DNA from: Psychrobacillus lasiicapitis
GTDB lineage: Bacteria > Bacillota > Bacilli > Bacillales_A > Planococcaceae
Assembly (NCBI RefSeq): GCF_006861795.1
Contig: NZ_VDGH01000006.1
Location: 186,001 to 250,000 of the forward strand
Reading direction: 5' to 3'
DNA length: 64,000 bases
Shown: positions 1-64,000 of the stretch, piece after piece
Numbering within the stretch: the first letter of the stretch is position 1
Layout of the letters: each line of letters begins with the position of its first letter
Notes under the pieces: generated by a model
Database searches by the model: none
What the model was told of the DNA's origin: nothing
What the model saw: the letters and a program-made list of their open reading frames with translations, nothing else
Position numbers and translations under genes: made by a program

Positions 1-937
1 CTTTAATAACGTCTGATCCTCTTCTAATTCCACTGTCTAACAAAATCGGTATTCTACCCTGAACTACATCTGCAATAGGAGGTAAGGCTTCTAATGAAGA
101 GATACAACCGTCAAGTTGTCTACCACCATGGTTGGAGACAATTAGTCCATCCACCCCGTAATCCAGTGCCTTAGATGCATCCTCTTCGTGAAGAATACCC
201 TTTAATAAGATTGGTAGAGAGGTATGCTTTTTAATTGTGCGTAAGTCTTCCCATGTTAAAGAAGGATTGAATAATAAATCTCCTATTTTTTCTATAACTC
301 CCTTGTCATCAGAAGAAGGGCGAGTCTTGAATCTCTCTAGGAAAACAGGATCATTTATATAGTTAGCTGACCCCTTTCCTAGTTTAAGAGGAGAGTATCC
401 ATTATTTAAGTCTCGTTCCCGGTTTCCGATTAAAGATGTATCAACCGTAATGACAATAGCTGAGTAACCTGCTTTTTCTGCCCGTTTAACCATGCTAATT
501 GCTAACTCCTCATCCTTAGACCAATATAATTGAAACCAGCGAGGGGTATCTCCAAGATGAGTAGCAATTTCCTCAAGTGAATAAGATGTAAAAGTACTAG
601 CGATAAACGGAACCCCGTGGTAGGCAGCAGCTCGTGCTGAAGCTAGCTCTCCTTCTGGATGAAAGATACTTTGTACACCGACAGGAGCTAATGCGAAAGA
701 ATTAAGAAATGTAGTACCTAATATTTTGGAGGAAGTATCCCGAATGCTGACGTCATTTAAATATTTAGGGACGATTTGCCAACTTTCAAAAGCATCTATA
801 TTAGCTTTTAACGTAATCTCATTACCAGCTCCGCTATTAACATATGTAAAAGGGCCGTTTTCTATAGACTCAGCTGCCATTTTTTCTAATAGTGAAACAG
901 AATGGGGTAATTCTAGATTAGAAATAGAATTTGTCAT
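1..937 (-). CDS. FMN-dependent alpha-hydroxy-acid dehydrogenase/oxidase (partial)
   Basis: The minus strand is open from an ATG at 937 to the left edge, about 312 codons, so the C-terminal end lies outside. A GAAAGGAAG ribosome site sits just upstream. The translation fits the lactate-oxidase/glycolate-oxidase TIM-barrel family: an early SGAGNE segment, WFQLYW, a VDT segment, ILLKGI (FMN-binding lysine) and SNHGGRQLDG holding the catalytic histidine. Members oxidise L-lactate or other 2-hydroxy acids to 2-oxo acids. It follows livF by 52 bp on the same strand, so it is probably the last gene of the liv operon; this hints that the operon handles a compound degraded through a hydroxy acid. The exact substrate is not readable. 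An in-frame ATG seven codons upstream is less likely because the ribosome site lies inside it. Confidence 0.85.
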   Translation of the reverse strand, partial: MTNSISNLELPHSVSLLEKMAAESIENGPFTYVNSGAGNEITLKANIDAFESWQIVPKYLNDVSIRDTSSKILGTTFLNSFALAPVGVQSIFHPEGELASARAAAYHGVPFIASTFTSYSLEEIATHLGDTPRWFQLYWSKDEELAISMVKRAEKAGYSAIVITVDTSLIGNRERDLNNGYSPLKLGKGSANYINDPVFLERFKTRPSSDDKGVIEKIGDLLFNPSLTWEDLRTIKKHTSLPILLKGILHEEDASKALDYGVDGLIVSNHGGRQLDGCISSLEALPPIADVVQGRIPILLDSGIRRGSDVIK

Positions 938-989
938 TGGTATCTTCCTTTCTTGCATCTTTGGATGTGTAAAAGAGTTTTTTGTCACA

Positions 990-1706
990 TTAACTTGATC
1001 TTTTGCCAAGGTAAGCTTCTACGACTCTTGAATCTTCTAATAAACTTTGAGCCTCACCATTGATGATTACTTTCCCGGTTTCCATCACGTAACCGTAATC
1101 GGCGACTTTTAGAGCTTGTTTTGCATTTTGTTCTACCAGAAGGACTGTCGTTCCATTTTCTTTTATTTCACGAATCATTTTAAAGATATCAGCTACAATT
1201 AATGGAGCTAATCCCATAGAAGGTTCATCTAGTAATAATAATTTCGGCTTGGAAAGTAAAGCTCTAGCTATAGCGAGCATTTGTTGTTGTCCGCCTGAAA
1301 GTGTACCTCCAAGTTGTTCTTTACGTTCTTTTAAAATAGGAAATTGGGACATTACTTCTTCAATATCTCTTTTAATCTCTTTATCATTTCGATGGTAGGC
1401 ACCCATTTCTAGATTTTCCATAACGGTCATACTAGATAATATTGCTCTACCTTCAGGTACAAGAGCAATTCCTTTTCTTAGAAGCTGATCGGGTCTAAGT
1501 CCAGTAATATCTTCTCCTAGGAATTCTACTGTTCCATGCTTTGGTTTCAATAATCCAGAGATAGTTTTCATTGATGTCGTTTTTCCTGCACCGTTTGCTC
1601 CAAGGAGAGTCACGACCTGACCTTGTTCCACTTCAAGGCTTACTTGTTTAAGAGCCTGGATTTTTCCGTAAAAAGTTTCAATTCCCTTTACTTTAAGCAA
1701 TCTCAT
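990..1706 (-). CDS. livF: Branched-chain/hydrophobic amino-acid ABC transporter ATPase LivF
   Basis: A 238-residue ABC ATPase of the LivF (HAAT) type on the cytosolic side of the transporter. Visible motifs are Walker A GANGAGKT, the LSGGQQQ signature, Walker B LLLLDEP followed by SMGLAP, and the LivF-typical VEQNA stretch. I place the start at 1706 because AGGAGG lies 5 bases upstream; a longer open frame to 1793 runs antiparallel-free but inside livG and lacks a site. It overlaps the end of livG by 14 bp, suggesting translational coupling. It works with LivG, LivH, LivM and the LivK lipoprotein upstream. Substrate identity cannot be read from an ATPase. Confidence 0.93.
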   Translation of the reverse strand: MRLLKVKGIETFYGKIQALKQVSLEVEQGQVVTLLGANGAGKTTSMKTISGLLKPKHGTVEFLGEDITGLRPDQLLRKGIALVPEGRAILSSMTVMENLEMGAYHRNDKEIKRDIEEVMSQFPILKERKEQLGGTLSGGQQQMLAIARALLSKPKLLLLDEPSMGLAPLIVADIFKMIREIKENGTTVLLVEQNAKQALKVADYGYVMETGKVIINGEAQSLLEDSRVVEAYLGKRSS

Positions 1707-2466
1707 CGTCCTCCTCTGCACCGAGGTATGCCTCAATAACTTCTTGGTTGTTCTGAATTTCTGTTGGTGTTCCTTCTGCAAGTTTCTTCCCAAAATTCAA
1801 AACGGTAATTCTATCACACAGTTTCATAACAAAGGGCATATCATGTTCGATTAATAGCACGGTGACTCCTCTTTTTTGTACTTTTTTTATTAAATCAAAA
1901 AGGCTTTCTGTTTCGGTTTCATTCATTCCAGCTGCCGGCTCATCTAACAGTAACAGCTTCGGGTTACTAGCCAAAGCTCTAGCAATTTCGAGCCTTCTTT
2001 GTTGTCCGTATGCTAAATTTTCGGCGATAGTGTCTTGAAACATAGATAAGCCTACTAGTTCTAATAGTTCCGATGCAGCTTCAAGTGAATTAGTCTCTTC
2101 TTTACGTTGCGCTTTAGTCCTCAACACACTGTTTAATACACCCGATTTACTCCGGCAATGGCTACCAACTAAAACATTTTCTAGTACCGACATTTGCGAA
2201 AAAAGACGGATATTCTGGAATGTACGACAAATTCCTTTATCGGTAATTTTATGTGGTTTAAGTCCAGATATTTTATCACCAAGAAAGCTGATCTCTCCAG
2301 AAGTAGGGGGGAACATGTTCGTAATCACATTAAATAAGGTCGTTTTTCCAGCACCATTAGGTCCGATTAAACCGAATATTTCCCCCTCATTTATCTGGAA
2401 GGATACATCCGTTAAAGCGGAGATCCCGCCAAAGTTCTTAGTTATATTTTTTAGTTCTAATACCAA
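1693..2466 (-). CDS. livG: Branched-chain/hydrophobic amino-acid ABC transporter ATPase LivG
   Basis: A 257-residue ABC ATPase of the LivG type. It shows Walker A GPNGAGKTT, a Q-loop in FQNIRLF, signature LAYGQQRRLEIARAL (the YGQQRR variant usual for LivG), Walker B LLLLDEPAAGMN and the switch-region IEHDM. The start codon is TTG at 2466, with a G-rich site (AAGGGGGGGG) six bases upstream. The gene overlaps both neighbours (livM end by 29 bp, livF start by 14 bp), the packing expected of one polycistronic message. It energises import together with LivF. Confidence 0.93.
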   Translation of the reverse strand: MVLELKNITKNFGGISALTDVSFQINEGEIFGLIGPNGAGKTTLFNVITNMFPPTSGEISFLGDKISGLKPHKITDKGICRTFQNIRLFSQMSVLENVLVGSHCRSKSGVLNSVLRTKAQRKEETNSLEAASELLELVGLSMFQDTIAENLAYGQQRRLEIARALASNPKLLLLDEPAAGMNETETESLFDLIKKVQKRGVTVLLIEHDMPFVMKLCDRITVLNFGKKLAEGTPTEIQNNQEVIEAYLGAEEDDEIA

Positions 2467-3418
2467 GGCTGCCCCCCCTTTTTATCTTTAATTTCTTTTT
2501 GAACCAATTTAGTAAAGACACATCAATAATTCCTTGAGGACGGAATGCCATCATGGCAATAAGGACTACACCATAAATCATATAACGGTAATCACTTATA
2601 AATCGTAAAGCTTCAGGTAAAATGGTCATAAACGTTGCTCCGAATATCGCTCCCCAGATCAACTCACTACCACCGAATATAGAGAAGATAAGGATATCTA
2701 CTGCGCGGTGATAGGCAAAGTCAGCAGGACTGATATAGGCCATTACATGGGCATACAAGGCACCAGCAAAGCCAGCTAAAATGGCTCCCTGCGTAAAGGA
2801 CAGAACTTTATAATAGGTAATATTTATTCCCATGGACTCTGCAGCTTTTTCATCCATTTTAATAGCTGCAAAAGCTCTTCCAACACGTGATTTATTTTGT
2901 CTAATAAAGAACCATATGAGTAAAATGTTCACTAATAATAAGGTCAACACGACTAGTAAATAAATAAATTGATTGTTCTTTAACCCAAGCATGTCAGGGT
3001 CGAATCCTGTGATCTGAAAGGACTTAAATAGTTCTCTTCCTAGATGTGGAATACCAGATAGACCAATGGAGCCCTGTGTAATAGATTCCCAATTAACAAA
3101 GATTACTCGAATAACTTCACCAAAGCCTAAAGTAGCAATGGCCAAATAGACTCCAGATAGTCTTAGCGCAGGAATCCCAATCAGAATACCAAAAACACCT
3201 GCCACAACTGCACCCAAGATGATGCCTAAGAAAATTGGAAGATCAAAGTTAATTGTTAATAAGGCAGAAGTATAAGCCCCGATACCCATAAAACCAGCAT
3301 TTCCTAAAGATAGTTGACCCGAGGAAAGAGTAATGTAAATGCTTATTCCTAGAATTATATTAATAAGAATAAAAGAGACTATTTGTAAATGATATGGATT
3401 TAAAATAACACCTAACAT
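2438..3418 (-). CDS. livM: Branched-chain/hydrophobic amino-acid ABC transporter permease LivM
   Basis: A 326-residue membrane permease. Hydrophobic segments alternate through the whole length, and the LivM hallmarks are present: LSLGNAGFMGIGAY near the N-terminus, IPALRLSGVYLAIATLGFGE in the middle and the FAAIKMDEKAAESMGIN cytoplasmic loop that contacts the ATPases. I use the ATG at 3418 (GGAAGGTGA upstream) rather than the longer open frame to 3544, since homologues begin about here and the extension runs inside livH. The stop of livH lies in this gene's ribosome site. It ends with a basic tail overlapping livG. Confidence 0.92.
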   Translation of the reverse strand: MLGVILNPYHLQIVSFILINIILGISIYITLSSGQLSLGNAGFMGIGAYTSALLTINFDLPIFLGIILGAVVAGVFGILIGIPALRLSGVYLAIATLGFGEVIRVIFVNWESITQGSIGLSGIPHLGRELFKSFQITGFDPDMLGLKNNQFIYLLVVLTLLLVNILLIWFFIRQNKSRVGRAFAAIKMDEKAAESMGINITYYKVLSFTQGAILAGFAGALYAHVMAYISPADFAYHRAVDILIFSIFGGSELIWGAIFGATFMTILPEALRFISDYRYMIYGVVLIAMMAFRPQGIIDVSLLNWFKKKLKIKRGGSLGIRTKKYN

Positions 3419-3425
3419 CCCATCA

Positions 3426-4310
3426 TCACCTTCCTGCCTCAGCCGTATTCTTACCAAAAATCCCTTGTGGTCGTAAGAGAAGAATGAATATGATTGTAAT
3501 AAAGGCAATCGCATCACGATATCCGGAGTCACCGTACGCAACAATCATCGTTTCAGCAAGACCAAGAAGTAATCCTCCTGCCATTGCTCCTTTGACATTC
3601 CCCATTCCACCTAAAATAATAATTGCTAAACCCTTTAGTCCCATTGATAATCCCATTTGTGGGTTAACTGAGTTAAAGGCCATTCCTACTAAAATACCAG
3701 CTATCCCACCAAGTGCAGAAGCAAGAATTACTGTTGTTGTTATCGTTCGTTTCGTATTCACACCAAGCAGACTTGCCGTTTCTAAATTTTCAGCTGTAGC
3801 ACGAAGAGCTTTCCCAGCTTTCGTTTTGGAAAGCCAATAGGAGAGTACAACCATTAGTGTAATTGATATGACAAATATTAAAATTTGTACAAGATAAATG
3901 GTTATAGAACCAACTTGAAATTGAATCTGCGCAAAAGAGTGGCGGAAGGGATGGTTACCGGCCCCAAATATATGATGGGAGAGATTCTCCAATAATATAG
4001 AAACTCCGATCGTACTTATTAAAGGAGCAAGATGTGAAACACCCTGTTTACCGCGAAGAGGGCGTAATGCAATACGCTCAAGCATATAACCTAGAATAAC
4101 TGTGACTCCAATTGCAGCAAGAAATGCAATCCACAATGGCAAACCAAACACACTTGTTATTAGTACCCCAATAAAAGCCCCAATCATAAAAATCTCGCCA
4201 TGTGCCATATTAATAATGCCAAGTACACCAAATACAAGAGTGAAACCTAGGGCAACAATGGCATAAATGCTTCCAAGTGTTATTCCATTGATTATTTGTT
4301 CTAATAGCAA
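3426..4310 (-). CDS. livH: Branched-chain/hydrophobic amino-acid ABC transporter permease LivH
   Basis: A 294-residue permease with about eight hydrophobic segments. The N-terminal ITLGSIYAIVALGFTLVFG and INMAHGEIFMIGA stretches and the AENLETASLLGVN loop are diagnostic for LivH. It pairs with LivM to form the channel. The gene follows livK after 78 bp that contain a stem-loop at 4333-4355, and it precedes livM by 7 bp. The ATG at 4310 has an AAAGGGTG site upstream. Confidence 0.93.
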   Translation of the reverse strand: MLLEQIINGITLGSIYAIVALGFTLVFGVLGIINMAHGEIFMIGAFIGVLITSVFGLPLWIAFLAAIGVTVILGYMLERIALRPLRGKQGVSHLAPLISTIGVSILLENLSHHIFGAGNHPFRHSFAQIQFQVGSITIYLVQILIFVISITLMVVLSYWLSKTKAGKALRATAENLETASLLGVNTKRTITTTVILASALGGIAGILVGMAFNSVNPQMGLSMGLKGLAIIILGGMGNVKGAMAGGLLLGLAETMIVAYGDSGYRDAIAFITIIFILLLRPQGIFGKNTAEAGR

Positions 4311-4332
4311 GAAATTTCACCCTTTCAAATTA

Positions 4333-4355
4333 GGTAAGGGCAAGTTGCCCTTACC
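4333..4355 (-). promoter_or_regulatory. Stem-loop in the livK-livH gap
   Basis: GGTAAGGGC and GCCCTTACC form a perfect 9-bp stem around a 5-base loop between livK and livH, without a long T run. In many ABC import operons such a hairpin protects the binding-protein part of the message or partly terminates transcription, so that the binding protein is made in excess. The structure is seen; the role is inferred. Confidence 0.6.
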
Positions 4356-4388
4356 TGTATTTGTACAAAATACTAAGTACCTACCTAC

Positions 4389-5543
4389 TTACTCAAATTG
4401 TTGGAATGCCCCGTCCTTGATAATTAGTACGGTTGGTTCCATGATGACATCGCCATCTTCATCAAATGAAAACTTTCCAAGTATACCGTCTAAATCCTTT
4501 ATCTCAGCAAGCGCATCACGAAGTGCGTCTCTATCAGCTTCTCCAGCGTTCTTCAAGCCCTCAGCCATAATATAAAGTGCATCATACGCTTGTGCAGCAA
4601 ATTGATCTGGTTTATGACCATATGCACTTTCATACTTTTTAACGAACTCTTGTACTTTTGGATCATCCTTTTCACCAAACCAAGGTGTTGCAACTATTAA
4701 GCCTTCTGATGCTTCTCCAGCTATTTCGATAACTTGTGGAGAGTTAAATCCATTTCCCCCCACAAAAGGTAAATCAATTCCCATTTTTCTTGCTTGATCC
4801 ATAATAACCGCACCCTCATTGTAAAGAGCTGAAGCTAAGATCAAATCTGGTTGAAGATCCTTGATTTTTGTTAGTTGTGCATTATAATCTGATTGACCTT
4901 TCTGGAAGGTTTCGATTGTTACAATTTCAAGGCCCATATTTTCTGCTTCTGCTTTCATAGTGTCATACCCCGACTGTGTAAACAAATCGTCATTTCCGTA
5001 TAGAATTGCGACCTTTTTTGCCCCATATTTATTCACTGCTTTTTCTAAAGCAGCGGGTATTGCTAGAGATTCAGGTATCGAATTTCTAAAAACATACTCA
5101 CCAATCTGTGGAATGCCTGCAGCAGTTGTAGAAGTTCCCATGATAGGAATTCCGTTTATGTCTGCTTCTGGTCCAACAACATTCATTTCAGTGCTTAAAG
5201 TTGGTCCAAGTAAAGCTACAATATCATCTGAACTCATCAGTTTTTGAGCAACAGTCAATGCTTGGTCTTGTTTTCCAGCAGAATCTTCAATAATAAGCTC
5301 TATCTTCACATCGCCTTTTTCATTAATCTCATCTAGGGCTAAGTTAAATCCATTGGTGATGGCTTCCCCGTATGCTGCCCCAGGACCGGTCATATAGGAA
5401 ATAACGCCTATTTTTGCTGAAACAGGACCTTCAGATTTTTCACTTGCATTGCTAGTATTCGTATCATCCTCACCACATGCAGCTAACATAACTACCATTA
5501 GAACTGAGATTAATAGATATACTCTTTTAAAACTATTTCTCAT
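4389..5543 (-). CDS. livK: Branched-chain/hydrophobic amino-acid ABC transporter substrate-binding lipoprotein LivK
   Basis: A 384-residue precursor. The N-terminus has basic residues, a hydrophobic stretch and a lipobox LAAC, so the mature protein is a lipoprotein on the outer face of the membrane. The body matches periplasmic-binding-fold type I (Peripla_BP_6): IGVISYMTGPGAAYG at the start of lobe 1, followed by LGPTLSTEM and the late QAYDAL segment. The ATG at 5543 with a GGGGG-rich site 7 bases upstream is preferred to an in-frame start 16 codons earlier that would spoil the signal peptide. First gene of livKHMGF plus the hydroxy-acid dehydrogenase. The ligand is likely a branched-chain or related hydrophobic amino acid. 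Confidence 0.92.
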   Translation of the reverse strand: MRNSFKRVYLLISVLMVVMLAACGEDDTNTSNASEKSEGPVSAKIGVISYMTGPGAAYGEAITNGFNLALDEINEKGDVKIELIIEDSAGKQDQALTVAQKLMSSDDIVALLGPTLSTEMNVVGPEADINGIPIMGTSTTAAGIPQIGEYVFRNSIPESLAIPAALEKAVNKYGAKKVAILYGNDDLFTQSGYDTMKAEAENMGLEIVTIETFQKGQSDYNAQLTKIKDLQPDLILASALYNEGAVIMDQARKMGIDLPFVGGNGFNSPQVIEIAGEASEGLIVATPWFGEKDDPKVQEFVKKYESAYGHKPDQFAAQAYDALYIMAEGLKNAGEADRDALRDALAEIKDLDGILGKFSFDEDGDVIMEPTVLIIKDGAFQQFE

Positions 5544-5828
5544 CTCTCTACCCCCTATAAATTCTTTACCGTACAGTTCTATTAAATCCAATAAATTTCG
5601 TAAAGTAAAGTTATTATTTAGAATTATTTAAATTTTCTATATAAAAGTAGATAGTGTTAGATTAAAAGCTCCTGTTTCAAAGAAGACGATCATATGTTTC
5701 TGACACAGGGACGCGATTTTAATGAGGGAAATGCTATCTAATAGTTAGTGCTCAAAAAAGCTATTAGTCTAACAGAGGGCACTGAAAAAGTCCTCAAAAG
5801 GATATCTTAGCGAGTAAGTGGAACCCGT

Positions 5829-5956
5829 TGATTTCGGTTCCAGGCGGTCGCATTCCGCGGGGTGAGCGATGAACCATCACCGCCCCTTCGGGTACGTTGT
5901 GATGGTTCATCTGTCTCACTGATCCCGCTGGAGTCGCCGCCTTCCTCTCCAATCAA
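5829..5956 (+). repeat. GC-rich hairpin repeat, family 1, copy R1 (solo)
   Basis: A ~130-bp GC-rich palindromic stretch in otherwise AT-rich intergenic DNA, sharing CCAGGCGG, TCCGCGGGG, GGAGTCGCCGCC and a CCAATCAA end with copies at 44921-45047, 45171-45293, 56814-56936 and 57211-57339. The two arms of the inner loop (TGAACCATCAC and GTGATGGTTCA) pair with each other. Unlike the other four copies it stands alone and lacks the TATAGGGAAACTGCG ends. The surrounding 5544-6141 region holds no convincing gene. Confidence 0.8.
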
Positions 5957-6141
5957 CTAATGTATGTCTCTATTTCAGCAAATTGAAAAACGCGAGTTTC
6001 TTAGGGCCTCGTCTAACACGCCTGTTGTTTAGGAATTACCTTTTAATGATGAGAGGAATTAACAGTTAAATGTCGAATTACTAATTTATAGTAGGCTAGT
6101 AAATTGTCTTTAATCTAATTTTGATCCAAGGGGTGGGAAAA

Positions 6142-7014
6142 TTGGTTAAAATATTTGATTCAATTTATGTAAATAATAGTCAAGAAATTGTTCTCGAATT
6201 AAAAGACATTACTCCAAAAGGATATATAGAAAATTATAGAAGGAAATTATTTTGCTCTACAGAGGGGTGCAATGCGAAGTTATCGTTTGTCGCAAAGTCC
6301 GGGAATAGAAGTTATCTAAGAACTTGGAGGTATAGCTTACATTCCAAGCATTGCCTGCATTTTTTTGTTAAAGAAGAAGGGGAAATCAGCGGTAAGAGGC
6401 CTAATGTACAAATTGGTGTGGTTTATGGTGATCAAATGAATAGATCACAAAAAGAAGCATTTGAATTGGAATTGTTGAGTGAAGAGGAAAGAGTAAAACG
6501 ATTAGAAGATAAAAGTAGACAAAGAAATAATAGAAATAATCGATTAAGGAAAAGAAGCACATCAGAACAACTCACTATTCATATGAATCTCGATCCTAGT
6601 AAGTTAACGGAGGACATACCAAAATTAAAAGCGAGATTGTACAAAAGAGATGTAGACACATTAAAGAAGAATGACTTGGGTCATGCTAGAACGTTGATAG
6701 GTAGAATACAGAGTGTAGATTATTCAGAGCAAAATGCAATAGTAAGGATCTATAAAAACAATACGTATATGAATGTGAAATTTGAAAAAGCTTTTTTTGC
6801 TTCAGCTCCAACATACAGTAATTTGTTTCTATATATTCAGCGCTTTTCTGAAGAAAATGATTCTGTCATTTTCTGTGCCACTGGTGAAGTTAGAAAAAAC
6901 ATGGATAATGATGAATTTGAATTAATCGTAATTAATAAAGAAGGATTATTAATTCACGGAATGACCTTGCCCTCATTAGTAGCTTCTTATGCGACACAGC
7001 AACTTTCATTTTAA
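6142..7014 (+). CDS. Orphan protein with N-terminal Cys/His cluster, possible zinc-binding nucleic-acid protein
   Basis: A 290-residue protein I do not recognise. The start is TTG at 6142, because AAGGGGTGGG lies five bases upstream; an in-frame TTG at 6121 has no site. Residues about 35-75 hold CSTEGC and then HSKHC, a C-x4-C ... H-x2-HC spacing that could bind zinc. The middle (about 115-145) is very basic and Asn/Arg-rich (RQRNNRNNRLRKR), and the C-terminal half looks like a beta-rich domain. It stands alone on the plus strand and converges with the helicase/NUDIX operon, with hairpins between them. A DNA- or RNA-binding role is a guess from composition. Confidence 0.7.
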   Translation: MVKIFDSIYVNNSQEIVLELKDITPKGYIENYRRKLFCSTEGCNAKLSFVAKSGNRSYLRTWRYSLHSKHCLHFFVKEEGEISGKRPNVQIGVVYGDQMNRSQKEAFELELLSEEERVKRLEDKSRQRNNRNNRLRKRSTSEQLTIHMNLDPSKLTEDIPKLKARLYKRDVDTLKKNDLGHARTLIGRIQSVDYSEQNAIVRIYKNNTYMNVKFEKAFFASAPTYSNLFLYIQRFSEENDSVIFCATGEVRKNMDNDEFELIVINKEGLLIHGMTLPSLVASYATQQLSF

Positions 7015-7078
7015 GATACCTTCATCATAATACGGAAAATACTCAAGAACTCTTCATTGATAAATTGATTAAGGGTTT

Positions 7079-7116
7079 GGAGTATCTGTAAGAGCAATAG
7101 CTCGTGTAGATACTCC
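7079..7116 (+). terminator. Hairpin downstream of the 6142-7014 gene
   Basis: GGAGTATCT pairs with AGATACTCC, with a second small stem GAGC/GCTC inside the loop, followed by TTATCTT. The T run is imperfect, so it is a candidate terminator rather than a certain one. Confidence 0.5.
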
Positions 7117-7274
7117 TTATCTTAAAAAGCGACCCTGTGATAAGAAACGGCTTAGAAATTGAAATAGAGGCTTGTAAGAAGATTTTCTAAAACCAAGAAA
7201 TTTTAAAATGAAAGCTTATTATCAACAAACTTATAATAGATTTATTTCCCCATATAGATTATGCAATTTTAAGT

Positions 7275-7314
7275 CAAAAAAGTATCTTCAAAGTCAAGTG
7301 ACTGTGAAGATACT
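7275..7314 (-). terminator. Rho-independent terminator of the helicase operon
   Basis: Read on the minus strand, AGTATCTTCA and TGAAGATACT form a perfect 10-bp stem followed by six T residues. It sits 20 bp past the helicase stop codon. Confidence 0.75.
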
Positions 7315-7334
7315 ATTAATTATATTGGTGGGTT

Positions 7335-10220
7335 TTATTCTTCCACTAAATAATGATATATATCGTACTGTACAGGCTGTTCAAGAATCATGTTCATAGT
7401 TACAACTGGAATTTGTTTTCCGTTTTTATCGAACATTTCTTCTTCTTTTGGACTGTTTTCTATGATAGAAGTTGTCCCCATGTAGTAGAAGTCAAATCCT
7501 TCACCATCGTCTTTTTTTGTGAAAAGGTGGATGTCGAGTCCAGTTTGTTCAGCAGCTAAAATTGCTTTAACTTCATTAGATTCTAACGTTAATTTACTTC
7601 TAGTGAACCAACGAAATATATCGGTTGATAAAAATTCATCTCCGTAATTTACACTTGAATCTACTTCGTCCTTTTTATGATAGGTTACGAAAATTGGACA
7701 AGTACCATGCTTTACTCGATAGCCATAAATAGTGGAAGAATCGTCCTTTGTCCAATTTAATAAACGACAGGCATCTCTTCGTGAATATTTCTTATATAAA
7801 GTAAGTTGGCGTGTTGGATCATACTGAGCGTTTTTAATATGTGCACAAGCGATGATGTCTTCAAAAAAGGCTTTGTAGAATGGATCAAGTAAGCTAGTTT
7901 GAATTTCGTCATTAAATTGATATCTACCATCATGCAATTCAATGATAGGTTTAGAGCCATATTTTTTATGGTCATTTGTAATATGGAAGTTTAATGTAAG
8001 AATATTTTCAACTGATTCAATGGTTGCATTGTCCATATATGTGCCAAATTCTTTCAGATTATCAACATATTCGTTCTTTGAAATGATGTCATTTTGAATT
8101 AGTGCATCTATTAATAGAACTTCATGAATTCTTTTTCCGTTTAAGAACTCTTTTGAAAGCATCGTTAAAACACCTTTTTCATAGTCCGTAATTGTCGGCA
8201 ATTCTTCTTTCATCTTCAAAAGGAATTCATAGTAATTCTCTGAATATCCAACGATAACCTCGGGGTCTAAGGAATTTTGCTCTATGAAATCATGCATGGT
8301 TGGTATTCTACCGAGACGGTTTTTTACCTCCATATAAGAATCCTTTAATATTTTCAAAGTAGATAGATTAGTGTTATTGATGGCATCAAAAATGCGTTTC
8401 TTTGCAATTTCCTCAAAGTTAATTGTTGAAACTCCTTGGATATAATCAGTGTTTACTGTTCTACGGCGTACGTTATCTTTATTCATTGATTGATCGCCTG
8501 AGAGAGCAATTGGAATTAAGTAGTTGTTTTTATAGTTCCCAATGAAATCAATAATGGTTACATAGTCTTTTGTATCGTGTTTTCGTAGGCCACGCCCAAG
8601 TTGTTGGATGAATATTATACTTGATTGTGTCTGGCGCAGCATAACAATTTGATTTAAGAATGGAATATCTATACCTTCGTTGAAAATATCCACTGTTAGA
8701 ATATATTCGAGCTCGTAGCGTTCTAATTTGTTTATTGCATCTTCCCGTTCTGACTGAGAATTGTCTCCTGTAAGGGCAATAGTTTTCATTCCCTGTGCAT
8801 TTAGAACATTAGAAAGTTCATATGCTTCATCCTTTGAACTACAGAACATTAAACCTCTTAAATTTTTTCCAGAATATCCATAGTAATTTATTTTTTCAAG
8901 AATATGATGCACACGTTCATTTGAAACGAGATGTTGCAAAGTTGACGCGTTATCAATTATTTCACCATCTTTTTCATAATCTGTAACACCAAAATAGTGG
9001 AAAGGGCAAAGCATTTCTTCTTCAAGAGCAGCTTGCAGGCGAATTTCATAAGCAATGTTGTAATCAAAAAGTTCAAAAATATTATAACTATCCGTACGTT
9101 CAGGGGTTGCAGTCATTCCAAGCAAAAATTCTGGTTCAAAGTAATTAATAATATTTAGGTAAGAATCTGCCCCGGCACGGTGAACTTCATCTATTAGAAT
9201 GTAATCAAATTCGTTCTTTGCAAATTGTTGTAAGTGTCTGTTTGTAGATATTGTTTGAACAGTTGCAAATAGATACTTGGCATGGATGTCTTTGGAGTTA
9301 CCTGAAAGAATACCAAAATCATCTTCATGACCACCTAATATTTTTCGGTAATCTTGTAGTGCTTTCTTTAGAATTTGTTCTCGGTGAACGACAAAGAGCA
9401 TCTTTTTAGGTGCAAAGTTCCGTACATCAAATGCTGACAAATATGTTTTACCTGTACCAGTCGCTGAAATAATAAGACCTTTTTTTGCTCCTGTAGCTCG
9501 AAGTGTTTTTAATTGTTCAATAGCAGATGTTTGCATTTTATTAGGTTGGATAGCTAAACTATCAGCTAATGAGTTTGTTAAATATTCTGTGTTGACTTGA
9601 AATACATTTGAAGCAGCTTGTTTAACGAATGGTTGTTGCTCATAATTTAAATTATAATTGTTTATCCATTCCTCTGATAATGGGATTGCCTCGTTCCAAG
9701 CTTCTTCAAATTGTTTTTTAAAATGATGGATGATTTCTCCGTCTTCTAATGAAGTTAAATAGACATTCCATTCGTAATTAGCCTTTAGAGCGCTATCAGT
9801 TAAGTTCGAACTTCCCACGATTAATGAATAATAATCTTCATGATCAAATATGTAGCCTTTTGAGTGAAAGCCTTTAACGCCAGTTAAGCGCACATCTACG
9901 TTTTCCAGTTTTAATAGTTCTTTAAACATTTTTGGCTGATTAAAATTTAAAAAAGTTGATGTTAAAATACGACCTTTGATTCCTTTTAACTGAAGGTCAT
10001 AGAGCATTGTTTTTAGAGTAGCTAAACCACCTTCTGTAATAAAGGCGACTGAAAAAATGAAGGATTCACATGTTTTCATTTCTTGAAGAAGTGTTGATAA
10101 AACATTCTCATGTGATTTATTTGATAGCAGCTTTGGTTTGAAATTTCCTGATACGGGGTTGGTTTGATCTATAAAACTCTTATGCAAAGAATTCGTCATT
10201 TTGCGGACTAGTTGTTCCAA
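7335..10220 (-). CDS. PLD-nuclease / DEAD-box helicase / DUF3427-like fusion protein
   Basis: A 961-residue multidomain protein. Residues about 40-180 are a phospholipase-D-like nuclease domain with one HxK motif (H119-S-K121) and the matching GSSN. Residues about 225-560 are a superfamily 2 helicase: Walker A SATGTGKT (252-259), DEVH (344-347), TATPER (370-375) and QQLGRGLRKH (539-548). The remaining ~400 residues match my memory of the DUF3427 region that follows such helicases, including YKKYSRRDACRLLNW. Such proteins occur in bacterial defence and DNA-repair contexts; a single PLD motif implies dimerisation for catalysis. It starts (TTG at 10220, weak GTGAT site; ATG at 10199 is the alternative) 15 bp after the NUDIX gene and is co-transcribed with it. 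Cellular role not established. Confidence 0.88.
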   Translation of the reverse strand: MEQLVRKMTNSLHKSFIDQTNPVSGNFKPKLLSNKSHENVLSTLLQEMKTCESFIFSVAFITEGGLATLKTMLYDLQLKGIKGRILTSTFLNFNQPKMFKELLKLENVDVRLTGVKGFHSKGYIFDHEDYYSLIVGSSNLTDSALKANYEWNVYLTSLEDGEIIHHFKKQFEEAWNEAIPLSEEWINNYNLNYEQQPFVKQAASNVFQVNTEYLTNSLADSLAIQPNKMQTSAIEQLKTLRATGAKKGLIISATGTGKTYLSAFDVRNFAPKKMLFVVHREQILKKALQDYRKILGGHEDDFGILSGNSKDIHAKYLFATVQTISTNRHLQQFAKNEFDYILIDEVHRAGADSYLNIINYFEPEFLLGMTATPERTDSYNIFELFDYNIAYEIRLQAALEEEMLCPFHYFGVTDYEKDGEIIDNASTLQHLVSNERVHHILEKINYYGYSGKNLRGLMFCSSKDEAYELSNVLNAQGMKTIALTGDNSQSEREDAINKLERYELEYILTVDIFNEGIDIPFLNQIVMLRQTQSSIIFIQQLGRGLRKHDTKDYVTIIDFIGNYKNNYLIPIALSGDQSMNKDNVRRRTVNTDYIQGVSTINFEEIAKKRIFDAINNTNLSTLKILKDSYMEVKNRLGRIPTMHDFIEQNSLDPEVIVGYSENYYEFLLKMKEELPTITDYEKGVLTMLSKEFLNGKRIHEVLLIDALIQNDIISKNEYVDNLKEFGTYMDNATIESVENILTLNFHITNDHKKYGSKPIIELHDGRYQFNDEIQTSLLDPFYKAFFEDIIACAHIKNAQYDPTRQLTLYKKYSRRDACRLLNWTKDDSSTIYGYRVKHGTCPIFVTYHKKDEVDSSVNYGDEFLSTDIFRWFTRSKLTLESNEVKAILAAEQTGLDIHLFTKKDDGEGFDFYYMGTTSIIENSPKEEEMFDKNGKQIPVVTMNMILEQPVQYDIYHYLVEE

Positions 10221-10235
10221 TTAAATCACATCATT

Positions 10236-10652
10236 TCATTCAAATTTTTCGAACAGATAATTTTGTTTTATGATCTTTTCAACTGCTGGAATATCTGCTG
10301 GTGCAAAATCAAGTTTATGTAAGTTGTCGCGTGTTACCCATCTCATTTCAGCATGCTCTAATGCAAGAGGTGTACCTTGTAGTAGTTTTGCTTTGTACGT
10401 TTCTAGTCTTACTATCACTTTGTCATATTCATAGGTTGTATCTTCTACTTTTTCACCAACTTCAATTGAACAAGCAAACTCCTCTGCTATTTCACGCTTT
10501 AATGCTTGTTCTGGTGTTTCATCATCTTCAATTTTTCCACCAGGAAATTCCCAATAGTTCGGCAAAGACATTTCATGACTTCTTAAAGCGCAAAAGATTT
10601 CTTTGTTTTCATTTTCAATTATTGCTCCAACTACGTGTACTGATTTTTTCAT
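10236..10652 (-). CDS. NUDIX (deoxy)nucleoside triphosphate pyrophosphohydrolase, MutT-like
   Basis: A 138-residue NUDIX hydrolase. The NUDIX box reads GGKIEDDETPEQALKREIAEEF, shown here in parts: GGKIEDDE, then REIAEEF; it fits G-x5-E-x7-RE-x2-EE, with Phe-Ala in place of the usual final glycine. The short length, the WEFPGG segment and the FAPADIPAV end resemble MutT/YpoC-type enzymes that hydrolyse 8-oxo-dGTP, CTP or similar nucleotides. ATG at 10652 follows AGGGTGA; an in-frame GTG three codons upstream overlaps that site. It heads an operon with the PLD-helicase, linking nucleotide hydrolysis with DNA processing. Confidence 0.88.
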   Translation of the reverse strand: MKKSVHVVGAIIENENKEIFCALRSHEMSLPNYWEFPGGKIEDDETPEQALKREIAEEFACSIEVGEKVEDTTYEYDKVIVRLETYKAKLLQGTPLALEHAEMRWVTRDNLHKLDFAPADIPAVEKIIKQNYLFEKFE

Positions 10653-11248
10653 TTTACTCACCCTAAAAATATATTTGATATCATTATCATAAATGATTTA
10701 GCTGGAAATTAGCACCCTTTGTAATTTTAGTTGTGCAAACTTTTATAAAGAATAATTTAATTTGTTTAATAGAAACGCTTAGGAAATCAATTTGTGGTAA
10801 CTTTTGTATAGTAATTGGTAGGATTACTAAGTAATCAGATAGAGAAAAGAAGCTCAGAAATGAAAAATCTAAAATAGTCGTTGAAGAAGAGTTCTTAGAT
10901 TGGAAAATGGTATTTATTTGAACGTGACATTACACGGCCTTCATTTGAAACGTCATTTAAGAGAAGTGGGTTGTAAAGATAAAGTATATATGCCATCGAT
11001 GTGTTGTATTTCACTAAGCTTGTTTGAACTATAATTCAAATGACGAAATAGTCTCGGAGTAATTAAACAATGTTTGAGCACTGCATTGGCTATAGCTATA
11101 AACAAATATCGATTCAAGTTCGAAGACTGGTAATGGGACAGAATACATAAGGCGGCTTTCCTTCAAATAACTGAAAATATAGATATGTCTCCTCCCAAAA
11201 TTACAGTATAATTTAACCAATCCGTTTAATAAATGAGGTGGGATTCCG
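10653..11248. other. Intergenic region, no supported gene
   Basis: About 600 bp between the NUDIX gene and lytS. Every frame has frequent stops. A short open stretch near 10919-11031 reads as protein-like residues without a ribosome site or start context and may be a gene remnant. A TATAAT at 11207-11212 could be the -10 of the lytS operon but has no convincing -35 partner. Confidence 0.4.
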
Positions 11249-12988
11249 TTGTTGGACTTGCTAGTTATAATGCTAGAGAGGGTTGGCATGATAGTTGCGG
11301 TTGCTTTCATTTTGACTCGTTTTCAGTTTTTTAAAAACTTAGTGTATCGTGATAAATTGAATCGTAGGCAGGAGATTGCGGCTATTTTGTTCTTTGGATT
11401 TTTTGGTATTGTGGGAACGTATTTTGGGGTCGCGCTCGATACAAATACATTGCATTTTAATAGTGTCTCAGCAGTATTGAGTTCAGAGGAGGCGATTGCG
11501 AATTCGCGGGTCATTGGTGTAGTTATCGCGGGTCTGTTAGGTGGCTACCGTGTGGGGATTGGGGCAGGGCTGATTGCAGGTATTCATCGTATGACATTAG
11601 GTGGCTTTACGGCTGTCTCTTGTGGACTTTCCACCATCATTGCGGGAGCAGTCGCAAGCATTTTTTATCGAAAAGGAAGAGCACTTAAACCGCTTGCTGT
11701 GTTTGGTATCGGTGCACTGGCAGAATCTATGCAAATGTCGATGATTTTGTTAATATCCAAACCATTTGAGCAAGCGCTTACACTCGTTAAAGTCATTGGG
11801 ATACCGATGATTTTAGCAAATGGCGTTGGAACTGCATTATTTCTGCTGATTGTCCATAATGTGATCAGCCAACAAGAGAAAGTGATGGCACTGCAGGCAC
11901 AGAAGATGTTGCGTATTGCGAATCAGACACTAAGTTACTTGCGCACGGGCATGAACACTGTTACCGCACAAGCTGTATGTAATATTCTATTCCGTGAATT
12001 ACAACCAAGTGCCGTTGCTATGACCAATCAAACGGATATCCTTGCGCATATTGGGCTAGCTGATGATCATCATAAGGTAGGTAGCTCGATACGGACGGAT
12101 GAAACCAAGGATGTTATACAACATGGAGAGCTGGTTGTTGTCAATGATGGCACCATACACTGCGATTATCCTGGTTGTCAATTAGGAGCAGCGGTCATTG
12201 TCCCACTAATTCAACGGGGCGAAACGATTGGTACACTTAAACTCTACTATCCGTCTGAAAAAGTCATTACGGATGACAATATTGAACTAATCGTCGGATT
12301 AAGCTCGCTATTAAGTAACCAACTAGAAATTGCCGAAACTGATCATGCATATCAGTTGGCAAAAGAGGCTGAAATCAAAGCTTTGCAAGCGCAAATCAAT
12401 CCTCACTTTTTATTTAATTCGATGAATATTATTGTGTCGTTGATACGCACAGATCCTGATCAGGCACGCAAACTACTGACGTCCTTATCCTACTTTTTGC
12501 GGCAAAATGTCACAGGGACAACTGCGTCTCAAATAACACTTGAGCAAGAGCTATTGCATGTTAAAGCTTATTTGGAAATTATAGAAGCTAGATTTATAGA
12601 TCGACTGACCATTTTGTATGAAGTGGATGATCATTTATTGTTTGAAAAGATTCCACCTTTCACATTACAGCCCATTGTTGAAAATGCTATCCACCACGGT
12701 ATTAACGATATGGAGAATAATAGTGTGGTTCGAATGACAGTTCGTGACCTTGGTGGAGAAATTGAAATTAAGGTAGAAGACAATGGGAAGGGGATACTAC
12801 CTGAACGACTAGCTGTTTTGGGCAAAATGCAGCTTGAGTCTGAGTCGGGAACGGGTGTAGGATTATTCAATATTAATAGTCGTCTACTAATGTTGTTCGG
12901 AGACCAAGCAACTTTAAGAATTGCAAGTAAAGAGAATGAAGGAACTGTGATTTCCTTTAGAATTCCTAAATTGGGGGTTAAAGTCTAA
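11249..12988 (+). CDS. LytS/BtsS-family sensor histidine kinase
   Basis: A 579-residue membrane kinase of the LytS class. Residues 1-205 hold the 5TM receptor domain of the LYT family, with GGYRVGIGAGLIAG in the conserved centre. A GAF-like domain spans about 225-360. The His_kinase domain follows, with the phosphorylated H386 in INPHFLFNS, the N-box N479 in PIVENAIHHG and a GTGVGLFNI G-box. The start is TTG at 11249, seven bases after GAGGTGG. It overlaps the regulator gene by one base (TAATG). Position before a CstA-type transporter matches E. coli BtsSR-BtsT, where the system senses extracellular pyruvate; B. subtilis LytST likewise controls pyruvate uptake. Pyruvate sensing here is inferred from context. 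Confidence 0.92.
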   Translation: MLDLLVIMLERVGMIVAVAFILTRFQFFKNLVYRDKLNRRQEIAAILFFGFFGIVGTYFGVALDTNTLHFNSVSAVLSSEEAIANSRVIGVVIAGLLGGYRVGIGAGLIAGIHRMTLGGFTAVSCGLSTIIAGAVASIFYRKGRALKPLAVFGIGALAESMQMSMILLISKPFEQALTLVKVIGIPMILANGVGTALFLLIVHNVISQQEKVMALQAQKMLRIANQTLSYLRTGMNTVTAQAVCNILFRELQPSAVAMTNQTDILAHIGLADDHHKVGSSIRTDETKDVIQHGELVVVNDGTIHCDYPGCQLGAAVIVPLIQRGETIGTLKLYYPSEKVITDDNIELIVGLSSLLSNQLEIAETDHAYQLAKEAEIKALQAQINPHFLFNSMNIIVSLIRTDPDQARKLLTSLSYFLRQNVTGTTASQITLEQELLHVKAYLEIIEARFIDRLTILYEVDDHLLFEKIPPFTLQPIVENAIHHGINDMENNSVVRMTVRDLGGEIEIKVEDNGKGILPERLAVLGKMQLESESGTGVGLFNINSRLLMLFGDQATLRIASKENEGTVISFRIPKLGVKV

Positions 12989-13716
12989 TGGGACCAATCA
13001 GTGCTTTGATTGTAGATGATGAACGCTATGCACGTGAGGAATTAGCTTATTTACTAGGCAAGTTTCCTAGTGTTCAAGTGTTTGGGGAGGCTGAAAGCGG
13101 AGAGGCTGCTATATTAAAGGCATTACAGATCCAACCCGATGTTGTTTTTCTAGACGTCGAGATGCCTAAAATGAATGGAATAGAAGTAGCGAAAACCTTG
13201 ACAGAGTTAAAAAAAGTACCATTATTCATTTTTGCGACAGCGTATCCACAATTTGCGGTAGAGGCTTTTCGAATTAATGCTATAGATTATTTATTGAAAC
13301 CGTATGATGAAAGACAGCTAAAGCAAACGGTAGAGCGAATTGAAAAGACATTATATCCTGCAAAATCGGTTGAAAGTACGGAGAAGCTGGGCAAATTAGC
13401 GATAGAAACAGGTGGTGATATCGATTACATTTTACCGCAGGATATTTTGTATATCTATCGAGATGACAAAGTAACGAAAATCATTACACAAACCGGTGAC
13501 TATGATGTGCGGACAACGTTGAAAGAGCTTGAAAGTCGTTTAGAACCATTTTCTTTTTTTCGGATTCACAAAGGGTATCTCGTTAACCTGAAATACGTCA
13601 GTCGATTAACGCCGTGGTTTAACGGAGCGTATCAGCTTGAATTGGATGGAGTGGATCAGAAGCTTTCGGTCAGTAGAAATTATGTGAAAGATTTGCGACA
13701 GCGCTTAGAATTGTAG
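12988..13716 (+). CDS. LytR/BtsR-family response regulator (LytTR DNA-binding)
   Basis: A 242-residue regulator. The receiver domain (about 5-120) has acidic residues D10-D11, phospho-acceptor D56 in FLDVEMP, and KP in YLLKPYD. Residues about 137-240 are a LytTR domain ([12 protein letters not shown], then [12 protein letters not shown]). LytTR regulators bind paired direct repeats, and two perfect 13-bp repeats lie 22-55 bp downstream of this gene, before the transporter. The first base of its ATG is the last base of the kinase stop codon. Confidence 0.93.
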
Positions 13717-13737
13717 AAACCTCTTATCCTTCTATAT

Positions 13738-13771
13738 TTGCATGTTAAACTCTTAAACTTGCATGTTAAAC
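13738..13771 (+). promoter_or_regulatory. Paired LytTR operator upstream of the CstA-type transporter
   Basis: TTGCATGTTAAAC occurs twice without mismatch, at 13738-13750 and 13759-13771, a 21-bp repeat period that puts both copies on the same face of the helix. This is the arrangement LytTR proteins use. A candidate promoter follows: TTGAAT at 13788-13793, a 17-bp spacer and TATATG at 13811-13816. The regulator is encoded directly upstream. Confidence 0.8.
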
Positions 13772-13854
13772 AGAAAAACGCCTATTTTTGAATATTTGCC
13801 ATAAACTAAATATATGGGGTAGTAAGAAAGAGAGACAAATAGAGGGGGATTCAC

Positions 13855-15285
13855 ATGATTACATTTTTTTGCGCAATTGTACTGTTAATCATCGCATATT
13901 TTACTTATGGGAAATTCATTGAAAAAGTTTTTAATCCTACGGATGCTCGAAAAACGCCTGCATATGCAAATGCAGATGGCGTCGACTATGTTCCGATGCA
14001 TAAACAAAAAAATGCGCTCATTCAGCTGTTAAATATAGCTGGAACAGGTCCAATCTTCGGACCGATTATGGGTGCGTTATTTGGACCAGTCGCATTTTTA
14101 TGGATTGTTTTCGGAGCTATTTTTGCAGGGGCTGTACATGACTATTTAACGGGTATGATTTCAATTCGTAACAAAGGGGCTCATATTCCAGAGTTAGCTG
14201 GAAAATTCTTGGGTAATGTTTCGAAACATATTGTAAACGTTTTCGCTTTGTTGCTTCTTTTATTAGTTGGAACTGTATTTGTAACAACGCCGGCTTCTTT
14301 ATTGGCGATATTAATGGATGGTAAAGTAGCATTGTGGATATTGATTACAGTTATTTTTGTTTATTATTTCTTATCTACGATTCTTCCGATTGATAAAATT
14401 ATAGGTAGACTATACCCATATTTTGGGGCAGTACTATTGATCGGTACTGTTGGGGTTGGGGTCGCTTTACTATTCTCTGACTATACGATTCCCGAATTGT
14501 CATTAACGAACATGCACCCGGATAATGTGCCGATTTTCCCGATTTTATTCTTTACAATTACATGTGGTGCACTATCTGGCTTCCATGCGACACAATCACC
14601 AATTATTTCTAGAACGGTCGAAAAAGAATCACAAGGTCGTTATGTATTTTATGGAATGATGATAACGGAAGCGGTTATAGCTATGATTTGGGCAGCAGCA
14701 GCAATGAGTTTGTTAGATGGCCAAACATTAAGCGAGTTTATCAAAACAGGCACGCCTTCTGCAGTTGTCAATGAAGTATCTATGACCCTATTAGGTGCTA
14801 TTGGTGGAACAATCGCGGTACTAGGTGCTGTTGTATTACCTATTACATCAGGTGATACAGCATTCCGCGCTGCTCGTTCAATTATTGCAGATTATTTGAA
14901 AATTGATCAGAAAAAAGTAGCAAAACGTTTGATGATTGCTGTTCCATTGTTTGCAGTATCTGCTATGTTAACGCAAATTGATTTCAATATTTTGTGGAGA
15001 TACTTCTCTTGGGCAAACCAAGCAACTGCAGCTATTGCCCTATGGATTGCGACGATGTATTTGTTCATTAAAGGGAAGAACTACTTTGTGTCGCTAGTGC
15101 CGGCACTGTTTATTACTTATATGGTCTTTGTCTATATCTTAAACGCCAAGATTGGATTTAGCTTAGACTTGGAGCTATCCTTCTACGTTGGAATCGTATT
15201 AACGGTTGTTTTGACAATCATGTTCTTTATAAAAGCAAAAAACAATAGAGCGAATAAGGTTGAAACGGATGTTGCAGTAGAATAA
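13855..15285 (+). CDS. CstA/BtsT-family carbon-starvation (pyruvate) transporter
   Basis: A 476-residue polytopic membrane protein of the CstA family (short form without the long C-terminal extension). Family marks are visible: NADGVDYVP near the N-terminus, HQKN-like HKQKNAL, IAGTGPIFGPIMGALFG, and GFHATQSPIISR with ITSGDTAFRAAR in the later half. CstA and BtsT of E. coli import pyruvate (and in some species peptides). Placement beneath a LytTR operator and behind the LytS/LytR pair supports a pyruvate role. A GAGGGGG ribosome site precedes the ATG. Confidence 0.92.
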   Translation: MITFFCAIVLLIIAYFTYGKFIEKVFNPTDARKTPAYANADGVDYVPMHKQKNALIQLLNIAGTGPIFGPIMGALFGPVAFLWIVFGAIFAGAVHDYLTGMISIRNKGAHIPELAGKFLGNVSKHIVNVFALLLLLLVGTVFVTTPASLLAILMDGKVALWILITVIFVYYFLSTILPIDKIIGRLYPYFGAVLLIGTVGVGVALLFSDYTIPELSLTNMHPDNVPIFPILFFTITCGALSGFHATQSPIISRTVEKESQGRYVFYGMMITEAVIAMIWAAAAMSLLDGQTLSEFIKTGTPSAVVNEVSMTLLGAIGGTIAVLGAVVLPITSGDTAFRAARSIIADYLKIDQKKVAKRLMIAVPLFAVSAMLTQIDFNILWRYFSWANQATAAIALWIATMYLFIKGKNYFVSLVPALFITYMVFVYILNAKIGFSLDLELSFYVGIVLTVVLTIMFFIKAKNNRANKVETDVAVE

Positions 15286-15304
15286 CAGTAAATTGGCTTG
15301 AATG

Positions 15305-15345
15305 AACTCACGGAGAAATGAAACAGTTTCTTTGTGAGTTTTATT
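15305..15345 (+). terminator. Terminator after the CstA-type gene
   Basis: AACTCAC...GTGAGTT with an extended GGAGAAA/TTTCTTT inner stem, followed by TTATT, lies 20 bp after the stop codon. Confidence 0.7.
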
Positions 15346-15422
15346 CTGCAATTTTAACTTCATAGGTTTATAACATTTGTTTTATCTTTACTCAATTCTA
15401 ATTATAATCTAATTAAAACTGT

Positions 15423-15752
15423 CGAGAAAGGGAAGAAAAAGAAGCATTCGATATGGATATGGTAAACGAAATGTTATTCGAAGAATTTTAAAACAGGGTA
15501 AGTGCACCAATGAATATCAACACTTTCGAAAAATAATTCTATCAAACTATCTTAAGCCGGGTGTACGATTATTATATAGACGGTCATGTAGGCGATATCA
15601 GGCAAATTGATGTGTATAATTGGCAAGCAGGTTATGAGAGGGAAGTAAAGCAACTGATCGTTGACTTATTGCAATCCTATCATAAACGCCGTGCTTCTGT
15701 GATGAATTGCAAAAGTGATAGAGATAAGGTATTAAAAATTCGAATCTGTTAG
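15423..15752 (+). pseudogene. Possible broken gene with two in-frame stops
   Basis: One reading frame from about 15423 to the TAG at 15752 looks protein-coding over most of its length but has TAA at 15489-15491 and 15534-15536. Before the first stop it reads MDMVNEMLFEEF, between them VSAPMNINTFEK, and after the second YQTILSRVYDYYIDGHVGDI onward. Residue composition stays protein-like across both stops. The last part alone could start at GTG 15561, but no ribosome site is seen. I do not recognise the family. A small real gene at the 3' part is the alternative. Confidence 0.4.
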
Positions 15753-15763
15753 GAGGAAACCTC

Positions 15764-16369
15764 TTGGAGCTACTAATCATAAGACACGGACAGTCAGAAG
15801 CAGATTTACTAGGAGTGCATGAGGGAAGGGCAGATTTTCCTTTAACAGGGCTTGGAGAGCAGCAAGCAAAAAGAATGACTACATATGTAGCAGCACAATT
15901 CCCTCCTGATGTAATTTTAACGAGTCCATTAAAAAGAGCGAAAGTCACTGCCTTGTTGCTTCAAGGGGAAGTTGGGTGTCAATTGATAGAAGAAAGAGAC
16001 TTAATGGAATTTAATAATGGTGTACTTGCAGGGCTTTCAAGGGAAGAGGCAGCCGTTAAATATCCGTTACCACCGAATGGGAGACCTCCACATATTCCGA
16101 TTGAAAATGGAGAATCAGAGTTGGAGTTTCGTTTTCGAGCAGAAAGGATTTTTCAAAAAATTATTAATCACTACCGGGACTATAACCGAGTGGCAGTGGT
16201 CTCTCATGGTGGATTGATTTCCCAGTTTTTAAGAGCGTACCTTCAACAACCGATTTCCAGTCAACATTTTTTTGCCACAGGTGATACCGGTATTCATTTG
16301 TTGGAAATTAAAGAGGACAAAAGAGTAATAAGGTTTCTAAATAAACTTGAACACTTAAGTGTAGAGTAA
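15764..16369 (+). CDS. Histidine phosphatase (phosphoglycerate-mutase superfamily)
   Basis: A 201-residue cytosolic protein with the catalytic RHG motif at residues 7-9 (IIRHGQS), a TSPLKRA stretch with the second conserved arginine, and VVSHGG carrying the second histidine. These define the branch-1 histidine phosphatase fold, which includes CobC, PhoE and GpmB-like enzymes; the substrate cannot be told. The start is TTG at 15764, with AGGAGG seven bases upstream. It stands alone, followed by a bidirectional terminator. Confidence 0.88.
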   Translation: MELLIIRHGQSEADLLGVHEGRADFPLTGLGEQQAKRMTTYVAAQFPPDVILTSPLKRAKVTALLLQGEVGCQLIEERDLMEFNNGVLAGLSREEAAVKYPLPPNGRPPHIPIENGESELEFRFRAERIFQKIINHYRDYNRVAVVSHGGLISQFLRAYLQQPISSQHFFATGDTGIHLLEIKEDKRVIRFLNKLEHLSVE

Positions 16370-16422
16370 AAGAATTGTCTCAGTATGGGCATGAACCAGC
16401 TTGCTTATCGTCCACAGAGTCT

Positions 16423-16473
16423 AAAAGAGCCATTTCCAATTCTCCAAAAGGAGGTTTCGAAACGGCTCTTTTT
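16423..16473. terminator. Bidirectional terminator between convergent genes
   Basis: AAAAGAGCC pairs with GGCTCTTTT across a structured loop, with A and T runs on both sides, between the phosphatase (plus) and the ATP-grasp gene (minus). Confidence 0.75.
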
Positions 16474-17421
16474 CTACACGGATAGTTTTTGTGCTTCCAA
16501 TGCTTTTTCAAGGAATTTGGCTAACTCCAGCATGCCGTACTTTCCTTCTTTCGCCTCTGCATCACTATTATAATTTGTATTTGTATTAATATCGTAGGTA
16601 TACACCGTACCATGCTCATCTGAGATAAATTCAATTCCTGCCACCGCTATTTTATTGGCCTGTAAGAAAGCCTCATATTGTGCGATTTGTTCTGAATCAA
16701 CCTCATGAATGATGTCGAATTTCGGCTTTTCTTCTACTTGTTCGCCGACAGGGCAGAATAGGTCATCGATTTGGCAAGCGTCTGCTGGGCAAAGTTCGAA
16801 ACCGTTTGATGTATCTACTTTGACGGCATATACAAATTTTCCTCCTACAAATTCAGCGCGTGTAATAAAGGATGCTGGTGCTTTGATATATTCTTGGATT
16901 AACGTAATGCCATCCACTGGTTCATCATATAGCTCACTGTTTAAGTAAGCTTTTAAGGCATCAATAGAGTGGAATAATTGTACGCCTAAACCTTTTCCGG
17001 CACGGTTATGCTTAGTAATAAAGGAAGCCTTCCCTAATTTCTCTGCGGCTTTTATGACTTGCTCTTTCCCAACTGCACCGATTGTTTTAGGGGTACGAAT
17101 GCCTGTTTTTTCTAATGCGAGGTACTGATTGATTTTACTTAATTCTAACGACAGTGCCCTTGTGCCATTGAACACTGTACGTCCGTGGAACTCCAACCAT
17201 TCAAGTACTCCTGCTGTTAGTTCCGGTGCATAACGGTGATTGCGTGTATGGGATGAAGCACTCATTCGACTATAGAAAACACCTTCTGGGGGTGCTACTG
17301 TCAAATCTACAATACCCTCATCTAAATGCCATAATTCGTAAGGGAGTTTTAGTTCTTCTAAACGTTTTGTTAAATGGATTGTCCATTCATCATTTTCGTG
17401 GATAACATAAATTTTTGACAT
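16474..17421 (-). CDS. RimK-like ATP-grasp ligase
   Basis: A 315-residue protein of the ATP-grasp superfamily. The lysine of FITKHNRAGKGLGVQL lies in the flexible nucleotide loop; IQEYIK gives the adenine-binding hinge; and IEFISDE followed by YDINTNTNYN gives the Mg-binding Glu/Asn residues. RimK-like ligases join a carboxylate to an amine through an acyl phosphate. Its ATG is one base from the stop of the LLM oxidoreductase gene and its ribosome site (AGGAG) lies inside that gene, so the two are translationally coupled. The pairing suggests a joint modification pathway; the substrate is unknown. Confidence 0.85.
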   Translation of the reverse strand: MSKIYVIHENDEWTIHLTKRLEELKLPYELWHLDEGIVDLTVAPPEGVFYSRMSASSHTRNHRYAPELTAGVLEWLEFHGRTVFNGTRALSLELSKINQYLALEKTGIRTPKTIGAVGKEQVIKAAEKLGKASFITKHNRAGKGLGVQLFHSIDALKAYLNSELYDEPVDGITLIQEYIKAPASFITRAEFVGGKFVYAVKVDTSNGFELCPADACQIDDLFCPVGEQVEEKPKFDIIHEVDSEQIAQYEAFLQANKIAVAGIEFISDEHGTVYTYDINTNTNYNSDAEAKEGKYGMLELAKFLEKALEAQKLSV

Positions 17422-17422
17422 A

Positions 17423-18481
17423 TTAATGAGCTCCTAACTTTGCTGATCTAAGCTGTTCAACGATTGGCATTACTTTTTCAGAGAAGCGCTGCATTTCTTC
17501 CAGTTGCGGAGAGAATTGAAGAATGAGTAGATTCACACCAATTTCTTCATACGCTAATATTGTTTTCGCAATTTGTTCTGGTGTTCCAATTAAGTTCGGA
17601 CGTAAACCACGGTTTGACACAGAATAATCTTCTAAGCTAACGTTGACATTTAGCTGAGATTTGCTAATGAAGTCTTGATAGCCCGCATAACCTGCGCTAT
17701 TCTCTTGAACATTTTGAATTCGTGCTAGTTCCACCTGAACCTCTTCCTCCGTATCACGGCAAACAATATAGGCAGACATCCCAAATGTATCAAATGGTGC
17801 TTTGCCAAGTTGTAAACGTCGTTCTTTCATATCTTCAATTTTTTCTTGTACTTCTTCAATCGTGCCACCATGCATAACGTATGAGTCACAGTTTTTAGCT
17901 ATTACTTGTTTTCCTGCTTCACTTTCTCCACCTGCATATAGGGGGATATGTTGGTTGCGAACCGGTTTAGGTGATAAGTACGTATTTTCATATTCGTAAA
18001 ATTTTCCTTTGAATGAGTGAGGTGTTTGCGTCCATAAGCCCTTTAATACCTCAAGGAATTCCTCTGTTCGAGCATAGCGCTCATCGTGAGCCGTGAAAAC
18101 GCCGCCGTATTGGCGTGCTTCCTCTTCCCACCAAGCGGAGACAACATTTAGTGAAATTCTACCGCCACTAATATGGTCGATATTCGATGCTGTTTTTGCA
18201 AATAATGCAGGATTGTAAAACCCTGGGCGGATGGCGGTTAATATTTCTAGCTTATCCGTAACCGTTGCAATTGCTGCTGTTGTAGACCATGCATCTAATG
18301 TAGGGGCTTCCATACCCTTAATATCATTTAAGTTTAACTCTGCAATGAGAGTCATATCATAGCCTAAACTTTCCGCCGTTTGAGCTACTTTTTTAACATA
18401 ATCAAATGTAGCGGGCATATTTTCATCCTCTACATTACGTAGCCAACCTCCGAAAACTGGCAACCAAAAACCGTATTTCAT
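17423..18481 (-). CDS. LLM-class flavin-dependent monooxygenase (SsuD/SfnG-like)
   Basis: A 352-residue bacterial luciferase-like oxidoreductase, a TIM-barrel enzyme using reduced FMN and oxygen. Sequence marks fit the alkanesulfonate/dimethylsulfone monooxygenase branch: FGGWLRN near the N-terminus, TAIRPGFYNPALFAK, SGGRISLNVVSAWW and YAGGESEAGK. The ATG at 18481 follows AAGGTGG; a GTG four codons earlier overlaps that site. It leads a two-gene operon with the ATP-grasp ligase. Known members desulfonate or oxidise small organosulfur compounds, but a ligase partner makes a natural-product-like or scavenging role equally possible. Confidence 0.88.
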   Translation of the reverse strand: MKYGFWLPVFGGWLRNVEDENMPATFDYVKKVAQTAESLGYDMTLIAELNLNDIKGMEAPTLDAWSTTAAIATVTDKLEILTAIRPGFYNPALFAKTASNIDHISGGRISLNVVSAWWEEEARQYGGVFTAHDERYARTEEFLEVLKGLWTQTPHSFKGKFYEYENTYLSPKPVRNQHIPLYAGGESEAGKQVIAKNCDSYVMHGGTIEEVQEKIEDMKERRLQLGKAPFDTFGMSAYIVCRDTEEEVQVELARIQNVQENSAGYAGYQDFISKSQLNVNVSLEDYSVSNRGLRPNLIGTPEQIAKTILAYEEIGVNLLILQFSPQLEEMQRFSEKVMPIVEQLRSAKLGAH

Positions 18482-18775
18482 TTGTAAATCCACCTTCCGC
18501 TATTTGATAGAATTATTAGAATAGTAATTATAAAAGATACTACCACATAAAAGATACTTCAACAATGTAATCCGTTTAAATATAGTTGATTAGTTGGTAT
18601 TATAAGGGGAAATTTCTTAGATATTCGGAGCATTTAAGGTACAACAATAGTGTTCCTGCTAGGCAAACATCAGAATCTTGTTTGGGAGGGTTGGCTTTGT
18701 AGTTAAATTAGGCGGATAAACTTCAATAAATATTCGAAATGGGTGTCCAATTATTAGCAATTGTCTATAAATATA

Positions 18776-18804
18776 TTGAAATATCAAGTTAAATATTATA
18801 TATT
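18776..18804 (+). promoter_or_regulatory. Candidate sigma-A promoter of the M20-AbgT operon
   Basis: TTGAAA at 18776-18781 and TATATT at 18799-18804 are separated by 17 bp, 70 bp upstream of the amidohydrolase start. The region 18494-18770 otherwise shows no gene or riboswitch that I recognise. Confidence 0.5.
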
Positions 18805-18874
18805 ATAACGTATTAACTTGCTAAAGCATTAGAGCGGTAATTAGATTTTTTTCAGTGAAAGAGGGGTTTATAAC

Positions 18875-20059
18875 ATGGAAGCAAATGCGGTTCTTCAACA
18901 AATAGAGGATGTTTATCAAGAGGTAATTGGATGGCGTAGACATTTACATCAGCATCCAGAACTTTCATTTCAAGAACATACGACATCTCAATATGTATAT
19001 GATGTGCTTGAAAGTTTTGGGGGCTTTGAATTATCAAGACCTACTAAAACAAGTGTAGTGGCACGTTTAAAAGGAAGTAACCCAGGAAAAGTAATTGCAC
19101 TTCGAGCGGATATGGATGCTCTTCCTATAAAAGAAGAAACAGATTTGCCATTTGCATCTACAAATGATGGCGTAATGCATGCTTGTGGGCATGATGGTCA
19201 TACTGCAATGCTTTTAGGAGCGGCAAAAGTTTTAAAAGACAACCAAGAAGACTTAAGTGGTGAAGTGGTTTTCATTTTCCAACATGCAGAAGAATTACCT
19301 CCAGGTGGTGCACAAGAAATGGTTGCAGCTGGCGTACTGGACGGGGTAGATCAAGTGGTCGGCGTGCATTTATTTTCAACAGTTCCAACTGGTACTATAA
19401 ATATTCGTTATGGTGCTGTTACGGCAGCAAGCGATGTGTTTGAAATGACTGTTCAGGGAAAAGGTGGACATGCTTCTACCCCAGAATTGACAGTAGATCC
19501 TCTTGCGACTGGTGCACAGATTGTAACGGGATTGAATCATATCATTTCACGTTCAGTGGCTCCTTTAGAATCGGGCGTAGTGTCTGTTACAAAGTTTAAA
19601 GCGGGTGGGGAAGCATTGAATGTTATTCCGGATACAGTGGAAATTGGTGGGTCGGTTAGGACATTGAGTGCAGAAGTCCGCCAGCTTATCAAAAATCGCA
19701 TAATAGAAGTCGCAAAAGGAATTGCAAAAGCAAACGGAGCTGATGTAGAGGTTTCTTATACGTACGGCTATGGATCTGTTATGAATGATAAAGAAGTTAC
19801 AGATCGAGTAGTGGGTGTCCTAGAGGAGCATTTCCCGGAAAATAAACTTGAATGGGTCGACCCGATACTTGGTGGAGAAGACTTTTCTGCTTTTAGTGAT
19901 GAAAAGCCGGCATGCTTCGTTTTTATAGGTGCTGGAAATGTTGAAAAGGGTATAACGCATCCACATCATCATCCGAAGTTTGACATTGATGAAAGTGCTT
20001 TAAAGGACGGGCTGAAATTCCACGTTTATACTGCCCTAACTCTTACTCAAAATAAATAG
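18875..20059 (+). CDS. M20-family metallo-amidohydrolase
   Basis: A 394-residue cytosolic hydrolase of the M20D group (IAL/AbgB/aminoacylase type). Metal-binding motifs are visible: RRHLHQHPELSFQE, ALRADMDALP, HACGHDGHTAML and FQHAEELPPGGA, with the dimerisation domain at GGHAS and a final PHHHPKF. Such enzymes cleave N-acyl or p-aminobenzoyl amino acids. The next gene, 20 bp downstream, is an AbgT-type transporter, so the pair probably imports and hydrolyses p-aminobenzoyl-glutamate or a similar amide. A GAGGGG site precedes the ATG. Confidence 0.9.
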   Translation: MEANAVLQQIEDVYQEVIGWRRHLHQHPELSFQEHTTSQYVYDVLESFGGFELSRPTKTSVVARLKGSNPGKVIALRADMDALPIKEETDLPFASTNDGVMHACGHDGHTAMLLGAAKVLKDNQEDLSGEVVFIFQHAEELPPGGAQEMVAAGVLDGVDQVVGVHLFSTVPTGTINIRYGAVTAASDVFEMTVQGKGGHASTPELTVDPLATGAQIVTGLNHIISRSVAPLESGVVSVTKFKAGGEALNVIPDTVEIGGSVRTLSAEVRQLIKNRIIEVAKGIAKANGADVEVSYTYGYGSVMNDKEVTDRVVGVLEEHFPENKLEWVDPILGGEDFSAFSDEKPACFVFIGAGNVEKGITHPHHHPKFDIDESALKDGLKFHVYTALTLTQNK

Positions 20060-20079
20060 CATCATAAGAAGGAGAAACT

Positions 20080-21606
20080 ATGGCACAAAAAATAGAGAAA
20101 AAGAGAAGGTCATTTTTTGACAAGATGCTCGATTCAATAGAGTTTGCGGGTAACAAATTGCCGGATCCGATTGTATTATTTATAATCCTGTGCGGAATCG
20201 CTTTAGTGGCTTCTTTTGTTACCTCATTATTTAATGTATCTGCTGTTCATCCAGTTACTGGAGAAACGGTAAAAGCAACTAATCTTTTGACCGGTGATGG
20301 TTTAGTTAATATTTTGACGAACTCGATCACGAACTTCAGTTCATTTGCTCCCCTTGGTATGGTCCTTGTCATGATGATCGGTATTGGACTAGCAGAACAA
20401 AGTGGTTTCTTTGCGGTACTTATGAAGCGTGCAGTAATGGCGACACCTAAAAAGCTTATTATTCCAAGCGTAATTCTTATTGCCATAATTGGGAATGCTG
20501 CAGGTGACGCGGGTCCGATTGTATTGCCACCGCTTGCTGCAGTAGTTTTGATGGCTTTTGGTTATCATCCTTTAGTTGGTTTAGTTGTTGCGTATGCTTC
20601 GACGTTAGGGGCATTTGCAGCAAATCTTATAATCGGAATGTCAGATACGCTGGTTGCCGGATTTACAGGACCTGCAGCACAAACAGTGGATCCAAATTAT
20701 GTGGCAAATCCAGCTATGAATTATTATTTTATCGCTGTTTCAACTATAGTTCTTTTATTAGTTTCTCTATGGGTTACACATAAATTTACGATTCCTCGTT
20801 TTGGTACTTACACAGGTGAAATAGAAGAAATGGAAGCTGTTTCTACAGAGGAAAAGCGAGGGCTTCGCTGGGCGGGAATTTCTACTGCCGCTTTTGTGCT
20901 TATTTTACTAGCGTTAATCATTCCTGAAAATGGCCTTTTACGTAACCCAGAAACAGGTTCAATTATAGAGGGTTCTCCATTAATTGCTGGAATTGTCCCA
21001 CTATTAACGATATTTTTCTTCATCCCGGGATTGTTTTATGGAATTGGTTCTAAATCTATTAAAACTTCCAAAGACTTTGGCAATATGTTAGGAAAGTCTA
21101 TGAGCACGATGGGACCGTATATTGTATTGGTATTTTTCGCAGCACAATTGTTATCATTCTTTGCGGCTAGTAATCTTGGTCCAATCATCGCAATCAAAGG
21201 GGCGAATGTTCTGGATAGTGCTGGGATTACAGGTATTCCTTTAATCGTTCTGTTCATCATTTTTGTTGCATTAGTGAATTTACTAATCGGGAGCGCATCC
21301 GCAAAATGGGCCATTTTAGCTCCTATATTTGTGCCGATGTTCATGTATTTGGATTATGATCCAGCATTTACGCAAGCAATCTATCGTGTAGGAGACTCTA
21401 TCACCAATCCCATTACTCCTATGCTACCGTACTTAGTCTTATTACTATCATTTGCGAAAAAGTATGATAAAAATATAGGTTTAGGAACTTTACTTTCTGC
21501 TTTGTTCCCATACACTATTTTCTTTGGTATTGTATGGATCATACTAGTTATCGTGTGGTACTTATTAGGATTTCCGGTTGGACCTGAGGGACCTATTCAT
21601 TTATAA
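20080..21606 (+). CDS. AbgT-family p-aminobenzoyl-glutamate-type transporter
   Basis: A 508-residue polytopic membrane protein of the AbgT/MtrF family. It has the basic N-terminus, GNKLPDPIVLFIILC in the first segment, GNAAGDAGPIVLPPLAA in the middle, and GSASAKWAILAPIFVPM with GDSITNPITPMLPY late, the family's paired re-entrant regions. AbgT imports p-aminobenzoyl-glutamate in E. coli, while MtrF and YdaH can export sulfonamides or p-aminobenzoate; the amidohydrolase partner favours import. AAGGAG precedes the ATG. Confidence 0.92.
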   Translation: MAQKIEKKRRSFFDKMLDSIEFAGNKLPDPIVLFIILCGIALVASFVTSLFNVSAVHPVTGETVKATNLLTGDGLVNILTNSITNFSSFAPLGMVLVMMIGIGLAEQSGFFAVLMKRAVMATPKKLIIPSVILIAIIGNAAGDAGPIVLPPLAAVVLMAFGYHPLVGLVVAYASTLGAFAANLIIGMSDTLVAGFTGPAAQTVDPNYVANPAMNYYFIAVSTIVLLLVSLWVTHKFTIPRFGTYTGEIEEMEAVSTEEKRGLRWAGISTAAFVLILLALIIPENGLLRNPETGSIIEGSPLIAGIVPLLTIFFFIPGLFYGIGSKSIKTSKDFGNMLGKSMSTMGPYIVLVFFAAQLLSFFAASNLGPIIAIKGANVLDSAGITGIPLIVLFIIFVALVNLLIGSASAKWAILAPIFVPMFMYLDYDPAFTQAIYRVGDSITNPITPMLPYLVLLLSFAKKYDKNIGLGTLLSALFPYTIFFGIVWIILVIVWYLLGFPVGPEGPIHL

Positions 21607-21608
21607 GG

Positions 21609-21640
21609 AAAAGCACTCTGTTTACCAGAGTGCCTTTTTC
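21609..21640 (+). terminator. Terminator of the M20-AbgT operon
   Basis: GCACTCTG and CAGAGTGC form an 8-bp stem with a five-base loop followed by CTTTTTC, starting three bases after the stop codon. Confidence 0.85.
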
Positions 21641-21834
21641 AAATCTTTTTCAAAATTTCATATGTGAGATCTGTTTAGCAAAAAAATATCAAGTACTTTT
21701 ATGCAACCATGAGTAGCTACTTCACACTCAAGATGTACATAATATTGCCTATGCGTTCAGGATTTAATATAGTTAATCTAGTATTATCCGAAAATTATTT
21801 GCAATAACGATATTTACCGAGTGGGGGAATTTAA

Positions 21835-22872
21835 ATGTATAGCTTCAAGAATGATTATGCGGAAGGGGCCCATCCTAGAATCTTACAAGCTTTAATAGAT
21901 TCGAATTATGTACAAGAAGAAGGTTATGGAAGTGATAGTTTTACTCAAAGAGCAATCGAGCTATTGAAATTGAAACTAGGAAGACAGGATGTGGACATAC
22001 ATCTACTTTCAGGCGGAACGCAAACAAACTTAACGGCAATTTCCGCTTTTCTTCGACCTCATGAAGCGGCAATTGCTGCTAGTACAGGGCATATTTTTAC
22101 ACATGAAACAGGTGCGATTGAAGCTACTGGACATAAAGTCATATCAGTAGAAACGAAAGATGGAAAACTGAATTCTTCTCTTGTAAAAGAAGTTTTGGAC
22201 CTACATGTAGATGAACATATGGTTAAACCAAAGTTAGTTTATCTTTCAAATTCAACAGAAATTGGCTCTATCTACACTAAAGATGAACTAACAGATTTAA
22301 GAGACTTTTGTAAAGAGCAAAATCTTCTACTATATATGGATGGGGCACGTTTGGGTTCAGCGCTATGTTCAGATGATAATGACTTAAAGCTAAGTGACAT
22401 TCCTGCACTAGTGGATGCTTTCTACATTGGTGGGACTAAGAATGGTGCCCTTTTAGGAGAGGCATTAGTCATTTGTTGTGATTCTTTAAAAGAAGATTTT
22501 CGTTTTCATTTAAAGCAAAAAGGGGCACTTCTAGCGAAAGGAAGGCTTTTAGGTATTCAATTTTATGAGCTGTTCCAGGATGATTTGTTTTTTGAATTGG
22601 CCCAGCACGCCAATAAAATGGCAACCATTCTTAGAGAAGAATGTAATAATGCTCATTTTTCATTTTTGACTTATTCTCCATCGAATCAGATCTTTCCAAT
22701 ATTGCCGAATGCACTTATTGCGGAGCTTCAAAATAAATACGCATTTATTGTATGGGAAAAGGTTAATTCTACCCATTCCGCAATTCGATTAGTAACATCT
22801 TGGGCTACAAAAGAAGAAGAGGTAAGAGCTTTTGTGGAAGATATAAATATCCCTGTGCCGGAAACAATGTAA
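21835..22872 (+). CDS. Low-specificity L-threonine aldolase / beta-eliminating lyase family
   Basis: A 345-residue PLP-dependent fold-type I enzyme. The N-terminal FKNDYAEGAHP, the LSGGTQTN phosphate-binding segment, MDGARLGSAL with the PLP-contacting Asp, and YIGGTKNG holding the Schiff-base lysine match the Beta_elim_lyase (threonine aldolase) family. It would cleave L-threonine or allo-threonine to glycine and acetaldehyde in the cytosol. A GTGGGGG site precedes the ATG. The last eight codons form one arm of a terminator. Confidence 0.88.
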   Translation: MYSFKNDYAEGAHPRILQALIDSNYVQEEGYGSDSFTQRAIELLKLKLGRQDVDIHLLSGGTQTNLTAISAFLRPHEAAIAASTGHIFTHETGAIEATGHKVISVETKDGKLNSSLVKEVLDLHVDEHMVKPKLVYLSNSTEIGSIYTKDELTDLRDFCKEQNLLLYMDGARLGSALCSDDNDLKLSDIPALVDAFYIGGTKNGALLGEALVICCDSLKEDFRFHLKQKGALLAKGRLLGIQFYELFQDDLFFELAQHANKMATILREECNNAHFSFLTYSPSNQIFPILPNALIAELQNKYAFIVWEKVNSTHSAIRLVTSWATKEEEVRAFVEDINIPVPETM

Positions 22873-22899
22873 AATTGTTTCTGGTACAGGGATATTCTT
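22846..22899. terminator. Bidirectional terminator overlapping the aldolase 3' end
   Basis: AATATCCCTG...CAGGGATATT is a stem of about 20 bp with few mismatches whose left arm is the final coding sequence of the aldolase. It serves both that gene and the convergent pupG. Confidence 0.8.
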
Positions 22900-23718
22900 T
22901 TAAATCTCTTCTAAAATTCCTTTAACCAATCCTACAAATTTAACTTTTACCTGACTAGCAACTTCAATTACTTCCTCATGGTTCAATGGTTGGTCTAATA
23001 TGCCACATGCCATATTCGTTAAGCAAGAGATACCGAGTACTTTCATTCCGCCATGAGTAGCTACAATTGCTTCTGGTACTGTAGACATTCCAACAGCGTC
23101 TGCTCCTAACGTACGAATCATACGGATTTCCGCAGGAGTTTCGTAAGTAGGTCCGCTCCACCAAGCATATACACCTTGTTGTAATGGTATATTTTGTTCG
23201 TTCGCTACTTTAGTGGCAACACTACGAAGTTCCTTACTATATACGTCCGATAAATCAGGGAATCGAGTTCCTAATTCGTCGTTGTTTGGTCCAATCAATG
23301 GGTTAGCACCTGTTAAATTGATATGGTCTGTGATTAACATTAAGTCTCCAGGGTTAAAGCTTGTATTTACTGCACCGCAAGCATTAGTAATGATTACATT
23401 TTCAATACCTAATGCTTTCATCACACGTACTGGGAATGTTACTTCATCCATAGTAAATCCTTCATAATAGTGAAAGCGGCCTTTCATTGCAGCTACAATT
23501 TTCCCGTTTAATTCCCCGATAACAAGCTCGTTTGCGTGTCCAATTGCTTCGGATTTTGCAAAGTGTGGAATCTCGCTATAAGGAATTTTAACAGCGTTTT
23601 GTATATCATCGGCAAGACTTCCTAGCCCTGAACCTAAGATCAATCCAATTACAGGACGGTGGTCTGTCTTACTCATAATAAAGTCTTGAGTTTCTCTAAT
23701 ATCTTGAATGTTATGCAT
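22900..23718 (-). CDS. pupG: Trimeric purine nucleoside phosphorylase
   Basis: A 272-residue enzyme of the PNP/MTAP trimer family. Key stretches are LGSGLG (phosphate-binding Ser), GRFHYYEGF with the phosphate-binding Arg and His, TNACGAVN, YETPAEIRM and the base-binding GMSTVPE with SCLTNMACG. It splits guanosine, inosine and their deoxy forms into base and ribose-1-phosphate in purine salvage. Length agrees with B. subtilis PupG. AAGGAGG lies eight bases before the ATG. Single-gene unit with a shared terminator. Confidence 0.94.
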   Translation of the reverse strand: MHNIQDIRETQDFIMSKTDHRPVIGLILGSGLGSLADDIQNAVKIPYSEIPHFAKSEAIGHANELVIGELNGKIVAAMKGRFHYYEGFTMDEVTFPVRVMKALGIENVIITNACGAVNTSFNPGDLMLITDHINLTGANPLIGPNNDELGTRFPDLSDVYSKELRSVATKVANEQNIPLQQGVYAWWSGPTYETPAEIRMIRTLGADAVGMSTVPEAIVATHGGMKVLGISCLTNMACGILDQPLNHEEVIEVASQVKVKFVGLVKGILEEI

Positions 23719-23856
23719 ATAAAAATCCTCCTTGACACGTGTTGTCGTTAAAAGTTTAATGGAGTGAAGGGATATTGTAAAGAAAACTATACAAAAGTTT
23801 ATTTGACGTTTTAGAAAGTATTCTATATCATAAACAAGTACCCGAACTTAGTCGGG

Positions 23857-23893
23857 AGAGGTTCATAGCTGATACCCTCTATAAAAAACTATG
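23857..23893 (+). ncRNA. preQ1 class I riboswitch (upstream of queF)
   Basis: AGAGGTTC, AGCT and CCCTCT followed by ATAAAAAACTA match the class I preQ1 aptamer: P1 stem AGAGG/CCTCT, the loop C, and an A-rich tail that forms the pseudoknot. A terminator at 23909-23941 and then queF follow, so bound preQ1 would switch off queF. A small CCCGA/TCGGG hairpin precedes it at 23841-23856. Confidence 0.9.
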
Positions 23894-23908
23894 GATACAT
23901 GACGTTTC

Positions 23909-23941
23909 GCCATGTCCATATTTGGGCATGGCTTTTTTGTT
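23909..23941 (+). terminator. Riboswitch-controlled terminator before queF
   Basis: GCCATGTCC pairs with GGGCATGGC and is followed by TTTTTTG, 16 bases after the aptamer. Confidence 0.8.
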
Positions 23942-24014
23942 TTTATCCTATATGTTTGCGATAGACTGGTCAAAGGTGCCTCTTTAGAAATTATGTTATT
24001 AGGAGGTTTTTATT

Positions 24015-24515
24015 ATGTCTGGCAGAAGCCATGAAGAAGGTTTAAAAGATTTGACATTGTTAGGTAATCAGGGGACGCAGTATTCGTTTGAGTATGCTCC
24101 GGAAGTATTGGAGTCAGTGGATAGTCTCCATTCGAATCGGGATTATTTCGTGAAATTTAATTGTCCCGAGTTTACTAGTTTATGCCCAATTACACAACAG
24201 CCTGACTTTGCAACAATGTACATCTCGTACATACCGGATAAAAAGATTGTAGAAAGCAAATCCCTAAAATTATATTTATTTAGTTTTAGAAATCATGGCG
24301 ATTTCCATGAAGACTGTGTCAATATTATCATGAATGATTTAATTAAATTACTGGATCCGAGATATATTGAGGTTTGGGGAAAATTCACACCACGTGGTGG
24401 AATTTCCATTGATCCTTGGTGTAACTATGGTAGACCAGGTACTAAATATGAAGAGATGGCAGATTATCGTTTGATGAACCATGATCTTTACCCAGAAAAA
24501 ATTGATAATCGATAA
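24015..24515 (+). CDS. queF: NADPH-dependent 7-cyano-7-deazaguanine reductase
   Basis: A 166-residue unimodular QueF. The catalytic cysteine lies in FTSLCPIT, the NADPH-binding signature is [13 protein letters not shown], and FHED supplies the conserved Glu/Asp pair; the protein ends [13 protein letters not shown] like B. subtilis QueF, so it is complete. It reduces preQ0 to preQ1, the last step before tRNA insertion. AGGAGG lies upstream. The TAA stop is the first part of a family 2 repeat. Unlike B. subtilis, queF is a separate unit with its own riboswitch. Confidence 0.95.
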
Positions 24516-24820
24516 AGTGAAGCTTCAATCAGTGGGGGTTTTTCGACGCACAGAACGTGCTAGTGGGGACGTTGCGACATGGACGTCGCGCTTTTAGTCC
24601 CCGTCATCCCCCACTGATTGTTAGTTGTGTCCCACACGATGGGCCACACAGACGTTGCAAACGCTCTTTTATTTTGCGACGAGCTTTGCGCAGGAGCAAC
24701 ACGATGTTGCGTACTTAGTCTGGGATCATTTCATCGGGCGCATGCCAGCAGTTGATCTCCCACTTATCTTTTCGCTTTTAAATCTTGAAGTGGGAGTCTT
24801 ACTGCCCGTTAATGCGGGAT
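24511..24820 (+). repeat. Multi-hairpin repeat, family 2, full-length copy
   Basis: A ~310-bp element starting GATAAAGTGAAGCTTC and ending AATGCGGGAT. It holds a 13-bp stem CAATCAGTGGGGG (24526-24538) with CCCCCACTGATTG (24608-24620), inner GACGT/TTGCG palindromes, a 9-bp stem CTCCCACTT (24757-24765) with AAGTGGGAG (24788-24796), and a terminal CCCG/CGGG hairpin (24805-24818). A close copy lies at 40530-40842. No long reading frame, no terminal inverted repeat. Hairpin-rich ends without inverted repeats recall IS200/IS605-type non-autonomous elements, which is an inference. The stop codon of queF lies inside its first five bases. Confidence 0.85.
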
Positions 24821-24973
24821 AAAGTGAAACTTCAATCAGGGGGGGGGTGTTCTTTATCCCCCACCGATTGTTAGTTGAACCAATCGGGCTTTTACGGGCA
24901 GTTGACCTCCCACTTATCTTTTCACTTTTCTTAAATCATGAAGTGGGAGTCTTACTGCCCGTTAATGCGGGAT
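24818..24973 (+). repeat. Multi-hairpin repeat, family 2, internally deleted tandem copy
   Basis: Starts at the last bases of the preceding copy (shared GGATAAAGTGAAAC), keeps the first G-run/C-run stem, the CTCCCACTT/AAGTGGGAG stem and the CCCG/CGGG end, but lacks about 150 bp of the middle. Such a head-to-tail junction argues that GGATAAAGTGAAAC is the true element boundary. Confidence 0.8.
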
Positions 24974-25000
24974 AAATTGAATAATTAGCTAGATGAAGGA

Positions 25001-25036
25001 AGAGGTTTTTAGCTACCCTCTTTAAAAAACTAAGGA
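25001..25036 (+). ncRNA. preQ1 class I riboswitch (upstream of queC)
   Basis: AGAGGTTTTTAGCTACCCTCT followed by TTAAAAAACTAAGGAG, given here in parts, fits the class I preQ1 aptamer with P1 AGAGG/CCTCT and the A-rich pseudoknot tail. A terminator follows four bases later and queC 22 bp after that. Confidence 0.9.
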
Positions 25037-25039
25037 GAA

Positions 25040-25069
25040 AACGGCATTCTTTTTAGGGTGCCGTTTTTT
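25040..25069 (+). terminator. Riboswitch-controlled terminator before queC
   Basis: AACGGCA pairs with TGCCGTT and is followed by TTTT; it directly follows the second preQ1 aptamer. Confidence 0.8.
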
Positions 25070-25090
25070 CGTTATAAGGGAGTTTTACAG

Positions 25091-25750
25091 ATGAAGCAGG
25101 AAAAAGCAATCATTGTATTTAGTGGCGGCCAAGACAGCACAACTTGTCTGTTCTGGGCAAAAGAACGTTTTAGAGAGATAGAGGCAGTAACTTTTGATTA
25201 TGGTCAAAGGCATAGCCTTGAAATTGAGTGTGCGAAAGCCATAACAGAGGAGCTTGGTATTAAGCACCATATTCTAGATATGTCTCTTTTAAACCAGCTT
25301 GCACCGAATGCATTAACCCGAGAGGACATACAGGTAGATGACGGGGAAGAAGGTGGATTGCCATCGACTTTTGTACCTGGGCGGAATATGCTCTTTCTTT
25401 CATTCGCAGGGGTTTTAGCAAGCCAAGTAGGAGCCAAGCATATTGTGACTGGCGTTTGTGAAACCGATTTTAGTGGCTACCCCGATTGCCGAGATATTTT
25501 TGTTAAATCTTTGAATGTAACCTTAAATTTAGCGATGGACGATACTTTTGTGGTGGATACACCACTCATGTGGCTGAACAAGGCACAAACATGGGAACTT
25601 GCGGATGAGCTTGGAGCGCTTGAGTTTGTTCGAGAAAAAACGTTGACCTGCTATAACGGTGTAATGGCGGATGGCTGTGGGGAATGCCCAGCTTGTAAGC
25701 TACGACAAAGAGGGCTTGATGAGTATTTAAGCTTTAAAAAGGAGTCCTAA
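25091..25750 (+). CDS. queC: 7-cyano-7-deazaguanine synthase
   Basis: A 219-residue adenine-nucleotide alpha-hydrolase-fold enzyme. The PP-loop SGGQDS is at residues 11-16, FVPGRN lies mid-protein, and zinc is bound by the cysteine cluster [10 protein letters not shown] near the C-terminus. It converts 7-carboxy-7-deazaguanine to preQ0 with ATP and ammonia. ATG at 25091 follows AAGGGAG. First gene of queC-D-E-transporter under preQ1 control. Confidence 0.95.
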
Positions 25751-25753
25751 GGC

Positions 25754-26227
25754 ATGAGTGATTTTAGAATTGTCGATAAGCTCCAAAAAATAGAGGAAGA
25801 TATCCAAAGTAGTCAATTAAAGTATCATGCAAAGCGAGTTTTAGTGAGCAAGGAGTTCACTTTTGATGCTGCCCATCATTTACATAACTATGAAGGTAAA
25901 TGTAAAAATTTGCACGGTCATACATATCGGGCTGTATTAGGGGTGAGTGGATATACCGATGAACGAGGCCTGATGATAGATTTTGGCGATTTAAAAGAAA
26001 TATGGAAACAAAAAATAGAGATTTATTTGGATCATCGTTATTTAAACGAAACGCTCCCACCAATGAATACGACTGCGGAAAATATTGCTGTCTGGATCTA
26101 TGAGAAGTTGAGTGAAGCATTGATTGAGGGCCAACGATATAACGGGGCACGTGTAGAATTTATCAGATTGTATGAAACTCCGACAAGCTATGCCGAAGCA
26201 AGACGGGAGTGGATGGAAGTTGAGTAA
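25754..26227 (+). CDS. queD: 6-carboxy-5,6,7,8-tetrahydropterin synthase
   Basis: A 157-residue PTPS-fold protein. Zinc ligands are the histidines in FDAAHHL and in LHGHTY, with the catalytic cysteine in GKCKNLHGH. It makes carboxytetrahydropterin from dihydroneopterin triphosphate, feeding QueE. It starts three bases after queC, with AAGGAG inside the queC end, and overlaps queE by eight bases. Confidence 0.94.
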   Translation: MSDFRIVDKLQKIEEDIQSSQLKYHAKRVLVSKEFTFDAAHHLHNYEGKCKNLHGHTYRAVLGVSGYTDERGLMIDFGDLKEIWKQKIEIYLDHRYLNETLPPMNTTAENIAVWIYEKLSEALIEGQRYNGARVEFIRLYETPTSYAEARREWMEVE

Positions 26228-26948
26228 AGTACCTGTTATGGAGATTTTTGGTCCGACGATTCAAGGTGAGGGGATGGTAGTTGGCCAAAAGACAATGTTT
26301 GTCCGAACTGCTGGCTGTGATTATTCTTGCTCGTGGTGTGACTCATCTTTCACATGGGATGGTAGCGGAAAGCATCTAATTGTCCAAATGACCGCAGAGG
26401 AGATTTGGGCTGAGTTGAAGCGTCTTGGAGGAGATGGTTTTTCTTTTGTCACCATTTCAGGTGGAAATCCAGTACTCCTTCGAAATTTGGAGGCACTAAT
26501 TGTTCTACTAAAAGCTAACAACATAAAAATCGGTGTGGAGACGCAAGGGAGTAAATGGCAGGAGTGGCTGTATGAAATCGATGAACTGACGATTTCACCA
26601 AAGCCTCCGAGTTCCGGAATGACCACAGACTTTTCTGTTCTATCTTCTATCATCGAAAAGCTTAACAATAGAAATAGCGAGCAGCATATTTCTCTCAAAA
26701 TAGTCATTTTTAATGAAGAAGATTATGAGTATGCCAAGCAAGTCCATCTTAGATATCCGGCGATTCCTTTTTACTTCCAAGTTGGAAACGATGATAGCAC
26801 GACTACAGACAATCCAAGCTTAGTTAACCATTTACTAAAGAAGTACGAAGAGCTAATTGACCGGGTAGTTGGGGATCAGGAATTAAGGGATGTCAAAGTA
26901 CTACCACAGCTTCATACGCTAGTTTGGGGAAATAAAAGAGGCGTATAA
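26220..26948 (+). CDS. queE: 7-carboxy-7-deazaguanine synthase (radical SAM)
   Basis: A 242-residue radical SAM enzyme. The cluster motif is CDYSCSWC (C-x3-C-x2-C), preceded by PTIQGEG and FVRTAG, with SGGNP for SAM binding. It ring-contracts carboxytetrahydropterin to 7-carboxy-7-deazaguanine. I choose the TTG at 26220, which gives SKVPVMEIFGPTIQGEG and the family's usual length; GGGAG lies upstream. An open frame extending to 26172 runs inside queD and is not needed. Confidence 0.92.
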   Translation: MSKVPVMEIFGPTIQGEGMVVGQKTMFVRTAGCDYSCSWCDSSFTWDGSGKHLIVQMTAEEIWAELKRLGGDGFSFVTISGGNPVLLRNLEALIVLLKANNIKIGVETQGSKWQEWLYEIDELTISPKPPSSGMTTDFSVLSSIIEKLNNRNSEQHISLKIVIFNEEDYEYAKQVHLRYPAIPFYFQVGNDDSTTTDNPSLVNHLLKKYEELIDRVVGDQELRDVKVLPQLHTLVWGNKRGV

Positions 26949-26978
26949 GCTATAAAAAATTACTTGAGGAGTAACATC

Positions 26979-27518
26979 ATGAGAATCTTATTTTATTTAA
27001 TATCTATCGTCACTGCTAATGTGGTAACGGCAGCATTTGCGCCATTGCAGTTAGGCGTGTTTATCGTCCCAATGGGAACGCTCCTAATTGGAGCGACATT
27101 CATTTTCCGAGATCTTGTTCAAAATAAATACGGAAGAGCAAAAACTTATTTATTTATCATTGTTGCTTTAGGCTTGTCTGCATTAGTGTCATTCATGCTT
27201 GGAGACACATTATTAATCGTAGTAGCATCCGCACTGTCGTTTGTTATCGCTGAAACAGCGGATACAGAAATCTATACAAGGTTAAAGCTGCCAATGGCTT
27301 GGCGTGTGTTTTATAGTGGAATTGTCGGAGGATTTTTAGATTCTGTGATCTTCGTCATCATTGGCTTAAGCCCACTTGGAGCTAATTTTCTTCCTTGGGA
27401 AGCTGTACCATTTGCTATTGTAGGACAGGTTATCGTGAAGACGATTATTCAAATGTTTGGTGCATTGATATTGAATCAAGTGTATGTAAGTAGAAGAAAG
27501 CAGCTTGTTTCAGAATAA
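26979..27518 (+). CDS. VUT-family queuosine-precursor transporter (YhhQ-like)
   Basis: A 179-residue membrane protein with about five hydrophobic segments. TANVVTAAF near the N-terminus and FRDLVQNKYGR are typical of the VUT/DUF165 family, which includes E. coli YhhQ, a preQ0/preQ1 importer. Position after queCDE under a preQ1 riboswitch supports that substrate. GAGGAG lies seven bases before the ATG at 26979. A strong terminator follows. Confidence 0.9.
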   Translation: MRILFYLISIVTANVVTAAFAPLQLGVFIVPMGTLLIGATFIFRDLVQNKYGRAKTYLFIIVALGLSALVSFMLGDTLLIVVASALSFVIAETADTEIYTRLKLPMAWRVFYSGIVGGFLDSVIFVIIGLSPLGANFLPWEAVPFAIVGQVIVKTIIQMFGALILNQVYVSRRKQLVSE

Positions 27519-27540
27519 CAACATTATTAAGTATAAAAAT

Positions 27541-27593
27541 AGCCCTCCAGTCCATCGAACATTTTCGATAGAGTGGAGGGCTTGCCTATTTTT
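27541..27593 (+). terminator. Terminator of the queC-D-E-VUT operon
   Basis: AGCCCTCCA pairs with TGGAGGGCT, with a further ATCGA/TCGAT inner stem; an A run precedes and CTATTTTTAT follows. Between here and 27734 no gene is convincing. Confidence 0.75.
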
Positions 27594-27734
27594 ATCATAT
27601 TCGTTATTTGCTGCAAGCATCGCTGCAAGTAAAATAATGACAGTGGGCATCGTTATCATCATAAACGGTTTGATAGTAGCAGACAAGAAGGGAACCATCA
27701 TATCTTTTATAGATATGACACACTAGTCAGGACA

Positions 27735-28610
27735 TTAAGCTCCAAATCTCTTCCGATATCCACACTTCCTGCACATTTCTTCTACAGCTTCTCTTCTAGA
27801 AAAGCCATCATACAAATTATTAGCTCTTTCTCCTTCAATAATTTCTGAGAAAGGTTTATCGTTTATGTTACCAAGGTCAATGACACCTTCTCCGTCTAAA
27901 CAACAAGGTACGACCGTACCATCGACAAGAATTGCTGCTTGACTTCGAAGGGCATGACAAAACCCTTTGCCGTCATCTTCTGGTGCGAGTAGGCTTGGCC
28001 ATTGGAATTCATGATCTTGGTTAATATAAATGCGGTCCGCAATTTTAACTCCACTTCCAGGCACTACTTTTTCTTCAATTTTGTAATCTAAGTTGAATTC
28101 TTTTTCTAAGATTTCTAATGTTTCTTGGTTTTTTCTCTTTTGTTCGCTTGTTGCATGAACTGGGTCTAAATTCCATAAGCGGAAGGAGATGAGGACCCCT
28201 TGTGCTGCAGCTTCTTTTGCGAATGAAAGGATTTCTGCTAAGTATCCTTCACGGTCGGTGGAACCTTCATGTCCATCAAAGCTATGGAGCGAGAAGTTCA
28301 TCTGTCTTAACGCTGGTTTACCTAACAGTTTATGTCTATTCTTTTTAAGAAGTGTTCCATTTGTTGTGATATTTACTTTAAATCCTTTGGCATCTGCAGC
28401 ATCTAATAACTGATCGACTCTAGGGTGGAGAAGAGGTTCTCCTTTCACGTGTAGATAAATATATTTTGTATGTGGTTTGATCTGATCGAGTATTTCATTA
28501 AACTTATCTACCTTGAGGATATTTGCTTTCCTTGCAGTGGGAGGACAGAAGCTACAAGCAAGATTACATACACTTGTAATTTCGATATACATTTTTTTAA
28601 ATGTTTTCAA
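27735..28610 (-). CDS. Radical SAM/SPASM domain protein
   Basis: A 291-residue protein. The radical SAM cluster motif CNLACSFC (C-x3-C-x2-C) is at residues about 16-23, GEPLLHP is the SAM-binding strand, and ITTNGTLL and FSLHSFDG follow. The C-terminal ~80 residues carry SPASM-like cysteines: FCHAL, VPCCLDGEG and MCRKCGYRKRFG. SPASM proteins modify peptides or act as sulfatase maturases, but no peptide substrate gene is adjacent. The start is TTG at 28610 with GGTGA upstream; the next in-frame ATG (28592) has no ribosome site. Confidence 0.85.
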   Translation of the reverse strand: MKTFKKMYIEITSVCNLACSFCPPTARKANILKVDKFNEILDQIKPHTKYIYLHVKGEPLLHPRVDQLLDAADAKGFKVNITTNGTLLKKNRHKLLGKPALRQMNFSLHSFDGHEGSTDREGYLAEILSFAKEAAAQGVLISFRLWNLDPVHATSEQKRKNQETLEILEKEFNLDYKIEEKVVPGSGVKIADRIYINQDHEFQWPSLLAPEDDGKGFCHALRSQAAILVDGTVVPCCLDGEGVIDLGNINDKPFSEIIEGERANNLYDGFSRREAVEEMCRKCGYRKRFGA

Positions 28611-28809
28611 CGTTTATTCACCATTCCAGTTCTAGTTATTTAACTCTACTCATTTTAACAGAAATACGTACATTATTGGATAATATATCGATACGTGAGA
28701 TCATTAATAAGAACACTTATTCCTTGAGTATGTTGATTTTCTTATTTTTGCATAGTATTATGGTTCCATATTATAGAGTACGCAGAATTTGATCCATGGA
28801 GGTAAACAA

Positions 28810-29121
28810 TTGATCGAAGTAATAACAGTAGTAAACCTAGTGATAGAAGTAACAAATTCAAAAGATTATCAAAAAGAAGTCGAACAAGTACTGCGGTCTA
28901 ATACCTCAACTATACAACATATAGAGACTATTAGCATATCTCCTATTAGTGATAATTTAAAAGCAAGTGCACTGGCTAAATTCAGGGTATTGATCGAAGA
29001 AAGAAAAGAAAACAAATTCTTAGATGACTACGTGGGTCTTGTTCTTCCAAAGTTTTATAATTTTCCTCATGCGATGCCATTGAGTAATCAAATTTATAAA
29101 ATATCGCGTATAGAAGGATAA
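28810..29121 (+). CDS. Small protein of unknown function
   Basis: A 103-residue protein that I do not recognise. TTG at 28810 is preceded by GGAGG with seven bases between, which decides the start; the ATG frames upstream lack sites. It is a mixed alpha/beta sequence without signal peptide, membrane segment or cysteines. It is a single-gene unit ended by a strong bidirectional terminator, which supports it as a true gene. Confidence 0.65.
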   Translation: MIEVITVVNLVIEVTNSKDYQKEVEQVLRSNTSTIQHIETISISPISDNLKASALAKFRVLIEERKENKFLDDYVGLVLPKFYNFPHAMPLSNQIYKISRIEG

Positions 29122-29165
29122 AATAAACACCCATTTGAGTAGCAACTCAGTTGGGTGTTTATTTG
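29121..29165. terminator. Bidirectional terminator
   Basis: AATAAACACCCA pairs with TGGGTGTTTATT and TTGAGT with the inner ACTCA, giving a long stem with A/T flanks between the small orphan gene and the convergent alcohol dehydrogenase. Confidence 0.85.
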
Positions 29166-29173
29166 AGTTTCTT

Positions 29174-30349
29174 TTATTTTTCAACAATCGTTCCATCGAA
29201 AGCTGCTTTATATATCGCAAAAATGTCGTCTTTTTGTAAAGGCATCGGGCTACGTGCTAAAATACGTTTTTGCTCAATGGCGTCCTTCGTTAAGCTTTCT
29301 AGTGCATCTTCTGTAATATTAAAGCCTTTTAATGTGGAGGGAATGTTCACGTCTTCTACTAAACGTTTTAGTTCCGCTACACATTTATAAGAAGCTTCTT
29401 CTTGTGAAAGGTTGGATGAGCTAAAGCCCATCGCATCGTAAATGTCTTTCATGCGCTTTTCACAACTTTGGCGAATATAACCCATTACATATGGAAGTAG
29501 TACAGCGTTTGAGTCTCCATGTGCGATGTGGAATTGACCACCTATCGGATAAGCTAATGCATGAACACCTGCAACTCCTGCATTGAAGAATGCAAGACCA
29601 GCAAGGTAGCTACCGTAGCTCATATCTGTACGAGCTTGTTTGTCTTCACCGTTTAATACAGCAGTACGGATAGCATTGCTGATTAAGCGGATTGCTTGTA
29701 AAGCAAGTGCATCCGAAACAGGACTCGCATTTTTAGAGATATAAGCTTCTACTGCATGAGTCAGAGCGTCAACCCCGGTAGCAGCAGTTACTTTCGGTGG
29801 TAAAGAGATGGTCAAAGCAGGATCTACAATCGCCACGTCTGCTAATAGGTAATCATGTGTCACAACATCTTTTGATGTCTCCAGTGATAGCACCGAAATA
29901 TTCGTTACTTCTGAGCCTGTGCCAGAAGTAGTAGGAATTAAAATAGTAGGAAGTCCCTTTTTAGTTACTTTTTTTGTGCCAGTTAAGTTTAAGTAATCAG
30001 CCACATTACCTTCATGCGAAGCTAATACACCTGCCAGTTTTGTTAAATCTAATGCACTACCTCCACCGACACCAATCACCATATCAAATTCGTTGTCACG
30101 CGTATATGCAACTAGCTTTTCTCCAATTGCTAGGGGGGGTTCAGGTACGACTTCTGTATAAATCTCAGTAGAGTATCCAGCGTTCTCCAGAGGTTCAACG
30201 ACTGTATTGGTTAATCCGATATCTTTTAAAAATGGATCTGTAACTACAAGAATTTTACTCACGTTAAAGCGATTTACTTCATCCAGTAGGTGAGATAGTG
30301 AATCCCAGCCAGTATAACTTAATGGTGTGAATGTAATTTTTTCGGACAT
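29174..30349 (-). CDS. Iron-containing alcohol dehydrogenase
   Basis: A 391-residue group III (Fe-ADH) dehydrogenase. The GGGSALD stretch (about residues 95-101) binds NAD, and metal ligands lie in DALTHAVEAY and in GVHALAYPIGGQFHIAHGD (histidines). ATG at 30349 has AAGGAG eight bases upstream; the in-frame GTG at 30358 overlaps that site. It is the last gene of the permease-ALDH-ADH operon under LacI-type control, so it should oxidise an alcohol to the aldehyde used by the next enzyme, or the reverse. The alcohol is unknown. Confidence 0.92.
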   Translation of the reverse strand: MSEKITFTPLSYTGWDSLSHLLDEVNRFNVSKILVVTDPFLKDIGLTNTVVEPLENAGYSTEIYTEVVPEPPLAIGEKLVAYTRDNEFDMVIGVGGGSALDLTKLAGVLASHEGNVADYLNLTGTKKVTKKGLPTILIPTTSGTGSEVTNISVLSLETSKDVVTHDYLLADVAIVDPALTISLPPKVTAATGVDALTHAVEAYISKNASPVSDALALQAIRLISNAIRTAVLNGEDKQARTDMSYGSYLAGLAFFNAGVAGVHALAYPIGGQFHIAHGDSNAVLLPYVMGYIRQSCEKRMKDIYDAMGFSSSNLSQEEASYKCVAELKRLVEDVNIPSTLKGFNITEDALESLTKDAIEQKRILARSPMPLQKDDIFAIYKAAFDGTIVEK

Positions 30350-30361
30350 GCTGTTCACTCC

Positions 30362-31783
30362 TTAGTTGTGATTCCAAACCACTAGTTTTGTTTCAGTCAT
30401 TTCATGAATGGCATATTTTAAGCCTTCTTTACCCGTACCACTTTCTTTTACTCCGCCGTATGGCATTTGGTCTACACGGTATGTCGGAATATCATTAATC
30501 AAAACACCGCCAACTTCTAATTGTTTGGAAGCTTTGAATGCTGTCTGAATGTCGTTCGTGAAGATTCCCGCTTGAAGACCGAAGTTTGAATCATTGATCG
30601 CTTCAATTCCTTCTTCAACAGAGGAAATACGGTTAACTACAACGATTGGAGCAAATACTTCCTGACAAGAGACTTTTAAAGTAGGGGATACATTCGTCAA
30701 AATAGTTGGCATGAAAACCCCATTCTCGATTTTCCCGCCTGTTACAATTTCAGCACCATTTTGAACCGCTTCTTGCACCCAATCCACGGCACGATCCTGT
30801 TCACCTGGATGAATCATCGCAGAGACATCCGTCGTTTCCTCGAGTGGATTCCCAATAACTAATTCCTTTGTAGCTTTAGCGAATTGTTCAATGAATTCAT
30901 CAAATAATTCCTCCATTACATACGAACGTTGTAAAGAAATACAGACTTGCCCCTGATTAGAGAAGGCACCAGTGACACATTTAGGTACGATCTGAGATAA
31001 ATCAACATCTTTGTCGATAATTAGCCCAGCGTTTGATCCTAACTCGAGTGCGACTTTTTTCAAACCTGCTTTGTTACGAATACCGATGCCTACAGCAGGG
31101 CTTCCCGTAAACGTAATCATTTTCACTTTGTCGCTTTCTACTAAAGCATCGCCAACCGTTCTACCACTACCTGTAATGACGTTGAAGGCACCCTTAGGTA
31201 AAGCTGTTTGATCAATCAATTCAGCTAAAAATAATGCTGAAAGGGGAGTTTGTGATGCTGGCTTCAATACAATTGTGTTACCGGCTGCAATTGCAGGTCC
31301 TACTTTATGAGCAACTAAGTTTTGCGGGAAATTGAAAGGTGTAATGGCACCAACTACCCCTATTGGCTGTTCAATCGTATAACCGAAACGGTTTGCTCCA
31401 TTTTTTGCAGCGTCCATCGGAATCATTTCACCAGTCAACCGTTTTGCTTCTTCCGCTGCAAATTTATATGTTTCAATTGTGCGGTCAATCTCACCTAATG
31501 CATATTTAATGGGTTTGGCAGCTTCTAACGAAATAATTGTTGCCGCTTTTTGACGATTATCAGCAAACAATTGAGCGATTTGCTCCAAAATAGCAGCACG
31601 TTCATAGGCAGTAAGCTCAGCCATTCGTTTTTTAGCATAATCAGCTACTTCTATTGCTTGTTCTACCTCCTCACGAGTCGCTTGTGGTATGTGAGCAATG
31701 ACTTCTTTTGTGTGTGGCGACTTTAGTTCTGTAGTCTTTTCTGAAGACTTCCATTCACCATTTACGTAATATTGCTTGTTCAT
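30362..31783 (-). CDS. Aldehyde dehydrogenase
   Basis: A 473-residue NAD(P)-dependent aldehyde dehydrogenase. PFNFP, LKPASQTP, FTGSPAVG (dinucleotide binding), the general base Glu in ALELGSNAG and catalytic cysteine in NQGQVCISLQR are all present, followed by QEVFAPIV. It resembles the lactaldehyde/succinate-semialdehyde group. It lies between the permease and the Fe-ADH with short gaps (17 and 12 bp). Together they form an alcohol to aldehyde to acid route. Start ATG with GAGAGGATG upstream. Confidence 0.92.
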   Translation of the reverse strand: MNKQYYVNGEWKSSEKTTELKSPHTKEVIAHIPQATREEVEQAIEVADYAKKRMAELTAYERAAILEQIAQLFADNRQKAATIISLEAAKPIKYALGEIDRTIETYKFAAEEAKRLTGEMIPMDAAKNGANRFGYTIEQPIGVVGAITPFNFPQNLVAHKVGPAIAAGNTIVLKPASQTPLSALFLAELIDQTALPKGAFNVITGSGRTVGDALVESDKVKMITFTGSPAVGIGIRNKAGLKKVALELGSNAGLIIDKDVDLSQIVPKCVTGAFSNQGQVCISLQRSYVMEELFDEFIEQFAKATKELVIGNPLEETTDVSAMIHPGEQDRAVDWVQEAVQNGAEIVTGGKIENGVFMPTILTNVSPTLKVSCQEVFAPIVVVNRISSVEEGIEAINDSNFGLQAGIFTNDIQTAFKASKQLEVGGVLINDIPTYRVDQMPYGGVKESGTGKEGLKYAIHEMTETKLVVWNHN

Positions 31784-31800
31784 CGAATCATCCTCTCAAG

Positions 31801-33186
31801 TTATACTTTTTCTGAATCTGATTGCTGATCTTTTGAAAATGTTTGATCAACTTCACCCTTGAAGAAATCTTTACCAAAAATTAAGAAGCAAAGTAAGATT
31901 CCTACCGCGAATGCCCATGCAGCACCCTTAATGCAAAGGATAGCACCGATAATACCCGCGATACCTAAGTCACGTTGGCTGCGTGATTCTAAAATTCCGA
32001 CTTTTACACTTACATATCCTTGAATTAACATTGTTAAGGCTAAAGCAACTCCTAAAATGGGCTCAACTAAACTCACGATAGGCAATAAAAGTAAACCTGT
32101 ATTTGTACCCCAACGGAATGAACCAACGCCTCCAAAGAATGAATCCATCGCTTTACGGCCTTTTTTAAAACGCTCAACCATTACTACTTGCATAGCAGAC
32201 CATAATGGACCACTCATCGTTACGTCTGGTCCTAAAATACTCATGACACTGTTACGTATACCGAAAATTAAATGCGCGCGACTTGGGCTATACTCCACTT
32301 TTTCATCAGGACGTGATGCTGCCCCATCTTCCACTAAAGCTTTGGTTTGCAGTACATCGCCGAATAATACGATATAGGCTGCAAGTACAGTAGGCAATCC
32401 TGTGATAAACATCATAATGGGTGGGAATCCTATACCAAAGATTGTGTATTCATTCCACAACGTAATGAAATCTGGAGATGAGAAGCCCCATTGAATCGTT
32501 GGCCAAGCTGCCTCACCAAATAATGGCGCAATCACAACTGCTATAATAATAACTGGGAAAATCCCCAATTTAGCGATCGTTCCCCAAAACGGGTTACGAT
32601 TTTGGAAAAGAGCAAAATGTTTTGAGAATAATAGGTAGAATCCAATTCCAATTGCAATTGTAATGGTCCAAGGGAAACTTTCAAATTTACCCCCAATTTG
32701 AAATACCGAAATGACAGCTGCAAGCCCTGCACCGAGAATAATCCCTGACTTTATCGCTGAAGGGATAATCCCGACAACTTTTGCGGCTAAACCTGTTGCA
32801 CCCAAGAAAACGGAAAGAATTCCTAGCGTCATCTGGAATGCGATAAGTGCATGCACGCGTTCAGGTCCTTCAGGGAATTGCTGACAATACAACATGATTA
32901 AGGGAATTGCTGGAGTAATCCATCCTGGCACAGCAGGATCACCAAGTAAATGATGTAATAAATAGAAGACTCCATTTAAAACGACAATTGCTAAAGCAAC
33001 TTCAAACGGCATTCCTAATAGTTCGATTAAAAGTGGAATAGCCGACAAGTCAACCGCACACATAAGTAGACCTTGTACATAGTCAGGCCACTCGAAGCGA
33101 TAATGAATAAAAGGTAAACGAATTTTAAAAGGTCCTGCTGGTATGTATGGTGACTCTTCCCCATATTTCCGATCTTTCCATTTCAT
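31801..33186 (-). CDS. SLC23/NCS2-like permease of unknown substrate
   Basis: A 461-residue polytopic membrane protein with about 12-14 hydrophobic segments, related to the xanthine/uracil permease (NCS2) superfamily but lacking its usual purine motifs. It has a charged cytoplasmic loop near residue 290 and a hydrophilic tail. First structural gene after the LacI-type operator, followed by ALDH and Fe-ADH, so it probably imports the compound these enzymes oxidise. AGGGGAGAAA precedes the ATG. Confidence 0.8.
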   Translation of the reverse strand: MKWKDRKYGEESPYIPAGPFKIRLPFIHYRFEWPDYVQGLLMCAVDLSAIPLLIELLGMPFEVALAIVVLNGVFYLLHHLLGDPAVPGWITPAIPLIMLYCQQFPEGPERVHALIAFQMTLGILSVFLGATGLAAKVVGIIPSAIKSGIILGAGLAAVISVFQIGGKFESFPWTITIAIGIGFYLLFSKHFALFQNRNPFWGTIAKLGIFPVIIIAVVIAPLFGEAAWPTIQWGFSSPDFITLWNEYTIFGIGFPPIMMFITGLPTVLAAYIVLFGDVLQTKALVEDGAASRPDEKVEYSPSRAHLIFGIRNSVMSILGPDVTMSGPLWSAMQVVMVERFKKGRKAMDSFFGGVGSFRWGTNTGLLLLPIVSLVEPILGVALALTMLIQGYVSVKVGILESRSQRDLGIAGIIGAILCIKGAAWAFAVGILLCFLIFGKDFFKGEVDQTFSKDQQSDSEKV

Positions 33187-33260
33187 AAACTAATTTCTCC
33201 CCTTACAAATAAAATGAAACCCCTTACAAAAACGGATGAATATATGAAGTAGTTTCACTA

Positions 33261-33314
33261 AATGAATACGTAACCATTTTCCGATAAAAATATAAAAATG
33301 GTTACGTATTCATT
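33261..33314 (-). promoter_or_regulatory. LacI-type operator pair upstream of the permease operon
   Basis: A perfect 20-bp inverted repeat: arm 33261-33280 (beginning AATGAATACGTAACC) and its complement at 33295-33314, separated by 14 bp. Each arm itself contains a near-palindrome centred on TACGTA (TGAATACGTAACCA), like LacI-family operators with a central CpG; the two centres are 36 bp apart. It lies between the lacI-like gene and the permease, 75 bp before the permease start. Confidence 0.75.
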
Positions 33315-33352
33315 TTGGTTAAAAAATTAAAACAAACCTTTAAAAGTCTGTT

Positions 33353-34345
33353 TTAATTTTTCCGTGTCGTACTTCTATGAAACACTTTAACAGATTCGGT
33401 GATTTGTATGCAACTGTTTTTTTTATTTTCAATCATTTCAATTAATTCGCGGATAGCCAAATAACCAAGATTTTGTTCGGAAATGCTGCCGACCGTTGTA
33501 AGTTGAATTGAACCGTGGCTGCTTATATCAACATTATCAATACCAATAATACTAATATCTTGTGGAACAGTATAATTTTCTTGAATTGCCACATCTATTA
33601 AAAACAAAGCAAGAGAATCTGCACCCGCACAAATAGCGGTAGGAGGATGTTCTAGCTTCATTAATTTATGAAAAGCATCTGTAATTGCCTGCTTAGATGC
33701 GTCCGTATTAATGATATATTGTTCGGGTAAACATAATTTATAATCTTTCATGGCCTGAAGAAATCCAAGGTAGCGGTTGTTGAAGGTGCTCACAGTTAAT
33801 GTTCCACCAACCCATGCTATCGCTGTATGACCTTGTTCGATCATATGCTGTGCTGCTAAATAACCCGCTTTGAAATTGTCTATTTCTACAAAATGCTCAT
33901 TATTTTTGTGTTTTCGATTGTATGTAATAAAGGGAATATCCATTCGAGTAAGCTTCTCGAATATCGGATCGTCTAATAATATACAGGATAATATAACGCC
34001 GTCCACTTTATGTTCTATGGCAGTTGCGTATGCTTCATTTAACTTTTCATCATTCACGAATTGTACGTTAACACGGTATCCCATTTCATTGGCATAATGA
34101 ACTATGGCGGATGTCGTGTCGACAAAAAATGGATTATGTAGTGGTCCTGATAAAAGCGCAATAGTACTCGTTTTATTTTGTACGAGAGAGCGTGCATGTC
34201 CATTGGGGACATAGTTTAAATCATGAATCGCTTTCATAACTTTATCAAAGGTAGGCTTTTTAACAAATTCCGGAGAATTTAATACACGTGAAACCGTCGT
34301 TTGGGAGACGCCTGCGTGTTTTGCTACATCTTTGGAAGATACCAA
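33353..34345 (-). CDS. LacI-family transcriptional regulator
   Basis: A 330-residue regulator. Residues 1-55 form the LacI helix-turn-helix and hinge (SSKDVAKHAGVSQTTVSRVLN), here cited as VAKHAGVSQTTVSRVLN, then a periplasmic-binding-like effector domain with VDGVILS, AWVGGT and ICAGADSLAL. It should repress the downstream permease-ALDH-ADH operon through the inverted-repeat operator 40-90 bp past its stop codon, with a metabolite of that pathway as inducer. AAGGAGG precedes the start. Confidence 0.92.
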   Translation of the reverse strand: MVSSKDVAKHAGVSQTTVSRVLNSPEFVKKPTFDKVMKAIHDLNYVPNGHARSLVQNKTSTIALLSGPLHNPFFVDTTSAIVHYANEMGYRVNVQFVNDEKLNEAYATAIEHKVDGVILSCILLDDPIFEKLTRMDIPFITYNRKHKNNEHFVEIDNFKAGYLAAQHMIEQGHTAIAWVGGTLTVSTFNNRYLGFLQAMKDYKLCLPEQYIINTDASKQAITDAFHKLMKLEHPPTAICAGADSLALFLIDVAIQENYTVPQDISIIGIDNVDISSHGSIQLTTVGSISEQNLGYLAIRELIEMIENKKNSCIQITESVKVFHRSTTRKN

Positions 34346-34460
34346 AACTTTTCCTCCTTCTGTTTGAAGTAATGTATAGTGATAACTATATAAGGAATCT
34401 GATAAGATGACTACTAAATATTATTAAATAGAAAAATGAAATGAGAAAAGAGGAGTATAA

Positions 34461-35237
34461 ATGTGTTTAATTAATTTTCAATTCCACAACCATCCAAACT
34501 ATAAACTAATCTTAGCAGCTAATCGGGATGAGTTTTATAATCGGAAAACGGAGCCTGCACATTTTTGGGAGGATGCTCCAAATTTATTGGCTGGACGAGA
34601 TCTAGTAGGATTAGGAACTTGGCTAGGCATTACAAAAGAAGGAAAGTTTGCGGCATTAACAAATTATCGAAATCCAACTAAAATGACAGATGGGAAGACT
34701 TCGCGTGGTGAAATTGTACAAAATTTTTTGGCATGTAGTCTTTCATCAGAAGAGTATCTTAAGTATTTGGATAGGGAAAAAGAAAAGTACAACGGATTCA
34801 ATTTGATCGTAGGTGATCCAGAAAAACTTTACTATTATAACAATATAGAAGGTGAAATTACAGAGATTCAGCCAGGAACACATGGGTTGAGTAATAAGTT
34901 TTTGAACACGTCATGGCCAAAGGTAGTAAAGGGAAGGGAGAATTTGAAAGCATACAGTTCAAAGAAAAAGGAAGTCCAATTAGAAGAATTGTTTGCCATT
35001 ATGACAGATGCGGAAATTGCCTTAGATGAGGAACTGCCAAATACAGGGGTCGGTATTGAACTAGAGAGAAGTTTATCGGCATTGTTTATCAAAATGCCTA
35101 ATTACGGTACTCGTTGCTCCACAGTCTTGTTAGTGGATAATGACAATCAAGTAACTTTTGCAGAACGTACCTATGTGGACGGAGAATTTTCAGACGACAA
35201 GCATTTTACCTTTTCACTATCTTCTTCCAAAAGTTAA
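34461..35237 (+). CDS. NRDE/TANGO2-family protein
   Basis: A 258-residue protein of the NRDE family. The name-giving motif is present near the N-terminus (LAANRDEFYNR), with GLGTWLGI and the LTNYRNP and SRGEIV segments, and later YGTRCSTVLLV. The bacterial members are cytosolic and linked to NTN-hydrolase-like folds, with the conserved Cys2 exposed after Met removal (MCLINF). The biochemical activity is unsettled; mammalian TANGO2 affects haem and lipid handling. AGAGGAG precedes the ATG. Confidence 0.88.
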   Translation: MCLINFQFHNHPNYKLILAANRDEFYNRKTEPAHFWEDAPNLLAGRDLVGLGTWLGITKEGKFAALTNYRNPTKMTDGKTSRGEIVQNFLACSLSSEEYLKYLDREKEKYNGFNLIVGDPEKLYYYNNIEGEITEIQPGTHGLSNKFLNTSWPKVVKGRENLKAYSSKKKEVQLEELFAIMTDAEIALDEELPNTGVGIELERSLSALFIKMPNYGTRCSTVLLVDNDNQVTFAERTYVDGEFSDDKHFTFSLSSSKS

Positions 35238-35277
35238 AACCATTGTTTCCGTTGAAACAATGGTTTATATTTTTTTA
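35237..35277. terminator. Bidirectional terminator between convergent genes
   Basis: AAACCATTGTTTC pairs with GAAACAATGGTTT and is followed by TATATTTTTTT; the stop codon of the minus-strand membrane gene (35265-35267) lies within it. Confidence 0.85.
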
Positions 35278-36290
35278 GCTATCGCAAGGGGATTTGTTTT
35301 TGTGACAATGAATATTAAAAACAAGGATAGCTCTACGATTAAGAGTATTAACACAATCCATCCTAAAAAATGGAGGAAATGATTTTGAAAAGACAAAGGT
35401 TTACTGGAAGATGAAAAGGTGTGCACTAAATTGAATGTAAAGAAATAAAACATGCCAAATGTGAAATTTCTTGCCCATTGAGTGATATGGTATGTAAAAA
35501 TTCCTTTTTGCCAGCCATATTTTTGAATTCTTGCAATACCTCTTATTATTTCCGCTGTCTCAACTATACCAAATAAAAAAAGTACGATATACCATACGAA
35601 CAGGATTGTTACCAGAGAAAAACTCCCCGATTGCACCAGAGCTAATCCAGTGATGGAAATCGCTCCATGGATAATACAATCAGTGTTTTTCCATTCGTGG
35701 ATATCCCGCCATTGTGAAGCAAAACGACTACCAATTAAAGTAATAGAAAACACATAAAACAAAATCCCCAACATAATGAAAGCAATCATTAATGAGGGGT
35801 GGAAAGCTGGTCCAAAGGTAGTCACCAATAAACCAACGATTGACTGAGTGCTAACGGTGGAAAGCAAGATAACGCCATGAGTATTTTTGGTCTCTTTGTT
35901 AGCAATAATTGTTTTCCATTGTCGAATACACAAAGCGATAAAAGCTATCCATAAAACTAAGTTGGCACACGCTAATACTTGAACAATCGATAGAAGAGCA
36001 GGAGCCCGCTGTATGATTAAGTCATCGATAACAGAAGATGCTGCAATCCAAGTACCGACGCCAAAGCTTTTAATAGGTAAATTAACTAAGCTATTCCGAT
36101 AATCTCTTTTTGACAAGGAAAGAAAAAATGCGAAGAGCATAAAAAGCCAAACTAAAACTAAAAGTCCTGATAATGCTAAAGCTAGATGACTATTTAAAAA
36201 TGGAAATTGATAAACAGCACCTAGAAGAAATATACCAAAGGCCATAATAATCGAACCTGCTGAAGCATCAATCGTTTTATTAGAAAACAT
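35265..36290 (-). CDS. Multi-pass membrane protein, unknown function
   Basis: A 341-residue protein with about ten hydrophobic segments and short loops, no signal peptide cleavage site and no recognised domain that I can assign with certainty. The overall hydropathy recalls heme-copper-oxidase-like NnrS or TDT/SLAC1 carriers; the conserved histidines and Trp-Tyr-rich segments do not settle this. GGAG lies eight bases before the ATG at 36290. It is alone between the NRDE gene and the tRNA cluster. Confidence 0.75.
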   Translation of the reverse strand: MFSNKTIDASAGSIIMAFGIFLLGAVYQFPFLNSHLALALSGLLVLVWLFMLFAFFLSLSKRDYRNSLVNLPIKSFGVGTWIAASSVIDDLIIQRAPALLSIVQVLACANLVLWIAFIALCIRQWKTIIANKETKNTHGVILLSTVSTQSIVGLLVTTFGPAFHPSLMIAFIMLGILFYVFSITLIGSRFASQWRDIHEWKNTDCIIHGAISITGLALVQSGSFSLVTILFVWYIVLFLFGIVETAEIIRGIARIQKYGWQKGIFTYHITQWARNFTFGMFYFFTFNLVHTFSSSSKPLSFQNHFLHFLGWIVLILLIVELSLFLIFIVTKTNPLAIAKKI

Positions 36291-36393
36291 AACATGATCT
36301 CCGTTGTTAAAGAGTTTTTAACTCTTATAATTAGTCAAAAAAAAATAACCCATTCAGGAGCAAATACTCGCAAAGGGTTAACATTTATATTAT

Positions 36394-36467
36394 TGGAGCG
36401 GGTGAAGAGAATCGAACTCTCATCATCAGCTTGGAAGGCTGAGGTTTTACCACTAAACTACACCCGC
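36394..36467 (-). tRNA. tRNA-Gly (anticodon TCC)
   Basis: The complement begins GCGGGTGTAGTTTAGTGG and ends CACCCGC-TCCA. Anticodon loop CTTCCAA gives TCC; the T-loop GTTCGATTC is intact and CCA is encoded. Last of the five-gene cluster in transcription order. Confidence 0.95.
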
Positions 36468-36474
36468 ATTACTA

Positions 36475-36550
36475 TGGTGGCTCAGGACGGAATCGAACCG
36501 CCGACACAAGGATTTTCAGTCCTTTGCTCTACCGACTGAGCTACTGAGCC
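36475..36550 (-). tRNA. tRNA-Phe (anticodon GAA)
   Basis: The complement begins GGCTCAGTAGCTCAGTCGG and ends CTGAGCC-ACCA. Anticodon loop CTGAAAA gives GAA; the T-arm GGTTCGATTCC is intact. Confidence 0.95.
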
Positions 36551-36627
36551 GCTTTGATTTACGCTAAGCTTAGCATCTCTTCGTCAGCTACACTTGCTTA
36601 TCCTAAATCTCAAATCAAAATAATAAA

Positions 36628-36703
36628 TGGCGGTCCCGACCGGGATCGAACCGGCGATCTCCTGCGTGACAGGCAGGCATGTTAACCGCTACACCACGGG
36701 ACC
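36628..36703 (-). tRNA. tRNA-Asp (anticodon GTC)
   Basis: The complement begins GGTCCCGTGGTGTAGCGG and ends CGGGACC-GCCA. Anticodon loop CTGTCAC gives GTC; CCA is encoded. Confidence 0.95.
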
Positions 36704-36706
36704 ATT

Positions 36707-36783
<77 letters not shown>

Positions 36784-36813
36784 ATAATAATATAATAAAT
36801 TTTGAAGATAAAA

Positions 36814-36906
36814 TGGAGGAGGAAGAGGGATTCGAACCCCCGCGCGGTATGACCCGCCTGTCGGTTTTCAAGACCGATCCCTTCAGCCAGACTTGGGTAT
36901 TCCTCC
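36814..36906 (-). tRNA. tRNA-Ser (anticodon TGA)
   Basis: The complement begins GGAGGAATACCCAAGTC and ends TTCCTCC-TCCA. Anticodon loop CTTGAAA gives TGA. A long variable arm makes it 93 nt, as expected of class II serine tRNA. First gene of the cluster in transcription order. Confidence 0.94.
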
Positions 36907-37045
36907 GAAATATTATTGAAGACAAGATATAGTATACAACACATTTCATGAAAAAAGCAATACTTTTTTTAAAAAAATTTAAAACCAATAAAAGTTATTA
37001 AATCATTGCATTAAAAAGCACCTCTACAAAGAGATGCTTTTTAAA

Positions 37046-37687
37046 TTATTCGTTTATAATTTCTTCATAGCCTACCATTTGATCCAGATGGCTGGCGATC
37101 ATAGCGATGATTGTACTGCCCTCTTCTTTTTTAAAGCTAAAGTTACTTTCGTCTTCGAAGTACTCGGAGTCTTCCGTCCAAATACGATTAACTCTTCGTA
37201 GAACTCCATCACCATTTGCACTGTCGATACCAAATTGATAAGTTACTTCAATTTTATCATCGATTTGGAAAGCGGTAACTTCTGGCGTTTCCCATTCAAC
37301 ATCAATTTCTTCAAGCGTAATTTCATCGTCTAAAACTTCGTATCCCTCTTCTAAATCATAGTAATCAGCGTCATCTTCTTCCATGAATTCATGGAAGCTT
37401 TCATGAATTATTTCCATTATATCCGTTATGTCATCTAACATTATTCTAATAGGTTGGTGAAGTACTGTATCAAAACTTTCTTCGTAAAATTCTTCATTGT
37501 AAGGATCGAAATGTAGAGTAAAGAAATATTCTCTTTCCTCTTCCTCTGTTTCTACAAAAAACTCCATTCGTGGATGTTTGGAAGCTTTATTTATACTCAT
37601 ATGTCCACGTTTGTCATATTCCTCACAAATGGATTCCAATTGTTCCTGAAGCTCACTAGCTACTCTGTTAAACCATTCCATCGACAT
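37046..37687 (-). CDS. Acidic protein of unknown function
   Basis: A 213-residue, strongly acidic soluble protein that I do not recognise (runs such as EETEEEE-like ETEEEERE and FMEEDDADYYDLEEGYE). No signal peptide, cysteines or membrane segments. ATG at 37687 lies ten bases after AGGAGG; a longer open frame of 18 codons begins upstream of that site and is rejected. It sits between the tRNA cluster and divergent tlp. Composition resembles small regulatory or adaptor proteins, but no function is claimed. Confidence 0.75.
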   Translation of the reverse strand: MSMEWFNRVASELQEQLESICEEYDKRGHMSINKASKHPRMEFFVETEEEEREYFFTLHFDPYNEEFYEESFDTVLHQPIRIMLDDITDIMEIIHESFHEFMEEDDADYYDLEEGYEVLDDEITLEEIDVEWETPEVTAFQIDDKIEVTYQFGIDSANGDGVLRRVNRIWTEDSEYFEDESNFSFKKEEGSTIIAMIASHLDQMVGYEEIINE

Positions 37688-37853
37688 ATCATTTTCGCCT
37701 CCTAGTGTTTTTCCATTTCTATCTTCTCCTAAATTCTTCATTTAATTCATTCTATTTATAACGATATTTTATTAATGGTTGTACAGCATTTTTTTAGTTT
37801 GAATGGGGACGATAATTCTCGTATGTTCATATTTGTACATTAGGAGGAAAAAA

Positions 37854-38078
37854 ATGCGTAAAAACACTTTAAAGCCAGATAATCGTTCTGATAATGTAGA
37901 AAAGCTTCAAGATATGGTAATGAACACAAAAGACAACATGGAAGCAGCTGAAGAATTAATGGCTTATAACAGTGGTGAGGAACGAGAGGCTATCAGACAA
38001 AAAAATGCGCGTCGTGAAAAGAGTCTAGAAGGCTTTCAAATAGGGATTATCGACGATACTCAGGATAAAACCACATAA
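37854..38078 (+). CDS. tlp: Small acid-soluble spore protein, thioredoxin-like (Tlp)
   Basis: A 74-residue protein matching the Tlp SASP family: KPDNRSDNVEKLQDMV, NTKDNMEAAEELM and EEREAIRQKNARREKS correspond closely to B. subtilis Tlp. It is made in the forespore and degraded at germination. ATG at 37854 with AGGAGG six bases upstream; an in-frame start 17 codons earlier has no site and would add non-family residues. This is one of the direct signs that the organism forms spores. Expression would depend on the forespore sigma factor G; I did not identify its promoter with certainty. Confidence 0.92.
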   Translation: MRKNTLKPDNRSDNVEKLQDMVMNTKDNMEAAEELMAYNSGEEREAIRQKNARREKSLEGFQIGIIDDTQDKTT

Positions 38079-38086
38079 TAAAAAGC

Positions 38087-38120
38087 AAAAAGATGGAGAG
38101 AAATCTGCATCTTTTTTTAT
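38087..38120 (+). terminator. Terminator of tlp
   Basis: AAAAAGATG pairs with CATCTTTTT, followed by further T residues, nine bases after the stop codon. Confidence 0.75.
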
Positions 38121-38207
38121 TAGTCAATTTATTTCTCTTAAATGAACATAGGTACTTCTTTTTTGGACACTCTAAGAGGAAAAAGAAAGTTACATGAGGT
38201 GAGATTT

Positions 38208-39740
38208 ATGATAATAGAAAGATCATCTGAATGGAAAGATGGTTTCATAAGTAGATTAGAAAACCAGAAACCATGGGATAATTGGACATTATATAAGATG
38301 AGTTACGAAGCAGTAAAAAACAATCTGATCACGGATTTTTCTGGACTCCAATCACCTAAGTATTTACCAAACTTAACACCTCTCGCACACCAATTAGAAG
38401 TGGCAGAAACGGTCATTAGTAGAATGAATGGAAAAGCAATTCTTGCAGATGAGGTGGGTCTAGGTAAAACAATTGAGGCAGGATTAATATTGAAGGAATA
38501 TCTTATTCGTGGACTAGTAAAGAAAGTATTGATTTTGGCACCAGCTTCTTTGATCAATCAATGGGTTGAAGAATTGAACTATAAATTTTACATTCCTGCA
38601 ATTGGCTACAGAAAGAATACCTCCATCGATTACTATGATGTAGTTGTGATGAGTATGGATACTGCCAAAAAAAGCCCTCACAAAGAACTTATATATGCAC
38701 AGAATTATGACATGATTATTATTGACGAAGCACATAAACTTAAAAACCATAAAACGAAAATTTACGAGTTTGTTCAAGGCTTGAAGAAAAAGTTTTGTTT
38801 GTTATTGACAGCAACACCTATTCAAAATAATGTATTTGAACTATTTTATCTTATTTCGTTGCTTAAGCCGGGACATCTTGGTAGTTACGAAACATTTCAA
38901 TCCTCGTTTTCTGCTAGTAAACATAGTCTAGAACATGATGAATACTTAAGAGAATTAGTTAATCAAGTAATGGTAAGGAATAGAAGAGAAGAGACAGGTA
39001 TTGAATGGACAAGTCGTCGTGTCCAAACTATACCAATCGAATTTACGAAAGAAGAAAGAGAAGTTTATGATTTGATATTGGAACTTAAAAATGTCTCCTC
39101 AGTCTTTTCTGGTGCATTTTCGATGATTACTTTGCAAAAGGAAATGTGTAGCAGCAAAGAAGCGACCTATTTGACGTTAAATAAAATGCGGCAAAACTGT
39201 ACTACTCCAGAGGAAATTGCCTTCGTTGATCATATTATTCAAAAACTAATGACATTGGAAATAAACTCGAAGGCAGAAAAAGTGTATGAGATTATCTCCC
39301 AAGCAAATGATAAGGTGATTATCTTTACGGAATATAAGGCCAGTCAAGTTTACCTGCAGTGGTACTTAAATTCTAAAGGCATAACAAGTGTACCCTTTAA
39401 TGGGCAATTCAATAAGAGTAAAAGAGAATATATGAAGCATCTATTTAAAGAAAAATTCCAAGTGTTAATCGCTACTGAGTCTGGTGGGGAAGGGATAAAC
39501 CTTCAGTTCTGTCATCACGTCATAAACTATGACTTGCCGTGGAATCCGATGAAGCTAGAGCAACGAATCGGACGTGTCCATCGGTTAGGACAAGAACATG
39601 ATGTTCATATTTACAATTTAGCGATTGAAAATACGATTGAAAAAGATATATTGGAACTACTTTATGTTAAATTAGATGTCTTTGAAAAAGTAGTAGGAGA
39701 GCTGGACGATATACTGACAACTTTTAAAAAGACAATTTAA
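38208..39740 (+). CDS. yqhH: SNF2-family helicase YqhH
   Basis: A 510-residue SWI2/SNF2 ATPase. Motif I is ADEVGLGKTIEAG (about residue 85-97), motif II DEAHKLKN, motif III LLTATPIQNN, and motif VI QRIGRVHRLGQ near the C-terminus. Family proteins translocate on double-stranded DNA to remodel protein-DNA complexes, as RapA does with RNA polymerase. The ATG at 38208 follows GAGGTGAG; earlier in-frame starts lack a site. Paired with yqhG 11 bp downstream, as in B. subtilis, where the pair lies next to the glycine cleavage genes. Confidence 0.9.
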   Translation: MIIERSSEWKDGFISRLENQKPWDNWTLYKMSYEAVKNNLITDFSGLQSPKYLPNLTPLAHQLEVAETVISRMNGKAILADEVGLGKTIEAGLILKEYLIRGLVKKVLILAPASLINQWVEELNYKFYIPAIGYRKNTSIDYYDVVVMSMDTAKKSPHKELIYAQNYDMIIIDEAHKLKNHKTKIYEFVQGLKKKFCLLLTATPIQNNVFELFYLISLLKPGHLGSYETFQSSFSASKHSLEHDEYLRELVNQVMVRNRREETGIEWTSRRVQTIPIEFTKEEREVYDLILELKNVSSVFSGAFSMITLQKEMCSSKEATYLTLNKMRQNCTTPEEIAFVDHIIQKLMTLEINSKAEKVYEIISQANDKVIIFTEYKASQVYLQWYLNSKGITSVPFNGQFNKSKREYMKHLFKEKFQVLIATESGGEGINLQFCHHVINYDLPWNPMKLEQRIGRVHRLGQEHDVHIYNLAIENTIEKDILELLYVKLDVFEKVVGELDDILTTFKKTI

Positions 39741-39751
39741 GGAGGATCATT

Positions 39752-40534
39752 ATGTATCCACAACAAGTTCACGATTACTTACAAAAGTTTTTCAAGGAAA
39801 ATAATTGTGAAATAGTGCAGGGTAATGAGCATTATATGACTGTTCAATTAACAGTTGATATGGACAAAAAAATTATGAATCGCCCTTTTCATTGGCAGTA
39901 TATAGAGAATACAAACGGTGTACCGGACCCGGCTCAATTAACTTTAATCACAGATCAAACGAAGGTTAGTAAGAATATGAAAGGAGAGGTAGTGCATTTT
40001 GGTTCTCCTAGACTAAGTCAGATCTTTCATACAACAAGAGAGCTTGGTGCTTGCGTACAAATGTATGAACGAATATTAAATAACATGGAAACAAGACCTA
40101 TATTAACTCCATGGCTAGGGGTGAATTATAAAGTATCGTATTATTGTGATCGAACGAAGGAAATGCTTTATTCATTAGGTATTAACTTAATGACTGGTGA
40201 GGTTATAAATGGTTTTCAGGAATCGATCGCTACCAAGGAGTTGGATGATCAAAAGTCAGAAAGGGCCTTTCTTTTACCTTATATTATTAAGCCTCTTCGT
40301 GCACTAGATAGATTAGATACTGTAATTGAAAATCTGATACAACAGGAAGATCACGCATGGGCAGAAGAAGCAAAAAGTAGATGGCAAAAAGATCAGGAGA
40401 TTTTAGAGCACTTTTACGAAGAGGTAGAAGAAAAGCCGGAATGCTATGAGTTGGAGAAAAAAGCAATGGAAGAACAATACGGAGCAAAGATTAAAATTGA
40501 CATTATAAACGGTGGATTATTTTATATAAGGTGA
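39752..40534 (+). CDS. yqhG: YqhG family protein
   Basis: A 260-residue soluble protein corresponding to YqhG of B. subtilis (start MYPQQVHDYLQKFF and a final IDIINGGLFYIR). No known catalytic motif; rich in acidic and aromatic residues. AGGAGG precedes the ATG and the gene follows yqhH by 11 bp, so the two are co-expressed and may act together on DNA or RNA polymerase. The TGA stop is contributed by the first bases of a family 2 repeat that follows directly. Confidence 0.88.
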   Translation: MYPQQVHDYLQKFFKENNCEIVQGNEHYMTVQLTVDMDKKIMNRPFHWQYIENTNGVPDPAQLTLITDQTKVSKNMKGEVVHFGSPRLSQIFHTTRELGACVQMYERILNNMETRPILTPWLGVNYKVSYYCDRTKEMLYSLGINLMTGEVINGFQESIATKELDDQKSERAFLLPYIIKPLRALDRLDTVIENLIQQEDHAWAEEAKSRWQKDQEILEHFYEEVEEKPECYELEKKAMEEQYGAKIKIDIINGGLFYIR

Positions 40535-40842
40535 AACTTCAATCAGTGGGGGTTTTTCGACGCACAGGACGTGCTAGTTGGGACGTTGCGACATAGACGT
40601 CGCGCTTTTAGTCCCCGTCAGCCCCCACTGATTGTTAGTTGTGACCCACACGACGTGGGTCATACAGACGTTGCAAACGCTCTTTTATTTTGCGACGAGC
40701 TTTGCGCAGGAGCAACACGATGTTGCGTCCTTAGTCTGGGTTCATTTCATCGGGCGCATGCCACCAGTTGATCTCCCACTTATCTTTTAGCTTTTCTTTA
40801 ATCTTGAAGTGGGAGTCTTGACTTGCTGTTAATGCGGGATGA
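40530..40842 (+). repeat. Multi-hairpin repeat, family 2, full-length copy
   Basis: Nearly identical in layout and sequence to 24511-24820: GGTGAAACTTCAATC start, CAATCAGTGGGGG/CCCCCACTGATTG stem, inner GACGTTGCG palindromes, CTCCCACTT/AAGTGGGAG stem and AATGCGGGAT end. The CCCG of the last hairpin is altered to TGCTG. The stop codon of yqhG (40532-40534) is inside the element. A separate bidirectional terminator follows at once. Confidence 0.85.
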
Positions 40843-40846
40843 AATG

Positions 40847-40892
40847 AAAAAAGGTACTGCTAGAAAAGTTTTCTTTTCGGCAGTACCTTTTT
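40847..40892. terminator. Bidirectional terminator after the repeat
   Basis: AAAAAAGGTACTGC pairs with GCAGTACCTTTTT, between the yqhG/repeat unit and the convergent GbsR-like gene. Confidence 0.85.
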
Positions 40893-40899
40893 CGATTGT

Positions 40900-41457
40900 T
40901 CAGTCTTTCGAATTGTTATCTGAATCGTTCATGATTGGTACAAGGTCAAAAATCTTTTGATCTTCAAAGACATCTACCAAACGCTCGAGCCACTCATAAT
41001 AATTTTTAATATATTTTAGTTTTTCAATATCGATTTGGACTTCTTCTAATAATTCCTCGCTAGCTGTTGGATCCGTTGATAATTGCTCGAGTTCAGCTAA
41101 TGACTTCTTTATCGCAACTAAATGAAGGGTAACGGATCTCCGCCATTTAATCGAAAACAAATCGATAAAGCTTTGATACCAATCATCTGATACTTTATAT
41201 AAATCCTTTCGAACTCCTTTTTTCCATGCGCGTTCGACTAATTTTAAATCAGACAAAGCTCTAACGGATGTACTCATGCTTGTTTTACTCATTCCAAGCT
41301 TTTCCGTCATGTCATCTAATGTTAGTGGTTCATTTTGAAAAAACATCATTCCGTACTGTCTACCTGCAGAAGGTACCAAACCGTAGAGATGTATATTTTG
41401 TGCAATTGTCTCGATAATACGTTCCCGTGCTTTTTCGAGTTTTTCGTAACCTTCCAT
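40900..41457 (-). CDS. GbsR/OpcR-family (MarR-type) transcriptional repressor
   Basis: A 185-residue regulator of the GbsR family. Residues about 10-95 form a winged helix with GLVPSAGRQYGMMFF and MTEKLGMSKTSMSTSVRALSDL split as MTEKLGMSKTSMSTS; the rest is helical. B. subtilis GbsR and OpcR repress choline and glycine-betaine genes. It diverges from opuAA-AB-AC with about 350 bp between, which hold a palindromic operator and promoter, so it probably controls opuA. A GGAGGG site precedes the ATG; a family 3 repeat lies in its leader. Confidence 0.9.
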   Translation of the reverse strand: MEGYEKLEKARERIIETIAQNIHLYGLVPSAGRQYGMMFFQNEPLTLDDMTEKLGMSKTSMSTSVRALSDLKLVERAWKKGVRKDLYKVSDDWYQSFIDLFSIKWRRSVTLHLVAIKKSLAELEQLSTDPTASEELLEEVQIDIEKLKYIKNYYEWLERLVDVFEDQKIFDLVPIMNDSDNNSKD

Positions 41458-41513
41458 TTACGTCTTCCCTCCACTAAAAATCAGCTTTTCTCGTTTACAC
41501 TAGCTGACAAAAA

Positions 41514-41605
41514 ATCAATTACGTCTCGGCGTAATTGTGCCCAGATTTTGAATTGCGCCATCGCAATTAACTCTCTTCAAAATCTATGACATCCGCCGGA
41601 GGCTT
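41514..41605 (-). repeat. Palindromic repeat, family 3, copy b
   Basis: On the minus strand it reads GCCTCCGGCGGATG, AGATTTT, then AAAATCTGGGC, ACGCCGAG and AATTGAT, matching 53531-53618. AGATTTT/AAAATCT forms the core stem with a GAATTGCG/CGCAATT variable inner hairpin. It lies 57 bp upstream of the repressor gene and in the same orientation. Directly adjacent (41606-41655) is a second AT-rich inverted repeat around GGGAT/ATCCC. Confidence 0.75.
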
Positions 41606-41698
41606 CATTTAAATTTTAAGGGATTTTGGGATCCCTCTAAATTTAAATTAAATGTATTATATCCATGAAAAAAAAGCAATTTATTTAAATATTTTTTA

Positions 41699-41768
41699 TA
41701 CAGTTTTTACTGTACAAACTATAAAAAAAGTTTTTACTGTTGTTTTACAAACATATTACATATATAAT
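41699..41768 (+). promoter_or_regulatory. opuA promoter with palindromic repressor operator
   Basis: TTGTTT (41740-41745) and TATAAT (41763-41768) with a 17-bp spacer form a sigma-A-like promoter 42 bp before opuAA. Upstream, TACAGT-TTTT-ACTGTA (41699-41714) is a perfect palindrome, and AGTTTTTACTGT occurs twice (41702-41713 and 41729-41740), the second copy touching the -35. This fits a binding region for the divergently encoded GbsR/OpcR-like protein. Confidence 0.65.
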
Positions 41769-41809
41769 GATTAGGTGTTCATTTATTATGAGCAGTTAGG
41801 AGTGTGTAT

Positions 41810-43063
41810 ATGAACGAACAAAGTATCAAGAAAAAAATCGTGGTTAAAGATACTACGAAGGTTTTCGGAAAGAACATGAAGCGAGCAGTACAGCTTCTAA
41901 AAGAAGGAAAGTCAAAAGGAGATATTTTAAAAGCAACCGGCGCAACAGTAGGCGTGAAAAATGTAACTTTTGATGTGTATGATGGTGAAATTTTTGTCAT
42001 CATGGGTCTATCTGGAAGCGGTAAATCCACATTAGTTCGGATGTTAAATCGTTTAATCGATCCGACCGTGGGGCAAATTTTGCTAGATGGCGAAGACATT
42101 GTGCAAATGAATAAAGAACAGTTACGAGAAGTGAGACGAAAAAAAATAGGCATGGTTTTTCAAAATTTTGCTCTTTTTCCACATAAGACAATTGTTGAGA
42201 ATACCGAATATGGTTTGGAAATCCAAGGAGTCCCAAAAGATCAGCGCCGAAAAAAAGCGGTCGAATCATTAAAGCTTGTTGGTCTTGCTGGATATGAAGA
42301 TCAATACCCGAACCAACTGAGCGGTGGAATGCAACAACGTGTGGGACTTGCAAGGGCACTAGCCAATGATCCAGATATACTACTAATGGATGAAGCATTC
42401 AGTGCACTAGATCCCCTTATTCGGAAAGATATGCAAAATGAACTCCTGCAGCTTCATAGCGATATGGGTAAAACATTTATTTTCATCACCCATGATTTAG
42501 ATGAAGCCCTTCGCATTGGAGACCGTATCGCACTTATGAAAGACGGAGAAATTGTGCAAATTGGTACACCAGAAGAGATATTGATGAGCCCTTCAAATGA
42601 ATACGTAGAACGCTTCGTTGAAGACGTCGACTTAGCGAAAGTATTAACGGCGGGACACATTATGAAACAAGCAGATACAGTACAGGTAGACAGAGGACCT
42701 CGCGTTGCCCTTCGTTTAATGAAACAACTCGGAATTTCTTCTATTTATGTGGTAGATAAAAGTAATCGTTTAATGGGAGCAGTAACTGCACAGGATGCGG
42801 TAGCGGCTTCAGAAACAGATAAGTCACTCGAAGAAGTATTAATCTCTAATCTTCCAATGATTTCGCCAGATACTGTGTTGACTGAGCTTTTTGATGTAGT
42901 ATCCACTGCATCGATTCCTGTAGCAGTTATTAGTGAAGATCGAAAGCTGCTAGGGATTATTATTCGCGGGGCACTGATTGGTGCTTTATCAGGTGATAAT
43001 CAGTTTATCAATAATGATGGAATAATCGAGCCAGCGGACCAAATGAATACGGAGGTAGTATAA
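41810..43063 (+). CDS. opuAA: Glycine betaine ABC transporter ATPase OpuAA
   Basis: A 417-residue ATPase. Walker A is GLSGSGKST, the Q-loop VFQNFALFPH, the signature LSGGMQQRVGLARAL and Walker B ILLMDEAFSALDP. Residues beyond about 280 are two CBS domains, which in OpuA sense ionic strength. It starts at ATG 41810, seven bases after AGGAG. First gene of opuAA-AB-AC, which imports glycine betaine for osmotic protection. Confidence 0.95.
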   Translation: MNEQSIKKKIVVKDTTKVFGKNMKRAVQLLKEGKSKGDILKATGATVGVKNVTFDVYDGEIFVIMGLSGSGKSTLVRMLNRLIDPTVGQILLDGEDIVQMNKEQLREVRRKKIGMVFQNFALFPHKTIVENTEYGLEIQGVPKDQRRKKAVESLKLVGLAGYEDQYPNQLSGGMQQRVGLARALANDPDILLMDEAFSALDPLIRKDMQNELLQLHSDMGKTFIFITHDLDEALRIGDRIALMKDGEIVQIGTPEEILMSPSNEYVERFVEDVDLAKVLTAGHIMKQADTVQVDRGPRVALRLMKQLGISSIYVVDKSNRLMGAVTAQDAVAASETDKSLEEVLISNLPMISPDTVLTELFDVVSTASIPVAVISEDRKLLGIIIRGALIGALSGDNQFINNDGIIEPADQMNTEVV

Positions 43064-43064
43064 G

Positions 43065-44818
<1,754 letters not shown>

Positions 44819-44830
44819 AAGTGTATATGA

Positions 44831-44866
44831 AAAGGCTCATCATTCGTAATAGGTGATGAGCTTTTT
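44831..44866 (+). terminator. Terminator of opuA
   Basis: GCTCATCA pairs with TGATGAGC followed by TTTTTTG, 12 bases after the opuAC stop. Confidence 0.85.
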
Positions 44867-44920
44867 TGAATTAAAGACAGTATAGGGAAACTGCGAGATA
44901 AGATACTAAGATGTCCGCCA

Positions 44921-45047
44921 TGATTTCCGCTCCAGGCGGACGCTTTCCGTGGGGCGAGCGGTGAGCCTCCTCCTCCGCTAACGCTACGTGCGGGGTCTCA
45001 CCTGTCTCGTTAATCTCACAGGAGTCGTCGCCTTGCACTCCAATCAA
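44921..45047 (+). repeat. GC-rich hairpin repeat, family 1, copy R2
   Basis: Shares CCGCTCCAGGCGGACGC, CTGTCTCG, GGAGTCGTCGCC and CCAATCAA with R1 and R4. Plus orientation inside element A. Confidence 0.8.
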
Positions 45048-45170
45048 TAGAACCTACTAATAATCACTAAAAAGTAAGTCTTATTCAATTAATCATAGGT
45101 TTTCCCTATAGAAAAAACAATATAGTACTAGATCTTGTGCATTATGACTTAGTAATTAGCAAACTTTACT

Positions 45171-45293
45171 GGATTGTAGCGAAAGGGTGGCGACTCCAGC
45201 GGGAACAGCACGAGCTGAAAACCCCGCAGGAGCGTGAGCGACGAGGAGATTGAAGCCGTGCCCGCGGAAAGCGTCCACCCTGTAGCGAAAATC
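45171..45293 (-). repeat. GC-rich hairpin repeat, family 1, copy R3
   Basis: The complement gives GTGGACGCTTTCCGCGGG and GGAGTCGCCACCC, so it is R2's family in inverse orientation. Its inner loop (CTCCTCGTCGCTCACGCTCCTGCGGGG in parts) matches R4's loop rather than R2's. Confidence 0.8.
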
Positions 45294-45405
45294 AAGGCGG
45301 ATACCTAATAAAGCCTTACCGCGCAGTTTCCCTATAATGTACGTCATTCTATTCACAGCTTCTACTTGCTAGATCGAATCAGAGACAGGCACATTGGTCT
45401 TTTTC

Positions 45406-46758
45406 TTACTTTAGACTCGGTAATAATTTATTCAATATAATTGCAACGATGGCAGCAGTTGCAACGGGTGAGTTAAATAAATATTGTAATGTAGTAGGTA
45501 AAGCGTATAAGAAATCATCAGGAATGAATGTTAAAGCTAATGTCAAAATCATTGGCACAGCGATGACATACATTTCTTTTTCACCGATATGCTCATTTTT
45601 CATCACTTTCATTCCACTAATAGCAATGACGCCGCATATGATGACGAAAACGCCACCGATTACGGCAGATGGAATGGACGATATTAGGGCAGATAATTTA
45701 CTTGAAAAACCAAATAATACAAACCAGACACCAGCTACAACAAAAACAATTCGGCTAGCAACACCGGTAATGGAAATGATTCCAGCATTCGTTGAATAAC
45801 CAGTTACAGGAGTCGTACCCAATAACGAAGCTACTAGACAGCCAATCCCCTCACCGATAACTCCACGATTAATGTTTTGATCGGTTAATGGTTTGTCTAT
45901 TACATTACTTACCGCAAACCACGTGCCAGTTGTTTCTGCCATTAACACAACGTAAATAATAATCATTGTAATAATCGCTGATGGGTTAAAAGAAAAACTA
46001 AAATCGATAAAAGGAATTTGGGGAAGACTAAACCATTTTGCTTCTGCAACAGCAGATAAATCCAATACTCCCATAAAACTAGCCGCTATACACCCGACGA
46101 TTAGCGAGATAATAACCGAAGCAATACGGAAAATGCGACCATTATTTTGAAACAAAGAACCTAACATCACACATAGAATAAGCATAGTACCTGAGATAAG
46201 TGCTAAATACACATTTTGGGTAACAGTAGCACCAACCGCATTATAAATATTATCATTTAAGGCAACAGGCATTAAGGACAGGCCGACTACAAAAATGATG
46301 GTACCCCCAACAATTGGAGGTACAAAAGATCTAATCAATTTATGAAAGATGCCAGTAAATCCTAAAATAATTACTAGAACAGCGGCAATTAAGCTAGCAC
46401 CTAAAACCGTACTCCATCCATTTATTCCACCACCACTAGCAGCGTATATACCTACGATAGCCCCGATTGGAATAAAAGAAGGCCCTTGAGCAACAGGTAG
46501 TTTCATACAGAAATAGGTTTGTACAATGGTTGCAATCCCAGCAGCTATAAAGGTAGATTGTATTAAAGCTGTTGATTGACCAGCTTGTAGGGAAATCAGC
46601 ATGGCGATAATAAAAGGAACTACATATACGTCCATAGCTAATACATGTTGTAAACCGAGTAAAATAGACTGCCCACGTGAGACTTTTTCGTCGGGTCCAA
46701 CCGTTAAGTGTGGATGGTTCCTTTTTTCTTCCGTTTGTTTGTTTATTGGTACTACCAT
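45406..46758 (-). CDS. NCS2-family uracil/xanthine permease
   Basis: A 450-residue polytopic membrane protein. LGLQHVLAMDVYVVPF near the N-terminus, PVAQGPSFIPIGA, and the later NCS2 signature area (AETTGTWFAVSN and GTTPVTGYSTNAGIISITGVASR in parts) point to nucleobase permeases (UraA/PbuX group). It takes up uracil, xanthine or uric acid; which one cannot be told. A weak GGAGTG site precedes the ATG. No purine riboswitch is seen in the 330-bp upstream region. Confidence 0.9.
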   Translation of the reverse strand: MVVPINKQTEEKRNHPHLTVGPDEKVSRGQSILLGLQHVLAMDVYVVPFIIAMLISLQAGQSTALIQSTFIAAGIATIVQTYFCMKLPVAQGPSFIPIGAIVGIYAASGGGINGWSTVLGASLIAAVLVIILGFTGIFHKLIRSFVPPIVGGTIIFVVGLSLMPVALNDNIYNAVGATVTQNVYLALISGTMLILCVMLGSLFQNNGRIFRIASVIISLIVGCIAASFMGVLDLSAVAEAKWFSLPQIPFIDFSFSFNPSAIITMIIIYVVLMAETTGTWFAVSNVIDKPLTDQNINRGVIGEGIGCLVASLLGTTPVTGYSTNAGIISITGVASRIVFVVAGVWFVLFGFSSKLSALISSIPSAVIGGVFVIICGVIAISGMKVMKNEHIGEKEMYVIAVPMILTLALTFIPDDFLYALPTTLQYLFNSPVATAAIVAIILNKLLPSLK

Positions 46759-47086
46759 TCCTAGTGAACACTCCTAAACATTCGTATTTGTTTAATATAT
46801 TTGATATTATAGAGTAATATAAAACAAATTTCTACACCAAACACGAACTATATTTATATTTATTTTAAATAAAGTTTGTGTTTTATGGTGTTGCGAAACG
46901 TTCGGAATTAAATTTTATTATTACAATCATGATTTCAATGGAATTTTAGTTCAACTATTGATTCGTTTGAAATTGGGTCATAATTTGTAAATGAAATTAC
47001 ATACAATTCGATTGCAAGTTGTATTTCATTGGAATAACATGAAAAGAAGGAAAAAGTCGTTTGAAGTTTTAAGGGGGAATACGAAA

Positions 47087-48292
47087 ATGGATGCAATAGA
47101 AGTACTAACGAATTTAGATCAACTAAAAGTGTGTTTTCAACCAATTTTTAGTGCGGATGAGCATATAGTTATTGCATATGAAATCTCTGGTAAACTTATT
47201 GTTGACGATAAAGAGGTGAATTTGAATTCATTTGCCTTTGATGAGGATATTCCGGAAGAGTACCGTGTGGAAGTGACACATAAAATTTGGGATCTTGCTC
47301 TTTCTCGATTAGAAGAGGAAGCGAAAGACTTTGATATTTATTTGCCGTGTAATGCCAATTTACTTGTGCTTGACTATGGAGAAAGTTATTTTGATATCAT
47401 TAAAAAATATATAACAGAAGATGAACTAAAACGCATAGTGGTCGTCCTATCGGAGCACGACTTTAAAGGTGCATTTAAAGAACTAAATAATGTACTTCGA
47501 TATTTTCGAACATACGGGATAAAAATAGCTATAAACCAGGTTGGTTCAGAAAGTCATCTAGATTATATTAATATGCTATCTCCTAATATCCTGAAGTTGA
47601 ATATAGCAAAGTTGAGCTATGAGTCATGGGGTGTAGAAAATGATTTGTTCACCTCCCTTAGTACAATGGCACGTAGAATTGGTGCAAATATGTTATTTGA
47701 AGGCATTGATAGTGTACACCAGCTTCAATTTGCTTGGAAAAACGGTGGTCGCTATTATCAAGGGAAGTATTTAGCGGATGTAAATACAGCAATGATTCCA
47801 CGCGATCAGTTGAAAGAAAGCTTTAAAGAAAAATGTAAGCAATTCATATCGGCAGAAAAACGGCTTCTTGAAGAAAACTACAAGGAGTTAAAAAACTTAC
47901 AGAGTATACTAGAAAAGTCCATACACCTGTTAAAGCCGACAAGTGATGATACAAAACAGCTTCTTGCACTTGCCGAAGCGTTAGATGATTATTCCTTCCG
48001 TCTTTATATTTGCGATGAAGAAGGTTTTCAAACATCTCCTAATATTATGCGTGTTAATGACAAGTGGAATATACAAAAAGAAGCGATTAATAAAAATTGG
48101 AGTTGGCGTCCATACTTTTTGAAAACGATTATTACTATGCGCAATAATCAAAGTGGAGTTTTTTCTGATGTGTATAGCGACATCGACACTGGAGAAATGA
48201 CCCGTACTTTTTCAGTGCCCATTAATGCGAATGGCTATTTATTTATTGATATTTCTTATGAATACTTATTTAAGCATAATATTTTTAGGTAA
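47087..48292 (+). CDS. YkuI-like degenerate EAL-domain protein (likely c-di-GMP receptor)
   Basis: A 401-residue protein: an EAL-type domain (about 1-245) plus the YkuI C-terminal PAS-like domain (about 250-400), closely following B. subtilis YkuI in order (GRYYQGKYL, KNWSWRPYFL, TGEMTRTFS). Residues needed for phosphodiesterase activity are degraded: EAL reads EIS, the DDFG motif reads NQVG, KID reads KLN, although the VLSEHDF glutamate and the QG pair remain. It should therefore bind rather than cleave c-di-GMP, or do neither. ATG at 47087 follows AAGGGGG; a 32-codon extension upstream has no site. Single gene. Confidence 0.88.
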   Translation: MDAIEVLTNLDQLKVCFQPIFSADEHIVIAYEISGKLIVDDKEVNLNSFAFDEDIPEEYRVEVTHKIWDLALSRLEEEAKDFDIYLPCNANLLVLDYGESYFDIIKKYITEDELKRIVVVLSEHDFKGAFKELNNVLRYFRTYGIKIAINQVGSESHLDYINMLSPNILKLNIAKLSYESWGVENDLFTSLSTMARRIGANMLFEGIDSVHQLQFAWKNGGRYYQGKYLADVNTAMIPRDQLKESFKEKCKQFISAEKRLLEENYKELKNLQSILEKSIHLLKPTSDDTKQLLALAEALDDYSFRLYICDEEGFQTSPNIMRVNDKWNIQKEAINKNWSWRPYFLKTIITMRNNQSGVFSDVYSDIDTGEMTRTFSVPINANGYLFIDISYEYLFKHNIFR

Positions 48293-48316
48293 AATAATAT
48301 ATGTTTTAATTGGTCC

Positions 48317-48357
48317 AAAGAACTTAGGTGAACGTGATGAGTTCTTCGGATTTTTAT
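48317..48357 (+). terminator. Terminator-like hairpin after the EAL gene
   Basis: AAGAACT pairs with AGTTCTT, followed by CGGATTTTTAT. Position (25 bp after the stop) fits a terminator. Confidence 0.5.
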
Positions 48358-48838
48358 ATGCGGAGGGATGCGACTTTGTCATATTCTTTCGCATTTTTTG
48401 ATGAGTGAAGTAGTCGTCCGTCTCTCTAAAAAGTATGTCTAAGAGAGCCTAAATAGAGAAGTTAAAATAATATATCTTCATTCTTATAAAAAGTTTCTTA
48501 TGCTGAAAGAGATATGAATGAAGAAGTTCTTGTCGAAAGTTGAATAACCTTAGTAACTCTGTTTATGACTAATCGTCATAGATGGAGTTTTTTTTCGTTG
48601 AAGTAATGGGGGAATGTGAGAGTATCCCATCATACGTAATCCATTTAGTTTATTTTATTGTAATTATATTGAAAAATATATGCTTTATTTCGCTTCGCTT
48701 TACTGTACATATTAATGTAATTATCGACAAAATACTAGTTCTTAAGTTCCATAAATTACGTTGACAAAGCTAACGCTCCTGAAGTAGTATTCAGAATATA
48801 TAAAAAATTATAACAGTTAGTTTGAAAGGGGAATCCTA
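48358..48838. other. Long leader region of the second HAAT operon
   Basis: About 480 bp without a supported gene before livG-2. An AACTC...GAGTT hairpin with TATGAC/GTCATA inner stem and a T8 run at 48556-48594 is a good terminator or attenuator. Shorter inverted repeats (CTCTCT/AGAGAG) occur near 48421-48447. Promoters were not located with certainty. Confidence 0.45.
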
Positions 48839-49612
48839 GTGGAGCCTATTCTAGAGATAGAAGCCGTGTCTTTACAATTCGGTGGAGTAAAAGCATTAGA
48901 TGACGTCACCTATCATATAAAAAAGGGAGAGATCTTCTCGCTTATTGGTCCTAACGGGGCAGGGAAAACAAGTATGCTCAACTGTATCAGCGGTTTATAT
49001 CAACCAACTAGTGGTTCCATCCGTTATAAAGGACAGGAAATAGTAAACATGAAGCCTTATCATCGGACAACGCTTGGAATTGCACGAGCTTTTCAAAATA
49101 TAGCATTGTTTGCTCATATGTCGGTATTAGACAATTTAAAGTTAGGTAGACATACATTGATGAACTCAGGTGCAATAAGCGGGGGATTGTATGTGGGCAA
49201 AGCAGCGAAGGAAGAAATTGAACATCGAAGAAAAGTAGAAGAAGTCATTGAGTTTCTAGAACTGCAAGATATACGACATACGCCCGTTGGAACGCTCCCA
49301 TACGGATTACAAAAAAGAGTGGAAGTAGGCAGAGCGCTAGCACTCGGACCGGAGTTAATACTATTAGATGAACCAATGGCCGGGATGAACAATGCAGAAA
49401 AAGATTTGATGGCCCGTTTCATACTTGATATGCATGAGGTGATGGATATAACGGTTGTACTGATCGAGCATGATTTAGGGATCGTCATGAATTTATCTGA
49501 TCATATTGCAGTTTTAGATTTTGGAAAACGTATCGGATTTGGTACTCCGGAAGAAATACAGAAAAACCCGGATGTCATTCGAGCTTACATTGGGGAAGAA
49601 ACCGTTATTTAG
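48839..49612 (+). CDS. HAAT-family ABC transporter ATPase LivG (second system)
   Basis: A 257-residue ATPase of the LivG type: Walker A GPNGAGKTS, FQNIALF, signature LPYGLQKRVEVGRAL and Walker B LILLDEPMAGMN. GTG start at 48839 with AAAGGGG upstream. It opens an operon ordered LivG, acyl-CoA ligase, LivH, LivM, LivK, LivF. The same order recurs in many bacteria for uptake of carboxylic acids rather than free amino acids (family knowledge). Confidence 0.92.
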   Translation: MEPILEIEAVSLQFGGVKALDDVTYHIKKGEIFSLIGPNGAGKTSMLNCISGLYQPTSGSIRYKGQEIVNMKPYHRTTLGIARAFQNIALFAHMSVLDNLKLGRHTLMNSGAISGGLYVGKAAKEEIEHRRKVEEVIEFLELQDIRHTPVGTLPYGLQKRVEVGRALALGPELILLDEPMAGMNNAEKDLMARFILDMHEVMDITVVLIEHDLGIVMNLSDHIAVLDFGKRIGFGTPEEIQKNPDVIRAYIGEETVI

Positions 49613-49627
49613 AAAGGTGGAACAAAA

Positions 49628-51523
49628 ATGGGGTCAAAAAAAACATTACCTAATCTTTTAGCGGAACGTGGATTTAAACACGAACAAGAGGTTGCACTCA
49701 GGCAAAAACACCTGGGAATCTGGAACGAAATCACTTGGGGTGACTATTTAAAAAAAGTAGAACAATTAGCTATTTCACTTGCTAATAGATTAGCTTTCAA
49801 AAGCGGTGAAAAACTTGCCATCATAGGGGAAAATCGACCACAGTGGCTCTATTCACAAATGGCAGCCCAAAGTTTAGGAGGCATATCGGTTGGCATTTAT
49901 CAAGAGTCCCTTCCAGAGCAGATTGTCTATTATTTAAATGATTGTCAGGCACGTATCGTTGTAGTGGAAGATCAGGAGCAAGTAGATAAATTGCTTGAAA
50001 TCGAAGAGGAGATTCCGCTGGTTGAACATATTATTTATTACAACAAACAGGGAATGCGACATTACAGACATTCAAAGCTAATAGATTTGGAGGAACTATT
50101 AGATCAAGGAATCAATTTAATAGAGGAAATTCCACACTTTTTTCAAGATAAACTAGCGCAGATACTTGGAGATGATTATGCAATGATTGCATACAGTGCT
50201 GCGACAACTGGCAAATCAAAAGGGGTGTTACTTACACATGATAGTTTAATAGAGGCTGCTAAAAATCTTACGCTGGTCGACAAGATGGAAAATAGAGAGG
50301 ATTACTTTTCTTTTTTGCCGCTATCTTGGATTCATGAGCAAGTGATAAGTAGCGTTATCCCGTTAACAACCGGAATCGTTATAAATTTTCCGGAAAAGCC
50401 ACATACGGTTATTGGTGATTTACGTGAGATAGGGCCTAAAACACTACTAGCACCGCCAAGAGTTTACCAAAAAATCATGTCTGATTTTACGATCAGAATG
50501 GAAGGAGCAAGTTGGTTTAAGAAAAAAGTCTACCAAACCTTTAAAAAGTTTGGAGACAAAATGGCACAATCGAAGCTAAACAAACAAACACTTTCAAGCG
50601 GGGAAAAATTCATGTATCAACTTGGAGATGTCCTTATTTTTAGTGCAATCCGAGATCATCTTGGTTTATCTAGGATTAAAAGGGCGTACATTGCGGGAGC
50701 TGCACTTGAAGCAGAAGCTTTTTATTTCTTTCATAGTATTGGAGTGAATGTAAAACAAACGTATGGAGGGACAGAACTAGCTGGTATTGCCTTTGTTCAG
50801 CATGATAACGATATTAATGTGGAAAGTGCGGGTGTTCCTCTACCTGGAACTGAGGTAAGAATTGGAGAGGATGGAGCTATTTATGTAAGAAACTCCTCTA
50901 TTTCTACAGAGTATTTACATGAAAAAGATAACGAAACAATTAGCGACGGTTGGGTTACTCTAGGGGATTGTGGGCGCTTAGGAACAGATGGACATCTTTA
51001 TATGCTTGACCGCAGAGAAGATATTATAAAAGACCAAAATGGTAAACTTATCTATCCGAGAATCGTAGAAAGTAAATTGAAAACAAGTCCCTATATCCAA
51101 GAAGCTGTCTGCTTTGGCAAGGAAAAGCCGTACATGACCGCTATTTTGAATATCGACATGAATAGTGTAGGTCGCTGGGCGGATAAAAACAGAATTGTTT
51201 ATACCGAGTATTCGGATTTAGCAAGAAATGCCCAAGTGGTAGAGTTTATCGAACAACAAGTTACTGAGTTAATGGGTCAAATACCAGCTTATGCACGGGT
51301 AAAAAGATTTACTATTTTACACAAACAGTTTACTGCTGATGATGGTGAGCTTACCCGTACATTAAAGGTGAGAAGGAAGTTCATCGAGGATAAGTACCAG
51401 ATGCTTATAAATGGTATGTATTCAGAAACTCAAAAAGTGACGATGACTAATTTTGAAAAAGAATCTATAGGGGAGATTAGTTTACAGGTCATTCAATTGA
51501 ACATGAAACAGGGGGTGGCATAA
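49628..51523 (+). CDS. AMP-dependent acyl-CoA synthetase (long-chain/aromatic acid ligase)
   Basis: A 631-residue ANL-superfamily enzyme: adenylation N-domain with YSAATTGKSKGV (P-loop; the usual SGTTG glycine is alanine), PLSWIHEQV, YGGTELAG and VTLGDCGRLG, then the C-domain with DRREDIIKDQNGK and the catalytic lysine in LTRTLKVRR. It forms acyl-AMP and then acyl-CoA. Length and the early GENRPQW segment fit the FACL/FadD15-like group. Being inside a HAAT operon, it probably activates the imported acid as it enters the cell. AAAGGTGG precedes the ATG. Confidence 0.9.
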   Translation: MGSKKTLPNLLAERGFKHEQEVALRQKHLGIWNEITWGDYLKKVEQLAISLANRLAFKSGEKLAIIGENRPQWLYSQMAAQSLGGISVGIYQESLPEQIVYYLNDCQARIVVVEDQEQVDKLLEIEEEIPLVEHIIYYNKQGMRHYRHSKLIDLEELLDQGINLIEEIPHFFQDKLAQILGDDYAMIAYSAATTGKSKGVLLTHDSLIEAAKNLTLVDKMENREDYFSFLPLSWIHEQVISSVIPLTTGIVINFPEKPHTVIGDLREIGPKTLLAPPRVYQKIMSDFTIRMEGASWFKKKVYQTFKKFGDKMAQSKLNKQTLSSGEKFMYQLGDVLIFSAIRDHLGLSRIKRAYIAGAALEAEAFYFFHSIGVNVKQTYGGTELAGIAFVQHDNDINVESAGVPLPGTEVRIGEDGAIYVRNSSISTEYLHEKDNETISDGWVTLGDCGRLGTDGHLYMLDRREDIIKDQNGKLIYPRIVESKLKTSPYIQEAVCFGKEKPYMTAILNIDMNSVGRWADKNRIVYTEYSDLARNAQVVEFIEQQVTELMGQIPAYARVKRFTILHKQFTADDGELTRTLKVRRKFIEDKYQMLINGMYSETQKVTMTNFEKESIGEISLQVIQLNMKQGVA

Positions 51524-51525
51524 AC

Positions 51526-52410
51526 ATGACATTTTTTCTTCAAATGCTCGTAACAGGAGTGGTAGTCGGAAGTATATATGGACTTGTCGCATTAGGATTT
51601 GTCCTAATTTACAGAGCAAGCGGAGCCTTGAATTTGGCGAATGGCGAATTCGTTATAATCGGACCTTATATCTGCTTGATCTTAATGACGGCTTATAAAA
51701 TTCCATTCATCTATGCACTACTTATAACGCTTATTTTCAGCGCTGTTCTCGGATTAGTTGTCGAGAGACTGGTTATCAGGCCTATACAAAATGCACCGGT
51801 TGTATCGGTCATCATGGCCACCATAGGCTTATCGAGCTTACTAGGTGGTGCGGTGCATATGATTTGGGGACATCAGACGCGTACATTTCCACCGGTGTTT
51901 CCACAAACCCCTATTAATATTGCGGGAGTAATTATTTCTCCTGTTTATCTTTGGTCATTTATAGTAGTAGTCCTGTTGCTTGTCATTTTTTCACTCTTCT
52001 TCAAGTTCTCTAAAATGGGAATTGCGATGAGAGCAGTTGCAGATGATCGTCAAGCTGCATTGTCCATGGGGATGAGTGTGAAATACGTTTATGCTGCAAC
52101 TTGGACGATTGCAGCGGTTGTGGCTGCAGTTGGTGGAGTGCTTCTTGGTAACATAAATGGTCTAAGTCCTACCATGTCTGCAATTGGCTTAACGGTTTTA
52201 CCAGTCGTTATTTTAGGAGGTCTGGATAGCGTTCTAGGAGCAATTGTTGGAGGATTTATCATTGGGGTTGTTCAAAACTTAGCTGGAGGATATTTGGATC
52301 CTCTCGTAGGAGGAGGCCTAAAGGATGTAGTTCCTTTTATCATTGTGCTTCTTATATTGATGTTAAAACCACATGGATTATTTGGTAGTCGAAGAATCGA
52401 GAGGGTGTGA
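51526..52410 (+). CDS. HAAT-family ABC transporter permease LivH (second system)
   Basis: A 294-residue LivH permease with VVVGSIYGLVALGFVLIY and NLANGEFVIIG at the N-terminus and ADDRQAALSMGMSV in the ATPase-contact loop. It starts two bases after the ligase stop with GGGGGTGG in the ligase 3' end; close packing shows one operon. Confidence 0.92.
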   Translation: MTFFLQMLVTGVVVGSIYGLVALGFVLIYRASGALNLANGEFVIIGPYICLILMTAYKIPFIYALLITLIFSAVLGLVVERLVIRPIQNAPVVSVIMATIGLSSLLGGAVHMIWGHQTRTFPPVFPQTPINIAGVIISPVYLWSFIVVVLLLVIFSLFFKFSKMGIAMRAVADDRQAALSMGMSVKYVYAATWTIAAVVAAVGGVLLGNINGLSPTMSAIGLTVLPVVILGGLDSVLGAIVGGFIIGVVQNLAGGYLDPLVGGGLKDVVPFIIVLLILMLKPHGLFGSRRIERV

Positions 52411-52414
52411 TGGA

Positions 52415-53476
52415 GTGCGTAATTTATTTGTAAGGGAAAGTGGGAATTATAAAACTTCCTATAGCGACGATATGAAGTTGTTTGGTACTACGGGAGCTAA
52501 AGTCAAAGCCCTACTCATTGTACTTATCGTGCTCGCACTGCCTCTGTTGGTGTCCAATTATTGGATAGGACTGCTCACCTTATGTGCAATTGCATCTGTC
52601 GGGGCAATCGGGCTTAATATTTTGACTGGTTTAACGGGACAAATATCGATTGGGGTAGGAGCCTTTCTAGGGGTGGGAGGTTATACTTCGGCAATATTGA
52701 CGTCCACTTATGGTTTAAGCTTTTGGATTGCGTTGCCAATTGCAGGAATTGTAACGGCCCTAATAGGGGGTCTATTTGGGATTCCTTCCTTACGCTTGAA
52801 AGGCTTGTACTTAGCAATTGCCACACTGGCTGCTCAAGTAATTATACTTTTCGTTATTAGCAGATGGGATAGTGTAACAGGCGGAACTGCAGGAATGGTC
52901 CTGAACCGACCGTCAATTGGGGAGTTTTCTTTATCCAGTAATACAGGTTATTACTATTTATGTGCAATTATTCTTCTATTAACTATATTGTATGCCACAA
53001 ATTTGATAAGAACACGAACTGGTAGAGCTTTTTTAGCGGTCCGAGATCGAGATATTGCAGCACAAATAATGGGGATTAATCTCTTCCAATATAAAGTAAT
53101 GGCATTTGCTATCAGTTCCTTTTTTGTCGGAATAGCAGGTGCGTTATTAGCGCATTACACGATGATTGTTAGCCCAGAGCTTTATAGTTTTCATGTATCG
53201 ATCGAATATTTGGCTATGATTTTAATCGGGGGCTTAGGAAGTATATTTGGTTCCATTTTAGGAGCTATTTTTATCACGCTTTTGCCGGTAAGTTTAAGCT
53301 CCATCATCGATGTTTTAGCTGCCTTTGCACCAGATTTGTACCAGCTCCTTTCTGCTTTTAAAGATTTTGTATTTGGTGCAGTAATTATTTTGTTTTTAAT
53401 ATTTGAACCAGGGGGATTAGCTCATATTTGGCTCAATATGAAGAAGTACTTTAGATTATGGCCATTTTCCTATTAA
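52415..53476 (+). CDS. HAAT-family ABC transporter permease LivM (second system)
   Basis: A 353-residue LivM permease: LTGQISIGVGAFLGVGGY, IPSLRLKGLYLAIATLA and FLAVRDRDIAAQIMGIN. GTG at 52415 is chosen as start (AGGGTG seven bases upstream; four bases after the livH stop). An open frame beginning at 52373 overlaps livH and lacks support. A hydrophilic N-terminal stretch of about 25 residues precedes the first membrane segment. Confidence 0.9.
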   Translation: MRNLFVRESGNYKTSYSDDMKLFGTTGAKVKALLIVLIVLALPLLVSNYWIGLLTLCAIASVGAIGLNILTGLTGQISIGVGAFLGVGGYTSAILTSTYGLSFWIALPIAGIVTALIGGLFGIPSLRLKGLYLAIATLAAQVIILFVISRWDSVTGGTAGMVLNRPSIGEFSLSSNTGYYYLCAIILLLTILYATNLIRTRTGRAFLAVRDRDIAAQIMGINLFQYKVMAFAISSFFVGIAGALLAHYTMIVSPELYSFHVSIEYLAMILIGGLGSIFGSILGAIFITLLPVSLSSIIDVLAAFAPDLYQLLSAFKDFVFGAVIILFLIFEPGGLAHIWLNMKKYFRLWPFSY

Positions 53477-53490
53477 TAATAAAAGGTTTT

Positions 53491-53527
53491 AACTTCATTC
53501 AGCAAATAATAACTGCTGAATAAAGTT
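53491..53527 (+). promoter_or_regulatory. Stem-loop between livM-2 and livK-2
   Basis: AACTTCATTCAGCA pairs with TGCTGAATAAAGTT with one mismatch and a 9-base loop. No T run follows, so it resembles an mRNA-processing or stabilising hairpin; the first HAAT operon also has a hairpin beside its binding-protein gene. Confidence 0.55.
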
Positions 53528-53530
53528 AAA

Positions 53531-53618
53531 GCCTCCGGCGGATGCCACAGATTTTTAGAGGAATTTCTCGAGCAAGCTCGAGAAAATCTGGGCGCAAATA
53601 CGCCGAGGCGAATTTGAT
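53531..53618 (+). repeat. Palindromic repeat, family 3, copy a
   Basis: GCCTCCGGCGGATG, AGATTTT, an inner CTCGAG/CTCGAG hairpin, AAAATCTGGGC, ACGCCGAG and AATTTGAT. Same order as 41514-41605 on the other strand. It ends 18 bp before the livK-2 start codon and is co-oriented with it. Confidence 0.75.
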
Positions 53619-53635
53619 AAAAAAGGGGGATATTC

Positions 53636-54859
53636 GTGAAAATGAGAAAAAGTAAATTTACGAGTTTGATAATGGGGATAATATTCGTTTTATTGCTTGG
53701 GGCATGTTCGGATGAAAAAGTAGCGGTAAACGGAGAAGTAAAAGAAGGTGGGAGAACGGTTAAAATTGGTGGGCTTTATGATATTACTGGAGGAACTGGT
53801 GATGTAGGAACTCCTTATGCGGAAGGAGAACAAGCCTATTTCAAGTATTTAAAAAGCAAAGGTGGAGTAGATGGCCTATCCATTGAGTTGACGGGGAAAG
53901 ACTATGCATATGAAATTCCACAAGCCCAAAAAATTTATCAGGAACTTCGTGATAAGGAAGAGGTTTCCGCTGTTCTTGGTTGGGGAACTGGTGACACGGA
54001 AGCTTTGCGTCAACAAGTGGCTAGTGATAAACTTCCATTCTTTTCTGCTTCCTACTCAGAAAACCTAAAAAGTCTCGAGGAAAGTCCGTATAATTTCTTG
54101 GCTGCTGCATCTTACTCAGACCAAGGGCGCTCTGTTTTGAAATGGATCAAAGATAATCATAAAGGTTCAGATCCAACAGTCGCACTTTTATATAATGATA
54201 CTGCATTTGGCCGTTCACCGATTGAAGATATTAAAGCATACGGTGAAGAAATAGGTGTGAAAATCGTAGATGAGCAAATCGTTGATGTACAAGCTACGGA
54301 AGCTCAGTCACAACTGCTCAATATGCAAAAGAAAAATCCTGATTATGCAATTATTCAAGAAACATGGGGGGCAACAGCGACTATTTTAAGAGATGCTAAT
54401 ACACTTGGAATCGAAACACAATTTATCGGTTTGAACTGGGCATCTGGTGAAGGGGTAATTGACATTGTTGGAGCTGACGTTGCAGAAGGCTATATAGGAA
54501 TTCTTTCACATGCGATGCCGTCAGAGGATCTTCCAGGAATGGCTGAAATAAAAGAGTATTTAGATGCAGAAGGAAAGACGTTTGAAGATATAAACCAGAA
54601 ATTCATTCAAGGATGGACCACTGCCAAAATCCTAGTAGCGGGAATTCAAGAAGCGGCTAAAAAACATCCGGAAGGAGATTTAACTGGGGAAGAAATTCGT
54701 TCAGGACTGGAATCTTTAAAGGATTTAGATCTTGGTGGTTTAGGAGCTCCTGTTAGCTTTAGTGCAGATAGCCATACAGGTACTGAACAGACACGCCTTG
54801 GTATTGTTAAAGGTGGTAAATGGGAGCCGTTAACAGATTATTTCAGCCACAACGATTAA
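53636..54859 (+). CDS. HAAT-family substrate-binding lipoprotein LivK (second system)
   Basis: A 407-residue lipoprotein precursor: lipobox LGAC near residue 24. The mature part has the type I binding fold with IGGLYDITGGTGDVG at the start. It departs from LivK of the first operon in sequence, consistent with a different ligand. GTG at 53636 is five bases from GGGGGA; an ATG two codons later is the alternative. Separated from livM-2 by a stem-loop and a family 3 repeat. Confidence 0.9.
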   Translation: MKMRKSKFTSLIMGIIFVLLLGACSDEKVAVNGEVKEGGRTVKIGGLYDITGGTGDVGTPYAEGEQAYFKYLKSKGGVDGLSIELTGKDYAYEIPQAQKIYQELRDKEEVSAVLGWGTGDTEALRQQVASDKLPFFSASYSENLKSLEESPYNFLAAASYSDQGRSVLKWIKDNHKGSDPTVALLYNDTAFGRSPIEDIKAYGEEIGVKIVDEQIVDVQATEAQSQLLNMQKKNPDYAIIQETWGATATILRDANTLGIETQFIGLNWASGEGVIDIVGADVAEGYIGILSHAMPSEDLPGMAEIKEYLDAEGKTFEDINQKFIQGWTTAKILVAGIQEAAKKHPEGDLTGEEIRSGLESLKDLDLGGLGAPVSFSADSHTGTEQTRLGIVKGGKWEPLTDYFSHND

Positions 54860-54901
54860 TAAATGCTTACAAATAACTGAATTTGTGGAGAGGAGAATAA
54901 G

Positions 54902-55690
54902 ATGCTCCATGTAAATAATGTCGAAGCGGTCTATTCGAAAATCATATTAGCCTTAAAGGGAATGTCGCTTCACGTACCAGAGGGAAAAATTGTTGCATTG
55001 TTAGGTAGCAATGGAGCAGGTAAGTCGACAACCTTAAAGTCAATTTCTGGTCTACTGTCTGGTGAGGGGGGGCAAATCACAGCTGGTACAATCGAGTTTC
55101 AAGGGAAAAAACTGAACAATATTACGCCAGATGTAATTGTAAAGAATGGCATATTCCTTTGTATGGAGGGGAGGCATGTATTTAGAGATTTAACAGTCGA
55201 AGAAAATTTAATGGCGGGGGCCTATTCACGGAAGGATCGGACTAATATTAAAGCAGATATGGAAAAGATATTTGTCTATTTTCCTAAACTAAAGGCTTTA
55301 CGCTCAAGAAAAGCAGGTTACTTATCCGGTGGAGAGCAACAAATGCTTGCTATTGGCAGGGGGATTATGGCAAAACCAAAACTATTATTGTTGGATGAAC
55401 CGTCCTTGGGGATTGCACCGCTACTTGTGAAAGAAATTTTTCAAATCATCAAACGGATCAATGAGGAAGAGGGAACTTCCATGCTGGTTGTGGAGCAGAA
55501 TGCTAATGTTGCCCTTTCCATTGCCGATTATGGATATATTATGGAGAACGGTAGAGTTGTCATGCAAGGAAAGGCGGACTATCTATTATCCAATGAAGAG
55601 GTTCGTGAACATTATTTAGGGATAGGAAAGGAGGAAAAAAACTATAAAGAGAATAAAGTATATAGACGACGTCAACGGGTAGTATGGTAA
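54902..55690 (+). CDS. HAAT-family ABC transporter ATPase LivF (second system)
   Basis: A 262-residue LivF ATPase: GSNGAGKST, YLSGGEQQMLAIGRG, LLLLDEPSLGIAP and VVEQNANVAL. A basic C-terminal tail of about 20 residues (YKENKVYRRRQRVVW) extends past the usual LivF end. It closes the operon; a strong terminator follows 42 bp later. Confidence 0.92.
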   Translation: MLHVNNVEAVYSKIILALKGMSLHVPEGKIVALLGSNGAGKSTTLKSISGLLSGEGGQITAGTIEFQGKKLNNITPDVIVKNGIFLCMEGRHVFRDLTVEENLMAGAYSRKDRTNIKADMEKIFVYFPKLKALRSRKAGYLSGGEQQMLAIGRGIMAKPKLLLLDEPSLGIAPLLVKEIFQIIKRINEEEGTSMLVVEQNANVALSIADYGYIMENGRVVMQGKADYLLSNEEVREHYLGIGKEEKNYKENKVYRRRQRVVW

Positions 55691-55732
55691 TTGCATTGTG
55701 TCAATGAGCTGACCATATTAATAGAATAGAAC

Positions 55733-55774
55733 CTCCTTATCGTCCTCTATTTGATGTCGATAAGGAGTTTTTTT
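55733..55774 (+). terminator. Terminator of the second HAAT operon
   Basis: CTCCTTATCG and CGATAAGGAG form a perfect 10-bp stem followed by TTTTTTT. Confidence 0.9.
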
Positions 55775-55892
55775 AGTAAGTGTCATAAATTTTGTCATAT
55801 AATTGAAATCTCCTTCTCATCATTTTGCAATAGTATTGACATCTTCAAATGTTAAACTAAGTGTCGTTAGTGAAAAGGAGGAAATTCATTTT

Positions 55893-56660
55893 ATGAAAAA
55901 ACAAATTGTTGCACTAACCGCTATTGCAGCACTATCAGTAGGAGCAGCGGGACAAGCATCCGCATCAAGCGTTCATACGGTAGAAAAAGGAGAAACACTT
56001 TGGTCTATTTCAAAAGAGAGAGATGTAACTGTACAAGACTTACAAGTATGGAATGGACTCGAATCAACTGTAATTTTTCCAGCTCAAGAGTTAAAAATTG
56101 AAGATAAACCTGAAACGCATGTCGTTGTTTTGGGAGATTCTCTTTTCAATATTGCCAAACAACATAATATCTCGGTGGATGAGTTAATGGATCGTAATCA
56201 ATTAACTAGCGACTTAATCCATCCTGGAGATGAATTAATAATTGAAGGTACGAAAAAGATTGTACCGAAAGTAAGTGCTGCTTCTTTACCAAGTGCAGAT
56301 GTATCTAATGAGACAGCTAAAACTGCAGAACCTGCTGTGGCTAAAGCAACAGCTCCAGTGGAAAAGGCAGTGAAAGAGCTGACGGTTACATCCACAGCTT
56401 ATACAGCAAGTTGTGCAGGATGCTCAGGTGTAACAGCTACAGGGATTGACCTACTTGCAAATCCTAACCAGAAAGTTATTTCTGTAGATCCTTCCGTTAT
56501 TCCACTAGGTTCAAAAGTTTGGGTAGAAGGCTATGGGGAAGCAATTGCTGGAGATACTGGTGGGGCGATTAAAGGAAATAAAATAGATATTTTCATCCCA
56601 TCAAAAGAAGAAGCGGTCAATTGGGGCAAGAAAACCGTTAAAGTAAAAATTTTAGATTAA
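55893..56660 (+). CDS. YocH-like secreted LysM-3D peptidoglycan enzyme
   Basis: A 255-residue secreted protein: signal peptide with cleavage near ASASS (residue about 26), two LysM domains (about 30-72, HTVEKGETLWSIS, and 78-120, HVVVLGDSLFNIA), an Ala/Pro/Thr-rich linker, and a C-terminal 3D domain (TAYTASCAGCSG, DPSVIPLGSKVWVEGYG, AGDTGGAIKGNKIDIF; the three conserved Asp). It is a wall hydrolase/lytic transglycosylase-like protein used in cell-wall turnover; B. subtilis YocH is controlled by WalRK. TGTCATA occurs twice upstream (55781, 55793), but the spacing is one base off a WalR box. ATG at 55893 follows AGGAGG. Confidence 0.9.
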   Translation: MKKQIVALTAIAALSVGAAGQASASSVHTVEKGETLWSISKERDVTVQDLQVWNGLESTVIFPAQELKIEDKPETHVVVLGDSLFNIAKQHNISVDELMDRNQLTSDLIHPGDELIIEGTKKIVPKVSAASLPSADVSNETAKTAEPAVAKATAPVEKAVKELTVTSTAYTASCAGCSGVTATGIDLLANPNQKVISVDPSVIPLGSKVWVEGYGEAIAGDTGGAIKGNKIDIFIPSKEEAVNWGKKTVKVKILD

Positions 56661-56668
56661 GATAGTTA

Positions 56669-56700
56669 GAAAAGATGGGGCCTAGCACTCGTCTTTTTTT
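56669..56700 (+). terminator. Probable terminator of the LysM-3D gene
   Basis: AAAAGATG faces CGTCTTTTTTT around a GC-rich loop; the stem has one mismatch but the T run is good. Confidence 0.55.
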
Positions 56701-56813
56701 GTGCTTGAAATGATAATTAAATCTAAGTTTTCTGGAAAACTTTTTCTCCACAGAATAAGGTATGTTACTTTATAGGGAAACTGCGCGGTAAGTTGCCCTA
56801 TTAAGGGTTCACT

Positions 56814-56936
56814 ATGATTTTCGCTTCAGGCGGACGCTTTCCGCCGGCATGGCTTCAATCTCCTCGTCGCTTACGCTCCTGCGGGGCTTTCAGCTCATGC
56901 TATTCCTGCAGGAGTCGCCGCCTTCCGCTTCAATCA
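56814..56936 (+). repeat. GC-rich hairpin repeat, family 1, copy R4
   Basis: GATTTTCGCTTCAGGCGG, GACGCTTTCCGCCGG, GGAGTCGCCGCC and TCAATCA match the family; the inner loop with GCTTCAATCTCCTCGTCGC resembles R3. Confidence 0.8.
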
Positions 56937-57210
56937 TTATGTATGGACTGCTAATTTGGTGTCTGCAGGTATCAAAGTTTTGAATTTATCAAGTTTACCA
57001 CTCCATAAAAATAAAACCAAATTAGACAATGCTATCACCAAATATGTAGCTCGTTTATTAGGATAAAGCTCGGCTCGTCTTTTTCAACTATTTATTGGTA
57101 TTACATCTTCTTTATATTCTTCTCCATCTAAGTACGCTTGTTGTTTGGGCGAAGTAATGCTTAACATTTCCCTAATAGCTAGTGGCATTAGGGTAGTAGC
57201 ATGCTTTATT

Positions 57211-57339
57211 GGATTGAAGCGGAAGGGCGGCGACTCCAGCGGGATGAGTGAGACAGATAAGCCATCACATCGTACGCGTAGCGTCGGTGATGGCTTATCG
57301 CTCACCCCGCGGAAAGCGTCCGCCCTGCAGCGGAAATCC
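57211..57339 (-). repeat. GC-rich hairpin repeat, family 1, copy R5
   Basis: The complement reads GGATTTCCGCTGCAGG, then GGACGCTTTCCGCGGGG and GGAGTCGCCGCC. Its inner stem (AAGCCATCAC/GTGATGGCTT) matches R1's arrangement, so two loop types (R1/R5 and R3/R4) exist in the family. Confidence 0.8.
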
Positions 57340-57427
57340 TAGCAGATACTTCATTCAACTCACTACCGCGCAGTTTCCCTATAATTCGAAGTATTACCAT
57401 GTACTAATATCCAATAAATGGATAAGG

Positions 57428-57540
57428 GCAATCGAACATCTGTCGAAAGCAACCAGTTCTAGTCTCAGAGCAACCAAACGACAGTTGAGAGCAACTAGTT
57501 CTAGTCTGAAAGCAACCAAATCCCTCTTGAGAGCAATCCA
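57428..57540 (+). repeat. 21-bp tandem repeat array
   Basis: Five and a partial sixth unit of 21 bp, each beginning GCAA(C/T), e.g. GCAACCAGTTCTAGTCTCAGA and GCAACCAAACGACAGTTGAGA in alternation. All frames are divisible by seven codons, so short spurious proteins with (R/K)AT-repeats arise. It sits between element B and the citS-like gene, next to a decayed TATAGGG-type end at 57581-57600. Confidence 0.75.
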
Positions 57541-57749
57541 TTTTCATAAAACAAGTTTACTTGAATCGAGACGCCGATGACTACCGCACAGTTCCCCTAG
57601 AATGCGAAATATCCTTTATTACTTCCACTGATTTTGTTAGAAACAGTGTTATTCTTCCGCTCATTGAAGAAACGAGCGACAAACTATATAATAACTGGAT
57701 AGGCAAAAACACTATATATACTAATGATATTGAAGGTGTGAAGTAAGTT

Positions 57750-59357
57750 ATGGGTGTTCCGATGAAAAAATCGCGAGTGACGTTATTGACACAAATGACG
57801 TTACTTATAATAGTTGTTGTGTTAATCAGCACATTGTTAGTAAGCATACTCTTTTCTACGATGCTCGATGATATTGTGGAAAACAATATGGGAAAACAAG
57901 CGATGACTGTCGCACAACTAACTGCACAACACCCTACGATTATTGAAGCATTTGAAGACGAAGATCCATCTGAGCGCATTCAACTGATTTCAGAAACAAT
58001 ACGTAAAACAACCGGAGCAGATTACGTAACCGTTGCGAATGATAAGGGGATACGTTATTCAAATCCTAATCCTGCAAACATAGGGAAGCCTACGCTTACG
58101 AGTAATGCTGCGTCACTTCAGGAGCATAAATCTATCATTTACCGAGGTAACGGGATTTCAGGACCAGCCATAAAAGCAAAAACCCCAATTTGGAACGATA
58201 AAGGAGAAGTAATTGGAGTCTCCTCCGTCGGATTTTTAGTAAATAGCATAGAACAACAAGTACTCAATTATAAAAAACATGTGATTCAATTAGCTATTAT
58301 TCCACTCCTAATAGGAATAGGTGGTGCAATATTAATAGCGAGAAGGTTAAAAAAACTGACATATGGTTTAGAACCAGCGGAAATCTCCTTTCTTTTTACA
58401 GAAAAAGAAGCAACGCTTGAATCTATTCGCGATGCAACAATCACTGTTAATATCGAGAAGAAAATTACATCAATGAATAGGCGAGCACGCGAATTATTTC
58501 ATGATCAGCAGCTTATTAGTGGTTCAATTATTGCAGACAATCAGTTAGAGAACTATATAAATGAAGCAATCAAAACAAAAGAAAGTTTTACAAATAGAAA
58601 GTTGTTGCTTAACCAACAACTCTATGTTCTAGATGCTTCTCCCATATTAAGTGAGCATAATTTAATGGGGATTGTTTTAACAATACGAACAGTATCAGAA
58701 ATTGAACAATTAACGGAAGAATTTTCGAAGATAAAAACCTTCTCTGAAAACATGAGAGCCCAAAACCATGAGTTTCTGAACAAATTAAATACCATCTATG
58801 GGTTGCTTACGTTGAAGGAATATGATCGTGCGATTAGTATCGTATCTTCTGAAGTGAGTGAACGACAAAATATTGTTTCTTTCCTTATGGAGTCAGTAAA
58901 AGATCCATTAATAGCAGCTTGCTTGCTTGGTAAAATAAACCGTTCAAAAGAATTGCAAGTCACTTTAGAAATTGATCCTGATAGTCGATTAGATAGCGTC
59001 TTAGACAATGCGGAATCGAATCATTTTGTCCCTATAATCGGTAATATTATAGAGAATGCAATGGAAGCAACAAGAAAAAAGAATGAGCATAAAGGATTAG
59101 TCAAAGTTTCTTTTACAGATTTAGGTAAAGAAATCGTATTTGATATTGAAGATAATGGTCCGGGTATTCCTACAATGATGGAAGATATTATTTTCCAAGA
59201 AGGATACACAACTAAGAGTGGAGAAAACCATGGTCTAGGTCTGGCTATTGTGAAAAATTCCATTGGATTATTGAACGGTCAAATTTACATCGATACAAGT
59301 GAATTAGGTGGTGCAAGATTTACAATTGTTATTCCACAAAACAGTAGGATAAAGTGA
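57750..59357 (+). CDS. CitS/DcuS-family sensor histidine kinase
   Basis: A 535-residue membrane kinase: membrane segment about 15-38, extracellular sensor domain (about 45-170, with the single PAS-like fold of CitA/DcuS and YSNPNPANIGKP), second membrane segment about 175-197, a cytoplasmic PAS domain (about 215-320), then SPOB-type helix with the phosphorylated His in AQNHEFLNKL and an HATPase domain with NIIENAMEA, DNGPGI and GLGLAIVKNS. It should sense citrate or a similar acid and activate the transporter gene with the next gene. The TGA stop lies in a family 2 repeat fragment. Confidence 0.92.
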   Translation: MGVPMKKSRVTLLTQMTLLIIVVVLISTLLVSILFSTMLDDIVENNMGKQAMTVAQLTAQHPTIIEAFEDEDPSERIQLISETIRKTTGADYVTVANDKGIRYSNPNPANIGKPTLTSNAASLQEHKSIIYRGNGISGPAIKAKTPIWNDKGEVIGVSSVGFLVNSIEQQVLNYKKHVIQLAIIPLLIGIGGAILIARRLKKLTYGLEPAEISFLFTEKEATLESIRDATITVNIEKKITSMNRRARELFHDQQLISGSIIADNQLENYINEAIKTKESFTNRKLLLNQQLYVLDASPILSEHNLMGIVLTIRTVSEIEQLTEEFSKIKTFSENMRAQNHEFLNKLNTIYGLLTLKEYDRAISIVSSEVSERQNIVSFLMESVKDPLIAACLLGKINRSKELQVTLEIDPDSRLDSVLDNAESNHFVPIIGNIIENAMEATRKKNEHKGLVKVSFTDLGKEIVFDIEDNGPGIPTMMEDIIFQEGYTTKSGENHGLGLAIVKNSIGLLNGQIYIDTSELGGARFTIVIPQNSRIK

Positions 59358-59423
59358 AACCACTTAACTTTTCGCTTTTCTTCAATCTTGAAGTGGGAGT
59401 CATACTGCCCGTTAACGCGGAAT
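59349..59423 (+). repeat. Multi-hairpin repeat, family 2, short remnant copy
   Basis: A 75-bp derivative: GATAAAGTGAAAC joined directly to CACTT, then the CTTTTCTTCAATCTTGAAGTGGGAG part and CCCGTTAACGCGGAAT. The first stem and central region are missing. It sits between the citS- and citT-like genes; the kinase stop is in its first bases and the regulator's ribosome site follows within seven bases of its end. Confidence 0.8.
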
Positions 59424-59447
59424 GAAAAAGGAGGGGTAAATGGAAAT

Positions 59448-60152
59448 ATGTCTAAAGAGATGATAAATGTCATTATTGTAGAAGACGATGAAGATGCAGT
59501 GAATATTTATAAACAGTTTACCAATCAACTCGATCATTTTAATGTCATTGCTACGGCAAGTTCTGGAAGCCAAACGTTACAACTATTAAAAGCAATACAG
59601 CCTCAGCTTCTATTGTTGGATGTTTTTTTGCCTGATATGAATGGAATCGAATTACTTAGAGAAATTCGAAAGCAGTATCTTGGTATAGATGTCATTATGA
59701 TCACTGCGGCGAATGATACTAAAACCGTTAGTGAAGCAATACGCGGTGGTGCATTTGGTTATCTCATAAAGCCTATCATCATCGATAAGTTTATTGCCGC
59801 ACTAAAGCAATATGACGAAGTGCGGGAGCAATTACATCAAAACCCACTAGTTAATCAGGAAAACATAGACGATTTATTCCGGTCGAACAATAAAATAAAG
59901 TCGATGCCTAGCATTAGTCAAGTAACTTATCCAAAAGGAATTGATAAACACACGTTGAAACTAGTTAGAAGTAAGATTATGCATATTAATGAGAGTTTAA
60001 GTGCAGACGAATTTAGTCGATTAGTTGGAATAAGTTATTCAACTATGCGTCGGTATTTGGAGTATTTAGTTTCACTAGAGGAAATGGAAGTAGAAGTTTT
60101 ATATGGAAGTGTTGGAAGACCCGAAAGAAAATACAAACTGTTATCCAAATAA
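59448..60152 (+). CDS. CitT/DcuR-family response regulator
   Basis: A 234-residue regulator: receiver domain (about 6-122) with acidic VEDDED, phospho-acceptor D58 in LLLLDVFLPDMNG and K in LIKPI; the rest has a helix-turn-helix near ADEFSRLVGISYSTMRRYLEYL, as in CitT. ATG at 59448 is chosen because it starts MSKEMINVIIVEDD; GGAGGGG lies about 11 bases upstream. Another ATG at 59440, out of frame, would encode only seven codons. It pairs with the upstream kinase to control the citrate transporter downstream. Confidence 0.9.
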   Translation: MSKEMINVIIVEDDEDAVNIYKQFTNQLDHFNVIATASSGSQTLQLLKAIQPQLLLLDVFLPDMNGIELLREIRKQYLGIDVIMITAANDTKTVSEAIRGGAFGYLIKPIIIDKFIAALKQYDEVREQLHQNPLVNQENIDDLFRSNNKIKSMPSISQVTYPKGIDKHTLKLVRSKIMHINESLSADEFSRLVGISYSTMRRYLEYLVSLEEMEVEVLYGSVGRPERKYKLLSK

Positions 60153-60203
60153 AATCCCTATTGATGAATTGTCACATACACTTCTCAATAGGGATTTTTT
60201 TAT
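60152..60203 (+). terminator. Terminator of the two-component operon
   Basis: AATCCCTATTGA pairs with TCAATAGGGATT and is followed by TTTTT, starting at the regulator stop. Confidence 0.88.
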
Positions 60204-60324
60204 GTGAAGCAAATTCGTGAAAAATATGAAAATAATTAAAACAATAAAAAAAATAACCATTATTATTTTTTTGTATTTTAAATTTTTTATAGCTGATAAG
60301 ATTAGAAAAATAAGAAAAAGGTGA

Positions 60325-60338
60325 AGAAAGCGCTATCA
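60325..60338 (+). promoter_or_regulatory. CcpA cre site upstream of citM-like gene
   Basis: AGAAAGCGCTATCA matches the cre consensus TGWAANCGNTNWCA at 13 of 14 positions; only the first base differs. It lies 69 bp before the transporter start, where B. subtilis citM is also under carbon catabolite control. The AT-rich region 60204-60320 should hold the promoter. Confidence 0.75.
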
Positions 60339-60406
60339 TTTAATTCATTCATTGGGGATGTTAAGTGAAAGTGAGCACGTTTTCAAAGTAATGAGGGGGT
60401 TAATAA

Positions 60407-61729
60407 ATGTTATCACTATTAGGTTTTTCAATGGTCGCAGTATTTATGTATTTGATTATGTCGAAGAGACTGTCGGCATTAGTTGCCATTATGATTGTGC
60501 CTATAATTTTCGGAATTATCGGTGGATTCCTGACGGATTTAGGACCAATGATGGCAGCTGGCGTAGAAAAAGTGGCTATGACGGCTATTATGATTTTATT
60601 TGCTATTTTATATTTTGGAATAATGATCGATACTGGTCTATTCGATCCTTTAATCGCTAAAATATTGCAGTTAGTAAAAGGTGATCCATTAAAGATTGTA
60701 ATAGGGACTGCAGTACTTTCTATGATGGTAGCGTTGGATGGGGATGGGACAACTACTTATATCATCACAGTATCTTCCTTGTTGCCACTCTATAAGCGAC
60801 TTGGTATGAATCGTTTAGTTTTAGCGACAGTAGCTATGTTATCTATGGGAGTTATGAATATGACGCCATGGGGTGGAGCATCCGCGATGGCTATGGCGTC
60901 ATTAGGGCTAGATTCATCGGAATTGTTCATCCCGATGATTCCAGTAATGGGAATCGGACTTGTTTGGGTTATTGTAGCGGCATTTATGTTAGGAAAAATG
61001 GAACGAAAAAGAGTTGGAGTTATTGAACTGGAACCAATCCAAAAATCTGGGGGAAGTCAGTTTGATACAAACCCAGAGCTAGCTGCAACAGCTGAGGTAC
61101 CTTATTATAAACGACCAAAACTTGTTTGGTTTAACCTTGGATTAACGATTTTACTGATGGTTTGTCTAATCCTTGACTTTATGTCACTTGCTGTCTTGTT
61201 TATGATTGCTTTTGGTATTGCATTACTTGTAAACTATCCAGATTTAAAACTGCAACAAGAACGTATTGCGGTGCATTCTAAAAACGCGTTAGCCGTTGTA
61301 TCTATCGTTATCGCAGCAGGAATATTCACGGGTATTATGAGTGGCACTGAAATGATTGATGCGATGGCAAATACATTAGTTGCGATTATTCCTGATGCAC
61401 TGGGACCATATTTGACAGTAATCGTAGCGTTTCTTAGTGCTCCATTTACTTTCTTTATGTCGAATAATGCATTCTATTTTGGTGTCTTGCCGATCATCTC
61501 GCAAGCTGCCGAAGCATATGGTGTTAGTGCAGTAGAAATAGGACGTGCATCGTTACTAGGTCAACCAGTTCACGTACTAAGTCCTTTAGTTGCAGCAGCA
61601 CATTTATTGATTGGCTTAGTTGAAACAGAATTTGGTGATTTACAGCGATTTGCATTGAAATGGGCGTTTGGAACGGTTGTTGTAATGACAATTGCGGCGT
61701 TAGTGATAGGTGTTATTACAATTGGATAA
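60407..61729 (+). CDS. citM: CitMHS-family citrate-metal transporter
   Basis: A 440-residue polytopic membrane protein of the CitM/CitH family. Visible family segments are ILYFGIMIDTGLFDPL, LDGDGTTTYI, MNMTPWGGASAMAM and the C-terminal SNNAFYFGVLPI and GQPVHVLSPLVAA. It imports citrate complexed with a divalent metal; CitM prefers Mg and CitH Ca, and I cannot tell which here. GAGGGGG precedes the ATG. Control by the CitS/CitT-like pair and CcpA is inferred from context and the cre site. Confidence 0.92.
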   Translation: MLSLLGFSMVAVFMYLIMSKRLSALVAIMIVPIIFGIIGGFLTDLGPMMAAGVEKVAMTAIMILFAILYFGIMIDTGLFDPLIAKILQLVKGDPLKIVIGTAVLSMMVALDGDGTTTYIITVSSLLPLYKRLGMNRLVLATVAMLSMGVMNMTPWGGASAMAMASLGLDSSELFIPMIPVMGIGLVWVIVAAFMLGKMERKRVGVIELEPIQKSGGSQFDTNPELAATAEVPYYKRPKLVWFNLGLTILLMVCLILDFMSLAVLFMIAFGIALLVNYPDLKLQQERIAVHSKNALAVVSIVIAAGIFTGIMSGTEMIDAMANTLVAIIPDALGPYLTVIVAFLSAPFTFFMSNNAFYFGVLPIISQAAEAYGVSAVEIGRASLLGQPVHVLSPLVAAAHLLIGLVETEFGDLQRFALKWAFGTVVVMTIAALVIGVITIG

Positions 61730-61732
61730 TAC

Positions 61733-61768
61733 AAAAGACGATGAATCTAGGATTCGTCGTCTTTTTAG
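61733..61768. terminator. Bidirectional terminator of citM and yyaC
   Basis: AAAAGACGATGAATC pairs with GATTCGTCGTCTTTT with one mismatch; the yyaC stop lies in the right arm. Confidence 0.85.
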
Positions 61769-62304
61769 ATTGATCTTAATAAAATGGTAGAAGTCGTTTT
61801 TGCGAGACTCATTACAGTATCTAGTCTCGTGCTATTTAATGATTTTATTGGGGAATCTGGGTCTAAATAATTCACAATTCCTTTTAAATGATAGTTACCT
61901 ACAGCTGGTAACATATTATTGATCGCATATCCTGGAGTGAGGGGACCGTCTTTTAATATAATAGAACCAATTTGGTGACCATCTCCTAAACAGGCATCTA
62001 CGCCGAAAATAATAGGATTATTGAATTGGAGATGAATTTCTTCTAGTACAGTTTTTAAATTTAGTGCATGTACGGGTTCTGCAATTGTTCCAAAAACATG
62101 GAAGGGGAAATTTTGTTCTTTTAACATAGTTCCAACAAATGGACCGAATGAATCTCCGGTCGAACGATCAGATCCAATACATAGAAAGACAATATCACTT
62201 TTGGATGCTTTACATAATGTTCGTAGCAAAGAAGCCATCTCATTCATATCTTCTTCCGTAGATGATTCTGCGGAATAAGTGAAATACAACGTATTGTTCT
62301 GCAT
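61765..62304 (-). CDS. yyaC: Spore protease YyaC
   Basis: A 179-residue protein of the YyaC family, related to the HybD/GPR-like aspartic peptidase fold. DIVFLCIGSDRSTGDSFGPFVG contains the conserved residues (cited as CIGSDRSTGDS), followed by EPVHALNL and IFGVDACLGD. B. subtilis yyaC is made in the forespore under sigma G and its product resembles germination proteases. I place the start at ATG 62304, which gives the usual family length; a GTG at 62337 with GAGGGAG upstream is a serious alternative. Confidence 0.88.
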   Translation of the reverse strand: MQNNTLYFTYSAESSTEEDMNEMASLLRTLCKASKSDIVFLCIGSDRSTGDSFGPFVGTMLKEQNFPFHVFGTIAEPVHALNLKTVLEEIHLQFNNPIIFGVDACLGDGHQIGSIILKDGPLTPGYAINNMLPAVGNYHLKGIVNYLDPDSPIKSLNSTRLDTVMSLAKTTSTILLRSI

Positions 62305-62523
62305 GGTTACTTCTTTTCTTTTCTTAAAAGGAAACACCTCGTCACGCTCCCTCAGTTGAAAGTCCACTTTGTTCTTCAGTTGTAACTGTTTATATTAACT
62401 GTAGTATAAGTCTGGATTGTTTGAAACTCAAGTGGAGTTTCTTTGCTTTAATCAAGGGGTATTATGTTTCTGAGATAGCGCGCATAGAATAATTAGGATA
62501 AACAGTATGAAAGGGATGATGGG

Positions 62524-63165
62524 ATGTATTTTTCAAACGTTCAATATCCTCCACTGCGGGTCATAACAGTGACGGGAAATGGAAAAGTTGATGCACAACC
62601 GAACTATGTACAACTCCAGCTAGAGGTGATTACAGAAGGGGAAGATTTAAGTAGAGTCCAACAAGAAAACGCGAACTTGATGAACCAGGTCATTCAGTCT
62701 ATTTTAGCATTGGGGATACCTAGAGAGAATATCCAAACTTCTACTTATAACATAGTTCCGAATTATGACTTTGTAGATGGAAGACAAGTTTTTCGCGGGT
62801 ATGAAGTAAGGAATGCGATTACAGTAAAAGTAACAGACACAGCTCAAGTTGGTACTGTTATCGATACTGCCGTACAAAACGGTGCAAATCGAGTTTCATC
62901 CGTGCAGTTTAGAATTGATGACACGTCCCCATACTACCAGCAAGCTCTTCGACTAGCACTCCAGGATGCACAAACAAAAGCAAAAACGATAGCTGAAACG
63001 CTGCAATTACCATTACATCCACATCCAATAGAAATAGTAGAAGAAAGTCAAAACCAACCTGTTGCATTTAAGTCAGTCGCCATGTCCGAACAAAATTTTA
63101 CGACCCCAATTGAAGAGGGTCAAATCACTATTAACGCAACTGTAAGGGTTAAGTTTCAATACTGA
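62524..63165 (+). CDS. SIMPL (DUF541) domain protein
   Basis: A 213-residue soluble protein of the SIMPL family: ITVTGNGKVDAQPNYVQLQLEV at the start (cited as VTGNGKVDAQPNYV), RENIQTSTYNIVPNYDF, and QDAQTKAKTIAETL, the usual order. No signal peptide, so cytosolic, unlike many Gram-negative members. The function of SIMPL proteins is unsettled, with links to stress and signalling complexes. ATGGGATG upstream gives a modest AAGGGATG ribosome site. Confidence 0.88.
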   Translation: MYFSNVQYPPLRVITVTGNGKVDAQPNYVQLQLEVITEGEDLSRVQQENANLMNQVIQSILALGIPRENIQTSTYNIVPNYDFVDGRQVFRGYEVRNAITVKVTDTAQVGTVIDTAVQNGANRVSSVQFRIDDTSPYYQQALRLALQDAQTKAKTIAETLQLPLHPHPIEIVEESQNQPVAFKSVAMSEQNFTTPIEEGQITINATVRVKFQY

Positions 63166-63169
63166 TAAT

Positions 63170-63203
63170 AATCCCTCTCTGAGCTTGATCAGAGAGGGAT
63201 TTC
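63170..63203 (+). terminator. Terminator of the SIMPL gene
   Basis: AATCCCTCTCTGA and TCAGAGAGGGATT form a perfect 13-bp stem with a six-base loop, followed by TC; the T run is short. Confidence 0.75.
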
Positions 63204-63284
63204 ATCTTTAAGGAAACCAATCCTCCCTGAAGAGCTCTGTGAAAATGTTAACCTTTTTAATTGCAAGGGAAAATTATAACAATC

Positions 63285-63315
63285 GTTGGCTTACTCTATC
63301 TATCGAGGAAGCCAA
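63285..63315 (-). terminator. Hairpin downstream of the M20 peptidase gene
   Basis: GTTGGCTT/AAGCCAAC with an added CTC/GAG pair and an 8-base loop. It lies about 100 bp past the minus-strand peptidase stop. T-rich flanks are weak. Confidence 0.45.
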
Positions 63316-63412
63316 CAATATTTTCTTATATATAATTTGTTAGAAAAAGTCTGACTATTGCTCTTACAACATTTAATGAGTTATTTGTATATGTGTTCTA
63401 CTAGAAATGCAT

Positions 63413-64000
63413 TCATTTCGTAATAAATTTTTCTTCCTTTTCAACCAGATCATCATGATTAACAAATTTTTCGCCGAATATAATACACAGCTCTGCAACA
63501 AGAGCGCATCTTTCTGCAAACAAATCGAATCGTATATGTTCATGTCTGGCATGAGGACCATCCCCAGGAATGCCAAGTCCATCTATAGTAGGAATACCTA
63601 AAGCAGAAGTGAAGTTACCATCGCTTACTCCTCCTACGCTAGTTTCTGTAATTTCAATGTTAAGTTTTTTCCCTGCATTCTTGGCGAGCTTAAACAATTG
63701 TTGATTTGCTTCCGTTCTCTCAAGTGGTGGACGGTTTAACTCTCCTGCAATAGTTAGTTTAGCAAGTGGGTTTTTCGGAGTTAGTTGCTCAATGGTTTGC
63801 ATAATTCGATCTGCTTCATCTAAAGAAGCGATGCGAAAGTCCACTTCAATAGAAGCGTTTTCGGGTACCACATTAGAAGTTGTTCCTCCACTAATAGTGC
63901 CAACACTTACAGTTGTCCCCTTTGTATAATCTGTCAGCTCTTGAAGTTGTTGCACTAGGTAAGCAATCTCAAGGATTGCATTCACACCATCCTCATGGTG
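63413..64000 (-). CDS. M20-family peptidase (glutamate carboxypeptidase-like, partial)
   Basis: The open frame runs from the right edge to TGA at 63413, 195 codons of the C-terminal part. HHEDGVNA at the edge, then SGGTTSNVVPE and VDFRI mark the M20 dimerisation domain, and SVGGVSDGNFTSALG followed by DGLGIPGDGPHARHEHI gives the metal-binding C-terminal histidine. Typical of CPG2/ArgE-type zinc peptidases that release terminal glutamate. The N-terminal catalytic half lies outside the window. Confidence 0.85.
   Translation of the reverse strand, partial: HHEDGVNAILEIAYLVQQLQELTDYTKGTTVSVGTISGGTTSNVVPENASIEVDFRIASLDEADRIMQTIEQLTPKNPLAKLTIAGELNRPPLERTEANQQLFKLAKNAGKKLNIEITETSVGGVSDGNFTSALGIPTIDGLGIPGDGPHARHEHIRFDLFAERCALVAELCIIFGEKFVNHDDLVEKEEKFITK

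What the first reader, a model, noticed from the sequence alone, without database searches (positions are those of the whole stretch)
7335..10652. NUDIX hydrolase + PLD-nuclease/DEAD-helicase/DUF3427-like operon: a possible little-known DNA-processing or defence module
Seen: 15-bp spacing, same strand, own terminator. The large protein joins a single-HxK PLD nuclease domain, a complete SF2 helicase and a long C-terminal region. Known: nuclease-helicase fusions are frequent in anti-phage systems and PLD domains in restriction enzymes; NUDIX enzymes act on nucleotides. Inference: the NUDIX enzyme could process a nucleotide signal or damaged pool while the helicase-nuclease acts on DNA. It is not next to other defence genes, which weakens the case.
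Basis: partly seen in the sequence, partly recalled or inferred. Interest (0 to 1): 0.6.

Follow-up and report, generated by a model that had tools for sequence, protein, structure and literature searches.

The report
Methylated-DNA cutter paired with nucleotide cleaner
The two genes are a bacterial immune enzyme that shreds DNA carrying methylated cytosine (a relative of SauUSI of Staphylococcus aureus) and a small nucleotide-destroying enzyme that travels with it almost everywhere, probably to keep methylated building blocks out of the cell's own DNA.

Summary
The helicase-nuclease (7335-10220, minus strand) is a full-length SauUSI-type Type IV restriction enzyme: 995 bits to the SauUSI crystal chain over residues 2-959, with the PLD HxK motif, SF2 motifs and most of the 5-methylcytosine pocket conserved. 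The defence guess is right, but the enzyme family is known. The partner is the news. In 151 family genomes all 66 SauUSI-class genes have this NUDIX gene just upstream; across Bacilli 30 of 34 are linked, in two orientations. In S. aureus the neighbour is identical to PDB 5x1x 'MutT'. Relatives without the DUF3427/SRA domain lack it (0 of 42) and carry a different, MazG-like protein (41 of 42). SauUSI-class genomes avoid C5-cytosine methyltransferases (21/66 vs 60/85; within-genus permutation P = 0.0002); sister genomes carry C5-methyltransferase systems at the same site. The NUDIX has NudG-like residues; E. coli NudG prefers 5-methyl-dCTP. Best reading: the nuclease removes modified-C DNA, the NUDIX removes modified dCTP. 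Linkage is shown; substrate and purpose are inferred. The adjacency was noted in print in passing.

The parts
7335..10220 (-). [quoted passage not shown]
   Evidence: PADLOC mREase_IV PDLC03658 1026.9 bits over residues 3-959; PDB 7clg (SauUSI) 994.8 bits over 2-959; Pfam domains
9648..10220 (-). PLD nuclease domain by alignment to SauUSI residues 1-191; H119 and K121 at 9858-9866
   Evidence: alignment against catalytic residues given in PMC7913695 section 24; E126 of SauUSI is D here
8580..9551 (-). SF2 helicase-like ATPase (ResIII and Helicase_C, residues 224-547; SATGTGKT at 252-259, DEVH at 344-347)
   Evidence: Pfam; sequence
7347..8162 (-). DUF3427 region (residues 687-958) holding the SRA-type 5mC reader; pocket residues Y834, F844, V845, D861, W871
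   Evidence: Pfam 301.5 bits; alignment to SauUSI Y831, F841, I842, D858, W868; M829 is Y832 here
10236..10652 (-). NudG/MutT-like NUDIX hydrolase (PADLOC candidate family PDC-S07); GTG start at 10661 also possible
   Evidence: PDC-S07 181.4 bits; PDB 5x1x 133.6 bits; Nudix box intact, NudG-type W37, H103, D123
7275..7314 (-). intrinsic terminator of the pair
   Evidence: fold z = -5.55 with U-run
7122..11127 (.). variable segment holding only the pair; the flanks on both sides are conserved in sister genomes, mostly without the pair
   Evidence: left flank aligned to about 7121 in L227-L229, right flank from about 11128-11175 in L231-L234

Best explanation
The pair is a two-part Type IV restriction module. 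Part one, shown by homology: a SauUSI-type enzyme whose SRA/DUF3427 domain reads 5-methyl- or 5-hydroxymethylcytosine, whose SF2 motor translocates on DNA, and whose dimeric PLD nuclease cuts. Part two, shown as a conserved partner: a NUDIX pyrophosphatase with an intact catalytic box. Inferred: the NUDIX converts 5-methyl-dCTP (and perhaps 5-hydroxymethyl-dCTP) to the monophosphate. A host carrying SauUSI must keep its own DNA free of 5mC at target sites; modified nucleotides released from shredded foreign DNA, or made by a phage, could be re-phosphorylated and incorporated at random, creating self-targets. The NUDIX would close that gap and would also starve phages that build modified dCTP. 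Confidence by layer: SauUSI-type enzyme 0.95; NUDIX a functional partner 0.85; substrate a cytosine-type dNTP 0.55; the self-protection or pool-policing purpose as stated 0.4.
For: Full-length match to SauUSI with catalytic and most pocket residues kept. Linkage: 66 of 66 class I genes in the family, 30 of 34 in Bacilli, 77 of 80 named GTDB loci, 5 of 6 near full-length plasmid-collection records including a Bacteroidota plasmid. Arrangement changed at least 10 times on the class I tree of 120 enzymes while the genes stayed within 300 bp, including convergent order, so proximity itself seems kept. The S. aureus gene beside SauUSI is identical to PDB 5x1x over the 128 aligned residues. Of 129 paired NUDIX proteins all keep the catalytic box and 128 keep D123, aligned with NudG Asp (Asn in MutT). 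NudG prefers 5-methyl-dCTP over CTP (1,300 vs 47 in one table, PMC5158307, passage). Two Lactobacillales plasmid copies carry a further gene after SauUSI; the L. plantarum one matches dCTP pyrophosphatase 1/RS21-C6, a fold unrelated to NUDIX whose mammalian members hydrolyse 5-methyl-dCTP (PMC10742078, passage). Class I genomes avoid C5-methyltransferases: 21/66 vs 60/85, within-genus permutation P = 0.0002; other Bacilli families 5/24 vs 102/204, P = 0.009.
Against: No substrate was measured. Overall similarity does not separate NudG from MutT (68.8 vs 66.4 bits) and neither NCBIfam equivalog cut-off is reached. 27 of 81 good NUDIX hits in Bacilli are not within 5 kb of any such enzyme and, where inspected, mostly sit beside ordinary genes, so the NUDIX has uses of its own. 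A single SauUSI polypeptide was reported sufficient in vitro and in E. coli (review PMC3874153, passage), so the NUDIX is not needed for cutting. Class IIa enzymes (22 of 23 linked to NUDIX) show no avoidance of C5-methyltransferases outside the family (11/23). 21 of 66 class I genomes do have a C5-methyltransferase, of unknown site.
Confidence: 0.45

Rival explanations
1. The NUDIX is the offensive second arm: it destroys the modified dCTP that cytosine-modifying phages build during infection, so pool and polymer are attacked together; host protection is incidental.
For: Same substrate logic as the best explanation; patchy, mobile distribution with plasmid copies; PADLOC lists the family as a phage-defence candidate, PDC-S07.
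Against: No phage data. Much of the DNA that a SauUSI-type host must reject is methylated after synthesis, where no modified dNTP is made (inference), yet the NUDIX is nearly universal beside the enzyme.
Confidence: 0.25
2. The NUDIX is a general house-cleaning MutT (8-oxo-dGTP or 2-OH-dATP), useful anywhere and merely carried along with a mobile restriction gene.
For: Solo copies beside ordinary genes; equal overall similarity to MutT and NudG.
Against: 66 of 66 linkage and perfect co-presence in the genus sample (NUDIX in 8 of 8 genomes with class I or IIa, in none of the other 9); linkage rebuilt in several orders; absent beside the DUF3427-less class III, 42 of 42 in the family.
Confidence: 0.15
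3. The NUDIX regulates SauUSI by protein contact, or depletes CTP/dCTP as an abortive response once SauUSI is triggered.
For: Tight spacing in the common order (14-59 bp in 64 of 66).
Against: Catalytic box invariant in 129 of 129; convergent order in many copies; class III uses an unrelated pyrophosphatase-like partner, pointing to chemistry, not to one binding surface.
Confidence: 0.1

Closest known systems
SauUSI (Type IV restriction enzyme of Staphylococcus aureus, PDB 7clg)
   Same: Whole-length homologue with the same order: PLD nuclease, SF2 ATPase, coupler, SRA-type DUF3427 reader; HxK and most pocket residues conserved.
   Different: E126 to D, M829 to Y832, I842 to V845 in the window protein. 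SauUSI is described as a single-chain enzyme in the passages read, and its NUDIX neighbour is not mentioned in them.
PDC-S07 (PADLOC phage-defence candidate) / S. aureus MutT structure 5x1x
   Same: P0002 matches PDC-S07 at 181 bits and 5x1x at 133.6 bits; the S. aureus gene beside SauUSI encodes the 5x1x sequence.
   Different: PDC-S07 is a bare candidate name. One S. suis study reports it co-localised with RM type IV in 23 of 23 (PMC12813430, passage); a figure legend in PMC7641849 notes MutT homologues beside SauUSI homologues in Streptococcus. Neither passage gives a function.
E. coli NudG (Orf135), CTP / 5-methyl-dCTP pyrophosphohydrolase (PDB 2rrk)
   Same: Nudix box and the W37, E38, H103 and D123 positions.
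   Different: Only 98.8 bits against a NudG cut-off of 156; NudG is not described as a restriction partner in the passages read.
LlaJI-type and other C5-methyltransferase restriction systems at the same site in sister genomes
   Same: Occupy the same chromosomal slot in Psychrobacillus relatives.
   Different: They protect self by methylating cytosine; SauUSI-type enzymes attack methylated cytosine.

Membership tests
SauUSI-type Type IV restriction enzyme | full-length similarity to SauUSI | tested here: met
   994.8 bits over residues 2-959 of 961 to 7clg; PADLOC mREase_IV 1026.9 bits
SauUSI-type Type IV restriction enzyme | PLD nuclease motif H(x)K(x)4E | tested here: met
   H119 and K121 present; the last position is D126 rather than E (residues)
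SauUSI-type Type IV restriction enzyme | SF2 helicase-like ATPase with intact motifs | tested here: met
   ResIII and Helicase_C; SATGTGKT and DEVH present
SauUSI-type Type IV restriction enzyme | SRA reader with 5mC pocket (Y831, F841, I842, D858, W868; M829) | tested here: met
   Y834, F844, V845, D861, W871 align; M829 replaced by Y832
SauUSI-type Type IV restriction enzyme | 5mC/5hmC-dependent cleavage at S5mCNGS | not testable with these tools
   indirect only: class I genomes avoid C5-methyltransferases
NudG (5-methyl-dCTP hydrolase) | NCBIfam equivalog score for NudG | tested here: not met
   98.8 bits, cut-off 156; so not filed as NudG, only called NudG-like
MutT (8-oxo-dGTPase) | NCBIfam equivalog score for MutT | tested here: not met
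   102.8 bits, cut-off 148; TIGR00586 94.3, cut-off 97.9
NUDIX hydrolase | Nudix box Gx5Ex7REUxEExGU | tested here: met
   catalytic G, E, R, E, E, E positions invariant in 129 of 129 paired proteins; the late Gly is Ala in the window protein; the box formula is recalled
NudG (5-methyl-dCTP hydrolase) | hydrolysis of 5-methyl-dCTP | not testable with these tools
   needs an enzyme assay

The most novel reading that the evidence does not exclude
SauUSI restriction is not a one-gene system but the best-known half of a general design: a PLD-helicase nuclease whose reader senses a particular modified base in DNA, coupled to an NTP pyrophosphatase that removes the matching modified dNTP from the pool.
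Probability: 0.35. Interest if true: 0.78.

Novelty: new member of a known kind. Interest (0 to 1): 0.58.

Why it matters
SauUSI is a main barrier to gene transfer in S. aureus and has been studied alone. If its near-universal NUDIX neighbour destroys modified dCTP, the textbook single-polypeptide Type IV enzyme becomes a two-part system, the old question of what 5-methyl-dCTP hydrolases such as NudG are for gets a concrete answer, and a structure already in the PDB (5x1x) acquires a testable job. The parallel class III / MazG-like pair offers a built-in control.

Tried and rejected
Rejected: 'little-known helicase' (it is SauUSI-type). Rejected: chance adjacency or plain house-keeping position. 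Considered and weakened: anti-association of solo NUDIX with C5-methyltransferases (7/14 vs 49/57, P = 0.007); by my hand count from the lists it rests on one genus (g14) and is not used. Led nowhere: SauUSI-type pairs in IMG/VR viral contigs (18 distant helicase hits, none a full-length SauUSI); NUDIX in phage records (13 hits, the best two unannotated Staphylococcus records, not followed); PDB search with the MazG-like P0003 (no hit), and its predicted fold gave mostly MazG/PRA-PH top hits but none below E 0.2; the class III C-terminal model (pLDDT 75, almost all helix, no SRA barrel) was not searched further. The original SauUSI paper (Xu 2011) is not held, so whether it mentions the NUDIX neighbour is unknown. 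Mirror-tree correlation of NUDIX and nuclease was modest (r = 0.32, 0 of 999 permutations) and adds little.

Counting caveats: classes I, IIa, IIb, III are my own cuts by score and open-frame length; G114 (526 aa, 106 bits) was counted in class III and left out of the class III list. G046 and G365 have split nuclease genes, so their printed distances are long. The loci overlap in part (the same genome can appear twice), so its 161 is not a count of species. One search's within-genus test covers 147 of 151 genomes; four had no genus label in view. In one search three arrangements are distorted by a neighbouring class III gene; one search corrects this.
Full report
WHAT IS THERE. On the minus strand of the window two ORFs lie 15 bp apart: 10236-10661 (NUDIX; homologues start at the ATG at 10652) and 7335-10220 (961 aa). 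A hairpin with a U-run follows at 7314-7281 (z = -5.55). Pfam finds PLDc_2, ResIII, Helicase_C and DUF3427 (301.5 bits) in the large protein and NUDIX in the small one.

THE LARGE PROTEIN IS A SauUSI-TYPE ENZYME. PADLOC's Type IV model mREase_IV matches residues 3-959 with 1026.9 bits, and the chain of 7clg, the SauUSI crystal, matches residues 2-959 with 994.8 bits. Sections 24 and 25 of PMC7913695 give the domain borders and key residues of SauUSI. By the alignment the window protein keeps H119 and K121 (E126 is D), S142 and N143 of the sulfate path, and the SRA pocket Y831, F841, D858, W868 as Y834, F844, D861, W871, with I842 as V845 and M829 as Y832. SauUSI cuts DNA with 5mC or 5hmC at S5mCNGS, needs ATP and two sites, and translocates on DNA (passages of PMC7913695 and PMC3874153). 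That the window enzyme has the same specificity is inference.

THE NUDIX IS ITS CONSTANT PARTNER. In 151 genomes of the family, searches with each protein give 66 SauUSI-class genes (class I), and all 66 have the NUDIX at the 5' side on the same strand, 64 of them 14-59 bp away. Longer relatives that also carry DUF3427 (class II, about 1050 aa; DUF3427 found in the four tested) have it in 10 of 14, five upstream and five convergent. Shorter relatives without DUF3427 (class III, about 800 aa; six tested, none has it) have it in 0 of 42. In 250 genomes of Bacilli class I is linked within 5 kb in 30 of 34 (22 upstream, 8 convergent downstream), class IIa in 22 of 23, class IIb in 1 of 11; of 62 class III rows five have it within 5 kb, of which only G200 lies under 500 bp and there a linked class IIa gene sits beside it. 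Of 80 named GTDB loci 77 have the NUDIX within the 3-kb flank; of the three without, two are cut by a contig end and one has an interrupted nuclease. Of six plasmid-collection records with near full-length hits, five have the NUDIX just upstream, among them a Hymenobacter (Bacteroidota) plasmid, and the Fusobacterium record has none within 4 kb. On a tree of 120 class I enzymes with the NUDIX within 300 bp the arrangement changed at least 10 times. Convergent copies cannot be explained by a shared promoter, so nearness itself seems selected.

S. AUREUS HAS IT TOO. Directly before SauUSI in a S. aureus record (L247) lies a 130-aa NUDIX whose sequence equals the 5x1x 'Mutator mutT protein' chain over the 128 residues printed. 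So the partner of the reference enzyme already has a structure.

ADJACENCY IN PRINT. The adjacency has been seen before: a figure legend in PMC7641849 (section 11 and passages read) says that small proteins beside SauUSI homologues in Streptococcus are MutT homologues, and PMC12813430 (passages) reports PDC-S07 with RM type IV co-localised in 23 of 23 occurrences in S. suis. PMC11514479 (passages) lists PDC-S07 in at least two S. thermophilus strains; no functional result for it was seen in those passages. The searches 'SauUSI + nudix', 'type IV restriction + nudix', 'PDC-S07', 'SauUSI + MutT' and '5-methyl-dCTP + modification-dependent restriction' returned no paper in which I saw a function for the pairing; I opened only some of the papers listed, and the library lacks Xu 2011 and most subscription journals.

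WHAT THE NUDIX PROBABLY DOES. The catalytic box is invariant in 129 of 129 paired proteins. At position 123, 128 of 129 have Asp as in NudG, where MutT has Asn; position 37 is Trp as in NudG (Leu in MutT) and 103 is His as in NudG (Gly in MutT). That the MutT Asn reads 8-oxoguanine, and that this Asp and Glu38 correspond to NudG residues tied to substrate choice, is recalled and comes from no call. The solo copies examined (39) show the same residues, so the signature marks the family, not the pairing. NudG's preferred substrate is 5-methyl-dCTP (1,300 against 47 for CTP in a table of PMC5158307, passage; also PMC3744803, passages). In Lactiplantibacillus plantarum and Limosilactobacillus fermentum plasmids a third gene after SauUSI is a MazG-like pyrophosphohydrolase; the L. 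plantarum protein matches human dCTP pyrophosphatase 1 and RS21-C6 (E = 4.5e-7 and 6e-6), and PMC10742078 (passage) names these as 5-methyl-dCTP hydrolases. Only two of the SauUSI-class ORFs examined have such a gene within 1.5 kb. Two unrelated folds known for the same substrate, each beside an enzyme that attacks 5mC DNA, is the main argument for a cytosine substrate. It is still inference.

GENOMIC TEST OF THE 5mC READING. A SauUSI-type host should avoid methylating its own cytosines. C5-methyltransferases (PF00145) occur in 21 of 66 class I genomes and 60 of 85 others; in the window's genus sample 0 of 7 against 8 of 10; permuting within genera gives 35.3 expected overlaps against 21 observed, P = 0.0002. 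In Bacilli outside the family it is 5 of 24 against 102 of 204, P = 0.009, not corrected for relatedness. Class III shows nothing (10/12 vs 46/59; 20/37 vs 71/144). Against a uniform story, class IIa shows no avoidance outside the family (11/23 vs 91/181). In sister Psychrobacillus genomes the flank beside the 297-aa gene (6121-7014) leads instead to a LlaJI-type system with two C5-methyltransferases (L227) or to two other C5-methyltransferases (L229), or to unrelated genes (L228), while G135 has the pair. The locus is an exchange site for restriction systems, and the pair is the window's occupant.

A PARALLEL SYSTEM. Class III nucleases have their own fixed partner: 41 of 42 are preceded on the same strand, within 77 bp, by a 108-aa protein. 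Its alignment shows invariant acidic residues spaced like the EExxE/ExxD motif of all-alpha NTP pyrophosphatases (the motif is recalled; residues), its model is all-helical (pLDDT 94) and most of the top ten Foldseek hits are MazG or PRA-PH proteins, though none is significant. This family also has solo copies. If it is a pyrophosphatase, reader and pyrophosphatase change together between classes.

VERDICT. The large gene is a new member of a known family and the pair as such is not new to databases. The generality of the pairing, its survival of rearrangement, the switch of partner with the switch of reader, and the methyltransferase avoidance make a specific and cheap experiment worthwhile.

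Noticed in passing
L062-L068, L145 (class III loci): PLD-helicases of about 800 aa without DUF3427 are preceded by a 108-aa MazG/PRA-PH-like protein in 41 of 42 family genomes; a second nuclease-pyrophosphatase-like pair, sometimes beside a SauUSI-NUDIX pair.
   Followed up: partly
window 6121-7014 and L227-L230: The 297-aa gene of unknown function (no Pfam hit above cut-off) marks one edge of a site where Psychrobacillus genomes exchange restriction systems.
   Followed up: partly
L039, L040: Solo copies of the NUDIX lie next to C5-cytosine methyltransferases, in L039 with an EcoO109I-type endonuclease and a HEC-06-like gene, in L040 with a 353-aa unknown.
   Followed up: partly
L038:9384-10304: A solo NUDIX lies beside two ORFs (154 and 134 aa) that look like one split gene ending in an HNH nuclease domain (PADLOC HNH model positions 142-234 of 286).
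   Followed up: no
L244, L248: Lactobacillales plasmids carry NUDIX, SauUSI homologue and a MazG-like pyrophosphohydrolase gene in a row; in L244 a GIY-YIG/Schlafen-group helicase follows.
   Followed up: partly
L141, L143: A more distant NUDIX and a solo copy of the MazG-like protein are neighbours without any nuclease.
   Followed up: no
window 38142-40534: A SNF2-type helicase followed by a 260-aa gene; looks like the ordinary yqhH-yqhG pair of Bacillus (recalled, not tested).
   Followed up: no
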